From: Natrinema longum | GTDB taxonomy: Archaea; Halobacteriota; Halobacteria; Halobacteriales; Natrialbaceae | DNA length: 64,000 nt | Assembly (NCBI RefSeq): GCF_017352095.1 | Contig: NZ_CP071463.1 | Location: 1,488,001 to 1,552,000, forward strand | Reading direction: 5' to 3' | Shown here: in pieces, positions 1 to 64,000 of the stretch | Numbering within the stretch: position 1 is the stretch's first letter | How the letters are laid out: every line of letters begins with the position of its first letter | Translations under genes and position numbers: made by a program | The notes under the pieces: generated by a model | Databases searched by the model: none | What the model was told of the DNA's origin: nothing | Seen by the model: the letters and a program-made list of their open reading frames with translations, nothing else

Positions 1-60
1 CGAAGCGATCGGCTGCTCGAGACGCAACGATTACCCTCCACGAGCCCCGTCCCTCGAGTA

Positions 61-786
61 ATGACCGACGGACTCGAGACGGAAATCGAGGGGATGGACG
101 ACATCGCCGAGCGACGGGACGAACTGGCCACTCGCGTCCGGACACACGCCGGCGAGATCGCGCGGGAGCTCGCCGTCTTACAGGGTGGGGATTACGGACA
201 GGAGACGTTCAACACCGACGGCGGGAGCTGGACGCTCAAGTACGAGGCCGGCGACGTGCAGTATCTCAAGTTCGACCCGAAATCCGGGTCGGAGACGTAC
301 GTCGTCTCGAGCAAACAGCCACCCGAACCCGCCGCGCTCGAACGGGCACTGGACGACTACGGGGCGTTCGTCGCGGCCTACAACGAGTACGTCCGGTCGT
401 TCGACGGGATCCTCGAGGACGTCCCCGACGAGTTCCCCGCGGTCGAGTCGACGGCCGAACTGGTCGCCGAACGGGATCGAATCGTCGACCGCATCCGCGA
501 CGTGGGCAACGCGATCGCGAGCCAGCTTCACCGGTACGACGGCGAGTACGGCACCTACGCGACGACGGTTTCGGGGACCCGCTGGGAGCTGAAGTGGGAC
601 GGTGACGTCGTCTCCTACCTGCGAGTCGGCGGCTCCGACGGGATCTACCTCCTTTCGCAGTACGGCCCGCCACCGGCCCCCGAGGTGCGACGGCTCGCCG
701 AGGATGTCCCCGCGTTCGTCGCTGCGTTCAACGAGTACGTCGAGGACCTCGAGGCCGACCTCGAGACGATCGAGTTCGACGACTAG
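61..786 (+). CDS. Hypothetical protein with an internal duplication
   Basis: Acidic 241-residue protein with no signal peptide or membrane segment, so probably cytoplasmic. Two similar halves can be seen: residues about 18-115 and about 137-235. Each has a charged helix, then a W-x-L-K-(Y/W) strand (SWTLKYEAGDVQYLKF and RWELKWDGDVVSYLRV), a Y-(V/L)-(V/L)-S strand, a proline-rich turn, and a helix ending in FVAA(Y/F)NEYV. This indicates duplication of a domain of about 100 residues. I do not recognise the family and give no function. The ATG overlaps a TAA stop (TAATG) of a frame open from the left edge (2-61), so it may be translationally coupled to an upstream gene that is cut off. Codon use looks normal for the window. 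Confidence 0.85.
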   Translation: MTDGLETEIEGMDDIAERRDELATRVRTHAGEIARELAVLQGGDYGQETFNTDGGSWTLKYEAGDVQYLKFDPKSGSETYVVSSKQPPEPAALERALDDYGAFVAAYNEYVRSFDGILEDVPDEFPAVESTAELVAERDRIVDRIRDVGNAIASQLHRYDGEYGTYATTVSGTRWELKWDGDVVSYLRVGGSDGIYLLSQYGPPPAPEVRRLAEDVPAFVAAFNEYVEDLEADLETIEFDD

Positions 787-1059
787 TCCATAGCCGCGGG
801 CTGCCAGCGGTGTGTAACTCGGTCCACCGGTTCCCAGAGGCAGTGGCTCCGGATCGCTGGCACGAATCGAGAGGAACGTGTATGGTGTCGTTTCGACCGT
901 TCGATACCTCGTACGATTCCGTTACGGCCCCGAGTCGATGGCTCGAGGGAGATCCGGACCGGTACCCACCGGAGGGGAGCGTTCTATATCGGAACTAGTA
1001 GCCGTTTTGTACCGTCTGTGCCTACGGGAGGGTGGCGACGGCGCTCGCCTGGACCACCT

Positions 1060-1290
1060 ATGAACGGCCCTCCGACCCGAACTGACGATGGAACCGTCCA
1101 CGACCGTATCGCTGGCACCGACGGGAACGACCCGGCGGGCCCGGCGGCGTTCGATGCCATCGTCGTTCGCTACGAGTCCGGCAACGATCGCTGTACGTTC
1201 GTCCCCCACAACGGAACGACCGAGGAGAAACTGAACGCCTGGCTGACCGTGGATCTCGAGGCCGTCGTCGATCTCGACGATGTCCGCTGA
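1060..1290 (+). CDS. Small haloarchaeal protein, DUF7511-like
   Basis: 76-residue acidic protein. The conserved-looking part is residues about 30-76: a strand FDAIVVRYESGNDRCTFVP, a charged turn, then LNAWLTVDLEAVVDLDDVR. This matches my memory of the small haloarchaeal DUF7511 family (AWLTAD.DA.VDL..VR ending); no function is known. I chose the ATG at 1060 because the upstream GTG at 1018 adds only an arginine/proline-rich non-acidic stretch that is atypical here. It could be a regulatory or phosphotransfer-associated small domain, but nothing in the sequence shows that. Confidence 0.7.
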   Translation: MNGPPTRTDDGTVHDRIAGTDGNDPAGPAAFDAIVVRYESGNDRCTFVPHNGTTEEKLNAWLTVDLEAVVDLDDVR

Positions 1291-1376
1291 TGACAGCTGC
1301 GGGACGTTCTCGGTACGATCCCGGCCGGCGACGATGGAAGTCCGGTGAACGACACGCGAGAGAACAGAGCCAGAAG

Positions 1377-1652
1377 TCAGACGTCGACGTACTGGTCGAC
1401 CCACTTCTGGCGGCGCTGGAGCGCGCGTCGGCCTTTCGGCGTCAGCGCGTAATAGTTCGTCCGCCGATCGAGCGCTCCTTTCTCGACGAATTCCTTCTCG
1501 ACGAGCGTGTCGAGGTTCGGATACAGCCGACCGTGGGTGACCGGCTGGTCGATATAGCTATTGATGTCGTCGAGAATCTCCTGCCCTGACGGCCGGTCTT
1601 TCCCTGCGATCACGTACAACAAGTCACGCTGGAATCCAGTTAGCTGATCCAT
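1377..1652 (-). CDS. PadR-family winged-helix transcriptional regulator
   Basis: 91-residue protein matching the minimal PadR winged-helix fold: helix 1 LTGFQRDLLYVIAG, then GQEILDDINSYI, the recognition helix region VTHGRLYPNLDTLVEKEFVEKG, and the wing RRTNYYALTPKGRRAL, ending in a short dimerisation helix. The T-x-G-R-L-Y-P-x-L-x-x-L motif is the family hallmark. It should bind palindromic DNA as a dimer and may repress its own gene. A purine-rich GAGGGTGA lies just before the ATG and could act as a ribosome binding site, and a 14-bp palindrome covers the start codon. The ligand and the regulon cannot be read from sequence. Confidence 0.92.
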   Translation of the reverse strand: MDQLTGFQRDLLYVIAGKDRPSGQEILDDINSYIDQPVTHGRLYPNLDTLVEKEFVEKGALDRRTNYYALTPKGRRALQRRQKWVDQYVDV

Positions 1653-1658
1653 GGATCA
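1645..1658. promoter_or_regulatory. 14-bp palindrome over the PadR start codon
   Basis: TGATCCATGGATCA is a perfect 14-bp palindrome containing the ATG of the PadR gene. A TATA-like sequence (TATAACA on the minus strand, about 1695-1703) lies some 43-50 nt upstream of the start. The palindrome is a candidate autoregulatory site but could be chance. Confidence 0.3.
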
Positions 1659-1879
1659 CCCTCTGAATGACGACCTTCACCACGCCGTGGCTTTGTTATA
1701 GGGCTGGTACGGGCACCTCACAACCGGAACGCACCGCATAGGAGACGGCCGGTGGCGTCCCACGGCACTCGACGTGTGCGAACGGACGAGCGGCCGTGCC
1801 GCCGAGAGGGCCGGTAGCGTCCACGCTCGAGTCCGTATATGACGCGGCGTTTTTGACGCTCACCGCCGTACCGTCCGCT

Positions 1880-2458
1880 ATGCCAACCGACCCACTCGCC
1901 TGGGAGACGGGCGAGCGCCGAGTAGCCTACTCCTGTCCGGGATTCGATGTCGTTAACGAGTCCGTTCGACTTCCCGATGGAACCGAATCGGAGTTCGACT
2001 ATCTCTCGGAACCCGCGAGCGTCTGTATCCTGCCGTTTACGCCCGACGGAACCGTCGTCTGTATCGAAGAATGGCGACAAGCCGTCGCGCGGATCAGCCG
2101 CGGGCTCCCCGTCGGCGGGGTCGAACCGGACGACGAGGATCTCGAGGCCTCGGCACGCCGGGAGCTCGCCGAGGAGACCGGCTACGAAGCCAACGAACTC
2201 GAGCCACTGGTGACCGTCGAGCCGGCAAACGGGATCGCCGACGCCGTCTTGCATTGCTTCGTCGCTCGTGGCTGCCGGCCGACCGCCGAACAGCAACTCG
2301 ATCACAACGAGAGCATTCGCGTGACCGAGCGATCGCTCGCGGACCTGACCGACGCGGTGGCCGACGGCGAGATCCGCGACGGCCGGACGGTTCTTGCCCT
2401 CTCGTACTATCGGTTGTTCGACGAGGAGAGCGGCCCGGACGGCGAGAGGAATCGTTGA
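1880..2458 (+). CDS. NUDIX hydrolase, ADP-ribose pyrophosphatase type
   Basis: 192-residue cytoplasmic enzyme expected to hydrolyse a nucleoside diphosphate linked to another moiety, with ADP-ribose the likeliest substrate by similarity to NudF-type enzymes. The NUDIX box is complete at residues about 79-101: GVEPDDEDLEASARRELAEE then TGY, which fits G-x5-E-x7-R-E-U-x-E-E-x-G-U. The glutamates of REL-x-EE supply the Mg2+ ligands. The upstream strands VCILPFTPDGTVVCIEEWRQ form the typical substrate-side sheet. I start at the ATG at 1880 because residues before it (from 1796) are not acidic and add no fold element. It is monocistronic between the PadR gene and the convergent secreted-protein gene. 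Confidence 0.92.
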   Translation: MPTDPLAWETGERRVAYSCPGFDVVNESVRLPDGTESEFDYLSEPASVCILPFTPDGTVVCIEEWRQAVARISRGLPVGGVEPDDEDLEASARRELAEETGYEANELEPLVTVEPANGIADAVLHCFVARGCRPTAEQQLDHNESIRVTERSLADLTDAVADGEIRDGRTVLALSYYRLFDEESGPDGERNR

Positions 2459-2574
2459 ACCGAGTTACGTGCCAGCGGGCGTTCACTGACTCAACGAGAC
2501 GATAGCGCTCCGCGGAAACAGACCGATACCGCCGCGCCGACTCGCCGTGAGTGGAAACGGCTCACTCGTGTCGG

Positions 2575-3669
2575 TCAGCCGAGTCCGCCGAGCGACGCCG
2601 TTTCGTTCATTGTTTCGTTTTCACTCTCATTTATCGTCTCGTTATCACCCTCGCCCATCGTTTCGTTCATTGTCTCGTTATCACCCTCGTCCATCGTCTC
2701 GTTTCCTTGTGCGGGCCCGGGAAGTTCCTGGATTTGCTCGGTTTCACCGACGGTAACCGTGTCGGCCGAAACGTTGTCGATCGTCATCGACCCAGCCGAG
2801 AGCAACGGAATCGTCTCGCCCGTGGTCGTCTCGTTTTCGGTCGCCAGGGTTTCGTTCTCGGTCTCGTTCTCGGCCGTCTGGGCCCCGTCCCCCTGACTCT
2901 CGAGGCTGCCGATCGTCATCGACTCGACCGTGATCTCGTCGACGTCGAACTGTTCGACGGTTAGCTCCTCGACCGCCTGCGTGCTGGCGTTCTGACCGGC
3001 GGTTTCGTTCGTTTCGCCGTCGTCACCGTCGCCGCCGAACAACCCGCCGACGAAGTCGGAGATACCCGAGAGGATTCCCCCGCCGTCGTCTTCGACGGTC
3101 AGCTCGTCGATCGTCAGCCGATCGGTCGTCATCGACTCGATCGTCACGTTCTGGACGGAGAGGTTGTCGGACTCGGCATCGACCAGCTGATCGACAGCGG
3201 TCGACGACTCGTTTTCGCCGTCGTCCTCGCCTTCGGCGGCCGTTTCGTTGTCACCGGCCGTGCCGTTACCGCCCCCGAGTTCCTCGATGGAAACGTTCTC
3301 CAGTGCTAGCGTCTCGAGGGAAACATCCGACAGCAGTATTCCGGAGGCTTGGTCGTCCGCGGAGTCGTTCCCTGCGGACTGATTGTCCCCGTTGGATTCG
3401 CTCTCGTTGAGTTGCTGTCGGAGCTCCTCACCGCCCTGTCCCTCCAGTTGCTGAACGCTGAGTTCGTCGATCGTCGCGTTCTCGATCGTCACGTTCTCGA
3501 GTTCGAGCGTGCCGACCTGTACGTTCTCGAGCGTTGCGCTCGTGTCGCTCATGTCTCCGGCATCGTCGTCCGCAGCCGTGGTCGCGCCACCGACGAGGGC
3601 GGGACCCCCCGCGAGCAGGACCACCAGCGCGACGAACGCGACACCGAGTGTTCGCGGTTGTGAAACCAT
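2575..3669 (-). CDS. Secreted, sequon-rich beta-repeat surface protein
   Basis: 364-residue protein with an N-terminal hydrophobic export signal (residues about 8-30, rich in A, V and L, ending VGGATTA). The mature part has short repeats of alternating polarity such as LELENVTIENATIDELSV, LETLALENVSIEEL, NLSVQNVTIESM and SMTIDNVSADTVTV, which suggest stacked short beta-strands (a solenoid-like fold). I count 24 N-x-S/T sequons, far above chance, so it is probably N-glycosylated on the cell surface. A glycine-rich hydrophobic island (GGILSGISDFVGGLFGG) lies mid-protein. The last about 40 residues are NET/NES repeats encoded by partly repeated DNA (about 2599-2712). No C-terminal membrane anchor or PGF-type sorting motif is visible. 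The function is unknown; adhesion or S-layer association is inference. Confidence 0.85.
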   Translation of the reverse strand: MVSQPRTLGVAFVALVVLLAGGPALVGGATTAADDDAGDMSDTSATLENVQVGTLELENVTIENATIDELSVQQLEGQGGEELRQQLNESESNGDNQSAGNDSADDQASGILLSDVSLETLALENVSIEELGGGNGTAGDNETAAEGEDDGENESSTAVDQLVDAESDNLSVQNVTIESMTTDRLTIDELTVEDDGGGILSGISDFVGGLFGGDGDDGETNETAGQNASTQAVEELTVEQFDVDEITVESMTIGSLESQGDGAQTAENETENETLATENETTTGETIPLLSAGSMTIDNVSADTVTVGETEQIQELPGPAQGNETMDEGDNETMNETMGEGDNETINESENETMNETASLGGLG

Positions 3670-3862
3670 ACGGGCCGACGTACAGCCGTTGTCGGGCTAA
3701 AACGGGACGACTGTTACGAGATTGTGCGTTCCCAAGAACGTGTTTTCTCGGGAAAAAAGAGTTTACGAGCGTTGAATCGAGCGTTGACGGGGAAGTCGAC
3801 GTCGCGTCCGCTCCTCGAACGCCTGGCCCATGGCGGGCGGAGAAATCGGTTACCTCGGACGA

Positions 3863-4054
3863 TCACTCGAGGCGAAGTTCCCTCGTCTCGACGGCGTCGC
3901 AGGTCGGGCAGACGAACTGGTATCGGACCCGACTGCCCGATGCAGTGACGCGCCAGCCGCCGTCAGTGTCGACGTACCCACACGCCGGGCAGCGAAGCTC
4001 CGAATCGTCGAACTTCTCTCGAAGTTGCTCGAACGGCGATCTATGTACTGACAT
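3863..4054 (-). CDS. Small zinc-ribbon protein (HVO_0649-like)
   Basis: 63-residue protein with a single four-cysteine zinc ribbon: CPACG at residues 22-26 and CPTC further on, with a strand pair between. The N-terminal SPFEQLREKFDDSELRCPACGY-like layout matches my memory of the haloarchaeal HVO_0649-type micro-zinc-finger family. Such proteins may bind nucleic acid or protein partners; no catalytic site is present. A TATA-like GTTATATAG on the minus strand (4076-4084) lies 22-30 nt before the ATG, so the mRNA is probably leaderless. Confidence 0.8.
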   Translation of the reverse strand: MSVHRSPFEQLREKFDDSELRCPACGYVDTDGGWRVTASGSRVRYQFVCPTCDAVETRELRLE

Positions 4055-4073
4055 GTGATATTGTACACCATGG

Positions 4074-4086
4074 CACTATATAACAC
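4074..4086 (-). promoter_or_regulatory. TATA box of the zinc-ribbon gene
   Basis: GTGTTATATAGTG on the minus strand is centred about 26 nt upstream of the ATG at 4054, the spacing expected for a leaderless haloarchaeal transcript. Confidence 0.55.
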
Positions 4087-4160
4087 TCTAGCCTGCGCGC
4101 CGACGGGTGGCCTGTTGTCCAATCATAACCGTTCTTAGGCAGCCGACCGTAGGAACAGCC

Positions 4161-6047
4161 ATGGACGATGTCGACACGAAACGTGGTGGCACCATCGGGG
4201 ACGCTTCGGGGGCGGTCCGGGCCCTCGAGCACGTCGTCGATCCGGTCGTGGCGGTTGCCGGGGGAACGATCACGTACGCGAACGAAGCCGCCCGGGACGC
4301 GTTCGACCTCGGCGACGCTGATCGGGATGCGGCAACCGCACTCGGCACGCACTGGGACCGGCTCCACACGATGATCGACGAAACGACGGTCGGTACCGCC
4401 CGGAAGGTCGACTTCGACGACGCCGGACGCGTCCGTATTCATCGAGGGGCAAACGGCGCAACGATCACGTTCGATGGCGGCGTGGCCGAAGCCGAGAGCG
4501 ATACCGACGAGTCGCCCCCGACGACGGGCGTAAGCGATCGGCTGGTCAAGGATCGCGCGCTCGAGGAGGCACCCGTCGGGATCACTATTTCGGACCCGGA
4601 CCTCGAGGACAACCCGCTCGTGTACGTCAACGCCGCCTACGAGGAGATGACCGGCTACGAGTTCGACGAGGTCGTGGGCCGGAACTGTCGGTTCCTGCAG
4701 GGACCGGACTCCGACGAGGGGGCCATCGCCGAGATGGCGGCAGCGATCGACGAGGATCGGCCGGTTACCGTCGAACTCAAGAACTACCGCAAGGACGGCA
4801 CCGAATTCTGGAACGAAGTGACGATCGCCCCCGTTCGAGACGAAGACGGTCGCGTGACCAACTACGTCGGGTTCCAGAACGATGTGAGCGCGCGCAAGGA
4901 GGCCGAAATCGCCCTCGAGAAACGGACCGAAGAGCTCGAGTACATCCTCGATCGCGTCGAAGGGCTGATCCAGGACGTCACCTCCGTCGTCGCCGGCTCC
5001 ACCGACCGCTCGGAACTCGAGGCCGAAGTCTGTGCCCGGATCGCCGCCGAAGAGGCCTACGAGGGGGCCTGGATCGGCGAACACAATCCTGCGACCGGCA
5101 CGATAGACGTCCGCTCGAGTGCGGGCGTCTCACCCGAGGGGCTGCCGGCCGACGGGGACCACCCGGTCGCACGAACGCTGTCGACGAACGACCGCACCGT
5201 CGAGACGGTCGGTGGGACGACTCACGCCGCGTTTCCGCTGTCGTACAACGGAATCGAGTACGGCGTGTTGACGGTCTGTATGGATCGCAGCCGTCCAGTC
5301 GACGACCGGGAGACCGTCATCCTCTCCGCGCTCGCCCGCGCGGTCGCCAGCGGAGTCAACGCCCGTGAAACGAGCCGAATGCTCGCAACGGACGCGGTCG
5401 TCGCCGTCGAACTCGACCTGACGGATCGCACCCTACCACCGGTCGCGCTTTCGGCCGACGCCGACTGTCGGCTGGAGTACCGCCGTTCGGTCCACCGAAC
5501 CGGCGACGAGACGGCGTCGCTGTTTACCGCCACCGGCGCGAGCGCCGACGAGATCGTCGCTGCCGTCGACGGACTGTCCGACGTCGACTGCAGCATCATC
5601 GTCGAGCGTGACGAGGAGTGTCTGATCGAACTGACCGGTGCCGACGACTTCGTCGGCTGGCTCTCCGAGCGCGGCGTCCGCACGGAAGCCATCGAGAGCG
5701 AGAGCGGCCGAGCGCGCGTCACCCTGGAGATCCCCCGCTCGGCGAACGTTCGCTCGGTCGTCGAGGCGATCGAAGACCGGTATGCGGGAACCGACGTCCT
5801 CTCGTTCCGACAGCGCGAGCGCGACCCCGAAACCCGCCAGGAGTTCGCCGCTCGCCTCGAGGAGGCGCTGACCGACCGCCAGTTCGGCGCGTTACAGCGA
5901 GCCTATCTCGGCGGCTACTTCGAGTGGCCCCGACCGACGACCGGTGAGGAGCTCGCCCAGTCGATGGGCGTCTCGCGGCCAACCTTCCACGAGCACCTGC
6001 GGACGGCCGAGGCGAAACTGTGTCAGGCATTCCTGGGGGACACCTGA
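4161..6047 (+). CDS. Bat-family regulator: LOV (PAS) - GAF - HTH_10
   Basis: 629-residue soluble regulator. Residues about 130-245 form a PAS domain of the LOV subclass with the signature GRNCRFLQ (photoactive-type cysteine at residue 176), then NYRKDGTEFWNEV and GFQNDVSARK. The flavin-contacting Asn, Asn and Gln positions are therefore present. A coiled linker (about 245-270) leads to a GAF-like domain (about 280-420), a Bat-type intermediate region, and a C-terminal HTH_10 at about 570-625 (LTDRQFGALQRAYLGGYFEW, ELAQSMGVSRPTFHEHLRTA). This is the architecture of bacterio-opsin activator (Bat) homologues, which control light- and oxygen-related genes. I chose the ATG at 4161 over a GTG at 4107. 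The target genes are unknown; no opsin gene is in the window. Flavin binding is inferred from motif residues. Confidence 0.93.
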   Translation: MDDVDTKRGGTIGDASGAVRALEHVVDPVVAVAGGTITYANEAARDAFDLGDADRDAATALGTHWDRLHTMIDETTVGTARKVDFDDAGRVRIHRGANGATITFDGGVAEAESDTDESPPTTGVSDRLVKDRALEEAPVGITISDPDLEDNPLVYVNAAYEEMTGYEFDEVVGRNCRFLQGPDSDEGAIAEMAAAIDEDRPVTVELKNYRKDGTEFWNEVTIAPVRDEDGRVTNYVGFQNDVSARKEAEIALEKRTEELEYILDRVEGLIQDVTSVVAGSTDRSELEAEVCARIAAEEAYEGAWIGEHNPATGTIDVRSSAGVSPEGLPADGDHPVARTLSTNDRTVETVGGTTHAAFPLSYNGIEYGVLTVCMDRSRPVDDRETVILSALARAVASGVNARETSRMLATDAVVAVELDLTDRTLPPVALSADADCRLEYRRSVHRTGDETASLFTATGASADEIVAAVDGLSDVDCSIIVERDEECLIELTGADDFVGWLSERGVRTEAIESESGRARVTLEIPRSANVRSVVEAIEDRYAGTDVLSFRQRERDPETRQEFAARLEEALTDRQFGALQRAYLGGYFEWPRPTTGEELAQSMGVSRPTFHEHLRTAEAKLCQAFLGDT

Positions 6048-6157
6048 TGCATCGCTCGACGACGGTCACGGCTCGAGACCTGTAGTCACGGCTTAGCCAC
6101 GGGAACGGTTTCGGACGGTCGCCGGTGTTTATCTATCTCGTCGTGGGAGAGACTCGT

Positions 6158-6343
6158 ATGCTTACGCTTGCAACTCCGCTTCAGGCCGGCGGCGGGTTTC
6201 TGTACTGGGCGATCATCTTTTTCGTCCTCGCAATCGTTGCCGCTGCCGTGGGTGCCCGCGGCGTCGCCGGGATCTCGATGGAGATCGCGCGGATCTTCGT
6301 GTTGATCTTTATCATCCTCGCGGTGGTCGCACTCCTCCTGTAG
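6158..6343 (+). CDS. DUF1328-like small membrane protein
   Basis: 61-residue hydrophobic protein with two predicted membrane helices, FLYWAIIFFVLAIVAAAVGA and IARIFVLIFIILAVVALLL, joined by a short GVAGISME loop. The G-(V/A)-AGIS-(M)-E-IA-(R/K) pattern is typical of the DUF1328/YtjA family of small membrane proteins, which are often linked to stress but have no proven biochemical role. The ATG at 6158 starts just before the first helix; the longer reading from 6125 adds unrelated residues. Confidence 0.85.
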   Translation: MLTLATPLQAGGGFLYWAIIFFVLAIVAAAVGARGVAGISMEIARIFVLIFIILAVVALLL

Positions 6344-6612
6344 CCGCACCGTCCGGAGTCCGTTCGTGGAAGAGCATGCTGGGACGACAGTGACCGGTGA
6401 CGACGAGACGTGACCGACGAGTCGGCGTGAGTGATGACGGTTACGCTTTTGCAGTTCTTTCCGGACTCAGCGGAAGGTACCACAGAATTAACGGCCGTCT
6501 CATCCCGCGATATTTCGAGTGACCGGAGCGCCGATCGTACAACTGGTTTCGGTTACGTAGGGTTGGGAACGACTAACAGCCTGGAGGTCGTAGATAAGAA
6601 CGAGCGTTTACC

Positions 6613-8541
6613 ATGACTGAACTCGGCGGATTTCAAGACAGGGTCGCCCGCATCGATCTCTCGGACGGGGAGGTCGCCTACGAGTCGATCGACGACGAGG
6701 ACGCGAAGAAGTATATCGGTGCGCGGGGGCTGGGGGTAAAGTACGTTTTCGATCAAGGACCGGACGTCGATCCGCTCGGACCCGACAACCTGCTCGCGTT
6801 CATGAACGGGCCGCTGTCGGGCACACAGGTCACCATGAGCGGCCGGATCGCCGTCTGTACGAAGTCGCCGTTGACCGGCACCGTCACCGACAGCCACCAC
6901 GGCGGCTGGTCGGGAGCCCGACTCAAGTGGGCCGGCTTCGACGGCCTCTGCTTCGAAGGGCAGGCCGACGACCCGGTCTACGCCGTCGTCGAGGACGGCG
7001 AGGTCGAACTTCGGGACGCATCCCACCTCTGGGGGAACGGCTTTCACGAGACGCGGGACGCGATCGAAGACGAAGTCGAGGGCTCCTACGGGAAGAATCT
7101 CAGTATCATGGGGATCGGCCCCGGCGGCGAGAACGGGGTCAAATACGCCTGCATCATGAACGAGGACGATCGCGCCTCCGGCCGGGGCGGGACCGGCTGT
7201 GTGATGGGGTCGAAGAACCTCAAAGCGGTCGTCGTCAAATCCACGACCAAGATGCCGAAACCGGCCGATTCGGAGACCTTCAAGGAAGGTCACCAGCAGG
7301 CGATGCAGGCTATCACGGAGTCGGAGGTCACCGCACCCAACGAGGGCGGGCTCTCGATGTACGGCACGAACGTCCTGATGAACATCGGCGAGGAGATGGA
7401 CGGCCTCCCGACGAAGAACGGGAAATACACGTCGACGAAGAGCATGCGCGAGGCCGAAGGCGTCGACATCGACGCCGAGCGGGTCTCCGGTGAGAACGTC
7501 CGCGAGAACATCCTCGTCGACGAGCCGACCTGTCACTCCTGTCCGGTCGCCTGCAAGAAGGAAGTCGAAGTGACGGCGATGCACAAAGGCGAGGAGATGA
7601 ACGTCCGGACCGAATCCTACGAGTACGAATCGGCCTACGCCCTCGGCCCCAACTCCGGCCACACCGACCGCGACAAGATCGCCCTCATGCTCGAGCGCTG
7701 TAACGACATGGGCCTCGACACCATCGACGCCGGCAACATGATGGCGATGGCCATGGAGATGACCGAGGAGGGCAAACTCGAGGGCGTCGGCGAACTCGAG
7801 TGGGGCGACACCGAGACGATGATCGACATGATCGAGCGGATCGCCCGCCGCGAGGACGAGTTCGCGGATCTGCTGGCCGAGGGGCCACGCCGGGTCGCCG
7901 ACCGGAAAGACGCCCACGAAAACTCGCTTGCGGTCAAAGGCCAGACGATCGCCGCCTACGACCCGCGCTGTATGAAAGGCATGGGCATCGGCTACGCCAC
8001 TTCGAACCGCGGTGCCTGTCACCTGCGTGGGTACACGCCCGCCGCGGAGATCCTCGGCGTTCCCGAGAAGGTCGACCCCTACGAGTACGAGGGCAAAGGC
8101 GAACTCACCGCCCAATTCCAGGACCTCCACGCCATCAGCGACTCGTTCGACATCTGCAAGTTCAACGCCTTCGCCGAAGGCATCGAGGAGTACGTCCTGC
8201 AGTACAACGGCATGACCGGCCGCGACGTCACCGAGGAAGAACTCCTCGAGGCCGGCGAACGCGTCTACAACCTCGAGCGATACTACAACAACCTCAACGG
8301 CTTCGACGGGGCTGACGACTCGCTGCCAGCGCGCTTCCTCGAGGACGGCATCCGCGGCCAGGGTGCCAGCGAGGGTGAGTACTGCGAACTCGACGAGATG
8401 AAGGCGGAGTACTACGAGCACCGCGGCTGGGTCGACGGCGTCGTCCCGGACGAGAAACTCGACGACCTCGGAATCGACATCGGGCCGGGCACGGGCGTCA
8501 GTGCCGACGATGGTGCTGCAGCAGCACCCAGCGACGACTGA
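6613..8541 (+). CDS. aor: Aldehyde:ferredoxin oxidoreductase (tungsten-type AOR)
   Basis: 642-residue cytoplasmic enzyme expected to oxidise aldehydes to carboxylic acids, or to act on related substrates, passing electrons to ferredoxin. Motifs of the family are clear: the N-terminal RVARIDLSDGEV...YIGARGLGVKYVF, the pterin-binding SGRIAVCTKSPLTGTVTDSH, and the [4Fe-4S] ligands C307, C310 and C314 (CHSCPVAC) plus C515 (FDICKFN). The spacing matches the 4-cysteine pattern of archaeal AORs. Length is normal. The C-terminus carries an extra acidic low-complexity tail. The gene stands alone, with no MoaD-like or molybdopterin genes next to it. Substrate and metal (W rather than Mo) are inferred from the family. 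A long open frame on the opposite strand is a codon-bias shadow. Confidence 0.95.
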   Translation: MTELGGFQDRVARIDLSDGEVAYESIDDEDAKKYIGARGLGVKYVFDQGPDVDPLGPDNLLAFMNGPLSGTQVTMSGRIAVCTKSPLTGTVTDSHHGGWSGARLKWAGFDGLCFEGQADDPVYAVVEDGEVELRDASHLWGNGFHETRDAIEDEVEGSYGKNLSIMGIGPGGENGVKYACIMNEDDRASGRGGTGCVMGSKNLKAVVVKSTTKMPKPADSETFKEGHQQAMQAITESEVTAPNEGGLSMYGTNVLMNIGEEMDGLPTKNGKYTSTKSMREAEGVDIDAERVSGENVRENILVDEPTCHSCPVACKKEVEVTAMHKGEEMNVRTESYEYESAYALGPNSGHTDRDKIALMLERCNDMGLDTIDAGNMMAMAMEMTEEGKLEGVGELEWGDTETMIDMIERIARREDEFADLLAEGPRRVADRKDAHENSLAVKGQTIAAYDPRCMKGMGIGYATSNRGACHLRGYTPAAEILGVPEKVDPYEYEGKGELTAQFQDLHAISDSFDICKFNAFAEGIEEYVLQYNGMTGRDVTEEELLEAGERVYNLERYYNNLNGFDGADDSLPARFLEDGIRGQGASEGEYCELDEMKAEYYEHRGWVDGVVPDEKLDDLGIDIGPGTGVSADDGAAAAPSDD

Positions 8542-8915
8542 TCGACGGCACTGAACGCCGATCGCGGAATACCGGGTTCCGCCGGGCGATCGGTACCACT
8601 GTCGACCGATTCGCTCGCTGTGTGGCCATCGCTCTCCGTGAAACCCAGAACTACTTACGTCACGAGAGTCGTTATTCTACTAACCGAAATAGGCGCCGTC
8701 CGTGGCGCAGTTGGGACTCCCCGTTCGCTTCGAACGAGTGGAGCCCCACGCCTGCTGCAGAATCGACTCCGGCACAGTTTCCGGCACATTCCTGCAGTCA
8801 ACGCGTGGAAGGGCACCCCCACAACGTGATCGATACGTACTCACGTTTCGAGATGCCCCCCAGTAGCCGTTCTGGCTACGTACTGTCCACAGGACTGCTA
8901 TGATCGGCCCCAGCT
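8542..8915. other. Intergenic region, no gene seen
   Basis: 374 bp between the AOR gene and RNase J. Short frames here have no family features or haloarchaeal codon bias. The only structure I see is the hairpin GTAGCC-GTTCT-GGCTAC at 8863-8879, 37 bp upstream of the RNase J ATG, and an AT-richer stretch near 8652-8690 that could be a promoter or a 5' leader for RNase J. Confidence 0.5.
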
Positions 8916-10262
8916 ATGGAAATTGAAATTGCAACGATTGGCGGTTACGAGGAAGTCGGCCGACAGATGACGGCTGTCCGCGCCGGTGACGACATCGTGA
9001 TCTTCGACATGGGACTGAACCTGTCGAAGGTCCTGATCCACGACAACATCCGAACCGAAGGCATGCACAGCCTCGACCTGATCGATATGGGAGCCATTCC
9101 CGACGACCGGGTCATGAGCGACCTCGAAGGTGACGTCAAAGCGATCGTCCCCACTCACGGCCACCTCGACCACATCGGTGCGATCAGCAAACTCGCACAC
9201 CGATACGACGCACCCATCGTCGCGACGCCGTTCACCCTCGAACTGGTCAAGGGAGAACTCGAGGAGGAAGGGAAATTCAATACCGAAAACGACCTCGTCA
9301 AGATGGACGCCGGCGAAACAATGTCGATCGGCGACTCCGGCGCAGTCGAACTCGAGTTCGTCAACGTCACCCACTCGATCATTCAGGCAATCAACCCGGT
9401 CCTCCACACGCCCGAAGGCGCGGTCGTCTACGGGCTCGACAAACGGATGGACCACACGCCAGTCATCGGCGATCCGATCGATATGGAGCGGTTCCGCGAG
9501 ATCGGCCGCGAGGGCAACGGCGTCCTCTGTTACATCGAGGACTGTACCAACGCGAACAAGAAGGGCCGAACGCCCTCGGAAAACGTCGCCCGCGAACACC
9601 TCCGGGACGTCCTCTACAGCATGGAGGACTACGACGGCGGCATCGTCGCCACCACCTTCTCGAGTCACATCGCCCGCGTGAAATCGCTGATCGAATTCGC
9701 TCGCGACATCGATCGCACGCCGATCCTGCTCGGCCGCTCGATGGAGACCTACTCCGGTACCGCAAAACAGATCGGGGTCGACTTCCCCTCCGACGTCGAG
9801 ATGGTCGGCTACCGTCAATCCATCGAACAGACCTTCGAGCGAATCATGAACGAAGGCAAGGAGAACTTCCTCCCCGTCGTCACCGGCCATCAAGGTGAGC
9901 CTCGAGCAACGCTCACACGGATGGGTCGTGGCGAAACCCCCTACGAACTCGAGGACGGTGACAAGGTCGTCTTCTCCGCTCGCGTCATTCCGGAGCCGAC
10001 GAACGAGGGGCAGCGCTACCAGGCCGAAAAGCTACTCCGCATGCAGGGCGCGCGGATCTACGACGACGTCCACGTCTCTGGTCACCTCTGTCAGGAGGGC
10101 CACTACGAGATGCTCGATGCACTGCAACCCGAGCACGTCATCCCGGCTCACCAGAACATGAGCGGCTTTTCGGGATACGTCGATCTGGCCTCCAATCAAG
10201 GGTACAAACTCGGACGCGATCTCCACGTGACCTCGAACGGAAACGTCATCCAGTTAGTATAG
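8916..10262 (+). CDS. rnj: Ribonuclease J (metallo-beta-lactamase / beta-CASP)
   Basis: 448-residue enzyme of the archaeal RNase J group, a Zn-dependent 5'-3' exoribonuclease family acting in mRNA turnover and rRNA maturation. The metal motif HGHLDH is at residues 81-86; further MBL motifs ([13 protein letters not shown]) and the beta-CASP part ([54 protein letters not shown]) follow in order. Its length equals other archaeal RNase J proteins, which lack the bacterial C-terminal extension. It runs convergently towards the 5S genes of the rRNA operon, so a role near rRNA processing is a tempting but unproven neighbour inference. The [18 protein letters not shown] start is typical for the family. 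Confidence 0.95.
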
Positions 10263-10346
10263 ACCGCGAAGCGGGTGCAGTTATTTTACGTCCCGGATAA
10301 CTTGTAGTAGCGGCCGGTGCTGTCGCTGTCTCGAAACAAATACGAA

Positions 10347-10374
10347 AACCCACACAGCAGTTGCTGTGTGGGTT
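10347..10374 (-). terminator. Hairpin downstream of the rRNA operon
   Basis: AACCCACACAGCA-GT-TGCTGTGTGGGTT is a perfect 13-bp stem with a 2-nt centre, 9 nt beyond the last 5S gene on the minus strand. It is followed there by TTCGTATTTG. It may act as the rRNA operon terminator or as a 3' processing guide, and may also end the convergent RNase J transcript. Confidence 0.65.
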
Positions 10375-10383
10375 GAAATGAAT

Positions 10384-10505
10384 GGGAGCGGCGAATCGGA
10401 TTTCCCAGAGGGTCGCCCACTCCAGTACTCACCGAAACGTAGGCGAGCTTATCTTCCGTGTTCGAGATGGGTACGGGAGGTCCCTCGCCACTGTGGCCGC
10501 TGTAA
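10384..10505 (-). rRNA. rrf: 5S ribosomal RNA, distal copy
   Basis: 122-nt gene recognised by comparison with the haloarchaeal 5S sequence: 5' TTACAGCGGCCACAG, central CCCGTACCCATCTCGAAC and GGAAGATAAGC, and 3' CTCTGGGAAATCCGATTCG. The terminal helix pairs AGCGGC with GCCGCT. It differs from the other 5S at about nine positions. One of these is a compensated A-U / G-C change in helix I, so both copies look foldable. It is the last gene of the operon. Ends are estimated to within a few nucleotides. Confidence 0.93.
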
Positions 10506-10574
10506 TGCCGATCGGCGGAATCGAACCGCCGTCAGACCACGATCGGTCGGTCGACCGTATTGGTCGATATGAGT

Positions 10575-10696
10575 GGTGGCGGCGAAACGGATTTCCCAGA
10601 GGGTCGCCCACTCCAGTACTCACCGTAACGCAGGCGAGCTTATCTTCCGTGTTCGGGATGGGTACGGGAGGTTCCTCGCCGCTGTGGCCGCCGTAA
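10575..10696 (-). rRNA. rrf: 5S ribosomal RNA, proximal copy
   Basis: 122-nt 5S gene directly downstream of 23S, with 5' TTACGGCGGCCACAG and 3' CTCTGGGAAATCCGTTTCG. Helix I pairs GGCGGC with GCCGCC. About 30 bp immediately upstream of each 5S gene are also alike (TGCCGATC, then GGAATCGAACC). The duplicated unit is therefore about 152 bp repeated with a 191-bp period, a tandem duplication of 5S plus its 5' flank. Confidence 0.95.
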
Positions 10697-10760
10697 TGCC
10701 GATCAACGGAATCGAACCGTCGTCATTCCAATATCGGTCGGTGTGTCCAAGACCGTAGTA

Positions 10761-10802
10761 TACGTGTAGTCCAGTTTGCGTCCGGACCCGTTCTCGCGTC
10801 AC
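10761..10802 (-). other. 23S processing stem, 3' arm
   Basis: This 42-bp stretch is complementary to 13783-13824 on the other side of 23S. Two perfect blocks of 12 bp (GGACTACACGTA) and 10 bp (GAACGGGTCC) are interrupted by an unpaired middle. This is the bulge-helix-bulge type stem cut by the archaeal splicing endonuclease during 23S maturation. Confidence 0.8.
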
Positions 10803-10821
10803 GGATCCAATGCGATGTAGT

Positions 10822-13742
<2,921 letters not shown>

Positions 13743-13782
13743 TCATCGGATCGGCAGTCGTAACGGATGTTACAACCACGTA

Positions 13783-13824
13783 GTGACCCGGGAACGGGTC
13801 CAGTGGACGCCTGGACTACACGTA
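13783..13824 (-). other. 23S processing stem, 5' arm
   Basis: Partner of 10761-10802. It lies about 40 bp before the 23S 5' end and contains GAACGGGTCC and GGACTACACGTA, which pair with the 3' arm. Confidence 0.8.
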
Positions 13825-13973
13825 CACACGGTCTCATCTGCACGCCGTAGACGCGGCATGCATTAACCCTTCCCACCCGCGTTTACACGGGGTGGTGCAT
13901 CGGTTCGTTGTTCGGATTAGATCGAAATCGGCTAACCCACTTAAGGGGCACGATTCGATCGTCCTCCGAGACA

Positions 13974-14045
13974 TGGACCCACAGGGATTCGAACCCTGGG
14001 CATCCTCCTTGCAAAGGAGGCACTCTACCACTGAGCTATGGGCCC
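13974..14045 (-). tRNA. tRNA-Ala (anticodon TGC) in the 16S-23S spacer
   Basis: 72-nt cloverleaf read on the minus strand: acceptor GGGCCCA / TGGGTCC with discriminator A, D-arm GCTCAGTGGTAGAGC-like, anticodon stem CCTCC-TTTGCAA-GGAGG, and T-arm CCAGGGTTCGAATCCCTG-like. The acceptor contains a G3-U70 pair, the universal alanine identity element, which confirms the assignment. CCA is not encoded. Position in the rRNA spacer is the usual one for Halobacteria. Confidence 0.98.
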
Positions 14046-14078
14046 ACGTCCACCCTCTCGGGCGGACAGAGCGTATCA

Positions 14079-14140
14079 TGTTAGCCTCGGTAGTTCAAAG
14101 GTGCCCGATCGGCCAGACGCTGGTCGATCGAACGTGAAAC
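14079..14140 (-). other. 16S processing stem, 3' arm
   Basis: TGTTAGCCTCGGTAGTTC (14079-14096) is complementary, with one mismatch, to 15766-15783 upstream of 16S. A second 10-bp block (complement of CACGTTCGAT) near 14129-14138 pairs with 15723-15732. Together they would form the long 16S precursor stem. Confidence 0.75.
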
Positions 14141-14179
14141 CGCTAAGGTGGGCTGGGGCGACGCCCCAGTCCCGGTCTG

Positions 14180-15651
<1,472 letters not shown>

Positions 15652-15721
15652 GCTATATTACTCCCCGTGTGGGGAGGGTCTGTTGGCGGTGAATGTTAGT
15701 ACACACTCACACATAATGGGT

Positions 15722-15785
15722 CCACGTTCGATGACACACTGATCGCCGACCGATCGAGCGTCACCGAACTACCAAGGCTAACATC
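15722..15785 (-). other. 16S processing stem, 5' arm
   Basis: Contains CACGTTCGAT and GAACTACCAAGGCTAACA, complementary to the 14079-14140 arm. It lies in the 16S leader, about 70 bp before the mature 5' end. Confidence 0.75.
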
Positions 15786-15944
15786 AGATCCCATCTGTAC
15801 GGCGGACCGCAGGGGTGGAATCCTCATCTCTTGCGGATGTAATCGTACACCGTCCGGGGTACATAACCCCTTTGGGTTCGATCCATCCGGGATGACGGAA
15901 CGAGTTGAACGTTCCGTCGATCACACGTTCTTCGTGTTCACATC

Positions 15945-15985
15945 CGAATGCCCTCGTACATATAAGGGCGTCGGATCGATCCTGC
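15945..15985 (-). promoter_or_regulatory. rRNA promoter P4 (closest to 16S)
   Basis: On the minus strand: GATCCGACGCCCTTATATGT, then ACGAGGGCATTCG. The box A CCTTATATG (15958-15966) and the downstream GGGCATTCG block are shared with the other rRNA promoters. The start site is expected about 25 nt downstream, near 15937. Confidence 0.75.
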
Positions 15986-16021
15986 ACCGGAAACCGCATC
16001 CGGCAGCGGGATGTACGATCA

Positions 16022-16062
16022 CAACTGAACGCCCAGACGCGTATAAGGGCCCCGGATCGTCG
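16022..16062 (-). promoter_or_regulatory. rRNA promoter P3
   Basis: Minus strand GATCCGGGGCCCTTATACGC, then GTCTGGGCGTTC. Box A CCTTATAC is at 16041-16048. Same architecture as P4, 83 bp upstream of it. Confidence 0.7.
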
Positions 16063-16091
16063 TGGACGGAGAAACCGACCACGAACACATC

Positions 16092-16135
16092 CATAGTGGA
16101 GCCCTCGAGTACGGATAAGGCCGTCGGATCGAACC
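16092..16135 (-). promoter_or_regulatory. rRNA promoter P2
   Basis: Minus strand TTCGATCCGACGGCCTTATC, then CGTACTCGAGGGC. Box A CCTTATCC is at 16112-16120, 70 bp upstream of P3. Confidence 0.7.
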
Positions 16136-16227
16136 GACGGGTCGTCCGAGAGCGGATGTGATGCCTACCTCCGTGCCGGGTTGCGGCCGGAGGGAACGTG
16201 GCGGGTGTGCCACGTCGTTCGCATTAC

Positions 16228-16268
16228 AATCGAATGCCCGGTTCACATATAAGGCCGTCGAACGAGAC
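16228..16268 (-). promoter_or_regulatory. rRNA promoter P1 (most upstream)
   Basis: Minus strand GTTCGACGGCCTTATATGTG, then AACCGGGCATTCG. It resembles the Halobacterium rRNA promoter (TTCGACGG before a TTATGT box). Box A is at 16245-16254, 134 bp upstream of P2. Confidence 0.8.
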
Positions 16269-16560
16269 TCGTATCGGAACCCGATACCATGGCATGATTT
16301 TCCACGAGATGATCGTCGCGATAACAGTAATAAACGCAGCCGTCGCTCGAGCGATTCGACTCGACGGCGAGTGAATGTTACGCGGGCGGAGGTCGGCCGG
16401 TCATCCCACCCTCGAAGGTGCGGTCGGGCCGGATGATACCCGCGTGGTGTCACACTCGAGCGCGCACGCGCAAGAAGGCTTCGTGTCAGAAGTTGCCGAG
16501 TGAGAGCGATGGGAGACGCATCGATGCCGATAAACCATGTGCGTCATAAGGGGAACACGA
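16269..16560. other. Intergenic region between the rRNA promoters and the HTH gene
   Basis: No gene seen. A CCGATAAACC box near 16527-16536 lies about 25-34 nt before the ATG at 16561 and is a likely promoter for the divergent HTH gene. Confidence 0.45.
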
Positions 16561-16938
16561 ATGGTCCGGGACCCGTTCGCTTCGGAGTCGACGACGTCCG
16601 CGGAGGAAATCTGCGCTGCGTTGGACGATCCCGACTGCCGTGAGATTATTCGCAATCTCGAGGAACCCATGACTGCTGCCGAGCTATCGAAGCAGTGTGA
16701 GATCCCCCAGTCGACGCTGTACCGCAAGCTCGAGTTGTTGACCGAGGCGACGCTCCTCGAGGAGTCGACGGAGATTCGACAGGACGGGCATCACGCGAGC
16801 AAGTACTCGGTCGCGTTCGACGAGATTACGCTCGGGTTAGACGAGGATCGATCGCTGTCAGTCCAGATCGAGCGGCCGGCCCGGACCGCCGACGAACGGC
16901 TCGCAGAACTGTGGTCGGAGGTACGAAAGGAAACATGA
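16561..16938 (+). CDS. ArsR-like winged-helix regulator
   Basis: 125-residue haloarchaeal regulator. Residues about 15-75 form a winged helix: AEEICAALDDPDCREIIRNL, then EPMTAAELSKQCEIPQSTLY (recognition helix region) and RKLELLTEATLLEES. The wing contains GHHASKYSVAFDEI. The C-terminus ends RPARTADERLAELWSEVRKE, a pattern I know from haloarchaeal regulators encoded next to a small membrane protein. The ATG at 16561 is preferred to the one at 16537 because homologues begin MVRDPF. The TGA stop overlaps the ATG of the next gene (ATGA), so the two are translationally coupled and probably work together. Confidence 0.88.
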   Translation: MVRDPFASESTTSAEEICAALDDPDCREIIRNLEEPMTAAELSKQCEIPQSTLYRKLELLTEATLLEESTEIRQDGHHASKYSVAFDEITLGLDEDRSLSVQIERPARTADERLAELWSEVRKET

Positions 16939-17231
16939 ACGCGCTTCCAGCCGGTCCGACGGAGATGACACTCGCGCTGACGGTCGTCAAGACGCTCGTG
17001 CTCGTGGTGGGTGGGTTCATCACGTATTTCGCGTTCAAGGCGTATCGTCGGACCCGACAGCGGGCATTGGGCTATCTCGCTGCCGGCTTCGGTCTGGTCA
17101 CGCTCGGGTTAGTACTCGCCGGTATGTTGTACGAGCTGCTCGGCGTCCTCCTCATAACGGGAATTTTACTCGAAAGTCTGCTCGTTTTGGCTGGCTTTCT
17201 CGTGATCGCATATTCGCTGTACGTTCAGTAG
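16935..17231 (+). CDS. Small membrane protein (DUF7521-like) coupled to the HTH gene
   Basis: 98-residue protein with three predicted membrane helices: LALTVVKTLVLVVGGFITYF (about 11-32), a middle ALGYLAAGFGLVTLGLVLAG segment, and GVLLITGILLESLLVLAGFL. A cytoplasmic KAYRRTRQR loop follows helix 1. It matches my memory of DUF7521, which sits downstream of an ArsR-like gene in many Halobacteria. It could sense a membrane signal for the regulator; this is inference from coupling only. The GTG or ATG frames upstream inside the HTH gene are not needed. Confidence 0.82.
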   Translation: MNALPAGPTEMTLALTVVKTLVLVVGGFITYFAFKAYRRTRQRALGYLAAGFGLVTLGLVLAGMLYELLGVLLITGILLESLLVLAGFLVIAYSLYVQ

Positions 17232-17390
17232 GCGGTCGGTGTCACCGATTTTCGAACGGCTGACCTCGAGGAAGAACCGACACGAACGGCGCGGACGCGT
17301 GTACGCGGGAAGGAGTGGGGACTCCAGGCCCCATTAGGTTCGAAGGTGGACACGGCCTGTATGAGGACTCCGCCGCGTGTACCGGGAAAA

Positions 17391-18044
17391 TTACCAGGCG
17401 GACCAGGCGCTGCTCTGTTCGTCGTAGGCGTAGACGCGCTTGACGTCCTTCGCGAAGGCAGTATCGCCCTCCATATCGAACCGATCCCGCCGGTAGCCGT
17501 CGGCGTCGCCGCGGACGACGAAGGCGTCGATCTCGAACTCGTCGTCGCCGAAGGATTCGACCGCACCGACCTCGAACTCGTAGTCGCCGGGAACGTGGAC
17601 CGTGATGCTCCGACTGTCCTCCCGTGACCCGTCCTGTGGATGGACGGTCACGTTGACCCCGACGTTGTCGACCTCGCGGGTCCAGACGGTCTCGACCTCG
17701 TCGGCAGGCGCTTCCTCGACTCGTTTTTGCCCGCCGAGTTCGAGACTCGTCACGCGAACCGTCGAGAGGACTTCCTCGGTCTCGAGGATGAACTCGTCGC
17801 CGACCTCGATGGTCTCGTCCTCGGGCGTGGTGACGTTCGCCGTGAACGATTCTCCGCCCTGGGAGACGACGACGTCGAGCGTGACTTCGCTCTCGCGGTC
17901 GGGTTGGATCTTGTGGACGTGACTACACTCGCTGCACCGAACGGTGAGGGTACCGCCGCCGTCCGTGAGTACCTCGTGGACCGTCTCGAGGTCCGGCGAG
18001 CACGAAGGACAGGGCGTCGGAACCCGATCCGGTAGTTCGCTCAT
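17391..18044 (-). CDS. HVO_0476-family zinc-finger protein
   Basis: 217-residue cytoplasmic protein. The N-terminus carries a zinc ribbon: CPSC at about 12-15 and CSEC at about 37-40, followed by HVHKIQPDRESE. The rest is beta-rich: an OB-like or barrel segment (VTLDVVVSQGGESFTANVTT, VGDEFILETEEV, VRVTSLELGGQKRVEEA) and a C-terminal sheet with RRDRFDMEGDTAFAKDVKRV. The layout matches the haloarchaeal HVO_0476 family, whose role is unknown. Nucleic acid binding is possible. The start at 18044 (MSELPDRV) is typical; the longer frame upstream is not acidic. Confidence 0.85.
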   Translation of the reverse strand: MSELPDRVPTPCPSCSPDLETVHEVLTDGGGTLTVRCSECSHVHKIQPDRESEVTLDVVVSQGGESFTANVTTPEDETIEVGDEFILETEEVLSTVRVTSLELGGQKRVEEAPADEVETVWTREVDNVGVNVTVHPQDGSREDSRSITVHVPGDYEFEVGAVESFGDDEFEIDAFVVRGDADGYRRDRFDMEGDTAFAKDVKRVYAYDEQSSAWSAW

Positions 18045-18208
18045 ACCCCCTGTACACGCTACGCACCTAAAAGACGATTGAACCCGTCTTACTCCCGGAC
18101 AGATGTCGACTTCTGGGTCGAACGCCATGGGAGTCGGTTCGTCCCTGCAGCCGACACGGAAGAGGACACTAGTCCCGTTCCAACCGTCGACTGCAGGCGT
18201 GGACCGCA

Positions 18209-18790
18209 CTAGTTCCCCTGAATCGCGTCGATGACCATCGCCGCTGCAACGATGGGCTCTTTCGGGACGGTGCTGGCGTCGTCGATGGTGATCTCGTAGC
18301 GGTCCCGCAGCGAGAACTGTCCATCGATGGAGCCGACGTGAGCACCCTCTTGATCGGTGATCTCGTACTTGTGGGGGATCCAACCGCCGAACGGAACGAT
18401 GTTCCGGGCCAGCGTCACCATCGCACCACGGGAGTTGATTTCGGCCAGTTTCGCCTCCGTGGTCGCATCGCGGATCTTCCAGGTGTCCTGAAGCAGCGAG
18501 TAGTCGTTATCCAGGATAACGAGATTCTCGCCGGTCTCGGCGTCTGAAAGCACGTAGTTCCCTGCGACGTCGATGATGCCGCCGGCTTTCACCGTGAACA
18601 CCTCGTTGCCGTCGGCGTCGACGAACGGAAACTCCTCTTTCATCTTGAGCATCTTCTGTTTACCCCTGAGAACGACGTTCCCGTCGACGTCGAGCGCTTT
18701 GTACTTGTTCCGAACGAGTCCCTGCTCGACAGTGTATCGGTCGTCCGTGAGCTCTATCCCCCGAATGTCGTATCCCTTCGTTCCGCTCAT
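18209..18790 (-). CDS. LURP-one-related / tubby-like protein
   Basis: 193-residue protein with the closed beta-barrel pattern of the LURP-one-related family, which is distantly related to tubby and phospholipid scramblases. It shows successive strands DRYTVEQGLVRNKYKALDVD, NVVLRGKQKMLKMKEEF, GNEVFTVKAGG, GNYVLSDAETGENLVILD and KYEITDQEGAHVGSIDGQF, then a hydrophobic C-terminal helix (PIVAAAMVIDAI) that would fill the barrel core. Haloarchaeal members have no known function. It is monocistronic. Confidence 0.88.
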   Translation of the reverse strand: MSGTKGYDIRGIELTDDRYTVEQGLVRNKYKALDVDGNVVLRGKQKMLKMKEEFPFVDADGNEVFTVKAGGIIDVAGNYVLSDAETGENLVILDNDYSLLQDTWKIRDATTEAKLAEINSRGAMVTLARNIVPFGGWIPHKYEITDQEGAHVGSIDGQFSLRDRYEITIDDASTVPKEPIVAAAMVIDAIQGN

Positions 18791-18929
18791 CGGTCCGAAA
18801 TCACACTATCATCACTTGAAACCACTAGGTTCCCACACGTACTGTGAAGATTTAATCGATCGACACGGACGGAATTTCCCCTCGAGACAGACACGAAACG
18901 GAGCCGAACGCTCGGACGCACCCAACCGA

Positions 18930-19886
18930 TCAGGAATCGCCCGGCTGGGGAAGTTCGACGCGCTCGCCGTCGGCGAAGACGGTCGGCTCCCGAACGATCC
19001 CGTCGAGGTGGATCGGCGCTTCCGTCTCGCCGCCGATGCCCGCGTTGTCGCCGATCGCGATGTGGACGGTACCACCGGCCTTTTCGTCGAGGAGGACCGA
19101 GCCGACGAGTTCGGTGACTGCCACGTTCGTCCCGATACCGAGTTCCGCGAGGTTGTACGCGGCGTCCTCGACCGCCTCGGAAGCGGTCTCGACCGTCTCT
19201 CGGATCTCGTCGTCGGAGATGTGCGTGACGAGGCCGTCCTCGACCTCGAACGTGAGCCGGTGATCCTCCTCGAGCAGACCGTGGGGACGCATCGTCCCGT
19301 CGACGACGAACGTTCCGTCCGCGGTCGTGGGACTGATAAATACCTCGCCGGCCGGGAGGTTCGACATTTGACCGGGTTCGTGGACGATACCGGTGTCCGA
19401 GAACCAGTCCCGTCCGCCAACGTCGAAGGTGATATCAGTTCCAGCGTCGGTAGTGACGCGAATTTCGTCGGCGTCAGCGACCTGCTCGCGGACCGCTTCG
19501 CAGTGGGCCGCGATGGACTCGTAGTCGGCGTCGAGGCCGGTCGTGAAGACGTCCTCGGTGATGCCGGGCAGCGTCGCGACCCTCGCGCCGGCCTCGTTGG
19601 CTTCGGTCCGGGCCCGAGTGTGACTCAGGCTCTTGGTCGTCGGCGCGAGCACCACGTCGGCCCCGGCCATCGCAGCTGCAACCGGTGCCGGCGGCTCGCT
19701 ACCGTGGGTTTCCCCCGGCGGATAGCGGACGAGCACGGCGTCGTCGGTGATCTCGGTCGCCACCTCGTAGATCGCCTCTCCGATGGGTTCGCGCTCGTCG
19801 TCGGTAACGACCGCACACGACTCTCCCGTCTCCAGACCCAGACACTGGCGGACCGCTGTCTCCGCCGCGTCTCGAAGTGCTACCAT
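18930..19886 (-). CDS. Aminopeptidase (M29-like) family protein
   Basis: 318-residue cytoplasmic protein similar to the thermophilic aminopeptidase M29 / leucyl aminopeptidase group common in Halobacteria. Visible family pieces are DVVLAPTTKSLSHTRARTEA (N-terminal domain), AGTDITFDVGGR, then the metal-site region NLPAGEVFISP, GLVTHI, ELGIGTN and GTVHIAIGDN...HLDGIVREPTVFADG. The conserved NLPAGEVF glutamate and the H and D residues in GTVHIAIGDN and HLDGI are present, so an active dinuclear metal site is plausible. It starts at the ATG at 19886; the upstream extension is not acidic. No partner genes are adjacent. Confidence 0.85.
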   Translation of the reverse strand: MVALRDAAETAVRQCLGLETGESCAVVTDDEREPIGEAIYEVATEITDDAVLVRYPPGETHGSEPPAPVAAAMAGADVVLAPTTKSLSHTRARTEANEAGARVATLPGITEDVFTTGLDADYESIAAHCEAVREQVADADEIRVTTDAGTDITFDVGGRDWFSDTGIVHEPGQMSNLPAGEVFISPTTADGTFVVDGTMRPHGLLEEDHRLTFEVEDGLVTHISDDEIRETVETASEAVEDAAYNLAELGIGTNVAVTELVGSVLLDEKAGGTVHIAIGDNAGIGGETEAPIHLDGIVREPTVFADGERVELPQPGDS

Positions 19887-20096
19887 ACGTGCGTGTGTGG
19901 TGAGCGAGCCGATATGTCTTGCCTTCGGTCTCGCGGATGGGTTCTCGACCGGCTTCGAAGAAGGGGATCCGATCGAGTGAGGGGACGAACGAAAACTCCG
20001 ATCGTCCTCGAGATCGATCCTGAACTCCGATCCGAGTAACAATCGGCTGCGAGGGCTCGAAACGATTATCCCGCTCGGTGGTTCACTCCCGAGTAT

Positions 20097-21110
20097 ATGC
20101 TACAGGTCGCCATCAACGGCTACGGCACGATCGGCAAGCGCGTCGCGGACGCCGTCCGGCAACAGCCCGACATGGAGGTACTGGGAGTTGCGAAGACGCG
20201 GCCGAACTTCGAGGCCGAAACAGCGATCGAGAAGGGCTTTGCACTCTATGCGGCGGTCGAAGAACGCGAGGAACTGTTCGCCGAGGCCGGCCTCGAGATC
20301 GCGGGGCCGGTCGAGGACCTGGTGGCAGACGCCGACGTCGTCGTCGACGCCACGCCGTCGGGGATCGGCGCGCAGAACAAGGAACTCTACGAGGAGTACG
20401 ACACGCCCGCGCTCTATCAGGGCGGCGAGGACGCCGACCTCACCGACGTGAGCTTCAACGCACGCTCGAACTTCGAGGACGCCGTCGACGCGGACCACGT
20501 GCGCGTCGTCTCCTGTAACACGACCGGGCTCTCTCGCGTCATCGCGCCGCTCCGGGAGGCGTACGGCGTCGAGAAGGTCCGCGCGACGCTCGTCCGTCGC
20601 GGTGGCGACCCCGGCCAGACATCGCGTGGGCCGATCAACGACATCCTCCCGAATCCGGTGACGATTCCCTCCCACCACGGTCCCGACGTCGAGACCATCT
20701 TCCCCGATCTCGATATCGATACGCTCGGCATGAAGGTGCCCGCGACGCTGATGCACATGCACAGCCTCAACGTCACGTTGGAGGAGGAAGTCGACGCGGC
20801 CGACGTCCGCGAACTGTTCGCCGACGAGTCGCGCCTGTTCCTGATTCCCGAGCGGATGGACATCGACGGCAGCGGCAAACTCAAGGAGTACGCGCTGGAC
20901 GCGGGCCGACCGCGCGGCGACATCTGGGAGAACTGCATCTGGGAGGAATCCGTCTCGACCGTCGGCCGGGATTGCTACCTGTTCCAGGGCATTCACCAGG
21001 AGAGCGACGTCGTCCCGGAGAACGTCGATGCCATTCGTGCCGTGACCGGCGCTGCCGACGCCGAGGAAAGCATCGAAACGACCAACGAGACGCTCGGGAT
21101 CGGGTTCTAG
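20097..21110 (+). CDS. gap: Type II glyceraldehyde-3-phosphate dehydrogenase
   Basis: 337-residue archaeal phosphorylating GAPDH of central carbon metabolism (glyceraldehyde-3-phosphate + phosphate + NAD(P) to 1,3-bisphosphoglycerate; in this group often used for gluconeogenesis). The Rossmann motif [17 protein letters not shown] opens the protein and the catalytic cysteine is C140 in [40 protein letters not shown] and [16 protein letters not shown] are class II signatures that differ from bacterial GAPDH. Length is normal. It stands alone between an aminopeptidase and Hsp20. Confidence 0.97.
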
Positions 21111-21213
21111 ACACGCCTCCGTCTCCCTCGCTCGAGTCGACTCGAGCGAGCGACTGTCCCGGACGACCATCCCCACGCCGGCCGACGATCGGCTCCCGGT
21201 CGTATAGCAGCGA

Positions 21214-21228
21214 CAGAAAGTTTTTCCC
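21214..21228 (+). promoter_or_regulatory. Likely promoter of the Hsp20 gene
   Basis: CAGAAAGTTTTTCCC (purine-rich BRE followed by a T-rich box) lies 23-37 nt before the ATG at 21251, as expected for a near-leaderless transcript. Heat-shock promoters in Halobacteria often have such a BRE/TATA pair. Confidence 0.4.
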
Positions 21229-21250
21229 ACCCGCCACCCTACACCCGTCC

Positions 21251-21652
21251 ATGCGCCGAGACGACCGCGACGAACCCTTCGACGACCTGTTTCGCGAGAT
21301 CGAACGAATGATGAACGAGATGATGAACGGAGCCGATGCCAACGTCGATTTCAACTCCTCGAGTGCGGTCGACAACGGGTTCGGCATGGACACCCACGTC
21401 GACATCCACGAGACCGACGACGAGGTCCGCGTGGTCGCCGACCTCCCTGGCGTCGAAAAGGACAACATCGAACTCGAGTGCGACGGCGATACCCTGACGA
21501 TCTCCGCGGAGAGCGACCACCGCCAGTACGACGAGCGCGTCTCGCTGCCGACCCGCGTCAACGAACACAGCGCATCGGCGACTTACAACAACGGCGTCCT
21601 CGAAGTCGTCTTCGATCGTGCCGAACAGTCCTCCGATATCAGTCTCGAGTAA
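21251..21652 (+). CDS. hsp20: Hsp20 / alpha-crystallin small heat-shock protein
   Basis: 133-residue chaperone that should hold unfolded proteins as oligomers. The alpha-crystallin domain spans about 45-125: DTHVDIHETDDEVRVVADLP, GVEKDNIELECDGDTLTISA and RVSLPTRVNEHSASATYNNG, then VLEVVFDR. The A-x-x-x-N-G-V-L motif, variant here as ATYNNGVLEV, is the family signature. The N-terminal arm is short, acidic and methionine-rich (IERMMNEMMNGAD). The C-terminus lacks a clear I-x-I motif (SSDISLE is the nearest), which may weaken oligomer contacts. Confidence 0.93.
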   Translation: MRRDDRDEPFDDLFREIERMMNEMMNGADANVDFNSSSAVDNGFGMDTHVDIHETDDEVRVVADLPGVEKDNIELECDGDTLTISAESDHRQYDERVSLPTRVNEHSASATYNNGVLEVVFDRAEQSSDISLE

Positions 21653-21774
21653 TCGGGCAGTCGCGGTCGAACCGACTCGGTTTCGGTCTTCTCAGACGGA
21701 CTCCTGTACGTCAGTACCGATAGGACCCCGAACTCCCCTGTGGTTACGCCGGTGGATGGGTACAACGGATCGTC

Positions 21775-22641
21775 TCAGTCGCCAACGGTGCGGATCGCGG
21801 TCGCGAGCCGGTCGTAAAAGTCCGGTTCGTACTTCGTTTCCTCGTCGATCGTCGGTCGCGCGTTCGTCTCGTTGATCACCAGCCGGTCGTCCGTCTCGAG
21901 TACGTCCACGCCCAGAAACGGGATCTCGAGTTCGGCAGCGACCGATTCGGCGAGCTCGCGCCACGCGTCGGGGAGGTCGACGCCGGTCGCGTCCGCGCCG
22001 CGGTGGACGTTGTGCTTCCACTGGCCCTCGCTCACCGCCTCGTCGGGCAATCTGCGCTCGACCGCGCCGACGTACTCGCCCTCGAGTATCATCACCCGGT
22101 AATCGGTCGCGTTCGGGAGGTACTCCTGGACGAGAAAGGACTGGTCGCCGGTCGCCCGGTAGTCGTGGACCAGCGAGAGGTAGTCACAGATCCCCAGAAA
22201 GGAATCCAGATCGTGAGCCTTCGCGACCCCCACCCCTCGCGTCGTCGAGTTGGGTTTGACCACGACGGGCGGCTCGAACCGCTCGAAGACGTCGACCAGT
22301 TCGGCCTCCCCGACGTCGTTCGAGACGTAGACCGACTTCGGGACCGGCAGATCGGCCCGCCCGAGGCGCGCCAGTACCTCGGCCTTGTTGCGCGAGGTCA
22401 ACACCGCTTCGTGGTCGTTGAGCCACGGAATCTCGAGGAGGGCATCCGCGACCCCGCCTTCCATGAGCCGCCCCGGATAGACGAAGCCGACGTCGTACTC
22501 GTCGGGACCCCACGGTGGATCACCGAGCGGGACTGTGCGCTCGCGCACGGGCACGTGGTGAACTGCTATCCCCCGCTCGGCCAGCGGCTCCCCCATCCGC
22601 TCGAACGTCTCCTGATCGTTCGCGACCGCGAGATCGATCAT
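21775..22641 (-). CDS. ATP-grasp (RimK-like) ligase
   Basis: 288-residue cytoplasmic enzyme of the RimK / ATP-grasp superfamily, forming an amide or peptide bond through an acyl phosphate. Visible parts are the N-terminal pre-ATP-grasp domain, the central domain (SRNKAEVLARLGRADLPVPK), the ATP-binding strand VVVKPNSTTRGVGV, FLVQEYLP and the Mg2+ site INETNARPTI, preceded by PFLGVDVLETDDRLVI. The substrate is unknown. The neighbours (Hsp20, lipoprotein) give no clue, so it could be a RimK-type glutamate ligase, a peptide-forming enzyme or a cofactor-modifying one. Confidence 0.88.
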   Translation of the reverse strand: MIDLAVANDQETFERMGEPLAERGIAVHHVPVRERTVPLGDPPWGPDEYDVGFVYPGRLMEGGVADALLEIPWLNDHEAVLTSRNKAEVLARLGRADLPVPKSVYVSNDVGEAELVDVFERFEPPVVVKPNSTTRGVGVAKAHDLDSFLGICDYLSLVHDYRATGDQSFLVQEYLPNATDYRVMILEGEYVGAVERRLPDEAVSEGQWKHNVHRGADATGVDLPDAWRELAESVAAELEIPFLGVDVLETDDRLVINETNARPTIDEETKYEPDFYDRLATAIRTVGD

Positions 22642-22732
22642 ACGCGGTACTCGGGAGGAGATGGGGAAAAAGGTGTCTCGTGGCTACGATAGGGAACGCG
22701 GGACCGAAACGAGGAGTGCTCGACCACCGGCG

Positions 22733-23335
22733 CTACTCGTCGGCCGCCTTCACTCGCACGTCGTACGCTTCCCGCACGAACGGCCCGTCGAACGAGACGG
22801 TCTCGGTCGCGTCAGCGTCCAGTTCGAGCGTCCGCCGTTCGTCCGTCGTTTCGCCGTCCGGTGAGGTGAGTGCGATCTCGACGAGCCCCTCCTCGCCGTC
22901 GTTTCGGACGTCCGCCTCGACGCTCCCGACCTGCGCCTCGAGGAAGTAGGCGTCGTACCCCTCGGCCGAAACGTCGTCGACGACGACATCGCGCCGTTCG
23001 CCCGCCGCGAAGTGGACGAGAGTCACGCGAGCGGGAGCGCCGGCCGTGAGGACGTCACCGTCGGTCTCGTCCGCCTCGAGGAGATACAGCGAAATCGCGG
23101 CCTCGCCGTCGTCGCCGGCGTTTTCGAACGTCGCGGCGAACTCGTGGTCCGAGTCCGCGTCGATCGACTCGACGGGCGGAACGACGTCGCCGTCGACGTG
23201 CTCGACCGCCGGAACTCGAACGTCTCCGACGACCGGTTCCGGCGGGTCCTCGGATTCGGACTCGAACGCAGCACATCCTGCGGCCGAGATCGTGAACAGA
23301 CTTCCCCCGGCGGCGAGGACTCCTCGGCGATCCAT
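22733..23335 (-). CDS. Lipoprotein with beta-sandwich domains, exported
   Basis: 200-residue protein. The N-terminus MDRRGVLAAGGSLFTISAAGC has twin arginines, a hydrophobic core and a lipobox with the cysteine at residue 21, so it is probably exported by Tat and lipid-anchored. The mature part is acidic and beta-rich with an Ig-like or CARDB-like pattern (HEFAATFENAGDDGEAAISL, RVTLVHFAAGERRDVVV, QVGSVEADVRNDGEEGLVEI, TETVSFDGPFVREAYDVRV). Function unknown. The start is the ATG at 23335; an open frame continues upstream but leaves haloarchaeal composition. Confidence 0.82.
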   Translation of the reverse strand: MDRRGVLAAGGSLFTISAAGCAAFESESEDPPEPVVGDVRVPAVEHVDGDVVPPVESIDADSDHEFAATFENAGDDGEAAISLYLLEADETDGDVLTAGAPARVTLVHFAAGERRDVVVDDVSAEGYDAYFLEAQVGSVEADVRNDGEEGLVEIALTSPDGETTDERRTLELDADATETVSFDGPFVREAYDVRVKAADE

Positions 23336-23714
23336 ACGTAATATGCCATAGCGAACCCACGTTATTCTTTTCGTCTGATTGGCCACCAAACAAACTGATG
23401 CCGGCGTGATCCGGCATGCAGCACGGAGACGTGCGGACCGCTTACGTATCCGAATGTTCCGTGGCCGGGAGTGCGTCTCGAGCAGATGCGAGAGACGCAC
23501 GATCCGGGGAAAGGCAGGCGGTTGACCGAACCGACCGCGAGTGAGTGCCGAAGGCACGAACGAGCGGGCCGACGACTGAGGTGACCGAGTGACGATCAGG
23601 AACGAGGGAACGGAAGGAGGAGTGCTTTTGGTCCAGCTTTTACCGAGCGACAACGCGCCGTGGAGCGGCATCGCCGCTCCCGGCGCGAAACGAGCGCAAA
23701 GTAAAAGGTGGTTT
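23336..23714. other. Intergenic region with palindromes
   Basis: 379 bp, no gene. It holds the promoter side of the lipoprotein (AT-rich 23350-23395), the hairpin GTGCGTCTC...GAGACGCAC (23471-23500, 9-bp stem) and the smaller GTGCC-GAA-GGCAC (23545-23557). Gene-poor palindromic stretches of this kind recur in this window (see the tRNA-Arg array). Confidence 0.5.
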
Positions 23715-24245
23715 CTAGGCGATCAGCTGTTCTTCGCCACGCTCGACGACGACGCGACACGGCGGCGAGATCTTGTTGTAGGAGCGCCGGAGCGCGTCCT
23801 TGGCGAACTCGGCGTCGTCGACGTCACACCAGATGGTGAAAATGCGCTCGCCGGCGTCGATGCGAGCGGCGGTGCCGACGATCTTCCCGAACGCCTGGCG
23901 CATCCCGTCGGAAACACGGTCTGCACCCGCGCCCGTCGCCTGCTTGTTCTCCCGGATGACGTGGTGGGGGAACTTGCGCAGGACCATCTTGTAGTTGTTC
24001 TCGCCGGCGTTTTTCAGCATGTGCCGATTGGCCGAGAGGCGGGAAGCCTCGAGCGAACCGTGACGGATCTGGACCTCTTCTTCCGTGATGAGGCTGATCT
24101 GGACGGGGTAGTCCTCGGCGTTGGCCTGGGCGTCGCCCATCTTGTGCTGTGCGATCTTCGAACCCGGGATGCCAGTAATGTACTCGCGGCGCGTGTAGGC
24201 CGGCTTACTGATCTCCCGGTACATGGAGGCAGGCTTGTCTGACAT
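23715..24245 (-). CDS. rpl10e: 50S ribosomal protein L10e (uL16)
   Basis: 176-residue ribosomal protein of the large subunit, the archaeal/eukaryotic counterpart of bacterial L16, located near the peptidyl transferase centre and P-site tRNA. The sequence [20 protein letters not shown], then [38 protein letters not shown] and [16 protein letters not shown] is typical and full length. It is monocistronic, flanked upstream by the HTH gene on the same strand (83 bp gap). Confidence 0.97.
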
Positions 24246-24328
24246 GGTTGTGATTACTTACGAGAACGGAGGCCCACCGCGCGGATAAAGGCTTCGAAGC
24301 ACCGCGTCGGGCGGGGTTGAGCGGGCTC

Positions 24329-24562
24329 TCAGTTGGCGACGACGTACTCGGACTCGGTTCGTTCGATCAGCTCTTCGCTCTCGAGCGAGGACAGCACGCT
24401 CAGAACGGACAGTTTCCGCATGGCCAGCAGTTCACTGAGGTCCGTCGCGGTCGCTCCGCCGGTCGCCTCGAGCGTGAGGTAGACGAGCTTGCTCTGTGCG
24501 GAGCCGAGCTCCGCGGGGACGTGGCCGAGTCGATCGGTCGTTCGTGCATCGTGTTTCATCAT
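24329..24562 (-). CDS. Small winged-helix regulator (TrmB/MarR-like)
   Basis: 77-residue protein that is almost only a winged helix: LGSAQSKLVYLTLEATGGAT (helix 1), ATDLSELLAMRKLSVLSVLS (helix-turn-helix), SLESEELIERTESEYVVA (wing). It belongs to the small HTH proteins of Halobacteria related to TrmB. I use the ATG at 24562, since a TATA box at 24584-24593 lies 22-31 nt upstream and would give a leaderless mRNA; a GTG at 24577 would sit too close to the TATA box. It is transcribed towards rpl10e, and whether it regulates that gene is unknown. Confidence 0.78.
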   Translation of the reverse strand: MMKHDARTTDRLGHVPAELGSAQSKLVYLTLEATGGATATDLSELLAMRKLSVLSVLSSLESEELIERTESEYVVAN

Positions 24563-24580
24563 ATACAGATCCACCACGAT

Positions 24581-24593
24581 CCCACATATAACT
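24581..24593 (-). promoter_or_regulatory. TATA box of the small HTH gene
   Basis: AGTTATATGTGGG on the minus strand, centred about 26 nt upstream of the ATG at 24562, in an AT-rich stretch that continues to 24655. Confidence 0.5.
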
Positions 24594-24755
24594 CTATGGT
24601 GTAGAGAATATAGATTGGCTAGTAGGTAATGATGTGGTTATATACCTATAAGGATGGAGGATCGGGCGCAGGACGGTGAGACGGGACTCCCGACGCTGTC
24701 GCAGTGATCGCCTCGCGTCTCGTTCGGGGTCGCTCCGGAACTCGTTCCCGCTATA

Positions 24756-24831
24756 GTAGCCACTGAAAGTCGATGCAGACTTGACCACATGACAGTGTCG
24801 CGGTCAGTGTGTCGATCGTTTCAGTGGCTAC
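24756..24831. repeat. 76-bp palindromic element, copy 1
   Basis: Perfect 13-bp terminal inverted repeats GTAGCCACTGAAA / TTTCAGTGGCTAC enclose an inner stem TGACC...GGTCA. A second copy of exactly the same length is at 57072-57147. Terminal and inner stems each differ between the copies by a compensated base-pair change (C-G to A-T; C-G to T-A). It lies in the 440-bp gap between the small HTH gene and thiE. No target-site duplication is obvious; both copies are preceded by TATA. Confidence 0.85.
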
Positions 24832-25009
24832 GGCAGTAGTACAGCAGTCGTCAACGAGTGGGTCCGATCGCATCCGGGGCCGAGCGAACTCGACAACTGT
24901 AATCACGCTCGAACGGACGATCCGTTTTTGCGCCGCTTCTCGGCTCCCCGTCCGGTCGTGTGGCGTCTCGATCGAAGCCACTTAGTGATATTACCGACTG
25001 GTGTCAGCC

Positions 25010-25675
25010 GTGAATCCCTCGAACTGGCGGGTCTACCTGGTCACGCAGGCGTCGCTGTCGGGCGACCGATCGACACTCGAGATCGTCGACGCGGCTATCG
25101 ACGGCGGTATCGACGCCGTCCAACTCCGCGAGAAGGAGACGAGCGCCCGATCGCGGTACGAACTCGGCCTCGAGTTACGCGAACGCACGGCGGCGGCGGG
25201 CGTCGACCTGATCGTCAACGATCGGATCGATCTCGCCCGGGCGATCGATGCCGACGGAGTCCACGTCGGACAGTCGGATCTTCCGGTGTCGGTCGTTCGT
25301 GACCTGCTCGGGCCGGACGCGATCGTCGGTTGTTCGGCGTCGACGGTCGCGGACGCTCGGGAGGCGGAAGCCCACGGCGCGGACTACCTCGGGGTCGGGG
25401 CCGTTTACGGAACGTCCTCGAAGGACGTCGACGAACCCAAAGACGGGATCGGTCCGGCTCGGGTCGCCGAGATCGCCGACGCGGTCTCGGTTCCGGTCCA
25501 TGGGATCGGCGGGATCACGGCCGACACCGCCGCACCCGTCGTTACAGCGGGCGCAGCCGGGGTGGCCGTAATCAGCGCGATCACGGCAGCGCCGGATCCA
25601 CGAACCGCGACGGAATCGCTTGCTGCCGCCGTCGAAACGCCAAAGGAAGTCGGTCGCGGAGGACGAAGAGAATGA
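25010..25675 (+). CDS. thiE: Thiamine-phosphate synthase
   Basis: 221-residue TIM-barrel enzyme joining hydroxymethylpyrimidine diphosphate and thiazole phosphate to thiamine phosphate. Family motifs: YLVTQ, GIDAVQLREKE (diphosphate contact), LIVNDRIDLA, DGVHVGQSDLP, VGCSAST, YLGVGAVYGTSSK and PVHGIGGIT. The GTG at 25010 (NPSNWRVYLVTQ) is preferred to the GTG at 25001 because a TATA-like TAGTGATATT (24983-24992) is about 25 nt upstream. Its stop overlaps the thiM start. Together they make the salvage and joining steps of thiamine synthesis. I see no THI-box riboswitch, as expected for Halobacteria. Confidence 0.95.
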   Translation: MNPSNWRVYLVTQASLSGDRSTLEIVDAAIDGGIDAVQLREKETSARSRYELGLELRERTAAAGVDLIVNDRIDLARAIDADGVHVGQSDLPVSVVRDLLGPDAIVGCSASTVADAREAEAHGADYLGVGAVYGTSSKDVDEPKDGIGPARVAEIADAVSVPVHGIGGITADTAAPVVTAGAAGVAVISAITAAPDPRTATESLAAAVETPKEVGRGGRRE

Positions 25676-26502
25676 GCGTTACTGACATCGCCGCCGCGGA
25701 CCTCGCGGACTCGGTTCGGACGGTCCGGGAGACGGAGCCGCTCGTCCAGCACCTGACGAACACGGTAACGATCAACGACGTGGCGAACCTGACCCTCCAC
25801 TGGGGCGGGTTGCCGGTGATGGCCGACTCCTTCGGGGACGCCGGCGAGATGGCCACAGCCGCGCGTGCGGTCGTGATCAACATCGGGCAGGTGCCCGACG
25901 GCCGCGTCGAGGCCATGCACGAGGCCGGCCGGACGGCCAACGAGCGTGGGATACCGGTCGTCCTCGACCCCGTCGGCGTCGGCTCGACGCCCTCGCGCGA
26001 CGCGGTCGCGGAAAGCCTCCTCTCGGAGGTCGAATTCGCCGCGATCAAGGGCAACTACGGCGAGATCAGTGCGCTCGCTGGCGTCGAGGCGGAGGTCAAA
26101 GGCGTCGAGTCGATCGGTGACTACGAGGGAATCGAGCGGACGGCCCGTTCGGTCGCCGAGTCGACCGGCGCGATCGTCGTCGCCTCGGGCGTCGAAGACG
26201 TCGTCGCGGACGCCGACGGCGCGGTCCGAGTGGCCGCGGGCCACGAGATGCTCGGCGAAGTCGTCGGGACCGGCTGCATGCTCGGCGCGACCGTCGGGAC
26301 GTTCTGTGGTGCACTCGAGGAGGCCCACGAAGCTGCCGTCCACGGCGCGCTCGCCTTCGGCCTCGCCGGCGAACGGGCGGCCGAGCTCGAGTACGCGGGC
26401 CCGGGGAGCTACCGGACGAACTTCCGCGATGCCGTCTACGGAGTCACCGGCGACGCCGTCGCGGAGCGCTCGCTCGAGGATCGGATCGAACGGGCCCTCT
26501 GA
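25672..26502 (+). CDS. thiM: Hydroxyethylthiazole kinase
   Basis: 276-residue ribokinase-fold enzyme that phosphorylates the thiazole alcohol for ThiE. Signatures: PLVQHLTNTVTINDVANLTL, ADSFGDAGEM, VVINIGQV, VVLDPVGVGSTPSR, IKGNYGEISAL, VVASGVEDVV, and the anion hole/catalytic loop EVVGTGCMLGATVG with the catalytic cysteine in GTGC. The ATG overlaps the thiE TGA (ATGA), so expression is coupled. An open frame extending further upstream over thiE is an overlap artefact. Confidence 0.96.
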   Translation: MSVTDIAAADLADSVRTVRETEPLVQHLTNTVTINDVANLTLHWGGLPVMADSFGDAGEMATAARAVVINIGQVPDGRVEAMHEAGRTANERGIPVVLDPVGVGSTPSRDAVAESLLSEVEFAAIKGNYGEISALAGVEAEVKGVESIGDYEGIERTARSVAESTGAIVVASGVEDVVADADGAVRVAAGHEMLGEVVGTGCMLGATVGTFCGALEEAHEAAVHGALAFGLAGERAAELEYAGPGSYRTNFRDAVYGVTGDAVAERSLEDRIERAL

Positions 26503-26650
26503 GACGGTCTCCTGTCCGTCGGTGCCGGTGTGACCGAGACCGTCCTGCGGTCCCACCGGGAGATCGGGACAGCAAACCGTATGAGACGGGACGTGCCGGC
26601 GGCCCAGTCGACGTCCCGTCCTTCCAGTGACTCGGAACGGACTGAAACCG

Positions 26651-26659
26651 TTTTAATAC
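26651..26659 (+). promoter_or_regulatory. TATA box of the DUF7553-like gene
   Basis: TTTTAATAC lies 21-29 nt before the ATG at 26680, giving a leaderless transcript. Confidence 0.5.
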
Positions 26660-26679
26660 CTCCGGGAGAAGCGTCGGCC

Positions 26680-26952
26680 ATGGCTCGAGAGGAACTCGAG
26701 AACGCGGCCGAGTCGATCGAAGACGCGGCAGCGGCCGCGTCCGACGACGAGGCACAGGAACGACTCCAGAACCAGGCGGCGAAGTTCGAGGACTACGCCA
26801 CGGCCGACCACGGGCCCGACCACGGACAACTCGCGCGCCACGAACACATTCTGAACGACATCGCGGACGACGAGGGCGGCGACGTCGCCGATCACCTCGA
26901 GGACGCCCTCGGGGCGATCACGGAGTTCCGGTCGACGCTCGAGGGCGTCTAG
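26680..26952 (+). CDS. Small helical protein, DUF7553-like
   Basis: 90-residue, very acidic protein made almost wholly of predicted helices: ENAAESIEDAAAAASDDEAQ, ERLQNQAAKFEDYATAD, a histidine-rich HGPDHGQLARHEHILNDI turn and DVADHLEDALGAITEFRSTL. It matches my memory of the haloarchaeal DUF7553 family. The clustered histidines (HGPDHGQ..RHEH) could bind metal, but nothing proves it. Leaderless start at the ATG at 26680. Confidence 0.8.
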   Translation: MAREELENAAESIEDAAAAASDDEAQERLQNQAAKFEDYATADHGPDHGQLARHEHILNDIADDEGGDVADHLEDALGAITEFRSTLEGV

Positions 26953-27211
26953 GGGTCTGGGAACCGACGTTTTTCGCGGTGTGAGAGGATGATGAGGGAG
27001 AACTCGAGAGTCCTCGAGCCGCGACGCCGAGCCTGAACGGAGACGGGCAGCTCCGGCGGTGAAGGCCGACGAGTCCTGCTCGCGTGCCGACAGGGAACCG
27101 CCACGTCCTCCCCAGCCGATTCGCTCGTGGTACTCGCTCATCCCTCGCGTGCGTTCGAGCAACGGGTCGCCATCGGCGACCCGTCGCTCAGCACGCGCCA
27201 CCGCTGGCTCG

Positions 27212-27844
27212 TTAGCAGACCGGTTTGGGGTTCGCGCCCATCCCTTCGAGCGTCTCGACGTACTCATCGTAGGCGGCCTGGATCGCACCCGTCGCGGCCT
27301 CCTCGGCGCGGTCCCAGTCTTCCTCGCCCTCACAGACCGTCTCGAGGAGTGCTGTCGCGCGCTCGAGTTGGTCGTCTAAGTCCTCGCCGAAGCCGCGAAA
27401 CAGGCTGGCGGTCTGGGGGTCGGCGTCGCCGACGAAGTAGCCGACGACCTGGTCTTTCGAGCGCTGGCTCGCGAGGATGCGACCCACGAGCGCGCCGACG
27501 CGGGAGACGGTGTCCTCGCGGTCGCGCAGGTACGCGTGGAGCTGGGGCGTCTCGGTCGGCTCGTACTCGTCGTCGAGTTTGCCGTCGACGGTCTCGTAAT
27601 GGCCCCGTTCCTCCTCGGCGGTCGTCTCGAAAGCCGCGCGGGCCTCCTCGTTGGGTTCGTCGTCGGCCCACCCGAGGAAGGTCTGCCAGGCGGCGTACTC
27701 GGCGTCGGCGGTGGCCTCGAGGACGGGTTCGGTGTCGATCTCGCCGCCGGTGTCGGCGTACAGCGACTTCGAGGAGCCGAGTCGTGAAAGGGCGGTCTGG
27801 TTTTCCTCGCTGACGGTTTCGACGAACGTCTCCGGATCGGTCAT
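27212..27844 (-). CDS. Rubrerythrin / ferritin-like family protein
   Basis: 210-residue cytoplasmic four-helix protein. Carboxylate ligands are partly visible: ADAEYAAWQTFLGWADD (helix with E), EEERGHYETV (E-x2-H type), and later VGALVGRILASQRSKDQVVG and GAIQAAYDEYVETLEGM. The E-E-R-G-H-Y motif resembles the di-iron site of rubrerythrins, but there is no C-terminal rubredoxin domain. Halobacterial homologues are annotated as rubrerythrin family. A role in peroxide or iron handling is likely but not shown. Confidence 0.78.
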   Translation of the reverse strand: MTDPETFVETVSEENQTALSRLGSSKSLYADTGGEIDTEPVLEATADAEYAAWQTFLGWADDEPNEEARAAFETTAEEERGHYETVDGKLDDEYEPTETPQLHAYLRDREDTVSRVGALVGRILASQRSKDQVVGYFVGDADPQTASLFRGFGEDLDDQLERATALLETVCEGEEDWDRAEEAATGAIQAAYDEYVETLEGMGANPKPVC

Positions 27845-28006
27845 GGGGACGCATTCGAGCGGGGCCGGGTTATGTTTATCGTGACGACGCTCGCCTCGAT
27901 GTCGCCTCGGGGTCGCGACGTCGGCCGGTAGTCACCTGTTACTGTTCGAAAAGCGAACTCCAACGATAGCATAACAATTACCACGCCGGGACTGTCCACG
28001 AGCGAA

Positions 28007-29224
28007 ATGAAACGACGAGCGTATCTGGTGACGGCTGCTGCGGCGACGCTCGGTGGCTGTTCCGCGCTGAGTGGTTCTGACACCTCGGACGATCCAAACG
28101 AAACGGACGGGAACGAGTCCGATGACTCGGATACGATCGACGAAGAACCCGGGTCGTTCGATCAGTTCGACGACCTTTCGATGTGGGAGGTGATGGACGG
28201 CTCGCTCGAACTGGACGAAGACCGAACGTACGTCGGCGAGCAGTCCGGTCGGATGGAAGCCGGGATGCGCGAGGATCGGGTCATGATCAAACGACGGTTC
28301 GACTCGGTTCGGGACCTCTCCGACGAGTTCCCCGCGGTGGCGTTCATGACCGAGGACGACGTCGATCCGGTCGTTCAGCTCACCGATACCGACGGCAACC
28401 GGCTGCTCCTCCAGAGTACCACCGTCCCGGGACTCCCGTTTGCACACCACGATTTCAGTGTTATCGACACCGACGGCGATCCCGATCTGAGCGCGATCGA
28501 GCACGTCAAGATCTCCGCGTGGGCGGGCGAGGGGCGGTCCGTGACGGTCTGGGTCGACGACCTCCACTTCGTCTCCCGGCCGGAGACGGGCAAGGTCCTC
28601 CTCCAGTTCGACGGCGGTGCCGAGTCCGTTTACACCCGAGCCCGCTCGACGCTGTCCGAACACGACCTCCCCGCGACGGTGTTCGTTCCCACCGACTACG
28701 TCGGCGGGAGCGGCTACCTCAGTCGCAGCCAACTCGAGACCCTCCAGGGCGACGGCTGGACGATCGGCAGCCAGGGCATGTCCGCGAGCGATCTCGCCGG
28801 CGAGAGCGAGTCGTCCCAGCGAGACCAGATCCAGGGTGCCATCGAATGGCTCGAGGACAACGGCTTCGAGGACGGTGCGAACTACTTCGCGTATCCGCTC
28901 AACCGGTACGACGGGACGACGATGGCGGCCGTCGAGGAGCACCACGACATCGGCTTCGTCGGCGGCTACGCCGGCCACGGAAACCTATCGAACCCCGCAC
29001 TCGCGCCGCGGGCGGTCAGCCCGTCGGCCGACGAGGCGACGCAGTTGCTCGACCGGACGGCCCGGTTCCGGACCATCACGACGCTTACGTACGGGGACCT
29101 CACCGGCGAATCGCGATCGGCGTTCGAGGAGACGGTCGCCGCTCTCGCCGACCGCGAATCGGCCGGCGACCTCGAAGTCGTGACCCCGGACGACATCGCG
29201 TCGAACCACATCCACGAGGAGTAA
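28007..29224 (+). CDS. Exported polysaccharide-deacetylase-like lipoprotein, active site degenerate
   Basis: 405-residue protein. The N-terminus MKRRAYLVTAAAATLGGCSA has twin arginines and a lipobox (cysteine at residue 18), followed by an acidic linker. Residues about 45-190 are a beta-sandwich (SGRMEAGMREDRVMIKRRFD, VTVWVDDLHFVSRP). About 195-400 resemble a NodB deacetylase barrel: VLLQFDGGAESVYTRARSTL, DLPATVFVPTDYVG, GWTIGSQGMSASDL, YFAYPLNRYDG. The metal ligands are missing. Motif 1 is FDGG instead of FDDG, and motif 2 has SQGMSAS where H-x3-H is expected. It therefore looks like a non-catalytic carbohydrate-binding relative, or one with altered chemistry. Confidence 0.85.
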   Translation: MKRRAYLVTAAAATLGGCSALSGSDTSDDPNETDGNESDDSDTIDEEPGSFDQFDDLSMWEVMDGSLELDEDRTYVGEQSGRMEAGMREDRVMIKRRFDSVRDLSDEFPAVAFMTEDDVDPVVQLTDTDGNRLLLQSTTVPGLPFAHHDFSVIDTDGDPDLSAIEHVKISAWAGEGRSVTVWVDDLHFVSRPETGKVLLQFDGGAESVYTRARSTLSEHDLPATVFVPTDYVGGSGYLSRSQLETLQGDGWTIGSQGMSASDLAGESESSQRDQIQGAIEWLEDNGFEDGANYFAYPLNRYDGTTMAAVEEHHDIGFVGGYAGHGNLSNPALAPRAVSPSADEATQLLDRTARFRTITTLTYGDLTGESRSAFEETVAALADRESAGDLEVVTPDDIASNHIHEE

Positions 29225-29389
29225 TCCGGTCGGGCGGGCGACCAGTCCCGCGACTGGTTCGACGGGAGTGTCGACGGCGGGAGAGGAGCGACGCCACTCG
29301 CTGGCTCGGTGGTCGACTCGAAAATCGTCGGCTTCGGAGACTGTGTAGTGTTCGTCACGAACGAGCGCGGCCCGTTCGCGCGACTACGC

Positions 29390-30253
29390 TTACTCGCCGC
29401 TACCGGTTTCGATCGGCGCGTTGACGAGATTGCCCCACTCGGTCCAGGAGCCGTCGTAGTTGACGGTGTCCTCGTAGCCGAGCAGTTCGTGAAGCGCGAA
29501 CCAGGCGACGGAGGAGCGCTCGCCGATGCGGCAGTAGGCGACGGTCGTCTCGTCGCCGTCGATGTCTTCCTCGGCGTAGAGTTCCTCGAGTTCGTCGTAG
29601 TCCTTGAAGGTGCCGTCGTCGTTGGTCACGGCGGCCCACGAGATGTTCTTCGCGCCGGGGATGTGGCCCCCGCGCTGTGCGGTTTCCTGCAGGCCGGAGG
29701 GGGCGAGGATCTCGCCGGAGAACTCCTCGGGCGAGCGAACGTCGACCAGCGGGACGCCGCGGTCGATCGCGTTCTCGACGTCCTCTCGGTAGGCGCGGAT
29801 GCTCTCGCGCGGACCGGCGGCGTCGTACTCTTTCTCCGAGAAGTCGGGCTCCTCGTCCGTGGTCGGGTAGTCGTTCTCGAGCCAGTATTCGCGGCCGCCG
29901 TCGAGCAGATAGACCTCGTCGTGACCGTAGTACTTGAACTGCCAGTAGGTGTAGGCAGCGAACCAGTTGGAGTTGTCACCGTAGAGGACGACCGTGTCGT
30001 CCTCGCTGATGCCGTGGCTCCCGAGGAGTTCCTCGAAGTCCTCCTTCTCGAGGATGTCTCGCTGGGTCTGGTCCTGAAGCTGGGTCTCCCAGTTGAACCC
30101 GATCGCGCCGGGCGCGTGGGCGTCTTCGTACGCTTCCGTGTCGACGTCGACCTCGACCAGTCGGTGGTCGGAGTCGTCGTCCTGGAAGTCGTCGAGTCGG
30201 TCAGCGACCCAGTCGGCCGTGACGAGTACGTCGTTGGCGTAGTCGGTTGCCAT
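29390..30253 (-). CDS. tssA: Thiosulfate sulfurtransferase, tandem rhodanese
   Basis: 287-residue cytoplasmic enzyme with two rhodanese domains (about 8-130 and 150-280). The N-terminal domain is inactive in form (GDNSNWFAAYTYW in place of the cysteine loop). The C-terminal domain has the active cysteine in VAYCRIGERSS, the CR-x-G-x-R-(S/T) loop of sulfurtransferases. DVRSPEEFSG and GHIPGAKNISW are standard. It should move sulfane sulfur from thiosulfate or 3-mercaptopyruvate to cyanide or a physiological acceptor. It is divergent from a second tandem rhodanese (30532) with 278 bp between. The gene symbol follows haloarchaeal usage. Confidence 0.93.
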   Translation of the reverse strand: MATDYANDVLVTADWVADRLDDFQDDDSDHRLVEVDVDTEAYEDAHAPGAIGFNWETQLQDQTQRDILEKEDFEELLGSHGISEDDTVVLYGDNSNWFAAYTYWQFKYYGHDEVYLLDGGREYWLENDYPTTDEEPDFSEKEYDAAGPRESIRAYREDVENAIDRGVPLVDVRSPEEFSGEILAPSGLQETAQRGGHIPGAKNISWAAVTNDDGTFKDYDELEELYAEEDIDGDETTVAYCRIGERSSVAWFALHELLGYEDTVNYDGSWTEWGNLVNAPIETGSGE

Positions 30254-30531
30254 ACCCGTTCCCACGATGGCGACACACAAAGGGACTTCTTAACCGGTCA
30301 ATTCGGACACCAGTCGACTCTTTCGGGGATATTTGCCGACTCTCACAGCGCCGATTCTCGTTCCCGTCCGAGCAGGTGCTGCTTTCGCCGCTTTCGAGGG
30401 AGTATCGATATCTGCGAATCGGAACGGATCAGCACCCCCACTAAAAACAAGCAAGAGTTGCCACTGTCCCGGAAGCCGAAATCGACCCGAAACCGGTGCG
30501 TACTCGAGTCTCCGTTCCGAACGTCGGCGTA

Positions 30532-31344
30532 ATGGACGACTCCGTCGTCGTTTCCCCCGACTGGCTCGCATCGCGTCTGGACGATCCCACCGTACGCATC
30601 GTCGACGTCAGGGATGCCTGGGAGTTCGACGGGATCGGTCACCTCCCCGGTGCAGTGAACGTTCCCTTCGACAGCTACCGCGACGAGAGCGACGTCGACC
30701 GGGGCACCCTGCCAGGTGCCGAGGCCGTCGCCGAACTGCTGGGTAACGCGGGGATCAGTCCCGAGGACACGATCGTCGCCTACGACGACACCCACGGTGT
30801 CTTCGCCGCCCGCTTCGTGCTCACCGCCCTCGAGTACGGTCACGACGATGTGCGCCTGTTAGACGGCGACTACAGCGCCTGGAACCGGGAGTACGAGACG
30901 ACCAGCGAGTCACCAGAGGTCGAACCGACGGACTACGAACCCGACCCGCTCGCGCCCGAGGAAAGCCCGCTCGTGAACTACGACGCCGTCGTGGACGCCC
31001 TCGAGCGCGACGCCGTCTTCGTCGACACGCGCGAGCGTGACGAGTTCGAGGAGGCCCGCCTGCCGGGTGCCGTGTTGTTCGACTGGCGCGAGGTCGTCGA
31101 CGACGAGACCCGTCGGTTGAAGCCGAAAGCGGAACTCGAGGCGCTGCTGGCCGACCACGGCATCACGCCGGATCGAGAGATCGTCCTCTACTGTAACACC
31201 GCGCGACGGATCAGCCACACCTACGTCGTGTTGAAAGCGCTCGGCTACGAGAACGTCCGCTTCTACGAGGGCAGTCTCACGGAGTGGCTCGCCAACGACG
31301 GCGAGATCGAAACGGGGCCGATCTCGGCGACCGAGGACGCCTGA
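30532..31344 (+). CDS. tssB: Thiosulfate sulfurtransferase, tandem rhodanese
   Basis: 270-residue double rhodanese. Domain 1 (about 5-125) has DVRDAWEFDGIGHLPGAVNV and a non-cysteine loop AYDDTHGVFAARFV. Domain 2 (about 150-265) has DTRERDEFEEARLPGAVLFD and the active-site loop LYCNTARRISH. The loop differs from the CRIGERSS of the divergent paralogue, so substrate preference may differ. I start at the ATG at 30532 (MDDSVVVSPDWL); a GTG at 30496 would add an unconserved stretch. Confidence 0.92.
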   Translation: MDDSVVVSPDWLASRLDDPTVRIVDVRDAWEFDGIGHLPGAVNVPFDSYRDESDVDRGTLPGAEAVAELLGNAGISPEDTIVAYDDTHGVFAARFVLTALEYGHDDVRLLDGDYSAWNREYETTSESPEVEPTDYEPDPLAPEESPLVNYDAVVDALERDAVFVDTRERDEFEEARLPGAVLFDWREVVDDETRRLKPKAELEALLADHGITPDREIVLYCNTARRISHTYVVLKALGYENVRFYEGSLTEWLANDGEIETGPISATEDA

Positions 31345-31561
31345 CCCCCCTGTAGCCGCAGTACGTCCGCTCGCGAAATACCTGAGAACGTATGGGTTTC
31401 GTCGATACCGAATCGATAGTTTTCAACTAATCACGACCGTGTCGGCGATGTCCTCTGTCGTGATATCAAGGGAGTCTGCCGGAAGCGTACGTTGGACGCG
31501 GAAACGATTGCGCGATATTTACCATCGGTTCCTGGTTGTTCGATCCGGGTACCCCCCACGC

Positions 31562-32269
31562 ATGACCAACGACAATTCAGATCGATTCGATCTCGGTCGA
31601 CGACCCGTCCTCGGCGGCCTCGCCGGAGCGTTGGCGACAGGCGCTGTCGGCACTGCAGCGGCGTCCGGAGACGGAGACCACGACGGAACGACCGACGAAG
31701 CGCCACAGGACCAGCCGGCGGAGACACCGCCCGACGCAGTCCCCGACGAATTCGGGAGCGACGTCGAGATCCTCAATTACGCGCTCACCCTCGAGTACCT
31801 CGAGGCGGAGTTCTACACCCGCGGGATCCGGAACATCGACGAGGCGGCCCTCGAACGGCAGTTCGAAGAGTGGGGGCCGATTCAGGACCGGGTCCTCAAC
31901 CGGCTCCGCGTCGTTCGAGATCACGAGATCACGCACGTGGAAGTCCTCGGACGAACGGTCGAAGCGGTGGGCGGCGAACCGGTCCAGAGTCCGGAGTTCG
32001 ACTTCGGGACGGCCGTCCAGGATCCGGCGGAGTTCATCGCCACCGCCGCCACGCTCGAGGATATCGGCGTCTCGGCGTACGCCGGTGCCGCGCCGTATAT
32101 CGATACGTTCGAACTCGTCGCGCCGGCACTGAGTATCCACAGCGTCGAGGCACGACACGCCTCGTTCCTCCGGGAGCTCAACGGCGAGATCGGGTTCCCG
32201 GCGGCGTTCGACGATCCGCGCTCCAAATCGGAGGTCTTGGAGCTGGCGAGTGGGTTCATCGTAGACTAG
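31562..32269 (+). CDS. Tat-exported ferritin-like protein
   Basis: 235-residue protein. The N-terminus has a twin-arginine signal (DLGRRPVLGGLAGALATGAV) without a lipobox cysteine, so the product is probably released or surface-associated. After an acidic linker, residues about 60-230 form a ferritin-like bundle: VEILNYALTLEYLEAEFYTR, LRVVRDHEITHVEVLGRTVE, EFIATAATLEDIGVSAYAGA and ALSIHSVEARHASFLREL. The E-x2-E / E-x2-H residues that can bind a metal pair are present (EYLEAEF, HEITHVE, EDIG, EARHA). This is the Ferritin_2 type found in stress- or desiccation-linked proteins. Function unproven. Confidence 0.87.
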   Translation: MTNDNSDRFDLGRRPVLGGLAGALATGAVGTAAASGDGDHDGTTDEAPQDQPAETPPDAVPDEFGSDVEILNYALTLEYLEAEFYTRGIRNIDEAALERQFEEWGPIQDRVLNRLRVVRDHEITHVEVLGRTVEAVGGEPVQSPEFDFGTAVQDPAEFIATAATLEDIGVSAYAGAAPYIDTFELVAPALSIHSVEARHASFLRELNGEIGFPAAFDDPRSKSEVLELASGFIVD

Positions 32270-32362
32270 GGAGCGACACGCGTTCACTCCCCTGTGCGGT
32301 ATTTTTTCCGCGGGTCCGAAATCGCTCGATCCGCCGGCCGTGCTGAGCGCCAGCGAATACCC

Positions 32363-33796
32363 TCAGTTCCGCCCGCTCACGTCTCGCCAGTCGGGTGCCG
32401 TCGAGTACTTCGCGTCCGAAAGCTCGTCGAACGCCGCGTAGACGACCTCGTTCAGCGCAGGATGGACGTGGACCGGATCGGCGACGTCCGCGACGGTGCC
32501 GCCGCCGTCCATCGCGACGACGACCTCGTGAATCAGCGTCGACGCCTGCGGGCCGACGACGTGACAGCCCAGAATGTCGCCGTCTGGCGCGGCGAGCGCC
32601 TTCACGAATCCGTCGTCGGCTTCGAGGATCATCCCCATCGGCGCGGCGTCGTAGGGGACGGTGACGGCCTCGTACTCGCGACCGTCGGCCGCGAGCGCGG
32701 CCTCCGTTCGGCCGACGCTGGCAACCCGCGGTTCGGTGAAGATCGCGTGAGGCATCGCCCCGTAGTCGACCGTCCGGCCGGCGTCGTCGAGGACGTTTTC
32801 CGTCACGATACGGGCCTCGTAGTCGGCCGTGTGCTTGAACGGCTGGTCGCCGAGGACGTCGCCCAGCGCCCAGACGCCGTCGACGGTCGTCTCGAGGTGC
32901 CCGTCGGTCTCGATGTACCCCTTCTGGTCGGTCTCGACACCCGCGGTTTCGAGGTCGAGCGTGTCCGTATTCGGCCGTCGGCCAGTCGCCACCAGGAGTT
33001 CGTCGGCGGTGAGTTCGACCGCGTCACCGTCGTCGCTCGGTTCCGCAGTGACGACGACCGACCCGTCGTCCTGACGCACCGCCGTGGCCTCGTGGTCGGT
33101 GTAGACGTCGCAGTAGGCCCGCATCGAATCCGTGACGACCGCACTGACGTCGCCGTCCTCGCCGGGAACCAGCCGGTCGCTGCGACCGACGATCGACACC
33201 TCGGTCCCGAGTGCGCCGAAGAAATAGCCCAGCTCGACTCCGATATACCCACCGCCGACGATCACCAGTTCGTCGGGCCGCTCCGCGAGAAAGAGCACGT
33301 CGTCGCTCGTGTGGAAGTCGACGTCCTCGAGTCCCTCGATCGACGGGACCATCGGTCGACCGCCGACGGCGATGACGACGGTGTGGCCGCTGAGTTCCTG
33401 CGGTCCGTCTTCGGCAGCGTTCGGCTCGATTGCGATCGTTCGATCGTCGACGAACCGACCCTCGCCGCGATAGAGCGTCACGGTCTCGCTGTTCCGGAGG
33501 GTGGATTCCTGTGCGTCCGCCTTCTCGAAGACAGTCTCGTGAATCGAGGCCGTGATCTCGCCGTAGTCGACGCCGTTCAATCGTGCGTCGACGCCGAATT
33601 CGTCGGCGCTCCGAACGTCCGTGACCACGTCGGCCCGATGGATGAGCGCCTTCGAGGGCACACAGCCGCGGGTAATGCAGGCCCCGCCGAGCGGGCCGGG
33701 CTCGACGACGGCCGCCTCGAGACCCTGTTCGGCGACCGCGGTCGCGACCTGACTACCCGAGCCGCCCCCGAGCACGACGATATCGTAGCGTTCCAT
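32363..33796 (-). CDS. FAD-dependent pyridine nucleotide-disulfide reductase (Lpd-like)
   Basis: 477-residue flavoprotein with the FAD motif IVVLGGGSGSQVATAVAEQG, the redox-active disulfide ACITRGCVPSKA (C-x4-C), the NAD(P)H motif VIVGGGYIGVELGYFFGALG, ATGRRPNTDTL, the second FAD contact VWALGDVLGD and the C-terminal interface HVHPALNEVVYAAF carrying the histidine that activates the disulfide. Annotated relatives are dihydrolipoyl dehydrogenases. No E1 or E2 genes of a 2-oxoacid dehydrogenase lie nearby, so a free-standing role is possible, such as reduction of bis-gamma-glutamylcystine, the haloarchaeal low-molecular-weight thiol. I cannot tell the two apart by eye. The start at 33796 (MERYDIVVLGGG) is clear. 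Confidence 0.9.
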   Translation of the reverse strand: MERYDIVVLGGGSGSQVATAVAEQGLEAAVVEPGPLGGACITRGCVPSKALIHRADVVTDVRSADEFGVDARLNGVDYGEITASIHETVFEKADAQESTLRNSETVTLYRGEGRFVDDRTIAIEPNAAEDGPQELSGHTVVIAVGGRPMVPSIEGLEDVDFHTSDDVLFLAERPDELVIVGGGYIGVELGYFFGALGTEVSIVGRSDRLVPGEDGDVSAVVTDSMRAYCDVYTDHEATAVRQDDGSVVVTAEPSDDGDAVELTADELLVATGRRPNTDTLDLETAGVETDQKGYIETDGHLETTVDGVWALGDVLGDQPFKHTADYEARIVTENVLDDAGRTVDYGAMPHAIFTEPRVASVGRTEAALAADGREYEAVTVPYDAAPMGMILEADDGFVKALAAPDGDILGCHVVGPQASTLIHEVVVAMDGGGTVADVADPVHVHPALNEVVYAAFDELSDAKYSTAPDWRDVSGRN

Positions 33797-33881
33797 ACCG
33801 ATTCCGACGAGGGACGGATGCCTAAAACGAGCGCCTGCAGTTCGAATGGACGTGCCCGCCACCCGCCGTCATGCCGGCCGC

Positions 33882-34103
33882 CTAAAGCCAGTCGTCTCCG
33901 GTATCGTCGGCCGTCGCTTCCCGATACGACCGGACGGCCGCCGCGAGGTTTTCGAGGGCATCTTCGGGCGTCTGTCCCTGGCTCGAGACGCCGGTTTCCT
34001 CGTCGTCGGCGATGTGGAGGCCGTGATCGTTGACTCGCATGGTCACGTCCGCGTCCTCGAGTCCCTCGTAGTCGGAGGGATCGACGTCTGCGTCGGAACT
34101 CAT
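33882..34103 (-). CDS. HicB-like small protein, orphan
   Basis: 73-residue protein with the partial HicB (RNase H-like) pattern: VTMRVNDHGLHIADDEETGV, then SSQGQTPEDALENLAAAVRSY. The G-x-T-P-x-E-A-L-x-N-L-x-A-A-V motif is typical of HicB/UPF0150 proteins. HicB usually pairs with a HicA toxin; no HicA-like frame (about 60 residues with a dsRNA-binding fold) adjoins it, and there is no DNA-binding C-terminus. In Halobacteria such orphans are common. It is the last gene after the channel gene (59 bp gap) on the same strand. Confidence 0.8.
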   Translation of the reverse strand: MSSDADVDPSDYEGLEDADVTMRVNDHGLHIADDEETGVSSQGQTPEDALENLAAAVRSYREATADDTGDDWL

Positions 34104-34162
34104 ACGTGAGTCTTCTCCCGGTCGAGTAAAATACGCGTCGACGCGGTCTCGGCCGCGCCCGA

Positions 34163-36343
34163 TCAGAGTTCGGATCGTTTGACCAGCGCGTAGACGAGCA
34201 AGGCCGCGAGGATCGTACTGAGGTAGGCTTCAGAGCCGGCGAGAAACCGGGCGATCGGACCGATCGGCCCGATGTCGCCGTAGCCGATCGTCGTGTAGCT
34301 GATGTAGCTGAAGTAGATGGTTTCGTAGACGCCCTCCGCTCCCGTCTCGAACAGCGGCCCGTCGAACAGGTAGGGGATCGCGAACGCCATCGGCGCGATG
34401 GCGAACATGATGCCGATCCGCATCGGTCGCATGCCGTGCCCGCAGGTGATCCCGAGGAAGAAGTTCTCCGCAGCCCGCCCGAGGTTCTTGGTCCGGGTCC
34501 AGATCCCCTCCTCGGGATCGCGGACGGTCTCGAGGTTCTTCCGGCGGCTGTAGCGCTGCCGTTTGACGCGGAACTCGCCGGCGGTTTTCATGTCGCCGTT
34601 CGCGCTCGCGCTCTGTTTGGCTTTGAGATACGTCGTTTCGATCACTTCCGGCGTCATCTCGAGGGCGTACTCCCGGTCGACCACGTCCGCTGGCGGCTCG
34701 TCGAAGTCGTGGATGGACCAGCCGTTTCGATCGAGGTACTCGCGGTGGCCGCTGAAGTCGAACGTGTGTCCGTCGAACTCGTCGAACTCCGTCCGGCAGA
34801 ACCGGAAGTAATCGAGGAGTTGGCGGCGGTCTCGCGTTCGCTCGGCCTCGAGATCGACGTCCCCGACGCTCGCGAGCGTCAGGTCGTATCGCACCCAGCC
34901 CTCGGCGGGCTGGACGATTCGGCCGCTGCGGATCTTGCCACGAGTGAAGTCGACGAACGCGTCGGCGTCGGTTCCGCGTGCCTCGAAGTCGATTCGCTCG
35001 GAGACGACACAGCGGCTGAAGTCGATCGTCCCGCCGAAGGCGGTCCCGACGAAGTTCGCGGACGTGATCTCGGCGTCGTGGAAGTCGACATCGTCGGCGA
35101 ATCGGGCCCCCTCGAAGGAGACGTCGTCCTTGAGGTGGTTCGCGCCGCCGGTGAACTCGCAGCCGCGAAACACGCAGGGGCCGTCGAACCGGGCGTTCGA
35201 GAAGTCGGCGTCCTCGCGGAACCGGGCTTCGTCGAAGTCGACCTCGCCGTCGAACGACGCGTCGGGGAAGTCAGCGTCGCCGTCGAACGTCGCCGACTCG
35301 AAGTGCGCGATCCCCTCGAAGTCGGCCCCCGCGAACGTGACGAACCGAAACGACGCGTGGCGGAACGTGACGTCGTCGCCGAAGGTCGCGGTCTCGAAAC
35401 TGGCGTCGTCGACCAGCGTGCGAGCGCCACCGGAAAACGTCGCCCCGCGGAAGTCCGCTCGGCCGTGGAACGCGACGTCGTCGAAGGCGGTGTCGCCCCC
35501 GAACCGGACCTCGTCGAAGTCCGCGAGCGCATCGAAGGCGGTCTCCCGAAACTCGGCGTCGCCGGTGAACGTCGCCTCCTGGAAGACCGCCTCCGCCCGG
35601 AAGTCGACGGCATCGAACCGCGTGAAGCCGAACTCGGTCTCCCGGAAGGTAGCGTTCGCGCGGAACGTCGTCCCCGAAAACGTCGTGTTGTCCTCGAGGT
35701 GATTCGAGTCGCCGTGACACTCGGCCGCGCGGAAGGTCACCTCCTCGTCGAACGTCGCGCCGTCGAAGCGGACGCCGTCGCGGAAGGTCGCCTCGTCGCA
35801 GTCGAGGGGGCCCTCGAAGGTCGTCCCGTCGAAGGCGACGTCGTCGTCGAATTTCGCCTCGAAGCAGCTCGCGGGACCGGTAATCGTCGCGTCGGAACAC
35901 GACAGCGGTGCCTCGACGTGGGCCTCCTGCAGGCGGAGCGATCCGATCGTCGCACCATCGAGGACGATCGGCAGCGTCACCCGCGTGTGCTCGAGGGAGA
36001 GCCCCTCGATGGTCGCGCCGCTGAGATCGATCGGGTGCCGATCGACACTCGTCAGGGTCGTCCGGTCCAACGAGATCTCGGGCAGCGTGACGCCACCGAG
36101 GTCTTTCTGGGCGTCGGTCCCGTGGACGAGGACCGAGCGAAACGTCTCGCGAACCTCGTCGTCGGAGATCCCTCGAGCCTCCCGCTGAGCGGGCGAGAGG
36201 TGCAAGATCGAGGGGTCGACGTCCACGGACGTCTCCGCCGCGAGACGCGCATCCGACTCCGTTTGTGGGTCGCCGCCAGCGCTGGCGACGGTACGTTCGC
36301 CGTCGGTCCCCGTTCCGTCGTTCGAGTCTGAGTCGTTAGTCAT
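34163..36343 (-). CDS. Pentapeptide-repeat potassium-channel-like membrane protein
   Basis: 726-residue protein joining a long cytoplasmic pentapeptide-repeat region to a two-helix ion channel. Residues about 60-470 contain dozens of A(D/T)F-type pentapeptides (DATFRDGVRFDGATFDEEVT, ADFRGATF, VDFDEARFREDADFSNARFD), which form a right-handed quadrilateral beta-helix. Residues about 470-620 are a linker with KAKQSASANGDMKTAGEFRV. The pore part is TM1 (MRIGIMFAIAPMAFAIPYLF), the selectivity filter TTIGYGD near residue 684 and TM2 (YLSTILAALLVYALV), as in K+ channels. Its ATG overlaps the end of the DUF2617-like gene by 8 bp, so it is coupled to the upstream cluster. The gating ligand is unknown. 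Confidence 0.92.
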   Translation of the reverse strand: MTNDSDSNDGTGTDGERTVASAGGDPQTESDARLAAETSVDVDPSILHLSPAQREARGISDDEVRETFRSVLVHGTDAQKDLGGVTLPEISLDRTTLTSVDRHPIDLSGATIEGLSLEHTRVTLPIVLDGATIGSLRLQEAHVEAPLSCSDATITGPASCFEAKFDDDVAFDGTTFEGPLDCDEATFRDGVRFDGATFDEEVTFRAAECHGDSNHLEDNTTFSGTTFRANATFRETEFGFTRFDAVDFRAEAVFQEATFTGDAEFRETAFDALADFDEVRFGGDTAFDDVAFHGRADFRGATFSGGARTLVDDASFETATFGDDVTFRHASFRFVTFAGADFEGIAHFESATFDGDADFPDASFDGEVDFDEARFREDADFSNARFDGPCVFRGCEFTGGANHLKDDVSFEGARFADDVDFHDAEITSANFVGTAFGGTIDFSRCVVSERIDFEARGTDADAFVDFTRGKIRSGRIVQPAEGWVRYDLTLASVGDVDLEAERTRDRRQLLDYFRFCRTEFDEFDGHTFDFSGHREYLDRNGWSIHDFDEPPADVVDREYALEMTPEVIETTYLKAKQSASANGDMKTAGEFRVKRQRYSRRKNLETVRDPEEGIWTRTKNLGRAAENFFLGITCGHGMRPMRIGIMFAIAPMAFAIPYLFDGPLFETGAEGVYETIYFSYISYTTIGYGDIGPIGPIARFLAGSEAYLSTILAALLVYALVKRSEL

Positions 36344-36920
36344 CCGTCTGAATGTCTCTCATCGGTGGTTCGGTGTCGGTCAGGTCTCCCGTCGACGTCG
36401 GGCGGGGAGCGGCGGAATCGAGTGGCGACGAGTCGCGGTCCGTCGTCAAGACCGTTCGGGTGTACAACGCGAGTTCGTATTCCGGATAGGTGTGATAGGT
36501 CTCGTAGCCGTTCGCGTCGATCTCGATCGTCGTGACGGCCTCCGGGGGTCCGTCGAAGGCGTACGCGAGATCGAACGATCGGGGACGGGAGCGATACCGG
36601 GTGCGGGGAAACGCCGACAGCGGCCGATGTTCGATCTCCGTCACGCACTGTATCGCGTCGTTCTCGAAGGTGAGCCGGCGGGACGGCCGGTCGGGCTCGA
36701 GCGGAACCGTGGCCGCCCCGCGATCCGCCGTCGAGACCGGCTCACAGGTCGAGAGCTCGTAGAAGCCGAACTCCGGGGCGCTAACGTAGTGTGAACTCCC
36801 GATGATTCGGAAGGTGAACTCGGTTCCCATGAACCGTCGCGTCAGCGAGTCGAAGACGCGAACGCCGTCGGTCGCCGGCGGGCGGTCGGCGTGCACGAAC
36901 TGGAGCGTTTCCTTGGGCAT
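36336..36920 (-). CDS. DUF2617-like protein
   Basis: 194-residue soluble, beta-rich protein. The opening LQFVHADRPPATDGVRVFDS, followed by FMGTEFTFRIIGSSHYVSAP, then YETYHTYPEYELALYTRTVL matches DUF2617, whose function is unknown. It lies 2 bp after the spermidine-synthase-like gene and overlaps the channel gene by 8 bp, so all three are almost certainly co-translated. Context suggests an accessory or modified partner of the membrane proteins. The start at 36920 (MPKETLQFVHA) fits the family better than the in-frame starts further upstream. Confidence 0.85.
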   Translation of the reverse strand: MPKETLQFVHADRPPATDGVRVFDSLTRRFMGTEFTFRIIGSSHYVSAPEFGFYELSTCEPVSTADRGAATVPLEPDRPSRRLTFENDAIQCVTEIEHRPLSAFPRTRYRSRPRSFDLAYAFDGPPEAVTTIEIDANGYETYHTYPEYELALYTRTVLTTDRDSSPLDSAAPRPTSTGDLTDTEPPMRDIQTDD

Positions 36921-36922
36921 GA

Positions 36923-38719
36923 TCAGTCGACGATGATGTCGTAGTTCGGGTGCAAGACGCTGTTCGGTTCGACGCCCCGGTACTCGGGAAGCGATCGCCA
37001 CCGCCACTCCCCGAACGTCTCGGCGTTTGCGTGGACGTAGTCGCTCTCGGCGCGCTCGAGGTCGGGCGTCGGCGTCGGGCCGTCCGAGAGCACGTAGAAG
37101 CGCTCGCCGGGCTCGAGCCCCCCGTCGCCGTCGAGGTCGTCGTAGGCGTAGTAGGGGAGATACTGGTCGAAGCCCGCCGCGCGAACCGTGTTGGCGTAGA
37201 CCTTGCTGTGGGTCGGGTGGTCGCCGCTCGTGTAGACCCAGGAGACGACGAGCCCGTCGTCGCTGAGGTGCTCGCGGAGCAGCGTGTAAAACTCCGTCGA
37301 GTACAGCGACATCGTCTCGTCGCTTCGGACACCCGGCACGTCGAGAAGGACGAGGTCGTACGTCTCGTCGCTCTCCTGGAGGTACGTGAAGGCGTCCTGG
37401 GTCGTCGTGTTCAAGCGGTCGTACTCGTAGGCGTCGTCGTTGTACTGCCGGAAGAACTCCCGCTCCCGAGCCATCTCGAGGAACTCGCCGTCGATGTCGA
37501 CCTGATCGACCGACGCGTCGTACTGGCGGAGGTGATCGACGGCGATGTAGTCGCCGCCGCCGACGAGCAACACGTCGACCGAAGACTGGTCGTCGAACGT
37601 CGTCATCGGGATGTCGACGAGTCCGCTGTGGTAGGAGTCGACCCAGCGATCACAGAACTGGATCGCCCGATCGAGGTGGAGACACGTTTCCGTGTCGGTA
37701 TGCCCCTGAACGTCGCGTTCGTAGGTGAGTACCGTCTGGTAGGACGTTGTGTCGTAGCTGCGCGTCTCGACATCGGCCACGCCCGGAGGGTACTCCCGTT
37801 CGATGGTCCGCTCGAGGTAGGTCGTCGTCACCGCCCGATCGACCGCGTTCGGATGCGCGACGAGCCCCCCATAGGTGCCGGTCAGGAGGACGCCGACGAG
37901 GACGACGGCGCGCCACTGTCCGACGGTCGGTCGCGAGAGCGTGCGGGCCGCATTCGAGAACGTCCAGGCGGCAAAGCCCAGTGCGGCGAGTGCGTTCAAC
38001 AGCCCCAGAGCGAAGACGCTCACGACGAGCCCGTATCGCGGATACAAGACCAGTGCGTAGACGACCGTCCCGGCGAGGCTCCCGAGGTAGTCGACGCCGA
38101 GGACCTCGGAGAAGGACCGGTTGTCGGGGTCGTCGATCGTAAAGAACGCGCCGAGGATCGCGCGGACGATCCGTCGCGGGTAGAGCCGCCCGAGCGACGC
38201 GAAGACCGTCTCCTCGCGGTTCTCGACGAGATCGGTCAACAGCGGCACCTCGAACCCCGAAAGCACGCCCACGACGAGGATCGGAACGTGTGAGAGCGCG
38301 AGGATCGTCGGCCCCGCGCCGGGAACGTCGATCGGGGGCAGCGAGTTGATCGCGACGATCGCCATCGCTCCCGCCGGGCCCGCGATCGCGAGGTAGACCT
38401 CGGTCCGGAGGAAGTTCGATTCGGGCTCGCCGAGTTGTGCCGAGAGGACCGATCCGACCCCCAGCGAAAACATGTAGAGCCCGATCGTGATCGAGTACCG
38501 CAGGACGGTCCCGCCGAAAAACACCGTGAGCAACTCCGAGTAGACGAGTTCGTAGGCGATCGAACAGAAGGCGACGACGAACGTCACCGACAGCGCCACC
38601 CGCCGATCGGTAACGAGGTGCCGGGACGACACTTCCCCCTCGGACCGACCGCTCCCCGAACCGTCGGTTGGCTCGGACCCACTCGTCTCGGTCCCGTCAG
38701 TCGTTCCGTCCTCGGCCAT
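36923..38719 (-). CDS. Membrane spermidine-synthase-like protein
   Basis: 598-residue protein. After an acidic tail come about six to seven membrane helices (about 42-290), including ALSVTFVVAFCSIAYELVYS, ITIGLYMFSLGVGSVLSAQL and LVVSVFALGLLNALAALGFA. The C-terminal half (about 330-560) is a Rossmann methyltransferase-like domain of the aminopropyltransferase family: VDVLLVGGGDYIAVDHLRQY, VDIDGEFLEMAR, DLVLLDVPG and VVSWVYTSGDHPTHSKV. The GGGDG motif of true synthases is GGGDY here and the D-x-(S/D)-DP acid motif is altered to LLDVPG. The substrate may therefore not be putrescine plus decarboxylated SAM. It is the second gene of the minus-strand cluster and is followed 2 bp later by the DUF2617-like gene. 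Confidence 0.9.
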   Translation of the reverse strand: MAEDGTTDGTETSGSEPTDGSGSGRSEGEVSSRHLVTDRRVALSVTFVVAFCSIAYELVYSELLTVFFGGTVLRYSITIGLYMFSLGVGSVLSAQLGEPESNFLRTEVYLAIAGPAGAMAIVAINSLPPIDVPGAGPTILALSHVPILVVGVLSGFEVPLLTDLVENREETVFASLGRLYPRRIVRAILGAFFTIDDPDNRSFSEVLGVDYLGSLAGTVVYALVLYPRYGLVVSVFALGLLNALAALGFAAWTFSNAARTLSRPTVGQWRAVVLVGVLLTGTYGGLVAHPNAVDRAVTTTYLERTIEREYPPGVADVETRSYDTTSYQTVLTYERDVQGHTDTETCLHLDRAIQFCDRWVDSYHSGLVDIPMTTFDDQSSVDVLLVGGGDYIAVDHLRQYDASVDQVDIDGEFLEMAREREFFRQYNDDAYEYDRLNTTTQDAFTYLQESDETYDLVLLDVPGVRSDETMSLYSTEFYTLLREHLSDDGLVVSWVYTSGDHPTHSKVYANTVRAAGFDQYLPYYAYDDLDGDGGLEPGERFYVLSDGPTPTPDLERAESDYVHANAETFGEWRWRSLPEYRGVEPNSVLHPNYDIIVD

Positions 38720-38782
38720 ACACTGAACACCCCTCGATCGAACGTCACAGCACTCTCATCGAACTCGAGTCGCGAGCGCGGA

Positions 38783-39580
38783 TCACACTCGGGGACGAAC
38801 GTGCCAGGCTTCGTCGACGGCCAGCCCATCGCTCGCCCGCTCGAGTCTGAAGTCCGCCGCTTGCCACTCGAAGTCGGTATCGCCGTCGGGGGACTCGAGG
38901 CGCGTGCCGACGCGGTACCACCCTTCCCTCGCGCTCGACGCCGGGTCCGACGCCGATTCGTTCGCCGTGGGCGACACGGATTCGTTCGCCACACTCGACG
39001 TCGATTCGGAGCGGGGCTCCGACGCGATGGCGGCCAGATCGGCTTCCACCGTCGTTCCCGGCTCCGGCTCGGACCACTCCCGCTCCCAGTCGGCCGGATC
39101 CGGACCCGGGGACATCGCCTGGTACTTCGTGTTCGAGCCCATGTAGGCGACACCGAGGGCGGCGATGCTTGCGCGATACATCCGGATGTCGTCCTCGTGG
39201 TCATCGCGCCAGTGGTGTCCGGAGGTTCCACCGTAGATAGCCCAGCCGTGGCGGCCTTTGGGAGCCGACGAGTGACCGCCGCTGCCACGACCGGTCGCGC
39301 CGCTCGGGCGCGAACTCGACGACCGCGAGCCTGCGCGAGCAGTGCCGACCGGAACGAGCGAGCCGACGGCCGCGGCGTCGACGTTCTCGTCTCGGGATTC
39401 GACTTTCGGCTCCGAGACGAGGTCGATTTCCATCGTTCCGTCCGTGATCGAAACGTCGTCGAACACCACGGATTCGCGTGGCGGCGGGGTTTCGTCGTCA
39501 CTCCCCAGACAGCCGGCGAGTCCGCCGACCGCGATCGCCAGTCCGCGTCCGGACGTGCGGAGGAGACGCCGTCGGTTCAT
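38783..39580 (-). CDS. Tat lipoprotein of unknown function, first gene of the channel cluster
   Basis: 265-residue protein. MNRRRLLRTSGRGLAIAVGG, then LAGC is a twin-arginine signal with lipobox. The mature part has a basic, glycine/serine-rich stretch (SRSSSSRPSGATGRGSGGHS), a WAIYGGTSGHHWRDDHEDDI motif with several histidines and aspartates, a YRASIAALGVAYMGSN hydrophobic segment, and a C-terminal beta part (WYRVGTRLESPDGDTDFEWQ). I do not recognise the family. A 63-bp gap separates it from the synthase-like gene, so one transcript is likely. The promoter region is shared with the divergent zinc-ribbon gene. Confidence 0.8.
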   Translation of the reverse strand: MNRRRLLRTSGRGLAIAVGGLAGCLGSDDETPPPRESVVFDDVSITDGTMEIDLVSEPKVESRDENVDAAAVGSLVPVGTARAGSRSSSSRPSGATGRGSGGHSSAPKGRHGWAIYGGTSGHHWRDDHEDDIRMYRASIAALGVAYMGSNTKYQAMSPGPDPADWEREWSEPEPGTTVEADLAAIASEPRSESTSSVANESVSPTANESASDPASSAREGWYRVGTRLESPDGDTDFEWQAADFRLERASDGLAVDEAWHVRPRV

Positions 39581-39688
39581 ACGCTCCCGTGAGTGTTCTC
39601 CCACAAAACGTTTTATGATTTTACGTGTCTCGCCTTCATCCACCCTCCGAACCGTTGAAGTGAACTGACTGAGTAGCTCGAGCGTAGG
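39581..39688. promoter_or_regulatory. Shared divergent promoter region of the channel cluster
   Basis: 108 bp between the divergent lipoprotein and zinc-ribbon genes. It contains AT-richer blocks (ACAAAACGTTTTATGATTTT, 39603-39622, including the palindrome AAAACGTTTT) that may hold box A elements or an operator for one or both genes. Confidence 0.45.
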
Positions 39689-40654
39689 ATGACCGGAAAC
39701 GAGAACGCGGTGCGGCGGGAGCTCTCGGGTGACGTACGCGTCGGTGGGGGCGAGACCGCACCCGTCGAACTCCGCGGTGCCGAAGACGTCTACGTGAGCG
39801 CCGAGAGCGTCTCGGGGCGGCTCACGATTCACGATCCGGAGTACGTCTTCACGGACGTCCCGGCCGGCGACGAACCCGCCGATTCCGAGGACGCGCGGAC
39901 GGTGTTGACCGGCGCTCTCGACGACGGCTACGTCGACGGCGTCGACGGCGACGTTCACGTCACCGGGGCCGAAGACGTCTTCGTCGAACACGGGGCGGCC
40001 GAGACGCTCTCGACGATCGGTGCCGAGCAAGTCTTTTACGACGACGCGGCCGCGCCCACTCGGTCGCCGGAGGACTACGAGGTCTCGGTCTCGGGGTGGC
40101 GACAGACTCGAGACGTCCGCGATCCCCGGGACGGCGTCTCCATCAGGGGCGCGAAGAACGAACTGACCGTGACCGACGCACGACACGATCTCACCCTCTA
40201 CGTCGCGGGCTGGGGGAACGAGGTCCGCATCGAGGGCCGGGCCGTCGACGTGACGGTCTACTTCGTCGGCCGCGACAACCGCGTCAGCGTCGGCCCGTAC
40301 GTCACGGCAACCACGGGTGCCGAGAGCGGCTACGACAACGACCTCGAGTCGGATCCGCTCCCGCCGGAGGCGCTCGTCGAGCAGACCGAGGCGGAGGCAT
40401 ACGAGGGGAACCTGTTCGGCCGTCACAAGGTGACCTACCAGGAACCGGCGTCGGGGAAAGAGTGGTGCCCCAACTGCGGCGAGAGCGCCGACGCCGTCAT
40501 CACGCGCAAGCAGCGCGACGCCTTCTTCCTGCTCGGGAAACCGATCCACACCTACGACAGCGGCGACGGGGCCTTCGAGTGCGAACACTGTACCGCCGTC
40601 GCCGTCGGCCCCGTCGAGCTCACGCCGGCGGAACGCAAACGAATTCTCGGGTGA
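39689..40654 (+). CDS. Beta-repeat protein with C-terminal zinc ribbon
   Basis: 321-residue acidic soluble protein. Residues about 10-215 contain repeated short strands with a GAEDVYV/GAEDVFV/GAEQVFY pattern and NELTVTDARHDLTLYVAGWG, then NEVRIEGRAVDVTVYFVGRD and NRVSVG. This resembles DUF3060-type beta-solenoids. The C-terminus (about 245-320) is a zinc ribbon: CPNC at about 258-261 and CEHC at about 295-298. It is divergent from the lipoprotein of the channel cluster and probably belongs to the same system; homology to known accessory proteins could not be tested. No signal peptide. Confidence 0.82.
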   Translation: MTGNENAVRRELSGDVRVGGGETAPVELRGAEDVYVSAESVSGRLTIHDPEYVFTDVPAGDEPADSEDARTVLTGALDDGYVDGVDGDVHVTGAEDVFVEHGAAETLSTIGAEQVFYDDAAAPTRSPEDYEVSVSGWRQTRDVRDPRDGVSIRGAKNELTVTDARHDLTLYVAGWGNEVRIEGRAVDVTVYFVGRDNRVSVGPYVTATTGAESGYDNDLESDPLPPEALVEQTEAEAYEGNLFGRHKVTYQEPASGKEWCPNCGESADAVITRKQRDAFFLLGKPIHTYDSGDGAFECEHCTAVAVGPVELTPAERKRILG

Positions 40655-40913
40655 CGTTTATCGCCGCTGAAGGGGAGTTTTACCGTGCGACGGCCACAGT
40701 TCGGGGTGGCTCCGTCTCGACCGTCGCCCGGTCGCGCCCCGGTTCCGGCGCGACTCGAGTCGGAATTCGTTCTCGTTCGCACACCGTCAGGACCCTTGGG
40801 GCAGCTCGACGGACTGGCGACGAGAGGAGCCACTGACACGATTTGACACACTGATCGCGCCGCTGTCGTGCGATCGGGTGTGCAGTGACTGCCGGAGGTA
40901 CCTATAGATAAAA

Positions 40914-40922
40914 CCTTTAACG
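40914..40922 (+). promoter_or_regulatory. TATA box of the SRP54 gene
   Basis: CCTTTAACG, preceded by the purine-rich ATAAAA, lies 24-32 nt before the ATG at 40946. Confidence 0.5.
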
Positions 40923-40945
40923 CCGTCGCCCCGTAGACCGAGCAA

Positions 40946-42340
40946 ATGGTACTCGACGATCTCGGGAGTTCTCTGCGGGGCACCCTCGACAAGCTCCGCG
41001 GGAAGTCGCGACTCAGCGAAGAAGACATCGAGGAGATCGTCAAGGAGATCCAGCGATCGTTGCTCTCCGCCGACGTCGACGTCTCGCTCGTGATGGAGCT
41101 GTCGGACAGCATCAAAGAGCGGGCCCTCGAGGAGGAACCTCCCGCTGGCACCCCCGCGCGGGACTTCGTCCTCCGTATCGTCTACGAGGAACTGGTCGAT
41201 CTCATCGGCGACTCGACCGAGTTGCCCCTCGAGGAACAGACGATCCTGCTGGCGGGGCTGCAGGGATCCGGGAAGACGACGTCCGCCGCGAAGATGGCCT
41301 GGTGGTTCTCGACGAAAGGCCTGCGCCCGGCGGTCGTCCAGACGGACACCTTCCGACCCGGCGCGTACGATCAGGCCAAGGAGATGGCCGAGCGCGCGGA
41401 GGTCGACTTCTACGGGAATCCCGACAGCGAGGACCCCGTCGAAATCGCCCGGAAGGGACTCGAGGAGACGAGCGAGGCCGACGTTCACATCGTGGACACG
41501 GCCGGTCGCCACGCGCTGGAGGACGACCTGATCGACGAGATCGAGCAGATAGAGGGCGTCGTCGACCCCGACACGTCCCTGCTCGTCTTAGACGCCGCGA
41601 TCGGCCAGGGGGCGAAAGACCAGGCCCAGCAGTTCGACGAGTCGATCGGGATCGACGGCGTCGTCATCACGAAACTCGACGGGACGGCGAAGGGTGGCGG
41701 TGCGCTGACCGCCGTCGACCAGACCGACTCCTCGATCGCCTTCCTCGGGACCGGCGAGGAGGTCCAGGACGTCGAACGGTTCGAGCCCGACGGCTTCATC
41801 TCGCGGCTGCTCGGCATGGGCGATCTCAGTCAGCTCGCCGAACGCGTCGAGCGCGCGATGGAGCAGACGGAGATCGAGGAAGACGACTGGGACCCCGAGG
41901 ACATGCTCCAGGGGCAGTTCACCCTCAACGACATGCAAAAGCAGATGGAGGCGATGAACAACATGGGCCCCCTCGATCAGGTGATGGACATGATCCCCGG
42001 CCTCGGGGGCGGGATCAAGGATCAGCTCCCCGACGACGCGATGGACGTCACACAGGAGCGGATGCGTACGTTCTCGGTAATCATGGATTCGATGACCGAG
42101 GCCGAAAAGGAGTATCCGAAGGCCATCGGCGCGAGCCAGATCGAACGGATCGCCCGTGGCTCGGGAACCGAGGAAGAACAGGTCCGGCAGCTACTCCAGC
42201 AGTACAAGATGATGGAACGCACGATCAAGCAGTTCCAGGGAATGGGCTCCGAACAGGAGATGCAACGCATGATGCAACAGATGCAACAGGGCGGCGGTGG
42301 CGGTGGCGGCGGCATGGGCGGTATGGGGCCGTTCGGCTAA
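40946..42340 (+). CDS. srp54: Signal recognition particle protein SRP54
   Basis: 464-residue GTPase that binds 7S RNA and the signal sequence of nascent membrane proteins. N domain about 1-90. G domain: [15 protein letters not shown] (G1), [10 protein letters not shown] (G2), DTAGR (G3) and [10 protein letters not shown] (G4). The methionine-rich M domain is about 300-440 ([40 protein letters not shown]). It ends in a Met/Gln/Gly-rich tail with a run of eight glycines. The archaeal gene is usually monocistronic, as here. Confidence 0.97.
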
Positions 42341-42470
42341 CGCCGCACCCGTAGTCGCTTCCGATCGGTACGAACGGCGACCGACGCTCGTTTTCGCTCC
42401 GTCGTTCGCTATCGGGGACAGTCACGGCAACACTACGTTAATACACTTCTAGACGTACCCTCGAGTAGGA

Positions 42471-43502
42471 ATGAACCGTCGACAGTATCTCGTTCGAGCC
42501 GGGTCGACCGCCGGCGGACTCGCGACTGCTGCCGGCTGTCTCGACGACGGCGAGTCCCCCGAGACCGACGAGGGCGACGCCGGCAGTCGAACCGGCGAAC
42601 GCGCGCTTGACCGCGCCGCCGGCAGACTGAACGCGACCGCCCAGTCGCTGGACGAGGTGGAGGGGCTCGAAAACCCCGGCGAGGTCGAGTTCGATCCCGA
42701 GGAGCCCCAGACCGATCTCTCGGCGGCACGTGATCACCTCGAGACAGCCGAGTCCGAACTGAGCGAGGATCGGCAAGGTGACGTCGAGACGCTGCGGTCG
42801 TACGCGAACGCCCTCGAGGGACTGGTCGCGGTTACGGTCGCCGTCACCGACGAGGGGCTCACCGACGATATCGACACCGTGACGGCGGCACTCGAAACGG
42901 AAGACGACATCGAGGGAGCGAGCGAGACCGTCGGTGACCGCCACGCCGAACTCGCCGAGGCTCACGGGCGGTGGGACGATGCGGACACGACCATTCGGGG
43001 CCTCGATGGCGACCGACTCGACGAGTTGGCCAACGTCGATCTCGCCGACCTCGAGGAGGGGGCGGCGACGCTCGGCGACGTGGTGACGTCCTTCGAGGCT
43101 CTCGCCGGGGCGTACGACGCGACGCTCGGCGACGTGGTGACGTCCTTCGAGGCTCTCGCCGGGGCGTACGACGCGACGCTCGGCGAGGAGGGGTACGGCG
43201 CGCTCGATCGGGGGCGAGCGCACATGGAAGACCGGGCGTACGAGGAGGCACGGACGGCGTTCGAGACCGCCGAATCGACGTTTTCGAGCGCCCGCGAGGA
43301 CCTCGAGAGCGGGAGGGAGACCGCACCCGAGGGAGTGACCGGCTACGTCGAGACGGCGGACTGCCAGACGCGTCACCTGCGGCAGGCTGCCGGGGAGTTC
43401 GGCGAGGGGGCCGCTGTGGCAGCCGACGATCCGCTCGCTGCCAAACGCCATCGGGACGACGGCGAAGCCGCCCTCGATGCGGTCGGGGATTGTACCGAGT
43501 AA
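42471..43502 (+). CDS. Tat lipoprotein with exact internal repeat
   Basis: 343-residue acidic helical lipoprotein. MNRRQYLVRAGSTAGGLATA, then AGC gives a Tat signal and lipobox (cysteine about residue 23). The mature protein is mostly long helices with repeated E/D/A patterns. The segment ATLGDVVTSFEALAGAYD occurs twice in a row with identical DNA (54 bp each, 43065-43172), so it is a very recent duplication or subject to copy-number change. Two cysteines in the last third (YVETADCQTRH, AVGDCTE) could form a disulfide. Function unknown. Confidence 0.85.
   Translation: MNRRQYLVRAGSTAGGLATAAGCLDDGESPETDEGDAGSRTGERALDRAAGRLNATAQSLDEVEGLENPGEVEFDPEEPQTDLSAARDHLETAESELSEDRQGDVETLRSYANALEGLVAVTVAVTDEGLTDDIDTVTAALETEDDIEGASETVGDRHAELAEAHGRWDDADTTIRGLDGDRLDELANVDLADLEEGAATLGDVVTSFEALAGAYDATLGDVVTSFEALAGAYDATLGEEGYGALDRGRAHMEDRAYEEARTAFETAESTFSSAREDLESGRETAPEGVTGYVETADCQTRHLRQAAGEFGEGAAVAADDPLAAKRHRDDGEAALDAVGDCTE
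43065..43172 (+). repeat. Exact 2 x 54-bp in-frame tandem repeat
   Basis: Unit GCGACGCTCGGCGACGTGGT... repeated without any difference at 43065-43118 and 43119-43172, followed by a 14-bp start of a third unit. Encodes 18 residues per unit. Confidence 0.95.
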
Positions 43503-43512
43503 ACTGGCCCGA

Positions 43513-44493
43513 CTACGGGGTCGTCGTCACTTCCTCCCGGGCGACCATCGGCGGCAGGGGGTCGACGAGGACGACCGCATCCCCCTCGAGGACCACGGTG
43601 CCGTCGCCGTCCGACACGGTCGTCTCGATTCGATATTTCTCCCCGCCGAGAGCCTCGACAACCTCACAGACGGCGGTAACCTGCTCGCCGATCGCGAGCG
43701 GTGCACGGAAGCTACTCTCCTGTGAGAGGTAGATCGTCAGTCCCGGGAGTCGCGCGAGCGCCGCGCTGATCAACCCGTTCGCGAGGACGCCGTGGACGAT
43801 TCGTTCGCCAAAGCGGGTTTCGGCGGCGTAGGCCCCATCGAGGTGGACCCGGTTGGTGTCGCCGGTCGCCGCCGCGAAGGCCTCGACGTCGTCTTCGGAG
43901 ACGAGTTTCGAGAACCGAGCGCTATCGCCGACCGAGACGGTCGACTCGTCCTCGCCACGGTACTCGAACTCCCAGTCGTCGCGCTCGTAGAGGGTATCGG
44001 ACCGTACCTGCCTCCGGGGTGGTTGCTCGCGCGGCTCCGTGGGACGGTGGACGAGTTGTGGAACGTAGTAGGAAAGTTCGATCGTCGTGACGATGCCAAG
44101 CAGATCCGTCGCACCCTCGCGCTGGTCCGACGTAGTCGCGCTCTCGTCGGCCTCAGTCGTCCGGTCGTCACTCGAGACGACCGGCAGGTGTTCGATGTCC
44201 GCCGACCGGCACAGCTCCACGGCGTCGACGATCGACGCCGTCGGTTCGATCGTCGTCAGGGGCGTCGACATGACCGCCGACAGCTCGTGGTGGCCGAGGT
44301 CCCGTCGGTCACAGAGGTGTGTCGCGAAGTCGCCTTCAGTGACGATGCCGACCGGGTCGCCGTCTCGAACGACGAGGACGGAACTGACGCTCTCGTCGCG
44401 GAGCACCGTCGCCGCCTCGGTCACGGTCGTGTCCGGCGAAGCGGTGACGACGTCTTCGATCATGATTTCGGTGACGGGTATCGTGTCGTGCAT
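43513..44493 (-). CDS. CBS-pair / MaoC dehydratase fusion
   Basis: 326-residue cytoplasmic protein. Two CBS domains span about 5-60 and 72-140 (DVVTASPDTTVTEAATVLRD, SSVLVVRDGDPVGIVTEGDF, STPLTTIEPTASIVDAVELC, IEHLPVV), followed by a linker and a MaoC-like hot-dog domain at about 185-320: TVSVGDSARFSKLVSEDDVE, AFAAATGDTNRVHLDGAYAA, RFGERIVHGVLANGLISAAL. The D and H of the (R)-hydratase motif (GDTNRVHLD) are conserved. It may hydrate enoyl-CoA or bind a thioester under control of a nucleotide bound by CBS. Such joining is unusual; the linker is acidic and serine-rich. Confidence 0.9.
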   Translation of the reverse strand: MHDTIPVTEIMIEDVVTASPDTTVTEAATVLRDESVSSVLVVRDGDPVGIVTEGDFATHLCDRRDLGHHELSAVMSTPLTTIEPTASIVDAVELCRSADIEHLPVVSSDDRTTEADESATTSDQREGATDLLGIVTTIELSYYVPQLVHRPTEPREQPPRRQVRSDTLYERDDWEFEYRGEDESTVSVGDSARFSKLVSEDDVEAFAAATGDTNRVHLDGAYAAETRFGERIVHGVLANGLISAALARLPGLTIYLSQESSFRAPLAIGEQVTAVCEVVEALGGEKYRIETTVSDGDGTVVLEGDAVVLVDPLPPMVAREEVTTTP

Positions 44494-44638
44494 TCGACAG
44501 CCCTACGTTGTCGATACCCATCAGTCGTTGGGGACCACTCAGACGGTCGATCGAGCTGGAAGCCGTCGATCGACTCCACGATCACGGAGCCCCGGGCCGC
44601 GAAACGAAGACACGGGGACGGACGAACCGAGGGAAGAG

Positions 44639-45052
44639 TCAGGCGTCGACCGGTCGCCCGTCCTCCGTCGGCGGTGCGATGTGATCGATATACTCCTCGA
44701 GGCTGGGCTCTTCGACGCGGACCCGAACGGCGATCTCGCCGAGTTCGTCCGGCTTGCCGACCGAGAAATTCACGTAGTCCTCGAAGGCCGCCTGCTTCTT
44801 CAGCGCGAAGGTGAAGATGTCGCCCTCGCGGTTGGCGAAGAACTCGCCGCGGGCGGTATCGAGGATCTCCTGTCGGTGCAACAGCTCCGAGAAGTGATCG
44901 AGCGCGTGGGCCTCGCCCCTGACTTCGCCGAACGATTCCTCGAGGTCGGCGGTCGGAAAGACGTTGGCCACGGCGTCGATCACGCGATCCGTGACCTCAG
45001 TGTCGTAGACCGGTGCCGTGATTTCGACGTCGACGCGGTAGATCTCGCTCAT
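44639..45052 (-). CDS. RNA-binding protein, COG1325 type
   Basis: 137-residue small protein with the alpha/beta fold of the COG1325 RNA-binding family, conserved in archaea: IYRVDVEITAPVYDTEVTDR, VIDAVANVFP, then HALDHFSELLHRQEILDTAR and KPDELGEIAVRVRVEEPSLE. Its start overlaps the stop of the upstream kinase-like gene by 4 bp (ATGA), a conserved archaeal pair. It may act in RNA or tRNA metabolism; no catalytic residues seen. Confidence 0.9.
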   Translation of the reverse strand: MSEIYRVDVEITAPVYDTEVTDRVIDAVANVFPTADLEESFGEVRGEAHALDHFSELLHRQEILDTARGEFFANREGDIFTFALKKQAAFEDYVNFSVGKPDELGEIAVRVRVEEPSLEEYIDHIAPPTEDGRPVDA

Positions 45053-45630
45053 GATTTCGATTCCGCCTGGGCACGGTTCACGTCGTCGGTTTCCCCGATG
45101 ATCGATCGGATCCGTTCGTGAAACGCCTCGAGCGAGTCCGTGTTCTCGACGACGACGTCCGATCGCGCCATGGCGTCGTCCATTCCGAACCCGCGTTCGC
45201 GCTCGTCGCGCTCTTTGAGCCCTTCGCCGCCCTCGGCCTCGCTCGCGTCCCGGCCGCGCTCGTCGATCCGCTCGGCACGGACCTCGAAGGGAGCCTCGAT
45301 ACTGACGAGCGTGAACGCGTCGTCGAACGCCGCCTCGAAGACGTCGACCTCGGTTCCCGACCGGATGCCGTCGACCAGCACCGTGTCGTGTTGCTCGAGG
45401 CGGTCCTCGATCATCGGCAACGATCGTTCGGCGATCGCCGTCGGACCGTTCTCCTCGCGTAGCGCCTGCGCGACCGTGCCGTGATCCGTCGCGGGGTCGA
45501 GCCCGCGGTCGGCCGTCTCCTGGCGGACGACGTCGCCCATCGTCACCACCGGGATCCCGTCCTCGCGTGCGACGGTCGCGGCCTCGCCCTTGCCGCTTCC
45601 GGGGAGCCCAACCGTTCCGATGACGTGCAT
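45049..45630 (-). CDS. UPF0200-type nucleotide kinase
   Basis: 193-residue P-loop kinase-like protein: GTVGLPGSGKGEAATVARED (Walker A), VLVDGIRSGTEVDVFEAAF (Walker B region), and ARSDVVVENTDSLEAFHERI. The fold is that of dephospho-CoA or nucleoside kinases, and UPF0200 is the archaeal family adjoined to the COG1325 gene. Substrate unknown. Start at 45630 (MHVIGTVGLPGSGKG); the frame upstream is a non-acidic extension. Coupled to the RNA-binding gene by a 4-bp overlap. Confidence 0.9.
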   Translation of the reverse strand: MHVIGTVGLPGSGKGEAATVAREDGIPVVTMGDVVRQETADRGLDPATDHGTVAQALREENGPTAIAERSLPMIEDRLEQHDTVLVDGIRSGTEVDVFEAAFDDAFTLVSIEAPFEVRAERIDERGRDASEAEGGEGLKERDERERGFGMDDAMARSDVVVENTDSLEAFHERIRSIIGETDDVNRAQAESKS

Positions 45631-45786
45631 TGACTCAACGTACCGGCGAGGCGTGTATAAACGCTGTGTTCGCCACACGGACTACACTGGCCCGCCGTTC
45701 GACGTGGGACCGCGGGACCGAAGAGCGATCGACTACGATCGGAAATCCCAACCGCTTATACCGTTCCGTCGTGGATTCGGACTCGA

Positions 45787-45861
45787 GGGCGCGTAGCTCA
45801 GTCCGGAAAGAGCGTCGGACTTCTAATCCGACGGTCGTGGGTTCAAATCCCATCGCGCCCG
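45787..45861 (+). tRNA. tRNA-Arg (anticodon TCT)
   Basis: 75-nt cloverleaf: acceptor GGGCGCG / CGCGCCC, D-arm AGCTCAGTCCGGAAAGAGC, anticodon stem TCGGA-CTTCTAA-TCCGA with anticodon TCT, T-arm GTGGGTTCAAATCCCAT, discriminator G. CCA is not encoded. It reads AGA. It is followed by repeats of its own 3' end. Confidence 0.96.
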
Positions 45862-46055
45862 TGCAGCGAACGAAGTGAGCGAACCGGCACGTGGGATTTG
45901 AACGAGAGAACGGCGAGCGATAGCGAGCCGTTCGCGTGGTTCAAATCCCATCGCGCCCGTGTAACGAGTCACGCAGTGACGAGTGAACCGGCACGTAGAA
46001 TTTGAATCAGGAAGCAGCTTGCTGCGACCGTGGTTCAAATCCCATCGCGCTCGTG
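45837..46055 (+). repeat. Decaying tRNA-Arg 3'-end repeat array
   Basis: The T-arm/acceptor 3' end, about 25 bp (GTGGTTCAAATCCCATCGCG, then CCCGT), appears in the tRNA (45837-45862) and again at 45936-45960 and 46031-46055, spacing 99 and 95 bp. Between them lie inverted fragments of the same T-arm (45888-45903, 45992-46007) and short palindromes. Each unit repeats the order: tRNA end, palindrome, GAACCGGCACGT, inverted T-arm, palindrome. Confidence 0.85.
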
Positions 46056-46589
46056 ATCCGTGAACAACCGGTGAGCGACAGCGTAGCACCACCGCTCCTC
46101 GAGACCGATAGGGTCCGGACCCGCTCGATAGATCAACTCCACAGAGACAGTAAAATATACTGTCGGCAGATCCAATCGAGACCACCACAGGGGAGACGGG
46201 AACACTGATCGTCGTCCCGCTGCCGACGCACGTGACTTTTCGAAGGAGCGCGATCTGAGAACTGCCGCCGAGGTGTGCCGGGAGGTGGCACCCGGAAATC
46301 GATTGCGCACCGCGACGACCCACATCCATTCGGGTGCTGCTATCTCGAGAGAATCGGCACGCGGCGTTGCCAACACAACACCCTGCCGATCGCCCGCCAA
46401 CCCGTGGTCCGCCAGCGATGCTACCTGGCTTAACGGTGCCGACGGAACCACGAGTCGCGTCACGAAAGCCGTCGAGAACGACCGCCGGCAGCCGATCGCT
46501 GTGGTATCCGGACGGCTAACACTGATGTCACGTGGTGGCTCCGGGGTTGCTAGTGGGTTGATATTCCTGTGGTGACAGTATGTAATTAC
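46056..46589. other. Intergenic region, no gene recognised
   Basis: 534 bp. Frames on both strands lack conserved motifs and the usual third-position GC bias. It may contain a decayed gene, but I cannot name it. The 3' end (46560-46589) is AT-rich just before the FAD-protein ATG and may be its promoter. Confidence 0.4.
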
Positions 46590-47198
46590 ATGAGCGACGA
46601 ACCGACTGCGGACGATGCGACAGTGATCGTTGTTGGCGGCGGCCCCGCCGGACTGAGTGCGGCCCTCTTCACCGCGAAGAACGGCCTCGAGACGACCGTC
46701 TTCGATACGGACGAAACGTGGATGCACAAGGCCCACCTGTTCAACTACCTCGGAATCGGCTCGGTTGGCGGCAGCGAGTTCATGGCGACGGCCCGCCAGC
46801 AGGTCGACGACTTCGGCGTCGATCGGCGACAGGGCGAGGAAGTGACCGCGGTCAGCGAGGCCGGCGATGGCTTCGCAGTCGAGACCGAGGACGGCGAGTA
46901 CGAGGCGGACTTCGTCGTGCTCGCGACGGGTGCGAACCGCGAACTCGCCGAGGACCTCGGTGTCGCGTTCACCGAGGAGGGCGTCGTCGACGTCGGCGTC
47001 GACACGGAGACGAGCGTCGAGGGCGTCTACGCGACCGGCGCGATGGTCCGCCCCGAGGAGTGGCAGGCCGCGATTTCCGTCGGCGACGGAGCCGCCGCGG
47101 GACTCAACATCCTGACGACCGTCCGTGGTGAACACTACCACGACTTCGACGTGCCCGCCGACGCCGAGCGCGTCTTCGGTGACCTGGTCGCGGAGTAA
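46590..47198 (+). CDS. Short FAD-dependent oxidoreductase, TrxB-like half
   Basis: 202-residue flavoprotein. The dinucleotide motif VIVVGGGPAGLSAALFTAKN and ATGANRELAEDL fit a thioredoxin-reductase-like FAD domain, with VEGVYATGAMVRPEEWQAAI, then SVGDGAAAGLNI matching the C-terminal FAD helix. There is no separate NAD(P)H domain and no C-x2-C pair, and the protein is about 100 residues shorter than TrxB. It is probably an oxidoreductase that receives electrons another way, or only binds FAD. It is the first gene of a set with a VOC protein and an esterase, so it may help with quinone or aldehyde detoxification. Start at 46590 (MSDEPTADD). Confidence 0.87.
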   Translation: MSDEPTADDATVIVVGGGPAGLSAALFTAKNGLETTVFDTDETWMHKAHLFNYLGIGSVGGSEFMATARQQVDDFGVDRRQGEEVTAVSEAGDGFAVETEDGEYEADFVVLATGANRELAEDLGVAFTEEGVVDVGVDTETSVEGVYATGAMVRPEEWQAAISVGDGAAAGLNILTTVRGEHYHDFDVPADAERVFGDLVAE

Positions 47199-47266
47199 CC
47201 GACCCCACAGCGGCACCCGACCCCGCCGAATCGACCGATCCAACCGAACCCACCGAATCCAGTACG

Positions 47267-47890
47267 ATGCCTAACGAATCACAGAACCCAGTTACAGCAG
47301 AGCGACCCGACAGCCCAGTCCAGACGACGGGGACCGACCACATCACCATCTGGGGGAGCAACGAAGCGGACACGATCGAGTTCTATCAGGACCTCCTCGG
47401 GATGCCGCTGGTCCTTCGCCAGCCGAACCTCGACGACCCCTCGCAGACGCACCTCTTCTTCGACACGGGCGACGGTCGCATCCTGACGTTCTTCGTCAGC
47501 GACGACCGCCCGTCGAACCAGCGGGGCCAGCGCGGCGGGACCGGTGCCGTCCACCACCTCTGTTTCAGCGTCGATCCCGACGACTACGAGAACACCATGC
47601 AGGCACTCGAGGACGCGGGCCACCAGTACAACGTCTTCGACCGGGGTATCTTCCACTCGATCTACACCACGGACAACAACGGCCTCGTGATCGAACTCTC
47701 GACGGACAAGTACGAGGTGCCCGACGACCGCCGGGGCGAGGTCCTCGCCAAGGCTCAAGAGCTCCGCGAGGAAGACGGCGCAGAGTACGCCAAAGACGAG
47801 CACCTCCGGGGTGCCATCGAAGCGCTGGGCCTCGAACTCGTCGAACACGAGCTCCCCGACGCCAGCGCCGGCGTCGGTGGTGTCGAATGA
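47267..47890 (+). CDS. VOC (glyoxalase/dioxygenase-fold) protein
   Basis: 207-residue protein with a vicinal-oxygen-chelate domain: TDHITIWGSNEADTIEFYQD, LLGMPLVLRQPNLDDPSQTH, LFFDTGDGRILTFFV, then AVHHLCFSVDPDDYENTMQA and GLVIELSTDKYEV. The metal ligands H (DHI), H (VHHL) and E (IELS) are present. The closest functional parallel is the MhqO-type ring-cleavage dioxygenase, though this protein has one rather than two VOC modules. The next gene is an esterase like MhqD, with ATGA overlap. A helical tail (about 150-195) is unusual. The reaction is not proven. Confidence 0.9.
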   Translation: MPNESQNPVTAERPDSPVQTTGTDHITIWGSNEADTIEFYQDLLGMPLVLRQPNLDDPSQTHLFFDTGDGRILTFFVSDDRPSNQRGQRGGTGAVHHLCFSVDPDDYENTMQALEDAGHQYNVFDRGIFHSIYTTDNNGLVIELSTDKYEVPDDRRGEVLAKAQELREEDGAEYAKDEHLRGAIEALGLELVEHELPDASAGVGGVE

Positions 47891-48540
47891 GCGCGGCCGA
47901 CCGCGTCGAGGGCCCACATCAGGGCCAGCAACTCGTCACGGGCGGGACCGATCTCGCGGACGCCGAGGCGGCGCTCGTGTGCACCCACGGTCGCGGTGCG
48001 ACCGCCCGCGGAATGGTCCAGATGGCCGAGGAGTTCCATCGGGACGGCGTCGCGGTCCTCGCCCCGCAGGCGGCCCGCCAGACCTGGTATCCCAACTCGT
48101 TTCTCGCACCCGTCGAGCGAAACGAGCCCGGCCGGTCGTCGGGGCTACGGGCCATCGCCGACGCGATCAGCCGGGCCAACCGGGCCGGGATCCCGACCGA
48201 GCGGATCATGCTGATCGGCTTCTCACAGGGTGCCTGTCTGGCCAGCGAATACCTCGTCCGCAACCCGCGACGCTACGGCGGGCTGGCCGCGTTGAGCGGC
48301 GGCCTCATCGGCGAGGAACTCGACGACGAGTATCCCGGCGATCTCGAGGGGACGCCGGTCTTCCTCGGGTGTAGCGACGTCGATCCCCACATTCCAGAAG
48401 AGCGGGTTCACGACACCGCCGACGTCCTCGAGTCGATGAACGCCGACGTAACGAAGCGCCTCTACGAGGGGATGGGCCACGGGATCAACGACGACGAGAT
48501 GGCGGTCGTCTCCGAGATGGTCGCGGCGCTGCTCGAGTAA
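47887..48540 (+). CDS. Phospholipase/carboxylesterase-family hydrolase
   Basis: 217-residue alpha/beta hydrolase: AALVCTHGRGATARGMVQMA (oxyanion region), nucleophile elbow GFSQGA, acid region VFLGCSDVDPHIP, and catalytic histidine in YEGMGHGIND. Homologues are LysoPL-type esterases and MhqD. Coupled by an ATGA overlap to the VOC gene, so they act in one pathway. Cytoplasmic, no signal. Confidence 0.9.
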   Translation: MSAADRVEGPHQGQQLVTGGTDLADAEAALVCTHGRGATARGMVQMAEEFHRDGVAVLAPQAARQTWYPNSFLAPVERNEPGRSSGLRAIADAISRANRAGIPTERIMLIGFSQGACLASEYLVRNPRRYGGLAALSGGLIGEELDDEYPGDLEGTPVFLGCSDVDPHIPEERVHDTADVLESMNADVTKRLYEGMGHGINDDEMAVVSEMVAALLE

Positions 48541-48543
48541 CGT

Positions 48544-50355
48544 CTAGTCGTCCGACGGTGCCGCCGACTCCTCGGCCGCCGGAGTCGGTGCGGACTCGCC
48601 CTCCGCGAAGGGGTACCACGACTGTTTGGCGTCGGCCATGTACGGTGCCTCGAAGTCGGTCTCCTGGGGCTCGCAGAACTCGACGAGCTGTTCGGTACCG
48701 GTCGCATCGACCCACTGGCGGAACGTCTGCCCCCGGACGGCTCCGCCGTCCGCTCGAGACTCCGCCGGAGTCTCGCACGCCCGGTGGGCGGCGTAGGCCT
48801 GGAGGAGGTTCCGGATCGCACCGGGTGCCTCGTCGGCTGGCACGCGCTGTTGGACCCAGTCGATGAACGAGGGGTCCTCGCCGACGCCGCCGCCGACGCC
48901 GATGTCGAACGCTTCGACCATCTCGCCGTCCTTGCGGGCGCGCATTCCTTGCAGGCCGATGTCGGCGGTCATCGCCTGTCCGCAGTCCGCGGTGCACCCG
49001 GAGTAGTGCATCTTGATCTTGCCGACGTCGTCGGGCAGTTCGACGTTCTCGTTGAACCAGCGCAGCATGCGAGCCATCCGCCCTTTCGTTTCCGTCAGCG
49101 CGATCGAACAGAACTCGGTGCCGGTACAGGCCATCGCGCCGCGCTCGAACGGACTGGGTTCGGCGGGGTACTCGGAGAGCAGTGGTTCCGCGAGCAGGCC
49201 CTCGAGGTCGTCGGCGGCGACGTCGACGACGACGGGGTTCTGGCGGCGGGTAAGCCGGATCTCGCCGGAGCCGTACTCGTCGGCGAGGTCGGCCAGTTCG
49301 ATCGCGTCCTCGGCGGGCAGCCGACCGACGGGAACGCTCAGGCCGACGTAGTGTTGCCCGTCTTTCTGATCGCCGACCCCGACGTGGTCGTGCTGGCCGG
49401 CCTCGACGGGTTGCCCAGCGTTGTAGGTGTACTCCTCCCGGAAGTCCTCGCCCGCCGTGTGCATTTCGAACTCGACGTACTCGTCCTGGAGCGTCTCCCG
49501 GATCTTCTCCATGCCCCAGTCCTCGGCGAAGAATCGCGCCCGATTCTTCGAGCGGTTCTGTCGGTCGCCGTAATCGTGGTAGAGTTCGACGAAGCCACGA
49601 CCGACCTCGTAGGCGTGTTCCGGGCGGACGAAGACGTCAAGCGGCGTCGCGGCGCGGGGTTGGCGACCGCCGAGCCCACCGCCGATGCGGACGTTGAAGC
49701 CCCGCACGGACTCCCCATCGATCTCCTTCGTCGCCGGTTCGAACCCGATGTCGTTGATCGAATCCTGCGCGCAGCCGACCGTACAGCCCGACGCGCTGAT
49801 GTTGAACTTCCGGGGCATGTTCGCGAGCGCGTCGTCCGTGCGGAGCTCCTCCTCGAAGCGCTCGAGCAGGGGGCCGGCTTCGACGAACTCCTCGGCCTTC
49901 CCGTGGAGCGGACAGCCCGAGATGTTGCGCATCGTGTCACCGCCCGCAGAGCGAGAATGGACGCCGACCGACTCGAGTTTCTCCCAGATTTCCGGGACGT
50001 CCTCGAGTTCGAGCCAGTGTAGTTGGACGGACTGGCGGGTCGTCAGGTCGATCCAGCCGTTGCCGAACTCGGGGTTTTCGACGGGACCCGTCGCGTAGTC
50101 GCGGGCGACCTCGCCGATCGTCCGCAACTGGTCGGGCTCCAAGATACCGCTGGCATTGGTCAGCCGCATCATGAAATACGATTCCTGTCCGTCGCGCTGG
50201 TGGAACAGTCCCCAGAACTTGAACCGGGTGAACCACGTTTCGCGTTCGTCCTCGGGAATCGCCTCGTAGCCACCGTTTTCCGCGAACTCGAGGATGTGGT
50301 CGCGGACCTCGTCGCCGTAACAGCCCTCCTTGAGTGCCTCTTTCTTATGCGCCAT
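48544..50355 (-). CDS. nirA: Assimilatory ferredoxin-nitrite reductase
   Basis: 603-residue enzyme reducing nitrite to ammonia with ferredoxin electrons. It has two ferredoxin-like half domains and the siroheme/[4Fe-4S] site C410, C416, C454, C458 (ACTGTEFC and CTADC). Family motifs: DLTTRQSVQLHWL, NISGCPLHG, NISASGCTVGCAQDSINDIG, RIGGGLGG and RRQNPVVVDV. The acidic C-terminal tail is an addition. The nitrate reductase gene lies upstream on the same strand. The ATG at 50355 follows a leader with a TATA-like TTATATAAT (50452-50460) and the ATTTGCGAAAT element. Confidence 0.96.
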   Translation of the reverse strand: MAHKKEALKEGCYGDEVRDHILEFAENGGYEAIPEDERETWFTRFKFWGLFHQRDGQESYFMMRLTNASGILEPDQLRTIGEVARDYATGPVENPEFGNGWIDLTTRQSVQLHWLELEDVPEIWEKLESVGVHSRSAGGDTMRNISGCPLHGKAEEFVEAGPLLERFEEELRTDDALANMPRKFNISASGCTVGCAQDSINDIGFEPATKEIDGESVRGFNVRIGGGLGGRQPRAATPLDVFVRPEHAYEVGRGFVELYHDYGDRQNRSKNRARFFAEDWGMEKIRETLQDEYVEFEMHTAGEDFREEYTYNAGQPVEAGQHDHVGVGDQKDGQHYVGLSVPVGRLPAEDAIELADLADEYGSGEIRLTRRQNPVVVDVAADDLEGLLAEPLLSEYPAEPSPFERGAMACTGTEFCSIALTETKGRMARMLRWFNENVELPDDVGKIKMHYSGCTADCGQAMTADIGLQGMRARKDGEMVEAFDIGVGGGVGEDPSFIDWVQQRVPADEAPGAIRNLLQAYAAHRACETPAESRADGGAVRGQTFRQWVDATGTEQLVEFCEPQETDFEAPYMADAKQSWYPFAEGESAPTPAAEESAAPSDD

Positions 50356-50964
50356 CGGAGACCACCCCTCGAACCGAACTATCGGGCTCGATTTCGCAAA
50401 TTTCTATCCCAAACATGCCGTAATTCACGTTTAATCCCCATACTCCTAAATTATATAATGGTAATCGTTTACGGATGGTGTATTTTACATCGTATGCGGG
50501 AGCGAGCGTAGAATCTCCAATGGCATATTGTCTGTATTAGGACGTAAATCACGAGCGAACGCGGTGGAAAATCGGCGATTCCAAACGCGATCGACGCGGT
50601 TCCATGCCGCGTCGTGTGTACTCCAGAGCGATCTCCGATTCGGTGACGGACGATGCTGTGCGAGACGTTCGAAAAACGGACGTCCCATCGCGACGACGAC
50701 CGCTGCCCAACCGGAACTCGACGAATGGATACAACAGCGGGCGGATTCGATCGTCAGTCGGAGCCGGCGCATTCGGCGTCGGAGCCACTCGAGTCCGGGA
50801 CGACCCGCCGGCGAGACCGATCGCGAGCGGGATGCGTCGAGCCAGAATCGTCGTAGTGGTGCCGACGACGGAACTCGCGGCCACGACGCCTCGCTTCGGG
50901 CACTACGTCTCTCGAGTGTGCGGACGCTCGCCAGTTCGGAAGTCGATGTCGCGGTCGTGGATAC
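50356..50964. other. 609-bp gap between nasA and nirA
   Basis: No gene recognised. The part near nirA (50385-50480) is AT-rich and looks like its promoter and leader. The rest (50485-50960) has open frames on both strands but no motif or typical bias, so it may be a decayed gene. Confidence 0.45.
50391..50401 (-). promoter_or_regulatory. Shared nas motif upstream of nirA
   Basis: ATTTGCGAAAT on the minus strand, 36 nt before the nirA ATG. The same 11-bp core occurs upstream of nasA within a longer palindrome. Confidence 0.55.
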
Positions 50965-53109
50965 TCAGGCACTCGCTTCCGCGACCGCCCTGACGTCCCG
51001 GTCGTGGGGTGGTTCGAGGCGCACCGCACACTGTTTGAAGTTGGGTTCGTTCGAGCGGGGATCGGCGTCGGGGAGCGTGAGATCGTTGACGTCGGGGTGG
51101 TGGATCGGCAGCCAGACGACCCCGTCGGGGATCGCCTCGTCGACCTCGATGCGGGCCGCGACCGATGCCCGACGGGAGACGACGCGAGCGTACTGTCCCT
51201 CGTCTCCGTCCGCCATCGTCTCGAGTTCGTCCGCGAAGGCAGCCGCCGTCGCCGGGCTGACCCGAGCCGTCGGCGGCTCGTCCTTACGGGTCCGAACGCC
51301 GGTGTTGTACGCGTCCGGGCGGCGCGCGGTCGTCAGCGTAAACGGGTACGATTCGTCCGTCGGCTCCGGAAGCGGCCGGGCCTCGCCGGACGAGAACCGC
51401 GCCCGGCCCGAGGGGGTGTGGAACGACCACGATTCGTCGATCGGCTCGGGGGCGGATTCGTCCCCGTCGTCCGCCGGGTCGTTACCGTCGGCCTCGTAGT
51501 ACCGGTAGCCACCCGACACGTCGGGTTCCGGTGCCGGCCAGCGAACCGCGGTCTCGGCCTCGAGGCGGTCGTAGCTGATTCCCGAGAGATCGGCAGGGGT
51601 GCCGGCCGTCAGCGCGACGAACTCGTCGAAGACTGCCTCGGGCTCGAGTCGGTCGTCGAACAGCTCCGGACGGAGGCGATCGGCCAACTGGTCGATCAAC
51701 TCGAGGTCCGTTCGAACGCCCGACGGCGTCTTCGTCGCCGCCCGGACCCGGGAGACGGTCCGTTCCATGTTGGTCGTCGTCCCCTCGGACTCGCCCCACG
51801 TCGTGGCGGGCAGGACGACGTCGGCGTACTCGACCGTCTCGCTTCGGAAGGCGTCCTGGACGACGAGAAACGAGTCCTCGAGTTTGTCGCGGACGTGCGT
51901 GGCGTCGGGCATCCCGGCGACGGGATTGGTTGCGACCGCGTAGACGGCATCGACATCGTCGCCGATCGCGTCGACGATACCGACCGGTCCCGGCCCGGGA
52001 TCGTCGGGGAACCGCGAGACTGGAACGTCCCACGCCTCGGCGATCTCCCGCCGGTGGTCCGGATCCGCGAAGGGACGGTGACCGGGCCAGCTCCCTTTCG
52101 AGGAGCAAACCCGGGTCCCCATCGAATTGGCCTGGCCGGTCAGCGAGAACGGTCCCGAGCCCGGCCGGAGGTTGCCGGTCGCGAGACACAGATCGATCAG
52201 CGCGCCCGCGGCTGCAGTCCCGTTGACGCTCTGATTGATTCCCATTCCCCAGTAGAGCACGGACGGATCCTCGAGCGCCGCCGCGAGGCGGTCGACGTCG
52301 GCCATCGAAACGCCCGCCATCTCGGCGGCAGCCGCCGCGTCGGGGAGTTCCGCGCGGAGTTCCTCGAACCCGGTCGTCGCCTCGTCGACGAACGCCTCGT
52401 CGACGCGGTCGGTCTCGACGACGCGGGCGAGGACGGCTCGAGCGAGCGTGAGGTCGCCGCCGGGCTCGAGTGGCACGTGGTGGTCGGCGACCTCGGCGGT
52501 CTCGCTGTGGACGGGGTCGACCACGACGAGCTCGGAGTCGTCCTCGTCCGCGGACTGCCGAATCCAGCGGAACATGACCGGATGGGCGGCGGCCGGGTTC
52601 GCTCCCCAGACCACGTGTGTTTCGGCCTCGGGGATGTCGTCGTAGGTCGGCGGCGGCGCGTCGCTGCCGAACGCGTCGTAGTAGGCCGTGACGGCCGAGG
52701 CCATACACAGCGTCGTGTTGGCGTCGTAGTACCGGGTTCCGAAGCCGCCACGGGCGAGTTTTCCCAGCGCGTAGGCGGCCTCGTTGGTCTGTTGCCCGCT
52801 CCCCAGTACGGCGACGCTATCGCGACCCGCCTCGAGTGCGGTGCCGAGCCCTTCCGCTGCGCGCTGGAGCGCCGACTCCCAGGTCGTCGGCACGAGTTCG
52901 CCGTCCTCGCGCACGAGCGGCCGGGTCAGCCACTCGCCGGCCGGCTCGGCGGTCTCGCTGACGCCGCGCTGACACGCCAGCCCCTGGGTGACCGGATGGC
53001 TGGGATCGCCGCGGACGGTCTCGAGCCCGTATCCCCGCTCGGGGGTCCGCTGGACGTGCCCACACCCGACTGCACACCGCATACACGTCGTCGGGACGAA
53101 CTCGGTCAC
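50965..53109 (-). CDS. nasA: Assimilatory nitrate reductase, molybdopterin enzyme
   Basis: 714-residue molybdopterin oxidoreductase reducing nitrate to nitrite. The N-terminal [4Fe-4S] cysteines are C9, C12, C16 and C46 (CMRCAVGC and LACQRG). Mo-bis-MGD regions follow: GSGQQTNEAAYALGKLARGG, GTRYYDANTTLCMASAVTAY, VVWGANPAAAHPVMFRWIRQ, GINQSVNGTAAAGALIDLCL, GTRVCSSKGSWPGHRPF, and ATNPVAGMPDATHVRDKLED. The C-terminal MopB domain carries FTLTTARRPDAYNTGVRTRK and VWLPIHHPDVNDLTLPDADP. I use the GTG at 53109 (MTEFVPTTC); the alternative TTG at 53145 is less likely. The protein has no obvious Tat signal, as expected for a cytoplasmic assimilatory enzyme. Confidence 0.95.
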   Translation of the reverse strand: MTEFVPTTCMRCAVGCGHVQRTPERGYGLETVRGDPSHPVTQGLACQRGVSETAEPAGEWLTRPLVREDGELVPTTWESALQRAAEGLGTALEAGRDSVAVLGSGQQTNEAAYALGKLARGGFGTRYYDANTTLCMASAVTAYYDAFGSDAPPPTYDDIPEAETHVVWGANPAAAHPVMFRWIRQSADEDDSELVVVDPVHSETAEVADHHVPLEPGGDLTLARAVLARVVETDRVDEAFVDEATTGFEELRAELPDAAAAAEMAGVSMADVDRLAAALEDPSVLYWGMGINQSVNGTAAAGALIDLCLATGNLRPGSGPFSLTGQANSMGTRVCSSKGSWPGHRPFADPDHRREIAEAWDVPVSRFPDDPGPGPVGIVDAIGDDVDAVYAVATNPVAGMPDATHVRDKLEDSFLVVQDAFRSETVEYADVVLPATTWGESEGTTTNMERTVSRVRAATKTPSGVRTDLELIDQLADRLRPELFDDRLEPEAVFDEFVALTAGTPADLSGISYDRLEAETAVRWPAPEPDVSGGYRYYEADGNDPADDGDESAPEPIDESWSFHTPSGRARFSSGEARPLPEPTDESYPFTLTTARRPDAYNTGVRTRKDEPPTARVSPATAAAFADELETMADGDEGQYARVVSRRASVAARIEVDEAIPDGVVWLPIHHPDVNDLTLPDADPRSNEPNFKQCAVRLEPPHDRDVRAVAEASA

Positions 53110-53422
53110 GGCCCCCACCTCGCCGTCTCGGAACGGATGGCGCAATGGGATTTACAATCGCGCCCCTCGAAGAGGTATTTGCGAAATACCATTCAGAGTT
53201 TCACGTGTTAGCAGAACATACACAACTACTAAACGATTATCTTTTACGAACCATGGATTCTCTCTCGATATCGGGCGGAAGCACCGACTATCCAGACGGA
53301 TGAATACAGTATAAGGCCATTAGATGATGGATTCCGAGGGCGGAAAGCAAACGAGCGTCCACGAATCCGAACGCGGCGTGAGTGTGGGACAGTCGGTCGT
53401 GACGGGAGCGAACTCGAGTGGT
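53110..53422. other. Intergenic region upstream of nasA
   Basis: 313 bp with no gene. It contains the palindrome at 53174-53190 and AT-rich sequence to about 53320 with several possible TATA boxes for nasA, then reaches the 3' end of tatC. Confidence 0.45.
53174..53190. promoter_or_regulatory. Palindromic nas motif upstream of nasA
   Basis: GGTATTTGCGAAATACC has perfect 7-bp arms around GCG. It lies 65-81 nt before the GTG start of nasA (29-45 nt before the TTG). It shares the ATTTGCGAAAT core with the nirA upstream site and is a candidate operator for nitrogen or nitrate control. Confidence 0.6.
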
Positions 53423-54343
53423 CTACTCTCGGCCGACCCACTTGAGGACCAGCAACGTCCCCTCGAACAACAGGATCATCGTGACGGCGACGAGGATGGG
53501 AGCCATCATCGTCGGGTCGATCGTGAACATAAACGAGAGCCCGGCGAAGGCCGCCCAGAAGTACAGCCGCTTCTGAGCGAGCCAGCGGCGGGTCGTCACG
53601 CCCATCATGATCGCCAGCATGATAAAGAGCGGAATCTGGAAGACGATCGCGAGAAAGCCGGTCAGCGTGATGATCAGGTTGAACGTTTCGCCCAGCGCGT
53701 ACGCGATTTCCGCACTTCCCTCGGCGTAGTACGTGAAGTACTCGAAGAGGATCGGCAACACGAGCACGTAGGAGAACAACATCCCGCCCGCCGCCAGCAC
53801 GACGCTCGTGGGCACGGCCGCGAGGTAGTACTTGCGCTCGTTGGGGTACAGCCCCGGCCGCATGAACAGGTAACACTCGTAGACGAACGCCGGCAACGCG
53901 ACCATGATCCCCAGCAGCGACGAGATCTTGATCCGGGTGAGCCACAGCTCGAGCGGATTGTAGAGGTGAGGTGGCGGGGCATTACCGCCGGCCGGGAAGA
54001 CGCTAAACCAGACGTATTCGATGGCCTGGGACGCGCCCAACAGACCGATCGCCGTCCCGCCGGCACCGAACAGGAGGACGACCGCCAGCCGGAGGACCAT
54101 CTCCTCGATGTGGTCGGCCAGGGGCATCTCCTCGTCGTCGGGCGGCGTCGAAATGCCGCCGATATCGTCGTCGGAGTCGGGATAGGTCGGCTCGGGACTG
54201 TGCCGGTCGCCGACGACGCCCTCGCCGTCGGTCTCGAGGCTGGGAGTCTCTCCGTCAGCAGCGGCTGGCGGTCGCCCGTCGGGACCCTCGCGTGGCTCCG
54301 TGGGTCCCTCGACCTCGCGGTCGTCCACCGGCTCGTCCGACAT
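53423..54343 (-). CDS. tatC: Sec-independent translocase TatC (single form)
   Basis: 306-residue TatC with six membrane helices after an acidic N-terminal tail of about 85 residues. Motifs: MPLADHIEEMVLRL (the H-L-x-E-L-R region variant), AFVYECYLFMRPGLYPNERK (family signature), FSYVLVLPILFEYFTYY and IDPTMMAPILVAVTMILLFE. It forms the receptor part of the twin-arginine translocase. It is divergent from the doubled TatC, 141 bp apart, the arrangement of haloarchaeal tatCo/tatCt. No tatA is adjacent. Confidence 0.95.
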   Translation of the reverse strand: MSDEPVDDREVEGPTEPREGPDGRPPAAADGETPSLETDGEGVVGDRHSPEPTYPDSDDDIGGISTPPDDEEMPLADHIEEMVLRLAVVLLFGAGGTAIGLLGASQAIEYVWFSVFPAGGNAPPPHLYNPLELWLTRIKISSLLGIMVALPAFVYECYLFMRPGLYPNERKYYLAAVPTSVVLAAGGMLFSYVLVLPILFEYFTYYAEGSAEIAYALGETFNLIITLTGFLAIVFQIPLFIMLAIMMGVTTRRWLAQKRLYFWAAFAGLSFMFTIDPTMMAPILVAVTMILLFEGTLLVLKWVGRE

Positions 54344-54366
54344 CTATCGGATACTGATAGGCCGCC

Positions 54367-54375
54367 GGTTATAGG
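54367..54375 (-). promoter_or_regulatory. TATA box of tatC
   Basis: CCTATAACC on the minus strand, 24-32 nt before the ATG at 54343, fits a leaderless transcript. Confidence 0.5.
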
Positions 54376-54484
54376 CCTTTTTCTTACGAACACCCCCTCG
54401 AGAGTGAGAAGGGGGTTCGATCGGCCCACGAACTGCATACCCTACTCGAAAGGTTGATAACTGGATGTCAGTTACCCCTACCCA

Positions 54485-56833
54485 ATGAGTTCTGCCGTCG
54501 ACGAGGATACAGCCCGGGCCCTCAACAGCGGCCGAGAGACGATCGGCGCACTCCTCTCTGGTGCTCAGCAACACCTCCAGAAAGTGTTCATCGTCTTCCT
54601 CCTGGGCTTCGTCGGCTCCTTCTACGCGCTTCGGATCGTCGTCTGGGACTTCCTCAAGGCGACGACGGAGTCCCAGATGGGGCAGGATATCGCGGAGGCG
54701 ACCGACGTCATCACACGGACGCCCTTCGAGGTGATCCTGCTCCAGGCCAAGATCGGGATGATCGTGGGGATCATCGTCGCGCTCCCCGCCTTGCTCTTTT
54801 TCTCACGGAAGGCACTCCGTCGGCGGGGGTATACCAGCGTCGTCCCGATTTCGAAAGGCTACATCGCAGGCTTCGTGGTGATGGCGCTGGCCCTGTTCAT
54901 GGCGGGTGTCGTCTACGCCTACAGCATCTTCTTCCCGTACGCGTTCGCGTTCCTCGCGGGGAACGCAGTCAGTGCCGGCGTCAAACCGAGCTTCGGCATC
55001 ACCGAGTTCACCGAGTTCATGGCGCTGTTGACGCTCTCCTTTGGCCTCGCCGCCCAGCTCCCGCTGGTGATGGGGGCACTGTCCTATACCGAAGTCATTC
55101 CCTTCGAAACGTTCCGTGACAAGTGGCGATACGCCGTCGTCGGGATCGTCATCTTCGGGGCCCTGTTCTCGCCGCCGGACCCGTTCACACAGGTCATGTG
55201 GGCGACCCCGATGGTCATCCTCTACGTCTTCAGTCTCGGACTGGCCAAGGTGGTCACCAACGTCCGGCGACGCGGCGCAGCGAAATCCGCCGGGACGGGG
55301 ACCGAACACGTCAAGCGCCGCCTCCTCCAGTTCGGTGGCGTCCTCGCTGCGGCCACCTTGACGATCGCGCTGGCCGTCAACCAGGGCGGCTTTGGCTACC
55401 TCCACGAATCGGTCTACCCGCTGTTCCCCTCGCGGCTTCGACCCGGGACGACCGGACTCGAGACGTTCGCGCTCGAACACGGCCACCTCGGCGAGCTCGC
55501 GGTCGGCCTGGTCGTCGCCGCCGTCGTGGGCTTTCTCGTCCTGCTTGGCTACACGATCTACGTGCTCCAGCAGCCGGTCTACCCCCGCGAGGACGACGTT
55601 CGACGGGCCGACAGCCACGACGACATCGATTTCGAGACGCTCGAGGCCGAGGACATCGAGGACGTTTCGACGCAGGTCTTCCGGACGATGAGCGAAGAGC
55701 AGGCCCTCGAGTACTCCCGGCAGGCCATGTACGACGACGACCGGGCGAAAGCCGAGGCGATCCTCGATCGCTTCGATACGATACAGGAGTCCATGGCCGG
55801 CGAGGACGGAGCGGGAGACGGCGACACGGCGGGCGGGGCGAGTACTGGCGGGGCCGCCGCGGACGACGAAGGGGGTCTCTTCGCGAGCACCGCCGCTGGG
55901 ATGCTCGATCCGTTCACCGAAGACGAGACCACCGAAGACGACATCGGCGGCTACGCCTACGATATCGCCTTTATCCTCAACAGCCTCACCTCGAAGGTGT
56001 TCCGCATCGTCGGGCTGTTCATGGTCGTCATGGGCGGGACCTTCTTCTGGCTCTACTCGGGCGGTCTCGGGGACGTCCTCAGGCTCTTCCTCGATCGAGT
56101 TCCACGGGAGTTGCTCGTCGAGGTCGTCGAGGAAGACATCAATCTGAGCGAATTGAACGATACCGAGTATCTCACCGAGGTCATCAACGAACTGGACATC
56201 GTCGTCGCCTTGCACCCCGTCGAAGTGCTCATCTTCGAGGCGAAGGTGAGCGCGCTCGCCGGCCTCATCGCCGTGGTACCGGTGGCGCTGTTCTACGCCT
56301 GGCCGGCCGCCAAGGAGCGCGGACTGGTCTACGGCGACCGCCGGACGTTCCTCGTCTGGGGCGGCGGTCTACTCGCCGGTTTCGCCGTCGGGACCTACCT
56401 CGGGTTCTTCTGGGTCGCGCCGTCGATCATCTCGTATCTGATCTCGGATGGGCTCCGCAACGGGATGGTCATCTCCTACCGGATCAAGAGCTTCTTCTGG
56501 CTCGTGATCTTCACCACCGTCGGAATCGGCTTCCTGCTGAACATCATCGTCACGATGGCGCTGTTCCACGTCGGCGGCATCGTCAGCTACCGCACGATGC
56601 TCGAGCGCTGGCGGCCGGTCGTCGTCGGGATCTTCGTCCTCGCGGCCTTCTTCAGCCCGAAGGGGATCCTCATGATGCTGATCTTCTCGATCCCGATCGC
56701 GCTGACGTACCTGATCGGCCTCGCCGTCCTCTACGTCCTGACCGCCGGCGGACGGCTGTTCGGCGGTGGCGGTGATGGAACGGCAACGGACCTCGACGCG
56801 GACGACGACACCGGAGCCACTGTCGTCGACTAG
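54485..56833 (+). CDS. tatCt: Doubled TatC (TatCt), twin-arginine translocase
   Basis: 782-residue fusion of two TatC units joined by an acidic central region (about 390-500) with extra helices. The first unit spans about 1-280 (QHLQKVFIVFLLGFVGSFYA, VVPISKGYIAGFVVMALALF, SFGLAAQLPLVMGALSYTEV). The second spans about 510-765 (FRIVGLFMVVMGGTFFWLYS, VSALAGLIAVVPVALFYAWP, FLLNIIVTMALFHVGGIVSY). Such 14-helix TatC is a hallmark of Halobacteria, which export much of their secretome by Tat. The acidic tail ends DDDTGATVVD. Divergent from tatC. Confidence 0.95.
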   Translation: MSSAVDEDTARALNSGRETIGALLSGAQQHLQKVFIVFLLGFVGSFYALRIVVWDFLKATTESQMGQDIAEATDVITRTPFEVILLQAKIGMIVGIIVALPALLFFSRKALRRRGYTSVVPISKGYIAGFVVMALALFMAGVVYAYSIFFPYAFAFLAGNAVSAGVKPSFGITEFTEFMALLTLSFGLAAQLPLVMGALSYTEVIPFETFRDKWRYAVVGIVIFGALFSPPDPFTQVMWATPMVILYVFSLGLAKVVTNVRRRGAAKSAGTGTEHVKRRLLQFGGVLAAATLTIALAVNQGGFGYLHESVYPLFPSRLRPGTTGLETFALEHGHLGELAVGLVVAAVVGFLVLLGYTIYVLQQPVYPREDDVRRADSHDDIDFETLEAEDIEDVSTQVFRTMSEEQALEYSRQAMYDDDRAKAEAILDRFDTIQESMAGEDGAGDGDTAGGASTGGAAADDEGGLFASTAAGMLDPFTEDETTEDDIGGYAYDIAFILNSLTSKVFRIVGLFMVVMGGTFFWLYSGGLGDVLRLFLDRVPRELLVEVVEEDINLSELNDTEYLTEVINELDIVVALHPVEVLIFEAKVSALAGLIAVVPVALFYAWPAAKERGLVYGDRRTFLVWGGGLLAGFAVGTYLGFFWVAPSIISYLISDGLRNGMVISYRIKSFFWLVIFTTVGIGFLLNIIVTMALFHVGGIVSYRTMLERWRPVVVGIFVLAAFFSPKGILMMLIFSIPIALTYLIGLAVLYVLTAGGRLFGGGGDGTATDLDADDDTGATVVD

Positions 56834-56893
56834 GAGTCCGGTGCCGCGAGCCGACGGCTTAAGTCGGGGGCTTGCGAACGACTATCCAGACTG

Positions 56894-57082
56894 ATGCCCA
56901 AGATCAGCGTCGAAATCCCACAGGAACTCCTCGACGACCTGGACGACCACGTCGGTGACGACGGCAAGTTCGTCAATCGCAGCGACGCCATCCGATCCTC
57001 GATCCGCAAAAACCTGGATATCTTAGACGAGATCGACAAACGCCACGACCGCCTCGGGGATCAGGAGTATAGTAGCAACTGA
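56894..57082 (+). CDS. Ribbon-helix-helix (CopG-type) regulator
   Basis: 62-residue RHH protein: strand KISVEIPQELLDDLDDHVGD, then helix 1/2 NRSDAIRSSIRKNLDILDEI. It should bind DNA as a dimer. The last codons and the stop (57074-57082) fall inside the 76-bp palindromic element, so the C-terminal SSN is encoded by the repeat. It may be an antitoxin-like or stand-alone regulator; no toxin gene is next to it. Confidence 0.88.
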   Translation: MPKISVEIPQELLDDLDDHVGDDGKFVNRSDAIRSSIRKNLDILDEIDKRHDRLGDQEYSSN

Positions 57083-57147
57083 AAGTCAGTGCACACCTGA
57101 TCGCACGACAGCGTTGCGATCAGTGTGTAAATCGTTTCAGTTGCTAC
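57072..57147. repeat. 76-bp palindromic element, copy 2
   Basis: GTAGCAACTGAAA / TTTCAGTTGCTAC terminal arms and the inner 8-bp stem TGATCGCA / TGCGATCA, same length as copy 1. It sits between the convergent RHH and RlmE genes and supplies the stop codon of the former. Confidence 0.87.
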
Positions 57148-57154
57148 GATAGTG

Positions 57155-57931
57155 TTACTCCTCGTCGATCCGCTGAGCGAACCCGAAGTTCGGCTTTACG
57201 TCTTCGACGCGAACCGCGACGGTCTCGCCTTCTTCCGTCCCCGGCACGAACAGCCGATAGCCGTCGATCGACGCGATGCCATCGCCCTCGTTCCCGACGC
57301 TTTCGATCTCGACCTCGAGTTCGTCGCCCGGCCGCACCGTCGCGGTGAGCCGGCCCTTTCCGATGAAGTAGACTTCCGAGGACTCGTCGCGGCTGGCCTT
57401 CGGCGACGTCGCGCGGACGTACTGGAACTCCTCCTCGACGTCGGCCCGGAAGTCGTCGACGTCCGGCCCCTCGAAGACCTTCACGACGAAGTCGCCGCCG
57501 CTGTCGAGGAGTTCGAGGGCGGTCTCGAAGGCCTGCCGCGCGAGGTGCAGCGAGCGGGCCTGATCCAGCGAGTACTCGCCGGACATGTTGGGTGCCATGT
57601 CCGACACGACCACGTCGACGGGGCCGCCGGCGGCGTCGACGACGCGGTCGCGGGTCTTGTCTTCGGTCATGTCCCCGCGGAGCGTCTCGACGTTGTCGTG
57701 GTCCTCGAAGTCCTTGATCCGCTGGAAGTCGACGCCGATGACGTTTCCGTTGGGGCCGACCTCCTCGGCGGCGACCTCGAGCCAGCCGCCGGGAGCCGCA
57801 CCCAGGTCGACGACGGTGTCGCCGCTGTCGATGACGTTCTCGAGCTGGTCGAGCTGTTTGAGCTTGTAGGCCGCTCGAGAGCGGTACCCTTCCTGCTTCG
57901 CTTTGTTGTAGTAGTGGTCTCGACCTGTCAT
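57155..57931 (-). CDS. rlmE: 23S rRNA 2'-O-methyltransferase RlmE with TRAM domain
   Basis: 258-residue enzyme. The FtsJ/RlmE domain has YNKAKQEGYRSRAAYKLKQL, VVDLGAAPGGWLEVAAEEVG (SAM), VVVSDMAPNMSGEYSLDQAR and GGDFVVKVFEGPD, so the K-D-K-E catalytic set appears intact (E in SEVYFIG). A C-terminal TRAM domain (about 195-255: GDELEVEIESVGNEGDGIAS) is typical of archaeal RlmE. It should methylate the ribose of a 23S A-loop uridine. Confidence 0.95.
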   Translation of the reverse strand: MTGRDHYYNKAKQEGYRSRAAYKLKQLDQLENVIDSGDTVVDLGAAPGGWLEVAAEEVGPNGNVIGVDFQRIKDFEDHDNVETLRGDMTEDKTRDRVVDAAGGPVDVVVSDMAPNMSGEYSLDQARSLHLARQAFETALELLDSGGDFVVKVFEGPDVDDFRADVEEEFQYVRATSPKASRDESSEVYFIGKGRLTATVRPGDELEVEIESVGNEGDGIASIDGYRLFVPGTEEGETVAVRVEDVKPNFGFAQRIDEE

Positions 57932-58230
57932 ACGGCCCTCACCGAATTATTTGCCATGTTCCGCGTGGAAACTGCCGACGAGTCTGCGTTCATACGAGAG
58001 AGGACGCCGTCGATCCGGAAAGGTACATCGGATGGGATCGGTAACGCCGGGCCGCCCGCGAGCTGTCCCCACCCTGTCCGTGGGCGGTGTGCTGGCGTCC
58101 CCTGCAGCGAATCGGCCGGGAGGGACGGCTGGCTACCTGCGTTTCCACGACGAGCGCATCGATAGGTCAAAGACGTGATTAACCTTGGAGAAGGCGTTTA
58201 TCCCTCCTTACGGTTCTTGAAATTACACTC

Positions 58231-59361
58231 ATGGACATAACTCGTCGCAAGACCCTGCTGGCAACGAGTGGTGCCCTCGGTCTCGCTGGCTGCCTCGGCG
58301 ACGCGCCCGATGACGACGATGCCGGTACTGGGAACGGCGGCAACGACGTGGAGTATACGGTCTTCCAGCTCGACCCGTCGCTCGACCACCCGCTGTGGGC
58401 GACGGTCGAGAACGCGACCGGATTCGTCGCTCTCCTCGAGGACGAGTACGACGACACCTGGATGGTCGAGAATCCAGGCGAAATCGACGGGCTCCAGTCG
58501 TGGCTCGACGAAACGGACTTCGAGACGTCCGCAATCGTCTACGTGGAGACCGCCGGGCCGAATACCTGCTACAACGCGCTCGACGTCAGCGACGTAGGCG
58601 TCGAGAACGGCGAAATCGTCGGCGCTGCGAAAGCGGTCGACACCAGCGATGGGAACGAGGGCTGTGGTTCCGCCGAGACGTACCCATCGGCGTTCGTCCG
58701 GGTGACTGCCGACGACCTGCCCAGCGACGCCACGTTCACCGTCGTCGACGGCAGGGGCGAGTCCAGCGAGGCCGTCGCCGACGGACGCTACGCCGACCCG
58801 GCGAACCTGCCCGGTCACGTCCGTCCGGACGGCGACCCCGCGAAGCTCAAGGAGTTGCGCTGCGACGACGAGAGCATCCGGCGGCTCCGTGGGCCCCGAG
58901 ACGACGAGGTCGCGTTGGGCGAGGCGTACAACGACGAGGAGGTGACCTTCGCGATGCGCGTCCACGCTACGCAGGCGCTCGCCGGTGGCCAGGGTGATTC
59001 GCCGCGGGTCGGGCGTGGCGACGAGGTACGGATCACGATGTGGAACGTCTCGACGGACGTGCAGCTCACCGGGAGCCGCCACAAGTGGAACCTGCAGGTA
59101 CTGACGATGGACGGCTGGAAAGATGTCCGCGGAACGACGGACGGCGACCGCATCGGATACGACGACATCGGGATCGAACATCGCCCGGGCGAGGGATTCG
59201 AGTGGGCGATCGAGATGACCGAGGAAGGTATCGTAGCGGGCCACGAACACGAGGACAGGCTCGAGGTCTGCCCCGACCTGCAACCCGGGCGATACCGCTT
59301 CGTCTACCACGGTATCGGCAGCGGCGAGGCGCTCGCCGTCGAGTTCGACTACAACGGGTAG
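58231..59361 (+). CDS. Tat lipoprotein, unknown function
   Basis: 376-residue protein. MDITRRKTLLATSGALGLAG, then C gives twin arginines and a lipobox (cysteine about residue 21). The mature part has a beta-rich domain (VEYTVFQLDPSLDHPLWATV, FETSAIVYVETAGPNTCYNA) and a second one ending HRPGEGFEWAIEMTEEGIVA, then ERRF-like RYRFVYHGIGSGEALAVEFD. Pairs of cysteines (TCYNA, GCGSAE; LRCDDE, EVCPDL) could form disulfides. The ending resembles ligand- or metal-binding beta-sandwich tails but no family is clear. Monocistronic. Confidence 0.85.
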   Translation: MDITRRKTLLATSGALGLAGCLGDAPDDDDAGTGNGGNDVEYTVFQLDPSLDHPLWATVENATGFVALLEDEYDDTWMVENPGEIDGLQSWLDETDFETSAIVYVETAGPNTCYNALDVSDVGVENGEIVGAAKAVDTSDGNEGCGSAETYPSAFVRVTADDLPSDATFTVVDGRGESSEAVADGRYADPANLPGHVRPDGDPAKLKELRCDDESIRRLRGPRDDEVALGEAYNDEEVTFAMRVHATQALAGGQGDSPRVGRGDEVRITMWNVSTDVQLTGSRHKWNLQVLTMDGWKDVRGTTDGDRIGYDDIGIEHRPGEGFEWAIEMTEEGIVAGHEHEDRLEVCPDLQPGRYRFVYHGIGSGEALAVEFDYNG

Positions 59362-59562
59362 GTAGTAGTCACGACGGACCGAGAGGAATAGGATAGTAGC
59401 GGTCTCGAGCCACGAGTCGTTCTCGGGATAGACGCCAAGGACAGCCCGAAAGCCGAAGAGCGGCCCGCGAGGGCGGCCACCACAGCGCTCGAAGGGGCCA
59501 TTCGCGGATCGGTTTCGAAAGCCGGGCCAGCGGTTACTCCGTCGAAGCGCGGACCGGGGACC

Positions 59563-59856
59563 ATGGGCGAAGAGATCACCGTAGAGGACGGCGGAAAGCG
59601 CGTGACCGACAGCGATGGCAACGAAATCGGGGTCGTCCTCGACGTGGAGGGCGGGGCGGCCTCCGTCGAGCCGAATCGGGAGCTCGGCGGCGAGCTCAAG
59701 CCCAGGCTCGGTTGGGGCCCGGACGAACGGAGCAGGGACCCGCTCCGGAACGACGCGATCGGCGAGAGTGCCGACGAGGAGATCTGCCCGCGCGTAAAGG
59801 GTGGCTTTTTATGTCGACCGTTCGTACGGCGACCTATATGTTCAAGGCCATCGTGA
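59563..59856 (+). CDS. Small PRC-barrel-like protein overlapping PCNA
   Basis: 97-residue protein: [20 protein letters not shown], then [16 protein letters not shown], matching the short haloarchaeal PRC-barrel-type proteins (beta-barrel). Typical members end soon after (S/D)-D-E-I, as at ADEEI here (about residue 74). In this copy the frame runs on for about 23 residues with a different composition ([19 protein letters not shown]), through the promoter of PCNA and 19 bp into the PCNA frame. A lost stop by a small indel is possible. Confidence 0.75.
59805..59813 (+). promoter_or_regulatory. TATA box of the PCNA gene
   Basis: CTTTTTATG, 25-33 nt before the ATG at 59838, inside the C-terminal frame of the preceding small gene. 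Confidence 0.5.
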
Positions 59857-60581
59857 GCGCCGAAACGCTCACCAGCGCGCTCGATTCGGTGAGCGTGCTG
59901 GTCGACGAGTGCAAGATCCACCTCGAGGAAGACGGACTGGAGATCCGGGCCGTCGACCCCGCGAACGTCGGGATGGTCGACCTCTCGCTCGATGCGTCTG
60001 CGTTCGAATCCTACGAAGCCGACGGCGGGCTCATCGGCGTCGACCTCTCGCGACTGGAAGACATCGCCGGCATGGCCGAATCCGGCCAGCTCATCCAGCT
60101 CGAACTCGACGAGGAGACCCGAAAGCTCCACATTCAGATCGACGGGCTCGAGTACACGCTCGCGCTCATCGATCCCGATTCGATCCGCCAGGAGCCCGAC
60201 ATTCCGGACCTCGATCTGCCCGCGGAGGTCGTCCTCGAGGGGAACGACGTCAACCGCTCGGTGACCGCCGCCGACATGGTCTCCGATCACATCGCACTGG
60301 GCGTCGACGAAACGGAGGAGTACTTCTACGTCGACGCGGAGGGCGACACCGACGACGTCCACCTCGAGCTCACCCAGGAGGAGCTGATCGACCTGCAGGT
60401 CGGTCCCGCTCACTCGCTGTTCTCGCTGGACTATCTCAAGGACATGAACAAGGCGATCCCGAAAGACACCGAGGTCACGCTCGATCTCGGCGAGGAGTTC
60501 CCCGTCAAGATCTACTTCGGCTTCGGAGAGGGGCAGGGTCAGGTCACCTACATGCTCGCGCCGCGAATCCAAAGCGAGTAA
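59838..60581 (+). CDS. pcn: DNA sliding clamp PCNA
   Basis: 247-residue homotrimeric clamp for replication and repair. The haloarchaeal form is strongly acidic, starting [20 protein letters not shown], with [40 protein letters not shown], the interdomain connector [12 protein letters not shown] and the C-terminal [38 protein letters not shown]. Basic residues lining the pore are few, as usual in halophiles. The start at 59838 is secured by the TATA box and family N-terminus. Confidence 0.97.
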
Positions 60582-60699
60582 CGCTGGCTCGGCCGCCGGC
60601 CCACGTTCGAACGATCGATCTCCGTCCTCGAGTTCGGTGCCGTCTTACGTCTGACTGCAAGCGTCCGCCGGGTCCGAAGGCGGCTCGCAGCGTCCCGGC

Positions 60700-62220
60700 T
60701 CAGAGCGAGCCCTCGGCGATCGGCAGCGTCAGCGTCGATTCGTCGTTGTGGACGGTCGCTGCACCGTGTTCGTCGAGGGAGAAGGGATCGCTGGCCTCGA
60801 TCCGTAGCTCGAGCGCGTCGCCGCGGGGAATCTCCCGCAGGAGCGGTTCGAGGTCGAGATCGAGCCGGTGTGTGCCCGGCTCCTCGAGGCGGAACCCGGT
60901 CACCTGATCGTCGATCTGTTCGGTCGAGAACGGATCCTCGGCGTGGTGGAGGCTGGCGAAACAGAGCAACGGCGCATCGTGAGCCTCGATCGACACGGAA
61001 AGCGCGGGCGTCCCCCGGAGTCGGAAGCCGTCGGACTCGATCTCGTAGCTCGCCGTCTCGTTCCAGAACGGTCGGTGGCGGATCGTCGAGGTCGTCCCAC
61101 CGAGGACCTCGAGGCCGACCACCGTCCGCTCGACCGCTCCCGGAAAGTCGTCGGACGTCCGCCACCGACTCGCCTGATCGTCCCAGAGGGAGACCGGCGG
61201 AACGACATCGGTCTCCGCGCCACGGACGTGCCGGTCCATCCAGTCGAGTGCCGCCCGATTCATGTACTCGTGTTGCTCGTCCGTGACGGCGAGTTCGTCG
61301 ATGTTGTGACCGCCGCCGTACATGACGAGTCGCGACTCGACGCCCACGTCGTCGATCTCGCGGTAGTTGGCGACCGCCTCGCTCGGTGGGAACAGGGTGT
61401 CTCTCCAGCCCGAGATGACGAGCGCCGGCGTCTCGAGGGGTTCGAGGAACCGCGTCGGCGATCGCTCCTCGAAGTACTCGAGTGCGGCCTCGGGGATCGC
61501 GTTCTCGGCCATCGCCTCGGTGTACCAGTCCTGTAGATTCGGGTCGATGCTCTCGCCGATATCGCCGGTGAACCGCGAGGAAGCGGAGCCAAACCCCACC
61601 AGCAGCGTGAGCCATCCGGATTTGATCGCACCGTTGGGCGTGACGGCGGTGACGAAATCGTTCCACGCGATTCGAGGGACGATAGCGTCGATGCGGTCGT
61701 CTCGTGTGGCAGCGAGGAGTTGGATGCCGCCGCCGTACGAGCCCCCGTCCATCCCAAGCGACGGATCGTCGCCGTCGGCGATCACATCGTCGTGGTCGGC
61801 GAGCCAGTCGATCAGCGCCGACACGTCGCCGACCTCGTTTGGCCCGTCGACCCCGACCTCGCCACCGGAGCCTCCGTACCCGCGCGAATCGTACGCGAGC
61901 ACCACGTACCCGTTGTCGGCGTACATTCCGGCGGTACAGCGGAGGAACTCCCTGCTCATTCCCCAGCCGTGAGTCGTGAGCACGGCGGGGTGAGGCCCGT
62001 CGGCGTCCGGGACGTACAGTGTGGCGGCGAGCGCCGTTCCGTCGAACGACTCGACCGTCACGTCTCGCGTCGTGAATGCGCCATCGCCGTGGAAGAACTC
62101 CCTCGAGAGCGCGCAGTCGAGTTCGATCGCCGCTGCCGGGTTCGTCCCGATCCCCATTCCAGTGGCCGTGATCCCACCAGCCGCGGTCGCTCGGAGGAGG
62201 GTTCGTCGGTTCACGTTCAT
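60700..62220 (-). CDS. Tat-exported CocE/NonD-type hydrolase
   Basis: 506-residue protein. MNVNRRTLLRATAAGGITAT, then GMGIGTNPAAA is a Tat signal cleaved after AxA, without a lipobox, so it is probably secreted. The catalytic core resembles the S15/CocE group: PHPAVLTTHGWGMSREFLRC, YVVLAYDSRGYGGSGG, nucleophile elbow GGSYGGG (DGGSYGGGIQ), TPALVISGWRDTLFPPSEAV (acid), MYGGGHNIDE (His). The C-terminal beta domain (about 340-500) is as in CocE/PepX. The substrate could be an ester or a dipeptide amide; not determinable here. Confidence 0.9.
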   Translation of the reverse strand: MNVNRRTLLRATAAGGITATGMGIGTNPAAAIELDCALSREFFHGDGAFTTRDVTVESFDGTALAATLYVPDADGPHPAVLTTHGWGMSREFLRCTAGMYADNGYVVLAYDSRGYGGSGGEVGVDGPNEVGDVSALIDWLADHDDVIADGDDPSLGMDGGSYGGGIQLLAATRDDRIDAIVPRIAWNDFVTAVTPNGAIKSGWLTLLVGFGSASSRFTGDIGESIDPNLQDWYTEAMAENAIPEAALEYFEERSPTRFLEPLETPALVISGWRDTLFPPSEAVANYREIDDVGVESRLVMYGGGHNIDELAVTDEQHEYMNRAALDWMDRHVRGAETDVVPPVSLWDDQASRWRTSDDFPGAVERTVVGLEVLGGTTSTIRHRPFWNETASYEIESDGFRLRGTPALSVSIEAHDAPLLCFASLHHAEDPFSTEQIDDQVTGFRLEEPGTHRLDLDLEPLLREIPRGDALELRIEASDPFSLDEHGAATVHNDESTLTLPIAEGSL

Positions 62221-62446
62221 ACGGCACTGATTGACGTAATTACCGATATGGATAGTCGTTATCCGATGGATGGCAGGGTCCTGATATATCGGCCCACCGC
62301 TCCCGCCGCCGCTCGTTGCGAACGCGGTTTCCAGGTCACCTCGAGGACCGACACGGCTTCGGCCGGCGGTCTCGTCATCGTCCCCTAATTAAAAGAAGTA
62401 TATACGAAGGAGACGACCTACCAGCACTCCCATAGTAGTCAGCAGT

Positions 62447-62764
62447 ATGCCCTCCCCGAACGGTCCCGACGACGGCCCAGAAGCGAACGCATCGAGGTAC
62501 GTCACGACGTTCGATCCGGAAGCCGGTGAACGGGCGAGCGACGCTATCGTCACCGCGGTGGCGGCAATCGTGGGAACGGACTCGGTCGATCTCCCGCCGC
62601 TGTACGACGCCGTCGATCCGGAGGCGCTCGACTCGCTGGTCGAACACGCCCAGCGGATGGAAGATGCGGGCACCCATCAGGTGTGGTTCACCTACGAGTC
62701 GTTCGACGTCGGCGTCCGGACTGACGGCGAGATCCGAATCCGGGACGCCACGACGGCGAGTTGA
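62447..62764 (+). CDS. HalOD1 output-domain protein
   Basis: 105-residue haloarchaeal protein with the HalOD1 pattern: ASDAIVTAVAAIVGTDSVDL, then PPLYDAVDPEALDSLVEHAQ and VWFTYESFDVGVRTDGEIRI. HalOD1 occurs as an output domain behind response regulators and as a stand-alone protein; its role is unknown. No kinase or receiver gene adjoins. Confidence 0.9.
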   Translation: MPSPNGPDDGPEANASRYVTTFDPEAGERASDAIVTAVAAIVGTDSVDLPPLYDAVDPEALDSLVEHAQRMEDAGTHQVWFTYESFDVGVRTDGEIRIRDATTAS

Positions 62765-62878
62765 GTAGCGACCCGAACGTCGCTCGAGCGGCGTTTCATG
62801 CGGACTCCTATCAGCCAGTGACGGCACAACCACACGGCGGGTCGCGGTTGCGCCGGGACAGCGGTACAGGAGCCCGTC

Positions 62879-63748
62879 TCAGTCCTGTTCGTCGAGAAAA
62901 GACACCAGTTCCTCGTTGACCGCGTCGTCGTTCTCGATGAAAAAGAGGTGGGAGCCACCCTCGACGAGTTCGACGCGGCTGTCCGTGATCTTCTCCGCGA
63001 TGAACTCCGCGTTCTCGACGGGAACGACCCGATCGGCCGTCCCGTGGAGGATCAGCGTCGGCACGCGAATCCCGTCGAGGCGGTCGCTGACGTCGAAGTG
63101 CTGGACGGCCGCGGCCTGGGCCTCCCGAGCCGGGTCGTCGGCGTCCTGTTCGAGTCGCCACTCGAGGATTCGATCCATCAGATGCGGGTTCCGGTTGGTG
63201 AACCGGTCGTTGAACGCGGGTCGCATCCGGTGGCGGAGCGTCTCCCGCTGGCTGGCCCCGTCGGGCGTGTCGAACATGTGTTCCTGGGTCTCGTCGGGCA
63301 CCGGGACCGCGTCGGGCCCGCCGTGAGTAGTACAACACAGCGTCAGCGACTTCGTTCGGGAGTACTCGAGTGCGTAGCGCTGGGCGATCATCCCGCCCAT
63401 GCTCGCGCCGACGATGTGGGCGTCGTAGATCCCAGCGTCGTCGAGGACGGCCTCGAGATCGGCAGCCAGTCCGCCGATCGAGTAGCCGGCCAGTTTGAGG
63501 AGGACGAGGCCACGGAGCGGCCCCGGAAGCCGCGGAACGAGCGGCGGGAGACCGACGTCCGAGCGACCCGTGCCGCGGTTGTCCGGCGCGACGACATCGT
63601 ACTCGTCGGCAACGGCCTCGCGTTGCCAGCGCCACATCCACCGCCCGAACCCGAGCCCCTGTACGAACACGACCGGCGCGCGTCCGTCTCCCTCGCTTCG
63701 CTCGTACTCGTAATAGATCGACACGCCGTCTCTCGTCGCCTGTGGCAT
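62879..63748 (-). CDS. Alpha/beta hydrolase
   Basis: 289-residue enzyme: VVFVQGLGFGRWMWRWQREA (oxyanion), VVAPDNRGTGRSDV, nucleophile elbow GASMGGM (VGASMGGMIAQRYALEY), acid region PTLILHGTADRVVPVENAEF, and the histidine in EGGSHLFFIE. Family-typical; substrate unknown. Start at 63748 (MPQATRDGVSIYYEYE). No signal peptide, so cytoplasmic. Other hydrolases in this group include esterases and dienelactone- or proline-iminopeptidase-like enzymes. Confidence 0.92.
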   Translation of the reverse strand: MPQATRDGVSIYYEYERSEGDGRAPVVFVQGLGFGRWMWRWQREAVADEYDVVAPDNRGTGRSDVGLPPLVPRLPGPLRGLVLLKLAGYSIGGLAADLEAVLDDAGIYDAHIVGASMGGMIAQRYALEYSRTKSLTLCCTTHGGPDAVPVPDETQEHMFDTPDGASQRETLRHRMRPAFNDRFTNRNPHLMDRILEWRLEQDADDPAREAQAAAVQHFDVSDRLDGIRVPTLILHGTADRVVPVENAEFIAEKITDSRVELVEGGSHLFFIENDDAVNEELVSFLDEQD

Positions 63749-63964
63749 AGCCGAGACGACGAGTCGGACGCCCTTGAAATCGATCCTCGAGCCCGAGCCG
63801 ACCGGAGACCGGACGCGTGTACTCGGAAGACAGCCATCGAGGCGTGGTAAGACGGAATTATCGCCGCCGAGATCGCCGACGACGGCGGCGTCGGCGACGG
63901 CTGCTGTCGGCGACCGAGCCATCGGTCCGAGCGGATCGGTAACAAGTGATTGGGACAATCAGCG

Positions 63965-64000
63965 CGTTTATCCCGTCGGAGTAATATCGTTGTACCGATG
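63965..64000 (+). promoter_or_regulatory. Possible promoter and start of a gene at the right edge
   Basis: CGTTTATCC (63965-63973) lies 25-33 nt before an ATG at 63998-64000, the layout of a leaderless gene that would continue outside the window. Confidence 0.35.

Follow-up and report, generated by a model that had tools for sequence, protein, structure and literature searches.

Correia, ERIC and RUP are the closest described counterparts of the element reported here, which works like them in structure, target and behaviour (PMC2229807). Correia (NEMIS) elements of Neisseria are short, non-coding, palindromic MITEs with terminal repeats that start in TA and with a target duplication; they number more than 100 copies, and in-place inversion has been reported for them (PMC2229807, PMC10969869). 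ERIC (IRU) of the enterobacteria likewise has terminal inverted repeats, a target duplication and TA at its ends, lies between genes and can sit at gene ends; its transcripts carry long stem loops, and no partner transposase has been identified for it (PMC2229807, PMC10969869). RUP of Streptococcus pneumoniae is a 107-bp MITE found at TA targets in about 100 copies (PMC2229807). Among haloarchaea, Haloquadratum walsbyi harbors non-coding mobile repeats of similar length known as SMRs, MITEs and PATEs: the SMRs have inverted ends and no transposase is known for them, the PATEs are devoid of terminal inverted repeats and the MITEs have partner transposons (PMC3119063).

We analyzed a 64,000-bp stretch of the Natrinema longum genome, called here the window, in which the initial annotation had placed two 76-bp palindromes at 24756-24831 and 57072-57147. 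Both coordinates were verified in the sequence and the palindrome length is exact, but the element itself is slightly larger: the palindromes are the cores of a single 80-bp element, TAGTAGC[C/A]ACTGAAA...TTTCAGT[G/T]GCTACTA, with the family consensus CTATAGTAGC[C/A]ACTGAAAGTCAnTGCACACCTGA[T/C]CGCACGACRGCGTTGCG[A/G]TCAGTGTGTnAATCGTTTCAGT[T/G]GCTACTATAG. It is very probable that these hairpins are copies of a non-autonomous haloarchaeal DNA transposon (MITE). The copies and associated features found in the window were:

24754..24833, plus strand: copy 1, 80 bp, model match of 84.7 bits, palindromic core at 24756-24831; intergenic, between the divergent genes for uL16/L10e (23715-24245, minus strand) and thiE (25001-25675, plus strand)
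24752..24753, no strand: left TA target-site duplicate of copy 1; its right partner, at 24834-24835, has decayed to CA
57070..57149, plus strand: copy 2, 80 bp, inverted in place in genome G061 and with an empty site in genome G010
57068..57069, no strand: left TA target-site duplicate of copy 2; the empty site in G010 reads GGAG-TA-GTGTTACTCC
57150..57151, no strand: right TA target-site duplicate of copy 2, from the G010 empty site and flank comparison
40820..40908, minus strand: copy 3, decayed, absent from the initial annotation and found with covariance model R2 (69.1 bits, E 2.1e-15); intergenic, between a gene ending at 40654 and an SRP54-like gene at 40946, upstream of the latter
56894..57082, plus strand: ribbon-helix-helix gene (CopG/CdrS/NikR-like), 62 aa, whose last four codons (YSSN) and stop are supplied by copy 2

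The 80-bp element is a near-complete palindrome: its ends are inverted over about 16 bp (TAGTAGC[C/A]ACTGAAA), its inner stem has 14 bp and its internal loop is short. Copies 1 and 2 aligned without gaps across the element, their conserved patches match the initial annotation, and the paired differences between their arms (GCC/GGC versus GCA/TGC, among others) are genuine. Relative to shuffled sequences, the hairpin energy gave z = -4.9 for copy 1 as DNA and z = -8.0 for copy 2 as RNA. The outer arms formed by the terminal inverted repeats were paired in 84% of cells, whereas slid controls, computed for the whole structure, reached at most 41%. The stop codon of the ribbon-helix-helix gene upstream of copy 2 (TGA, 57080-57082) was donated by the element; in relatives without the element this gene ends in ...GAGTAG or similar.

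Comparison with related strains revealed filled and empty sites, as the initial annotation had suggested looking for. Copy 2 has an empty site in G010, where the flanks are 93-94% identical: GGAG-TA-GTGTTACTCC there corresponds to GGAG-TA-[80 bp]-TA-GTGTTACTCC in the window. The joined flanks of 30 copies from the same genome as the window were then searched in G061, which belongs to the same species, and in G010 and G027. About nine copies had contiguous empty flanks in G061; clean TA empty sites were found at loci L051, L056 and L067, and TG or GG replaced TA at L046, L049 and L052, so that some sites depart from the classic TA duplication. Both flanking dinucleotides were still TA in 18 of the 30 copies. 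A further candidate empty site, L065, was rejected, its copy being missing from G061 through a 108-bp deletion. The element inserts at a TA dinucleotide with a 2-bp TA duplication, and it was still active after two conspecific strains had diverged. The filled and empty sites with TA duplication place it among the non-autonomous, MITE-like elements of which Correia, ERIC and RUP are examples: it is short (<200 bp), non-coding and multicopy, and it has terminal inverted repeats.

The earlier observation of palindromic copies was confirmed, and had been understated. A BLAST search of copy 1 against its own genome matched about 40 places, and covariance models (A2 and R2) built from the BLAST-found copies raised these to 68 places above 51 bits, on both strands, plus weaker ones below; the two palindromes first noticed are accompanied by dozens more, so that the refuting condition set in the initial annotation, a genome free of further copies, does not hold. 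Within the genus, the element was present in all 28 genomes searched (own included), with 2 to at least 72 copies each. Across the class, 27 of 65 genera and 78 of the 194 genomes sampled gave matches at E <= 1e-8, concentrated in its own family and in the families labelled f4 and f5. It was also found in 48 plasmid records, the named ones all being haloarchaeal (Natrinema, Haloterrigena, Natronorubrum, Natrialba, Haloarcula, Halomicrobium and Halostella), and no convincing copy was found in the phage records and viral contigs searched. Based on codon-usage gene predictions, 45 of 46 tested copies were intergenic, several of them at gene ends with an arm giving the stop codon. One locus (L238, G004:C14:63500-71500) holds five copies in about 5.6 kb; enclosed by them are several small genes and a fragment of an IS4/IS5-type transposase. 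Apparent tandem copies in G007 (L239, L240 and L241) were discarded as assembly artefacts: identical copies are joined there by a single N, where the assembly broke at the palindrome.

The element differs from each of its counterparts. Correia elements are 107-155 bp long, have promoters and IHF sites and belong to another host domain; their sequence differs as far as known, the comparison being one of descriptions. ERIC is 127 bp long and bacterial, and an RNA effect has been shown for it in Yersinia. For RUP the partner IS630-Spn1, with matching ends, is known, whereas none was found for the haloarchaeal element. The Haloquadratum SMRs lack a target duplication and are inserted in other mobile elements, in contrast to the TA duplication and intergenic positions seen here. 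Membership in the PATE/REP group or among the Haloquadratum SMRs was rejected on their defining features, given the TA duplication, the lack of Y1 transposase and the intergenic positions. Papers searched for strings of the element sequence and for haloarchaeal MITE or REP sequences did not describe the family; this covers part of the literature, and ISfinder may list it. A single palindromic repeat family present in about 40% of the sampled class genomes is a haloarchaeal counterpart to Correia and ERIC.

The initial annotation had read the compensatory differences between copies 1 and 2 as selection for folding, such as in an RNA. A structured RNA under selection (or a 3' processing or terminator hairpin acting at the RNA level), with spread as a secondary matter, would agree with several observations. 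Between copies, 52 cells were changed on both sides and the covariation score was 0.177, above all 500 shuffles (mean 0.108); the fold is very stable, conservation across the copies extends to the unpaired patches GTC and ATCG, and several copies overlap gene ends or lie just past them and give the stop codon. The right folding test is nevertheless the one made on orthologous copies, because the copies within a genome are paralogues that go back to different source lineages. Over ten pairs of orthologues, 48 stem changes were one-sided and 2 compensated, with 1.2 expected under independence, these counts being small; stems diverged by 10.6% and loops by 11.5%, so that stems decay uncompensated and as fast as loops. 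Among 96 copies, with one constant G.T pair set aside, G.T mismatches (102) were about as common as A.C mismatches (81; p = 0.14), without the strand asymmetry of G.U-type mismatches and as in DNA. Moreover, of the 11 sites shared with the sister strain, 4 carry the element inverted there, and hence neither strand is preferred, and the Rfam matches in the window were rRNA and tRNA alone, with none for the element. The orthologue and mismatch results speak against both an RNA and a hairpin kept by host selection; on these tests the structured RNA was rejected, and we consider it highly improbable. The between-copy covariation is explained by symmetric termini among the source lineages: the arms would match through a transposase acting on symmetric ends, with source copies staying symmetric, and not through a host need for the hairpin. 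Paired changes among copies of a mobile palindrome are no proof of RNA structure, and the orthologous-copy version of the test fails here.

The third option of the initial annotation was a non-autonomous mobile element mobilized by a single-strand transposase. The filled and empty sites uphold its first part, the mobile element; the single-strand transposase is not supported, given the duplicated TA and a genome without Y1. A Y1 (IS200/IS605, RAYT) transposase would mobilize a REP/REPIN- or PATE-like element, palindromic, intergenic and of high copy number, as this one is. Elements of the IS200/IS605 type insert without target duplication, whereas TA is duplicated at the insertion sites described above, and the element has true terminal inverted repeats. 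Y1 transposase genes (PF01797) were absent from the own genome, and G061 has only one. In-place inversion is not expected of the Y1 mechanism and was counted against this reading. PATEs of such a kind are known in Haloquadratum (PMC3119063), and the arm contains a GTAG tetranucleotide like that of the GTAG-tagged REPs as outlined in PMC3733652. A Y1/REP origin was rejected on the TA duplication and the absence of Y1, and appears extremely improbable.

IS630/Tc1-mariner elements are the best-known TA-duplicating family, and a MITE derived from one of them, as proposed for RUP in pneumococcus, would account for the TA duplication and for terminal repeats ending in TA; IS630 transposases were also found in 19 of 29 genomes of the genus. 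However, no IS630-type DDE_3 transposase was found in the own genome, despite the recent insertions there, and the number of element copies does not track that of IS630 transposases: G005, G007 and G009 have many copies and no IS630, whereas G023 has 56 IS630 matches and 8 element copies. The arm motif was absent at 29 of 30 IS630 loci of relatives, and at the remaining one (L188) a single arm lay several hundred bases from the gene. An IS630 parent was put aside on the lack of matching ends and the wrong phyletic pattern, and we regard this parentage as possible though unlikely.

We inspected the own genome for an autonomous element with arm patterns of up to 3 mismatches, and found none, the matches being the element itself or chance. 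A scan of 84,980 genomes for the arms (arms then A or T only) yielded 84-bp arm pairs or solo half copies (L282, L323 and L290), none of them beside a transposase. These searches recovered no partner IS whose ends match, and could miss partners that share few terminal bases. Transposition of the MITE would occur in trans, given that no autonomous counterpart with such ends turned up, and a cut-and-paste (DDE-type) transposase would act on the symmetric ends. This mobilizing transposase may have been lost from the genome or may share just a few terminal bases with the element. Two of the loci recovered in the scan, from Natronorubrum halalkaliphilum (L282 1987-5501) and Salinadaptatus halalkaliphilus (L323 4484-8000), share 3.5 kb at 98.6% identity that include an HNH-like ORF and a solo arm of the element, a likeness attributable to recent transfer or contamination.

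The four copies inverted in place, among the 11 shared with G061, were copy 1, copy 2, L042 and L068; the same orientation was kept at L045, L050, L059, L062, L063, L064 and L070. The L068 copies have a derived base (TTTCGGTGG) in common after turning, and the TA site is the same in both strains, so that the inversion of one old copy is the simplest reading. In young inverted copies an independent new insertion into the TA already used is conceivable in principle, because all copies are highly identical. Frequent in-place inversion, at 4 of 11 shared sites, would fit an active site-specific switch with a dedicated recombinase in place of a passive mobile element, and Correia elements are reported to invert too (PMC10969869). 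Inversion alone would, however, leave the empty sites and the TA duplication unexplained, no recombinase was identified, and general recombination or replication acting through the hairpin offers a simpler route to inversion; such a switch is very unlikely. For the MITE, in-place inversion would result from strand exchange between the arms, by a cruciform, a replication template switch or recombination, with no need for a dedicated recombinase.

Larger changes were also associated with the element. A pair of 80-bp copies, identical and equally oriented (G000:C1:2782926 and 2785073), brackets about 2.1 kb of DNA with a GC content of 40%, compared with 64% in the window, and the bracketed DNA contains three ORFs without family matches. 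The whole block (L231 2027-4253, about G000:C1:2782926-2785153, 2.2 kb) is absent from G061, which has a single TA there, and is also missing from G010 and G027. This reflects either movement of the pair as a composite transposon or recombination between a resident copy and a circle that carried a single copy. At another locus (L061/L230, G061:C1:1877600-1885700) a segment of about 7 kb is turned round in G061 relative to the own genome, with an element copy at either end. The element may carry cargo and rearrange the genome; it provides ready markers for strain divergence and accounts for some stop-codon changes, gains of gene cargo and inversions. A broader scheme, in which the symmetric ends allow TA-targeted spread, near-equilibrium flipping and carriage of foreign DNA together, via an unrecognized transposase family, and in which flips near genes could be heritable switches, is speculative and rather improbable. 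Elsewhere in the window, two 5S rRNA genes (10383-10504 and 10574-10695) lie in tandem behind one 16S-tRNA-23S operon.
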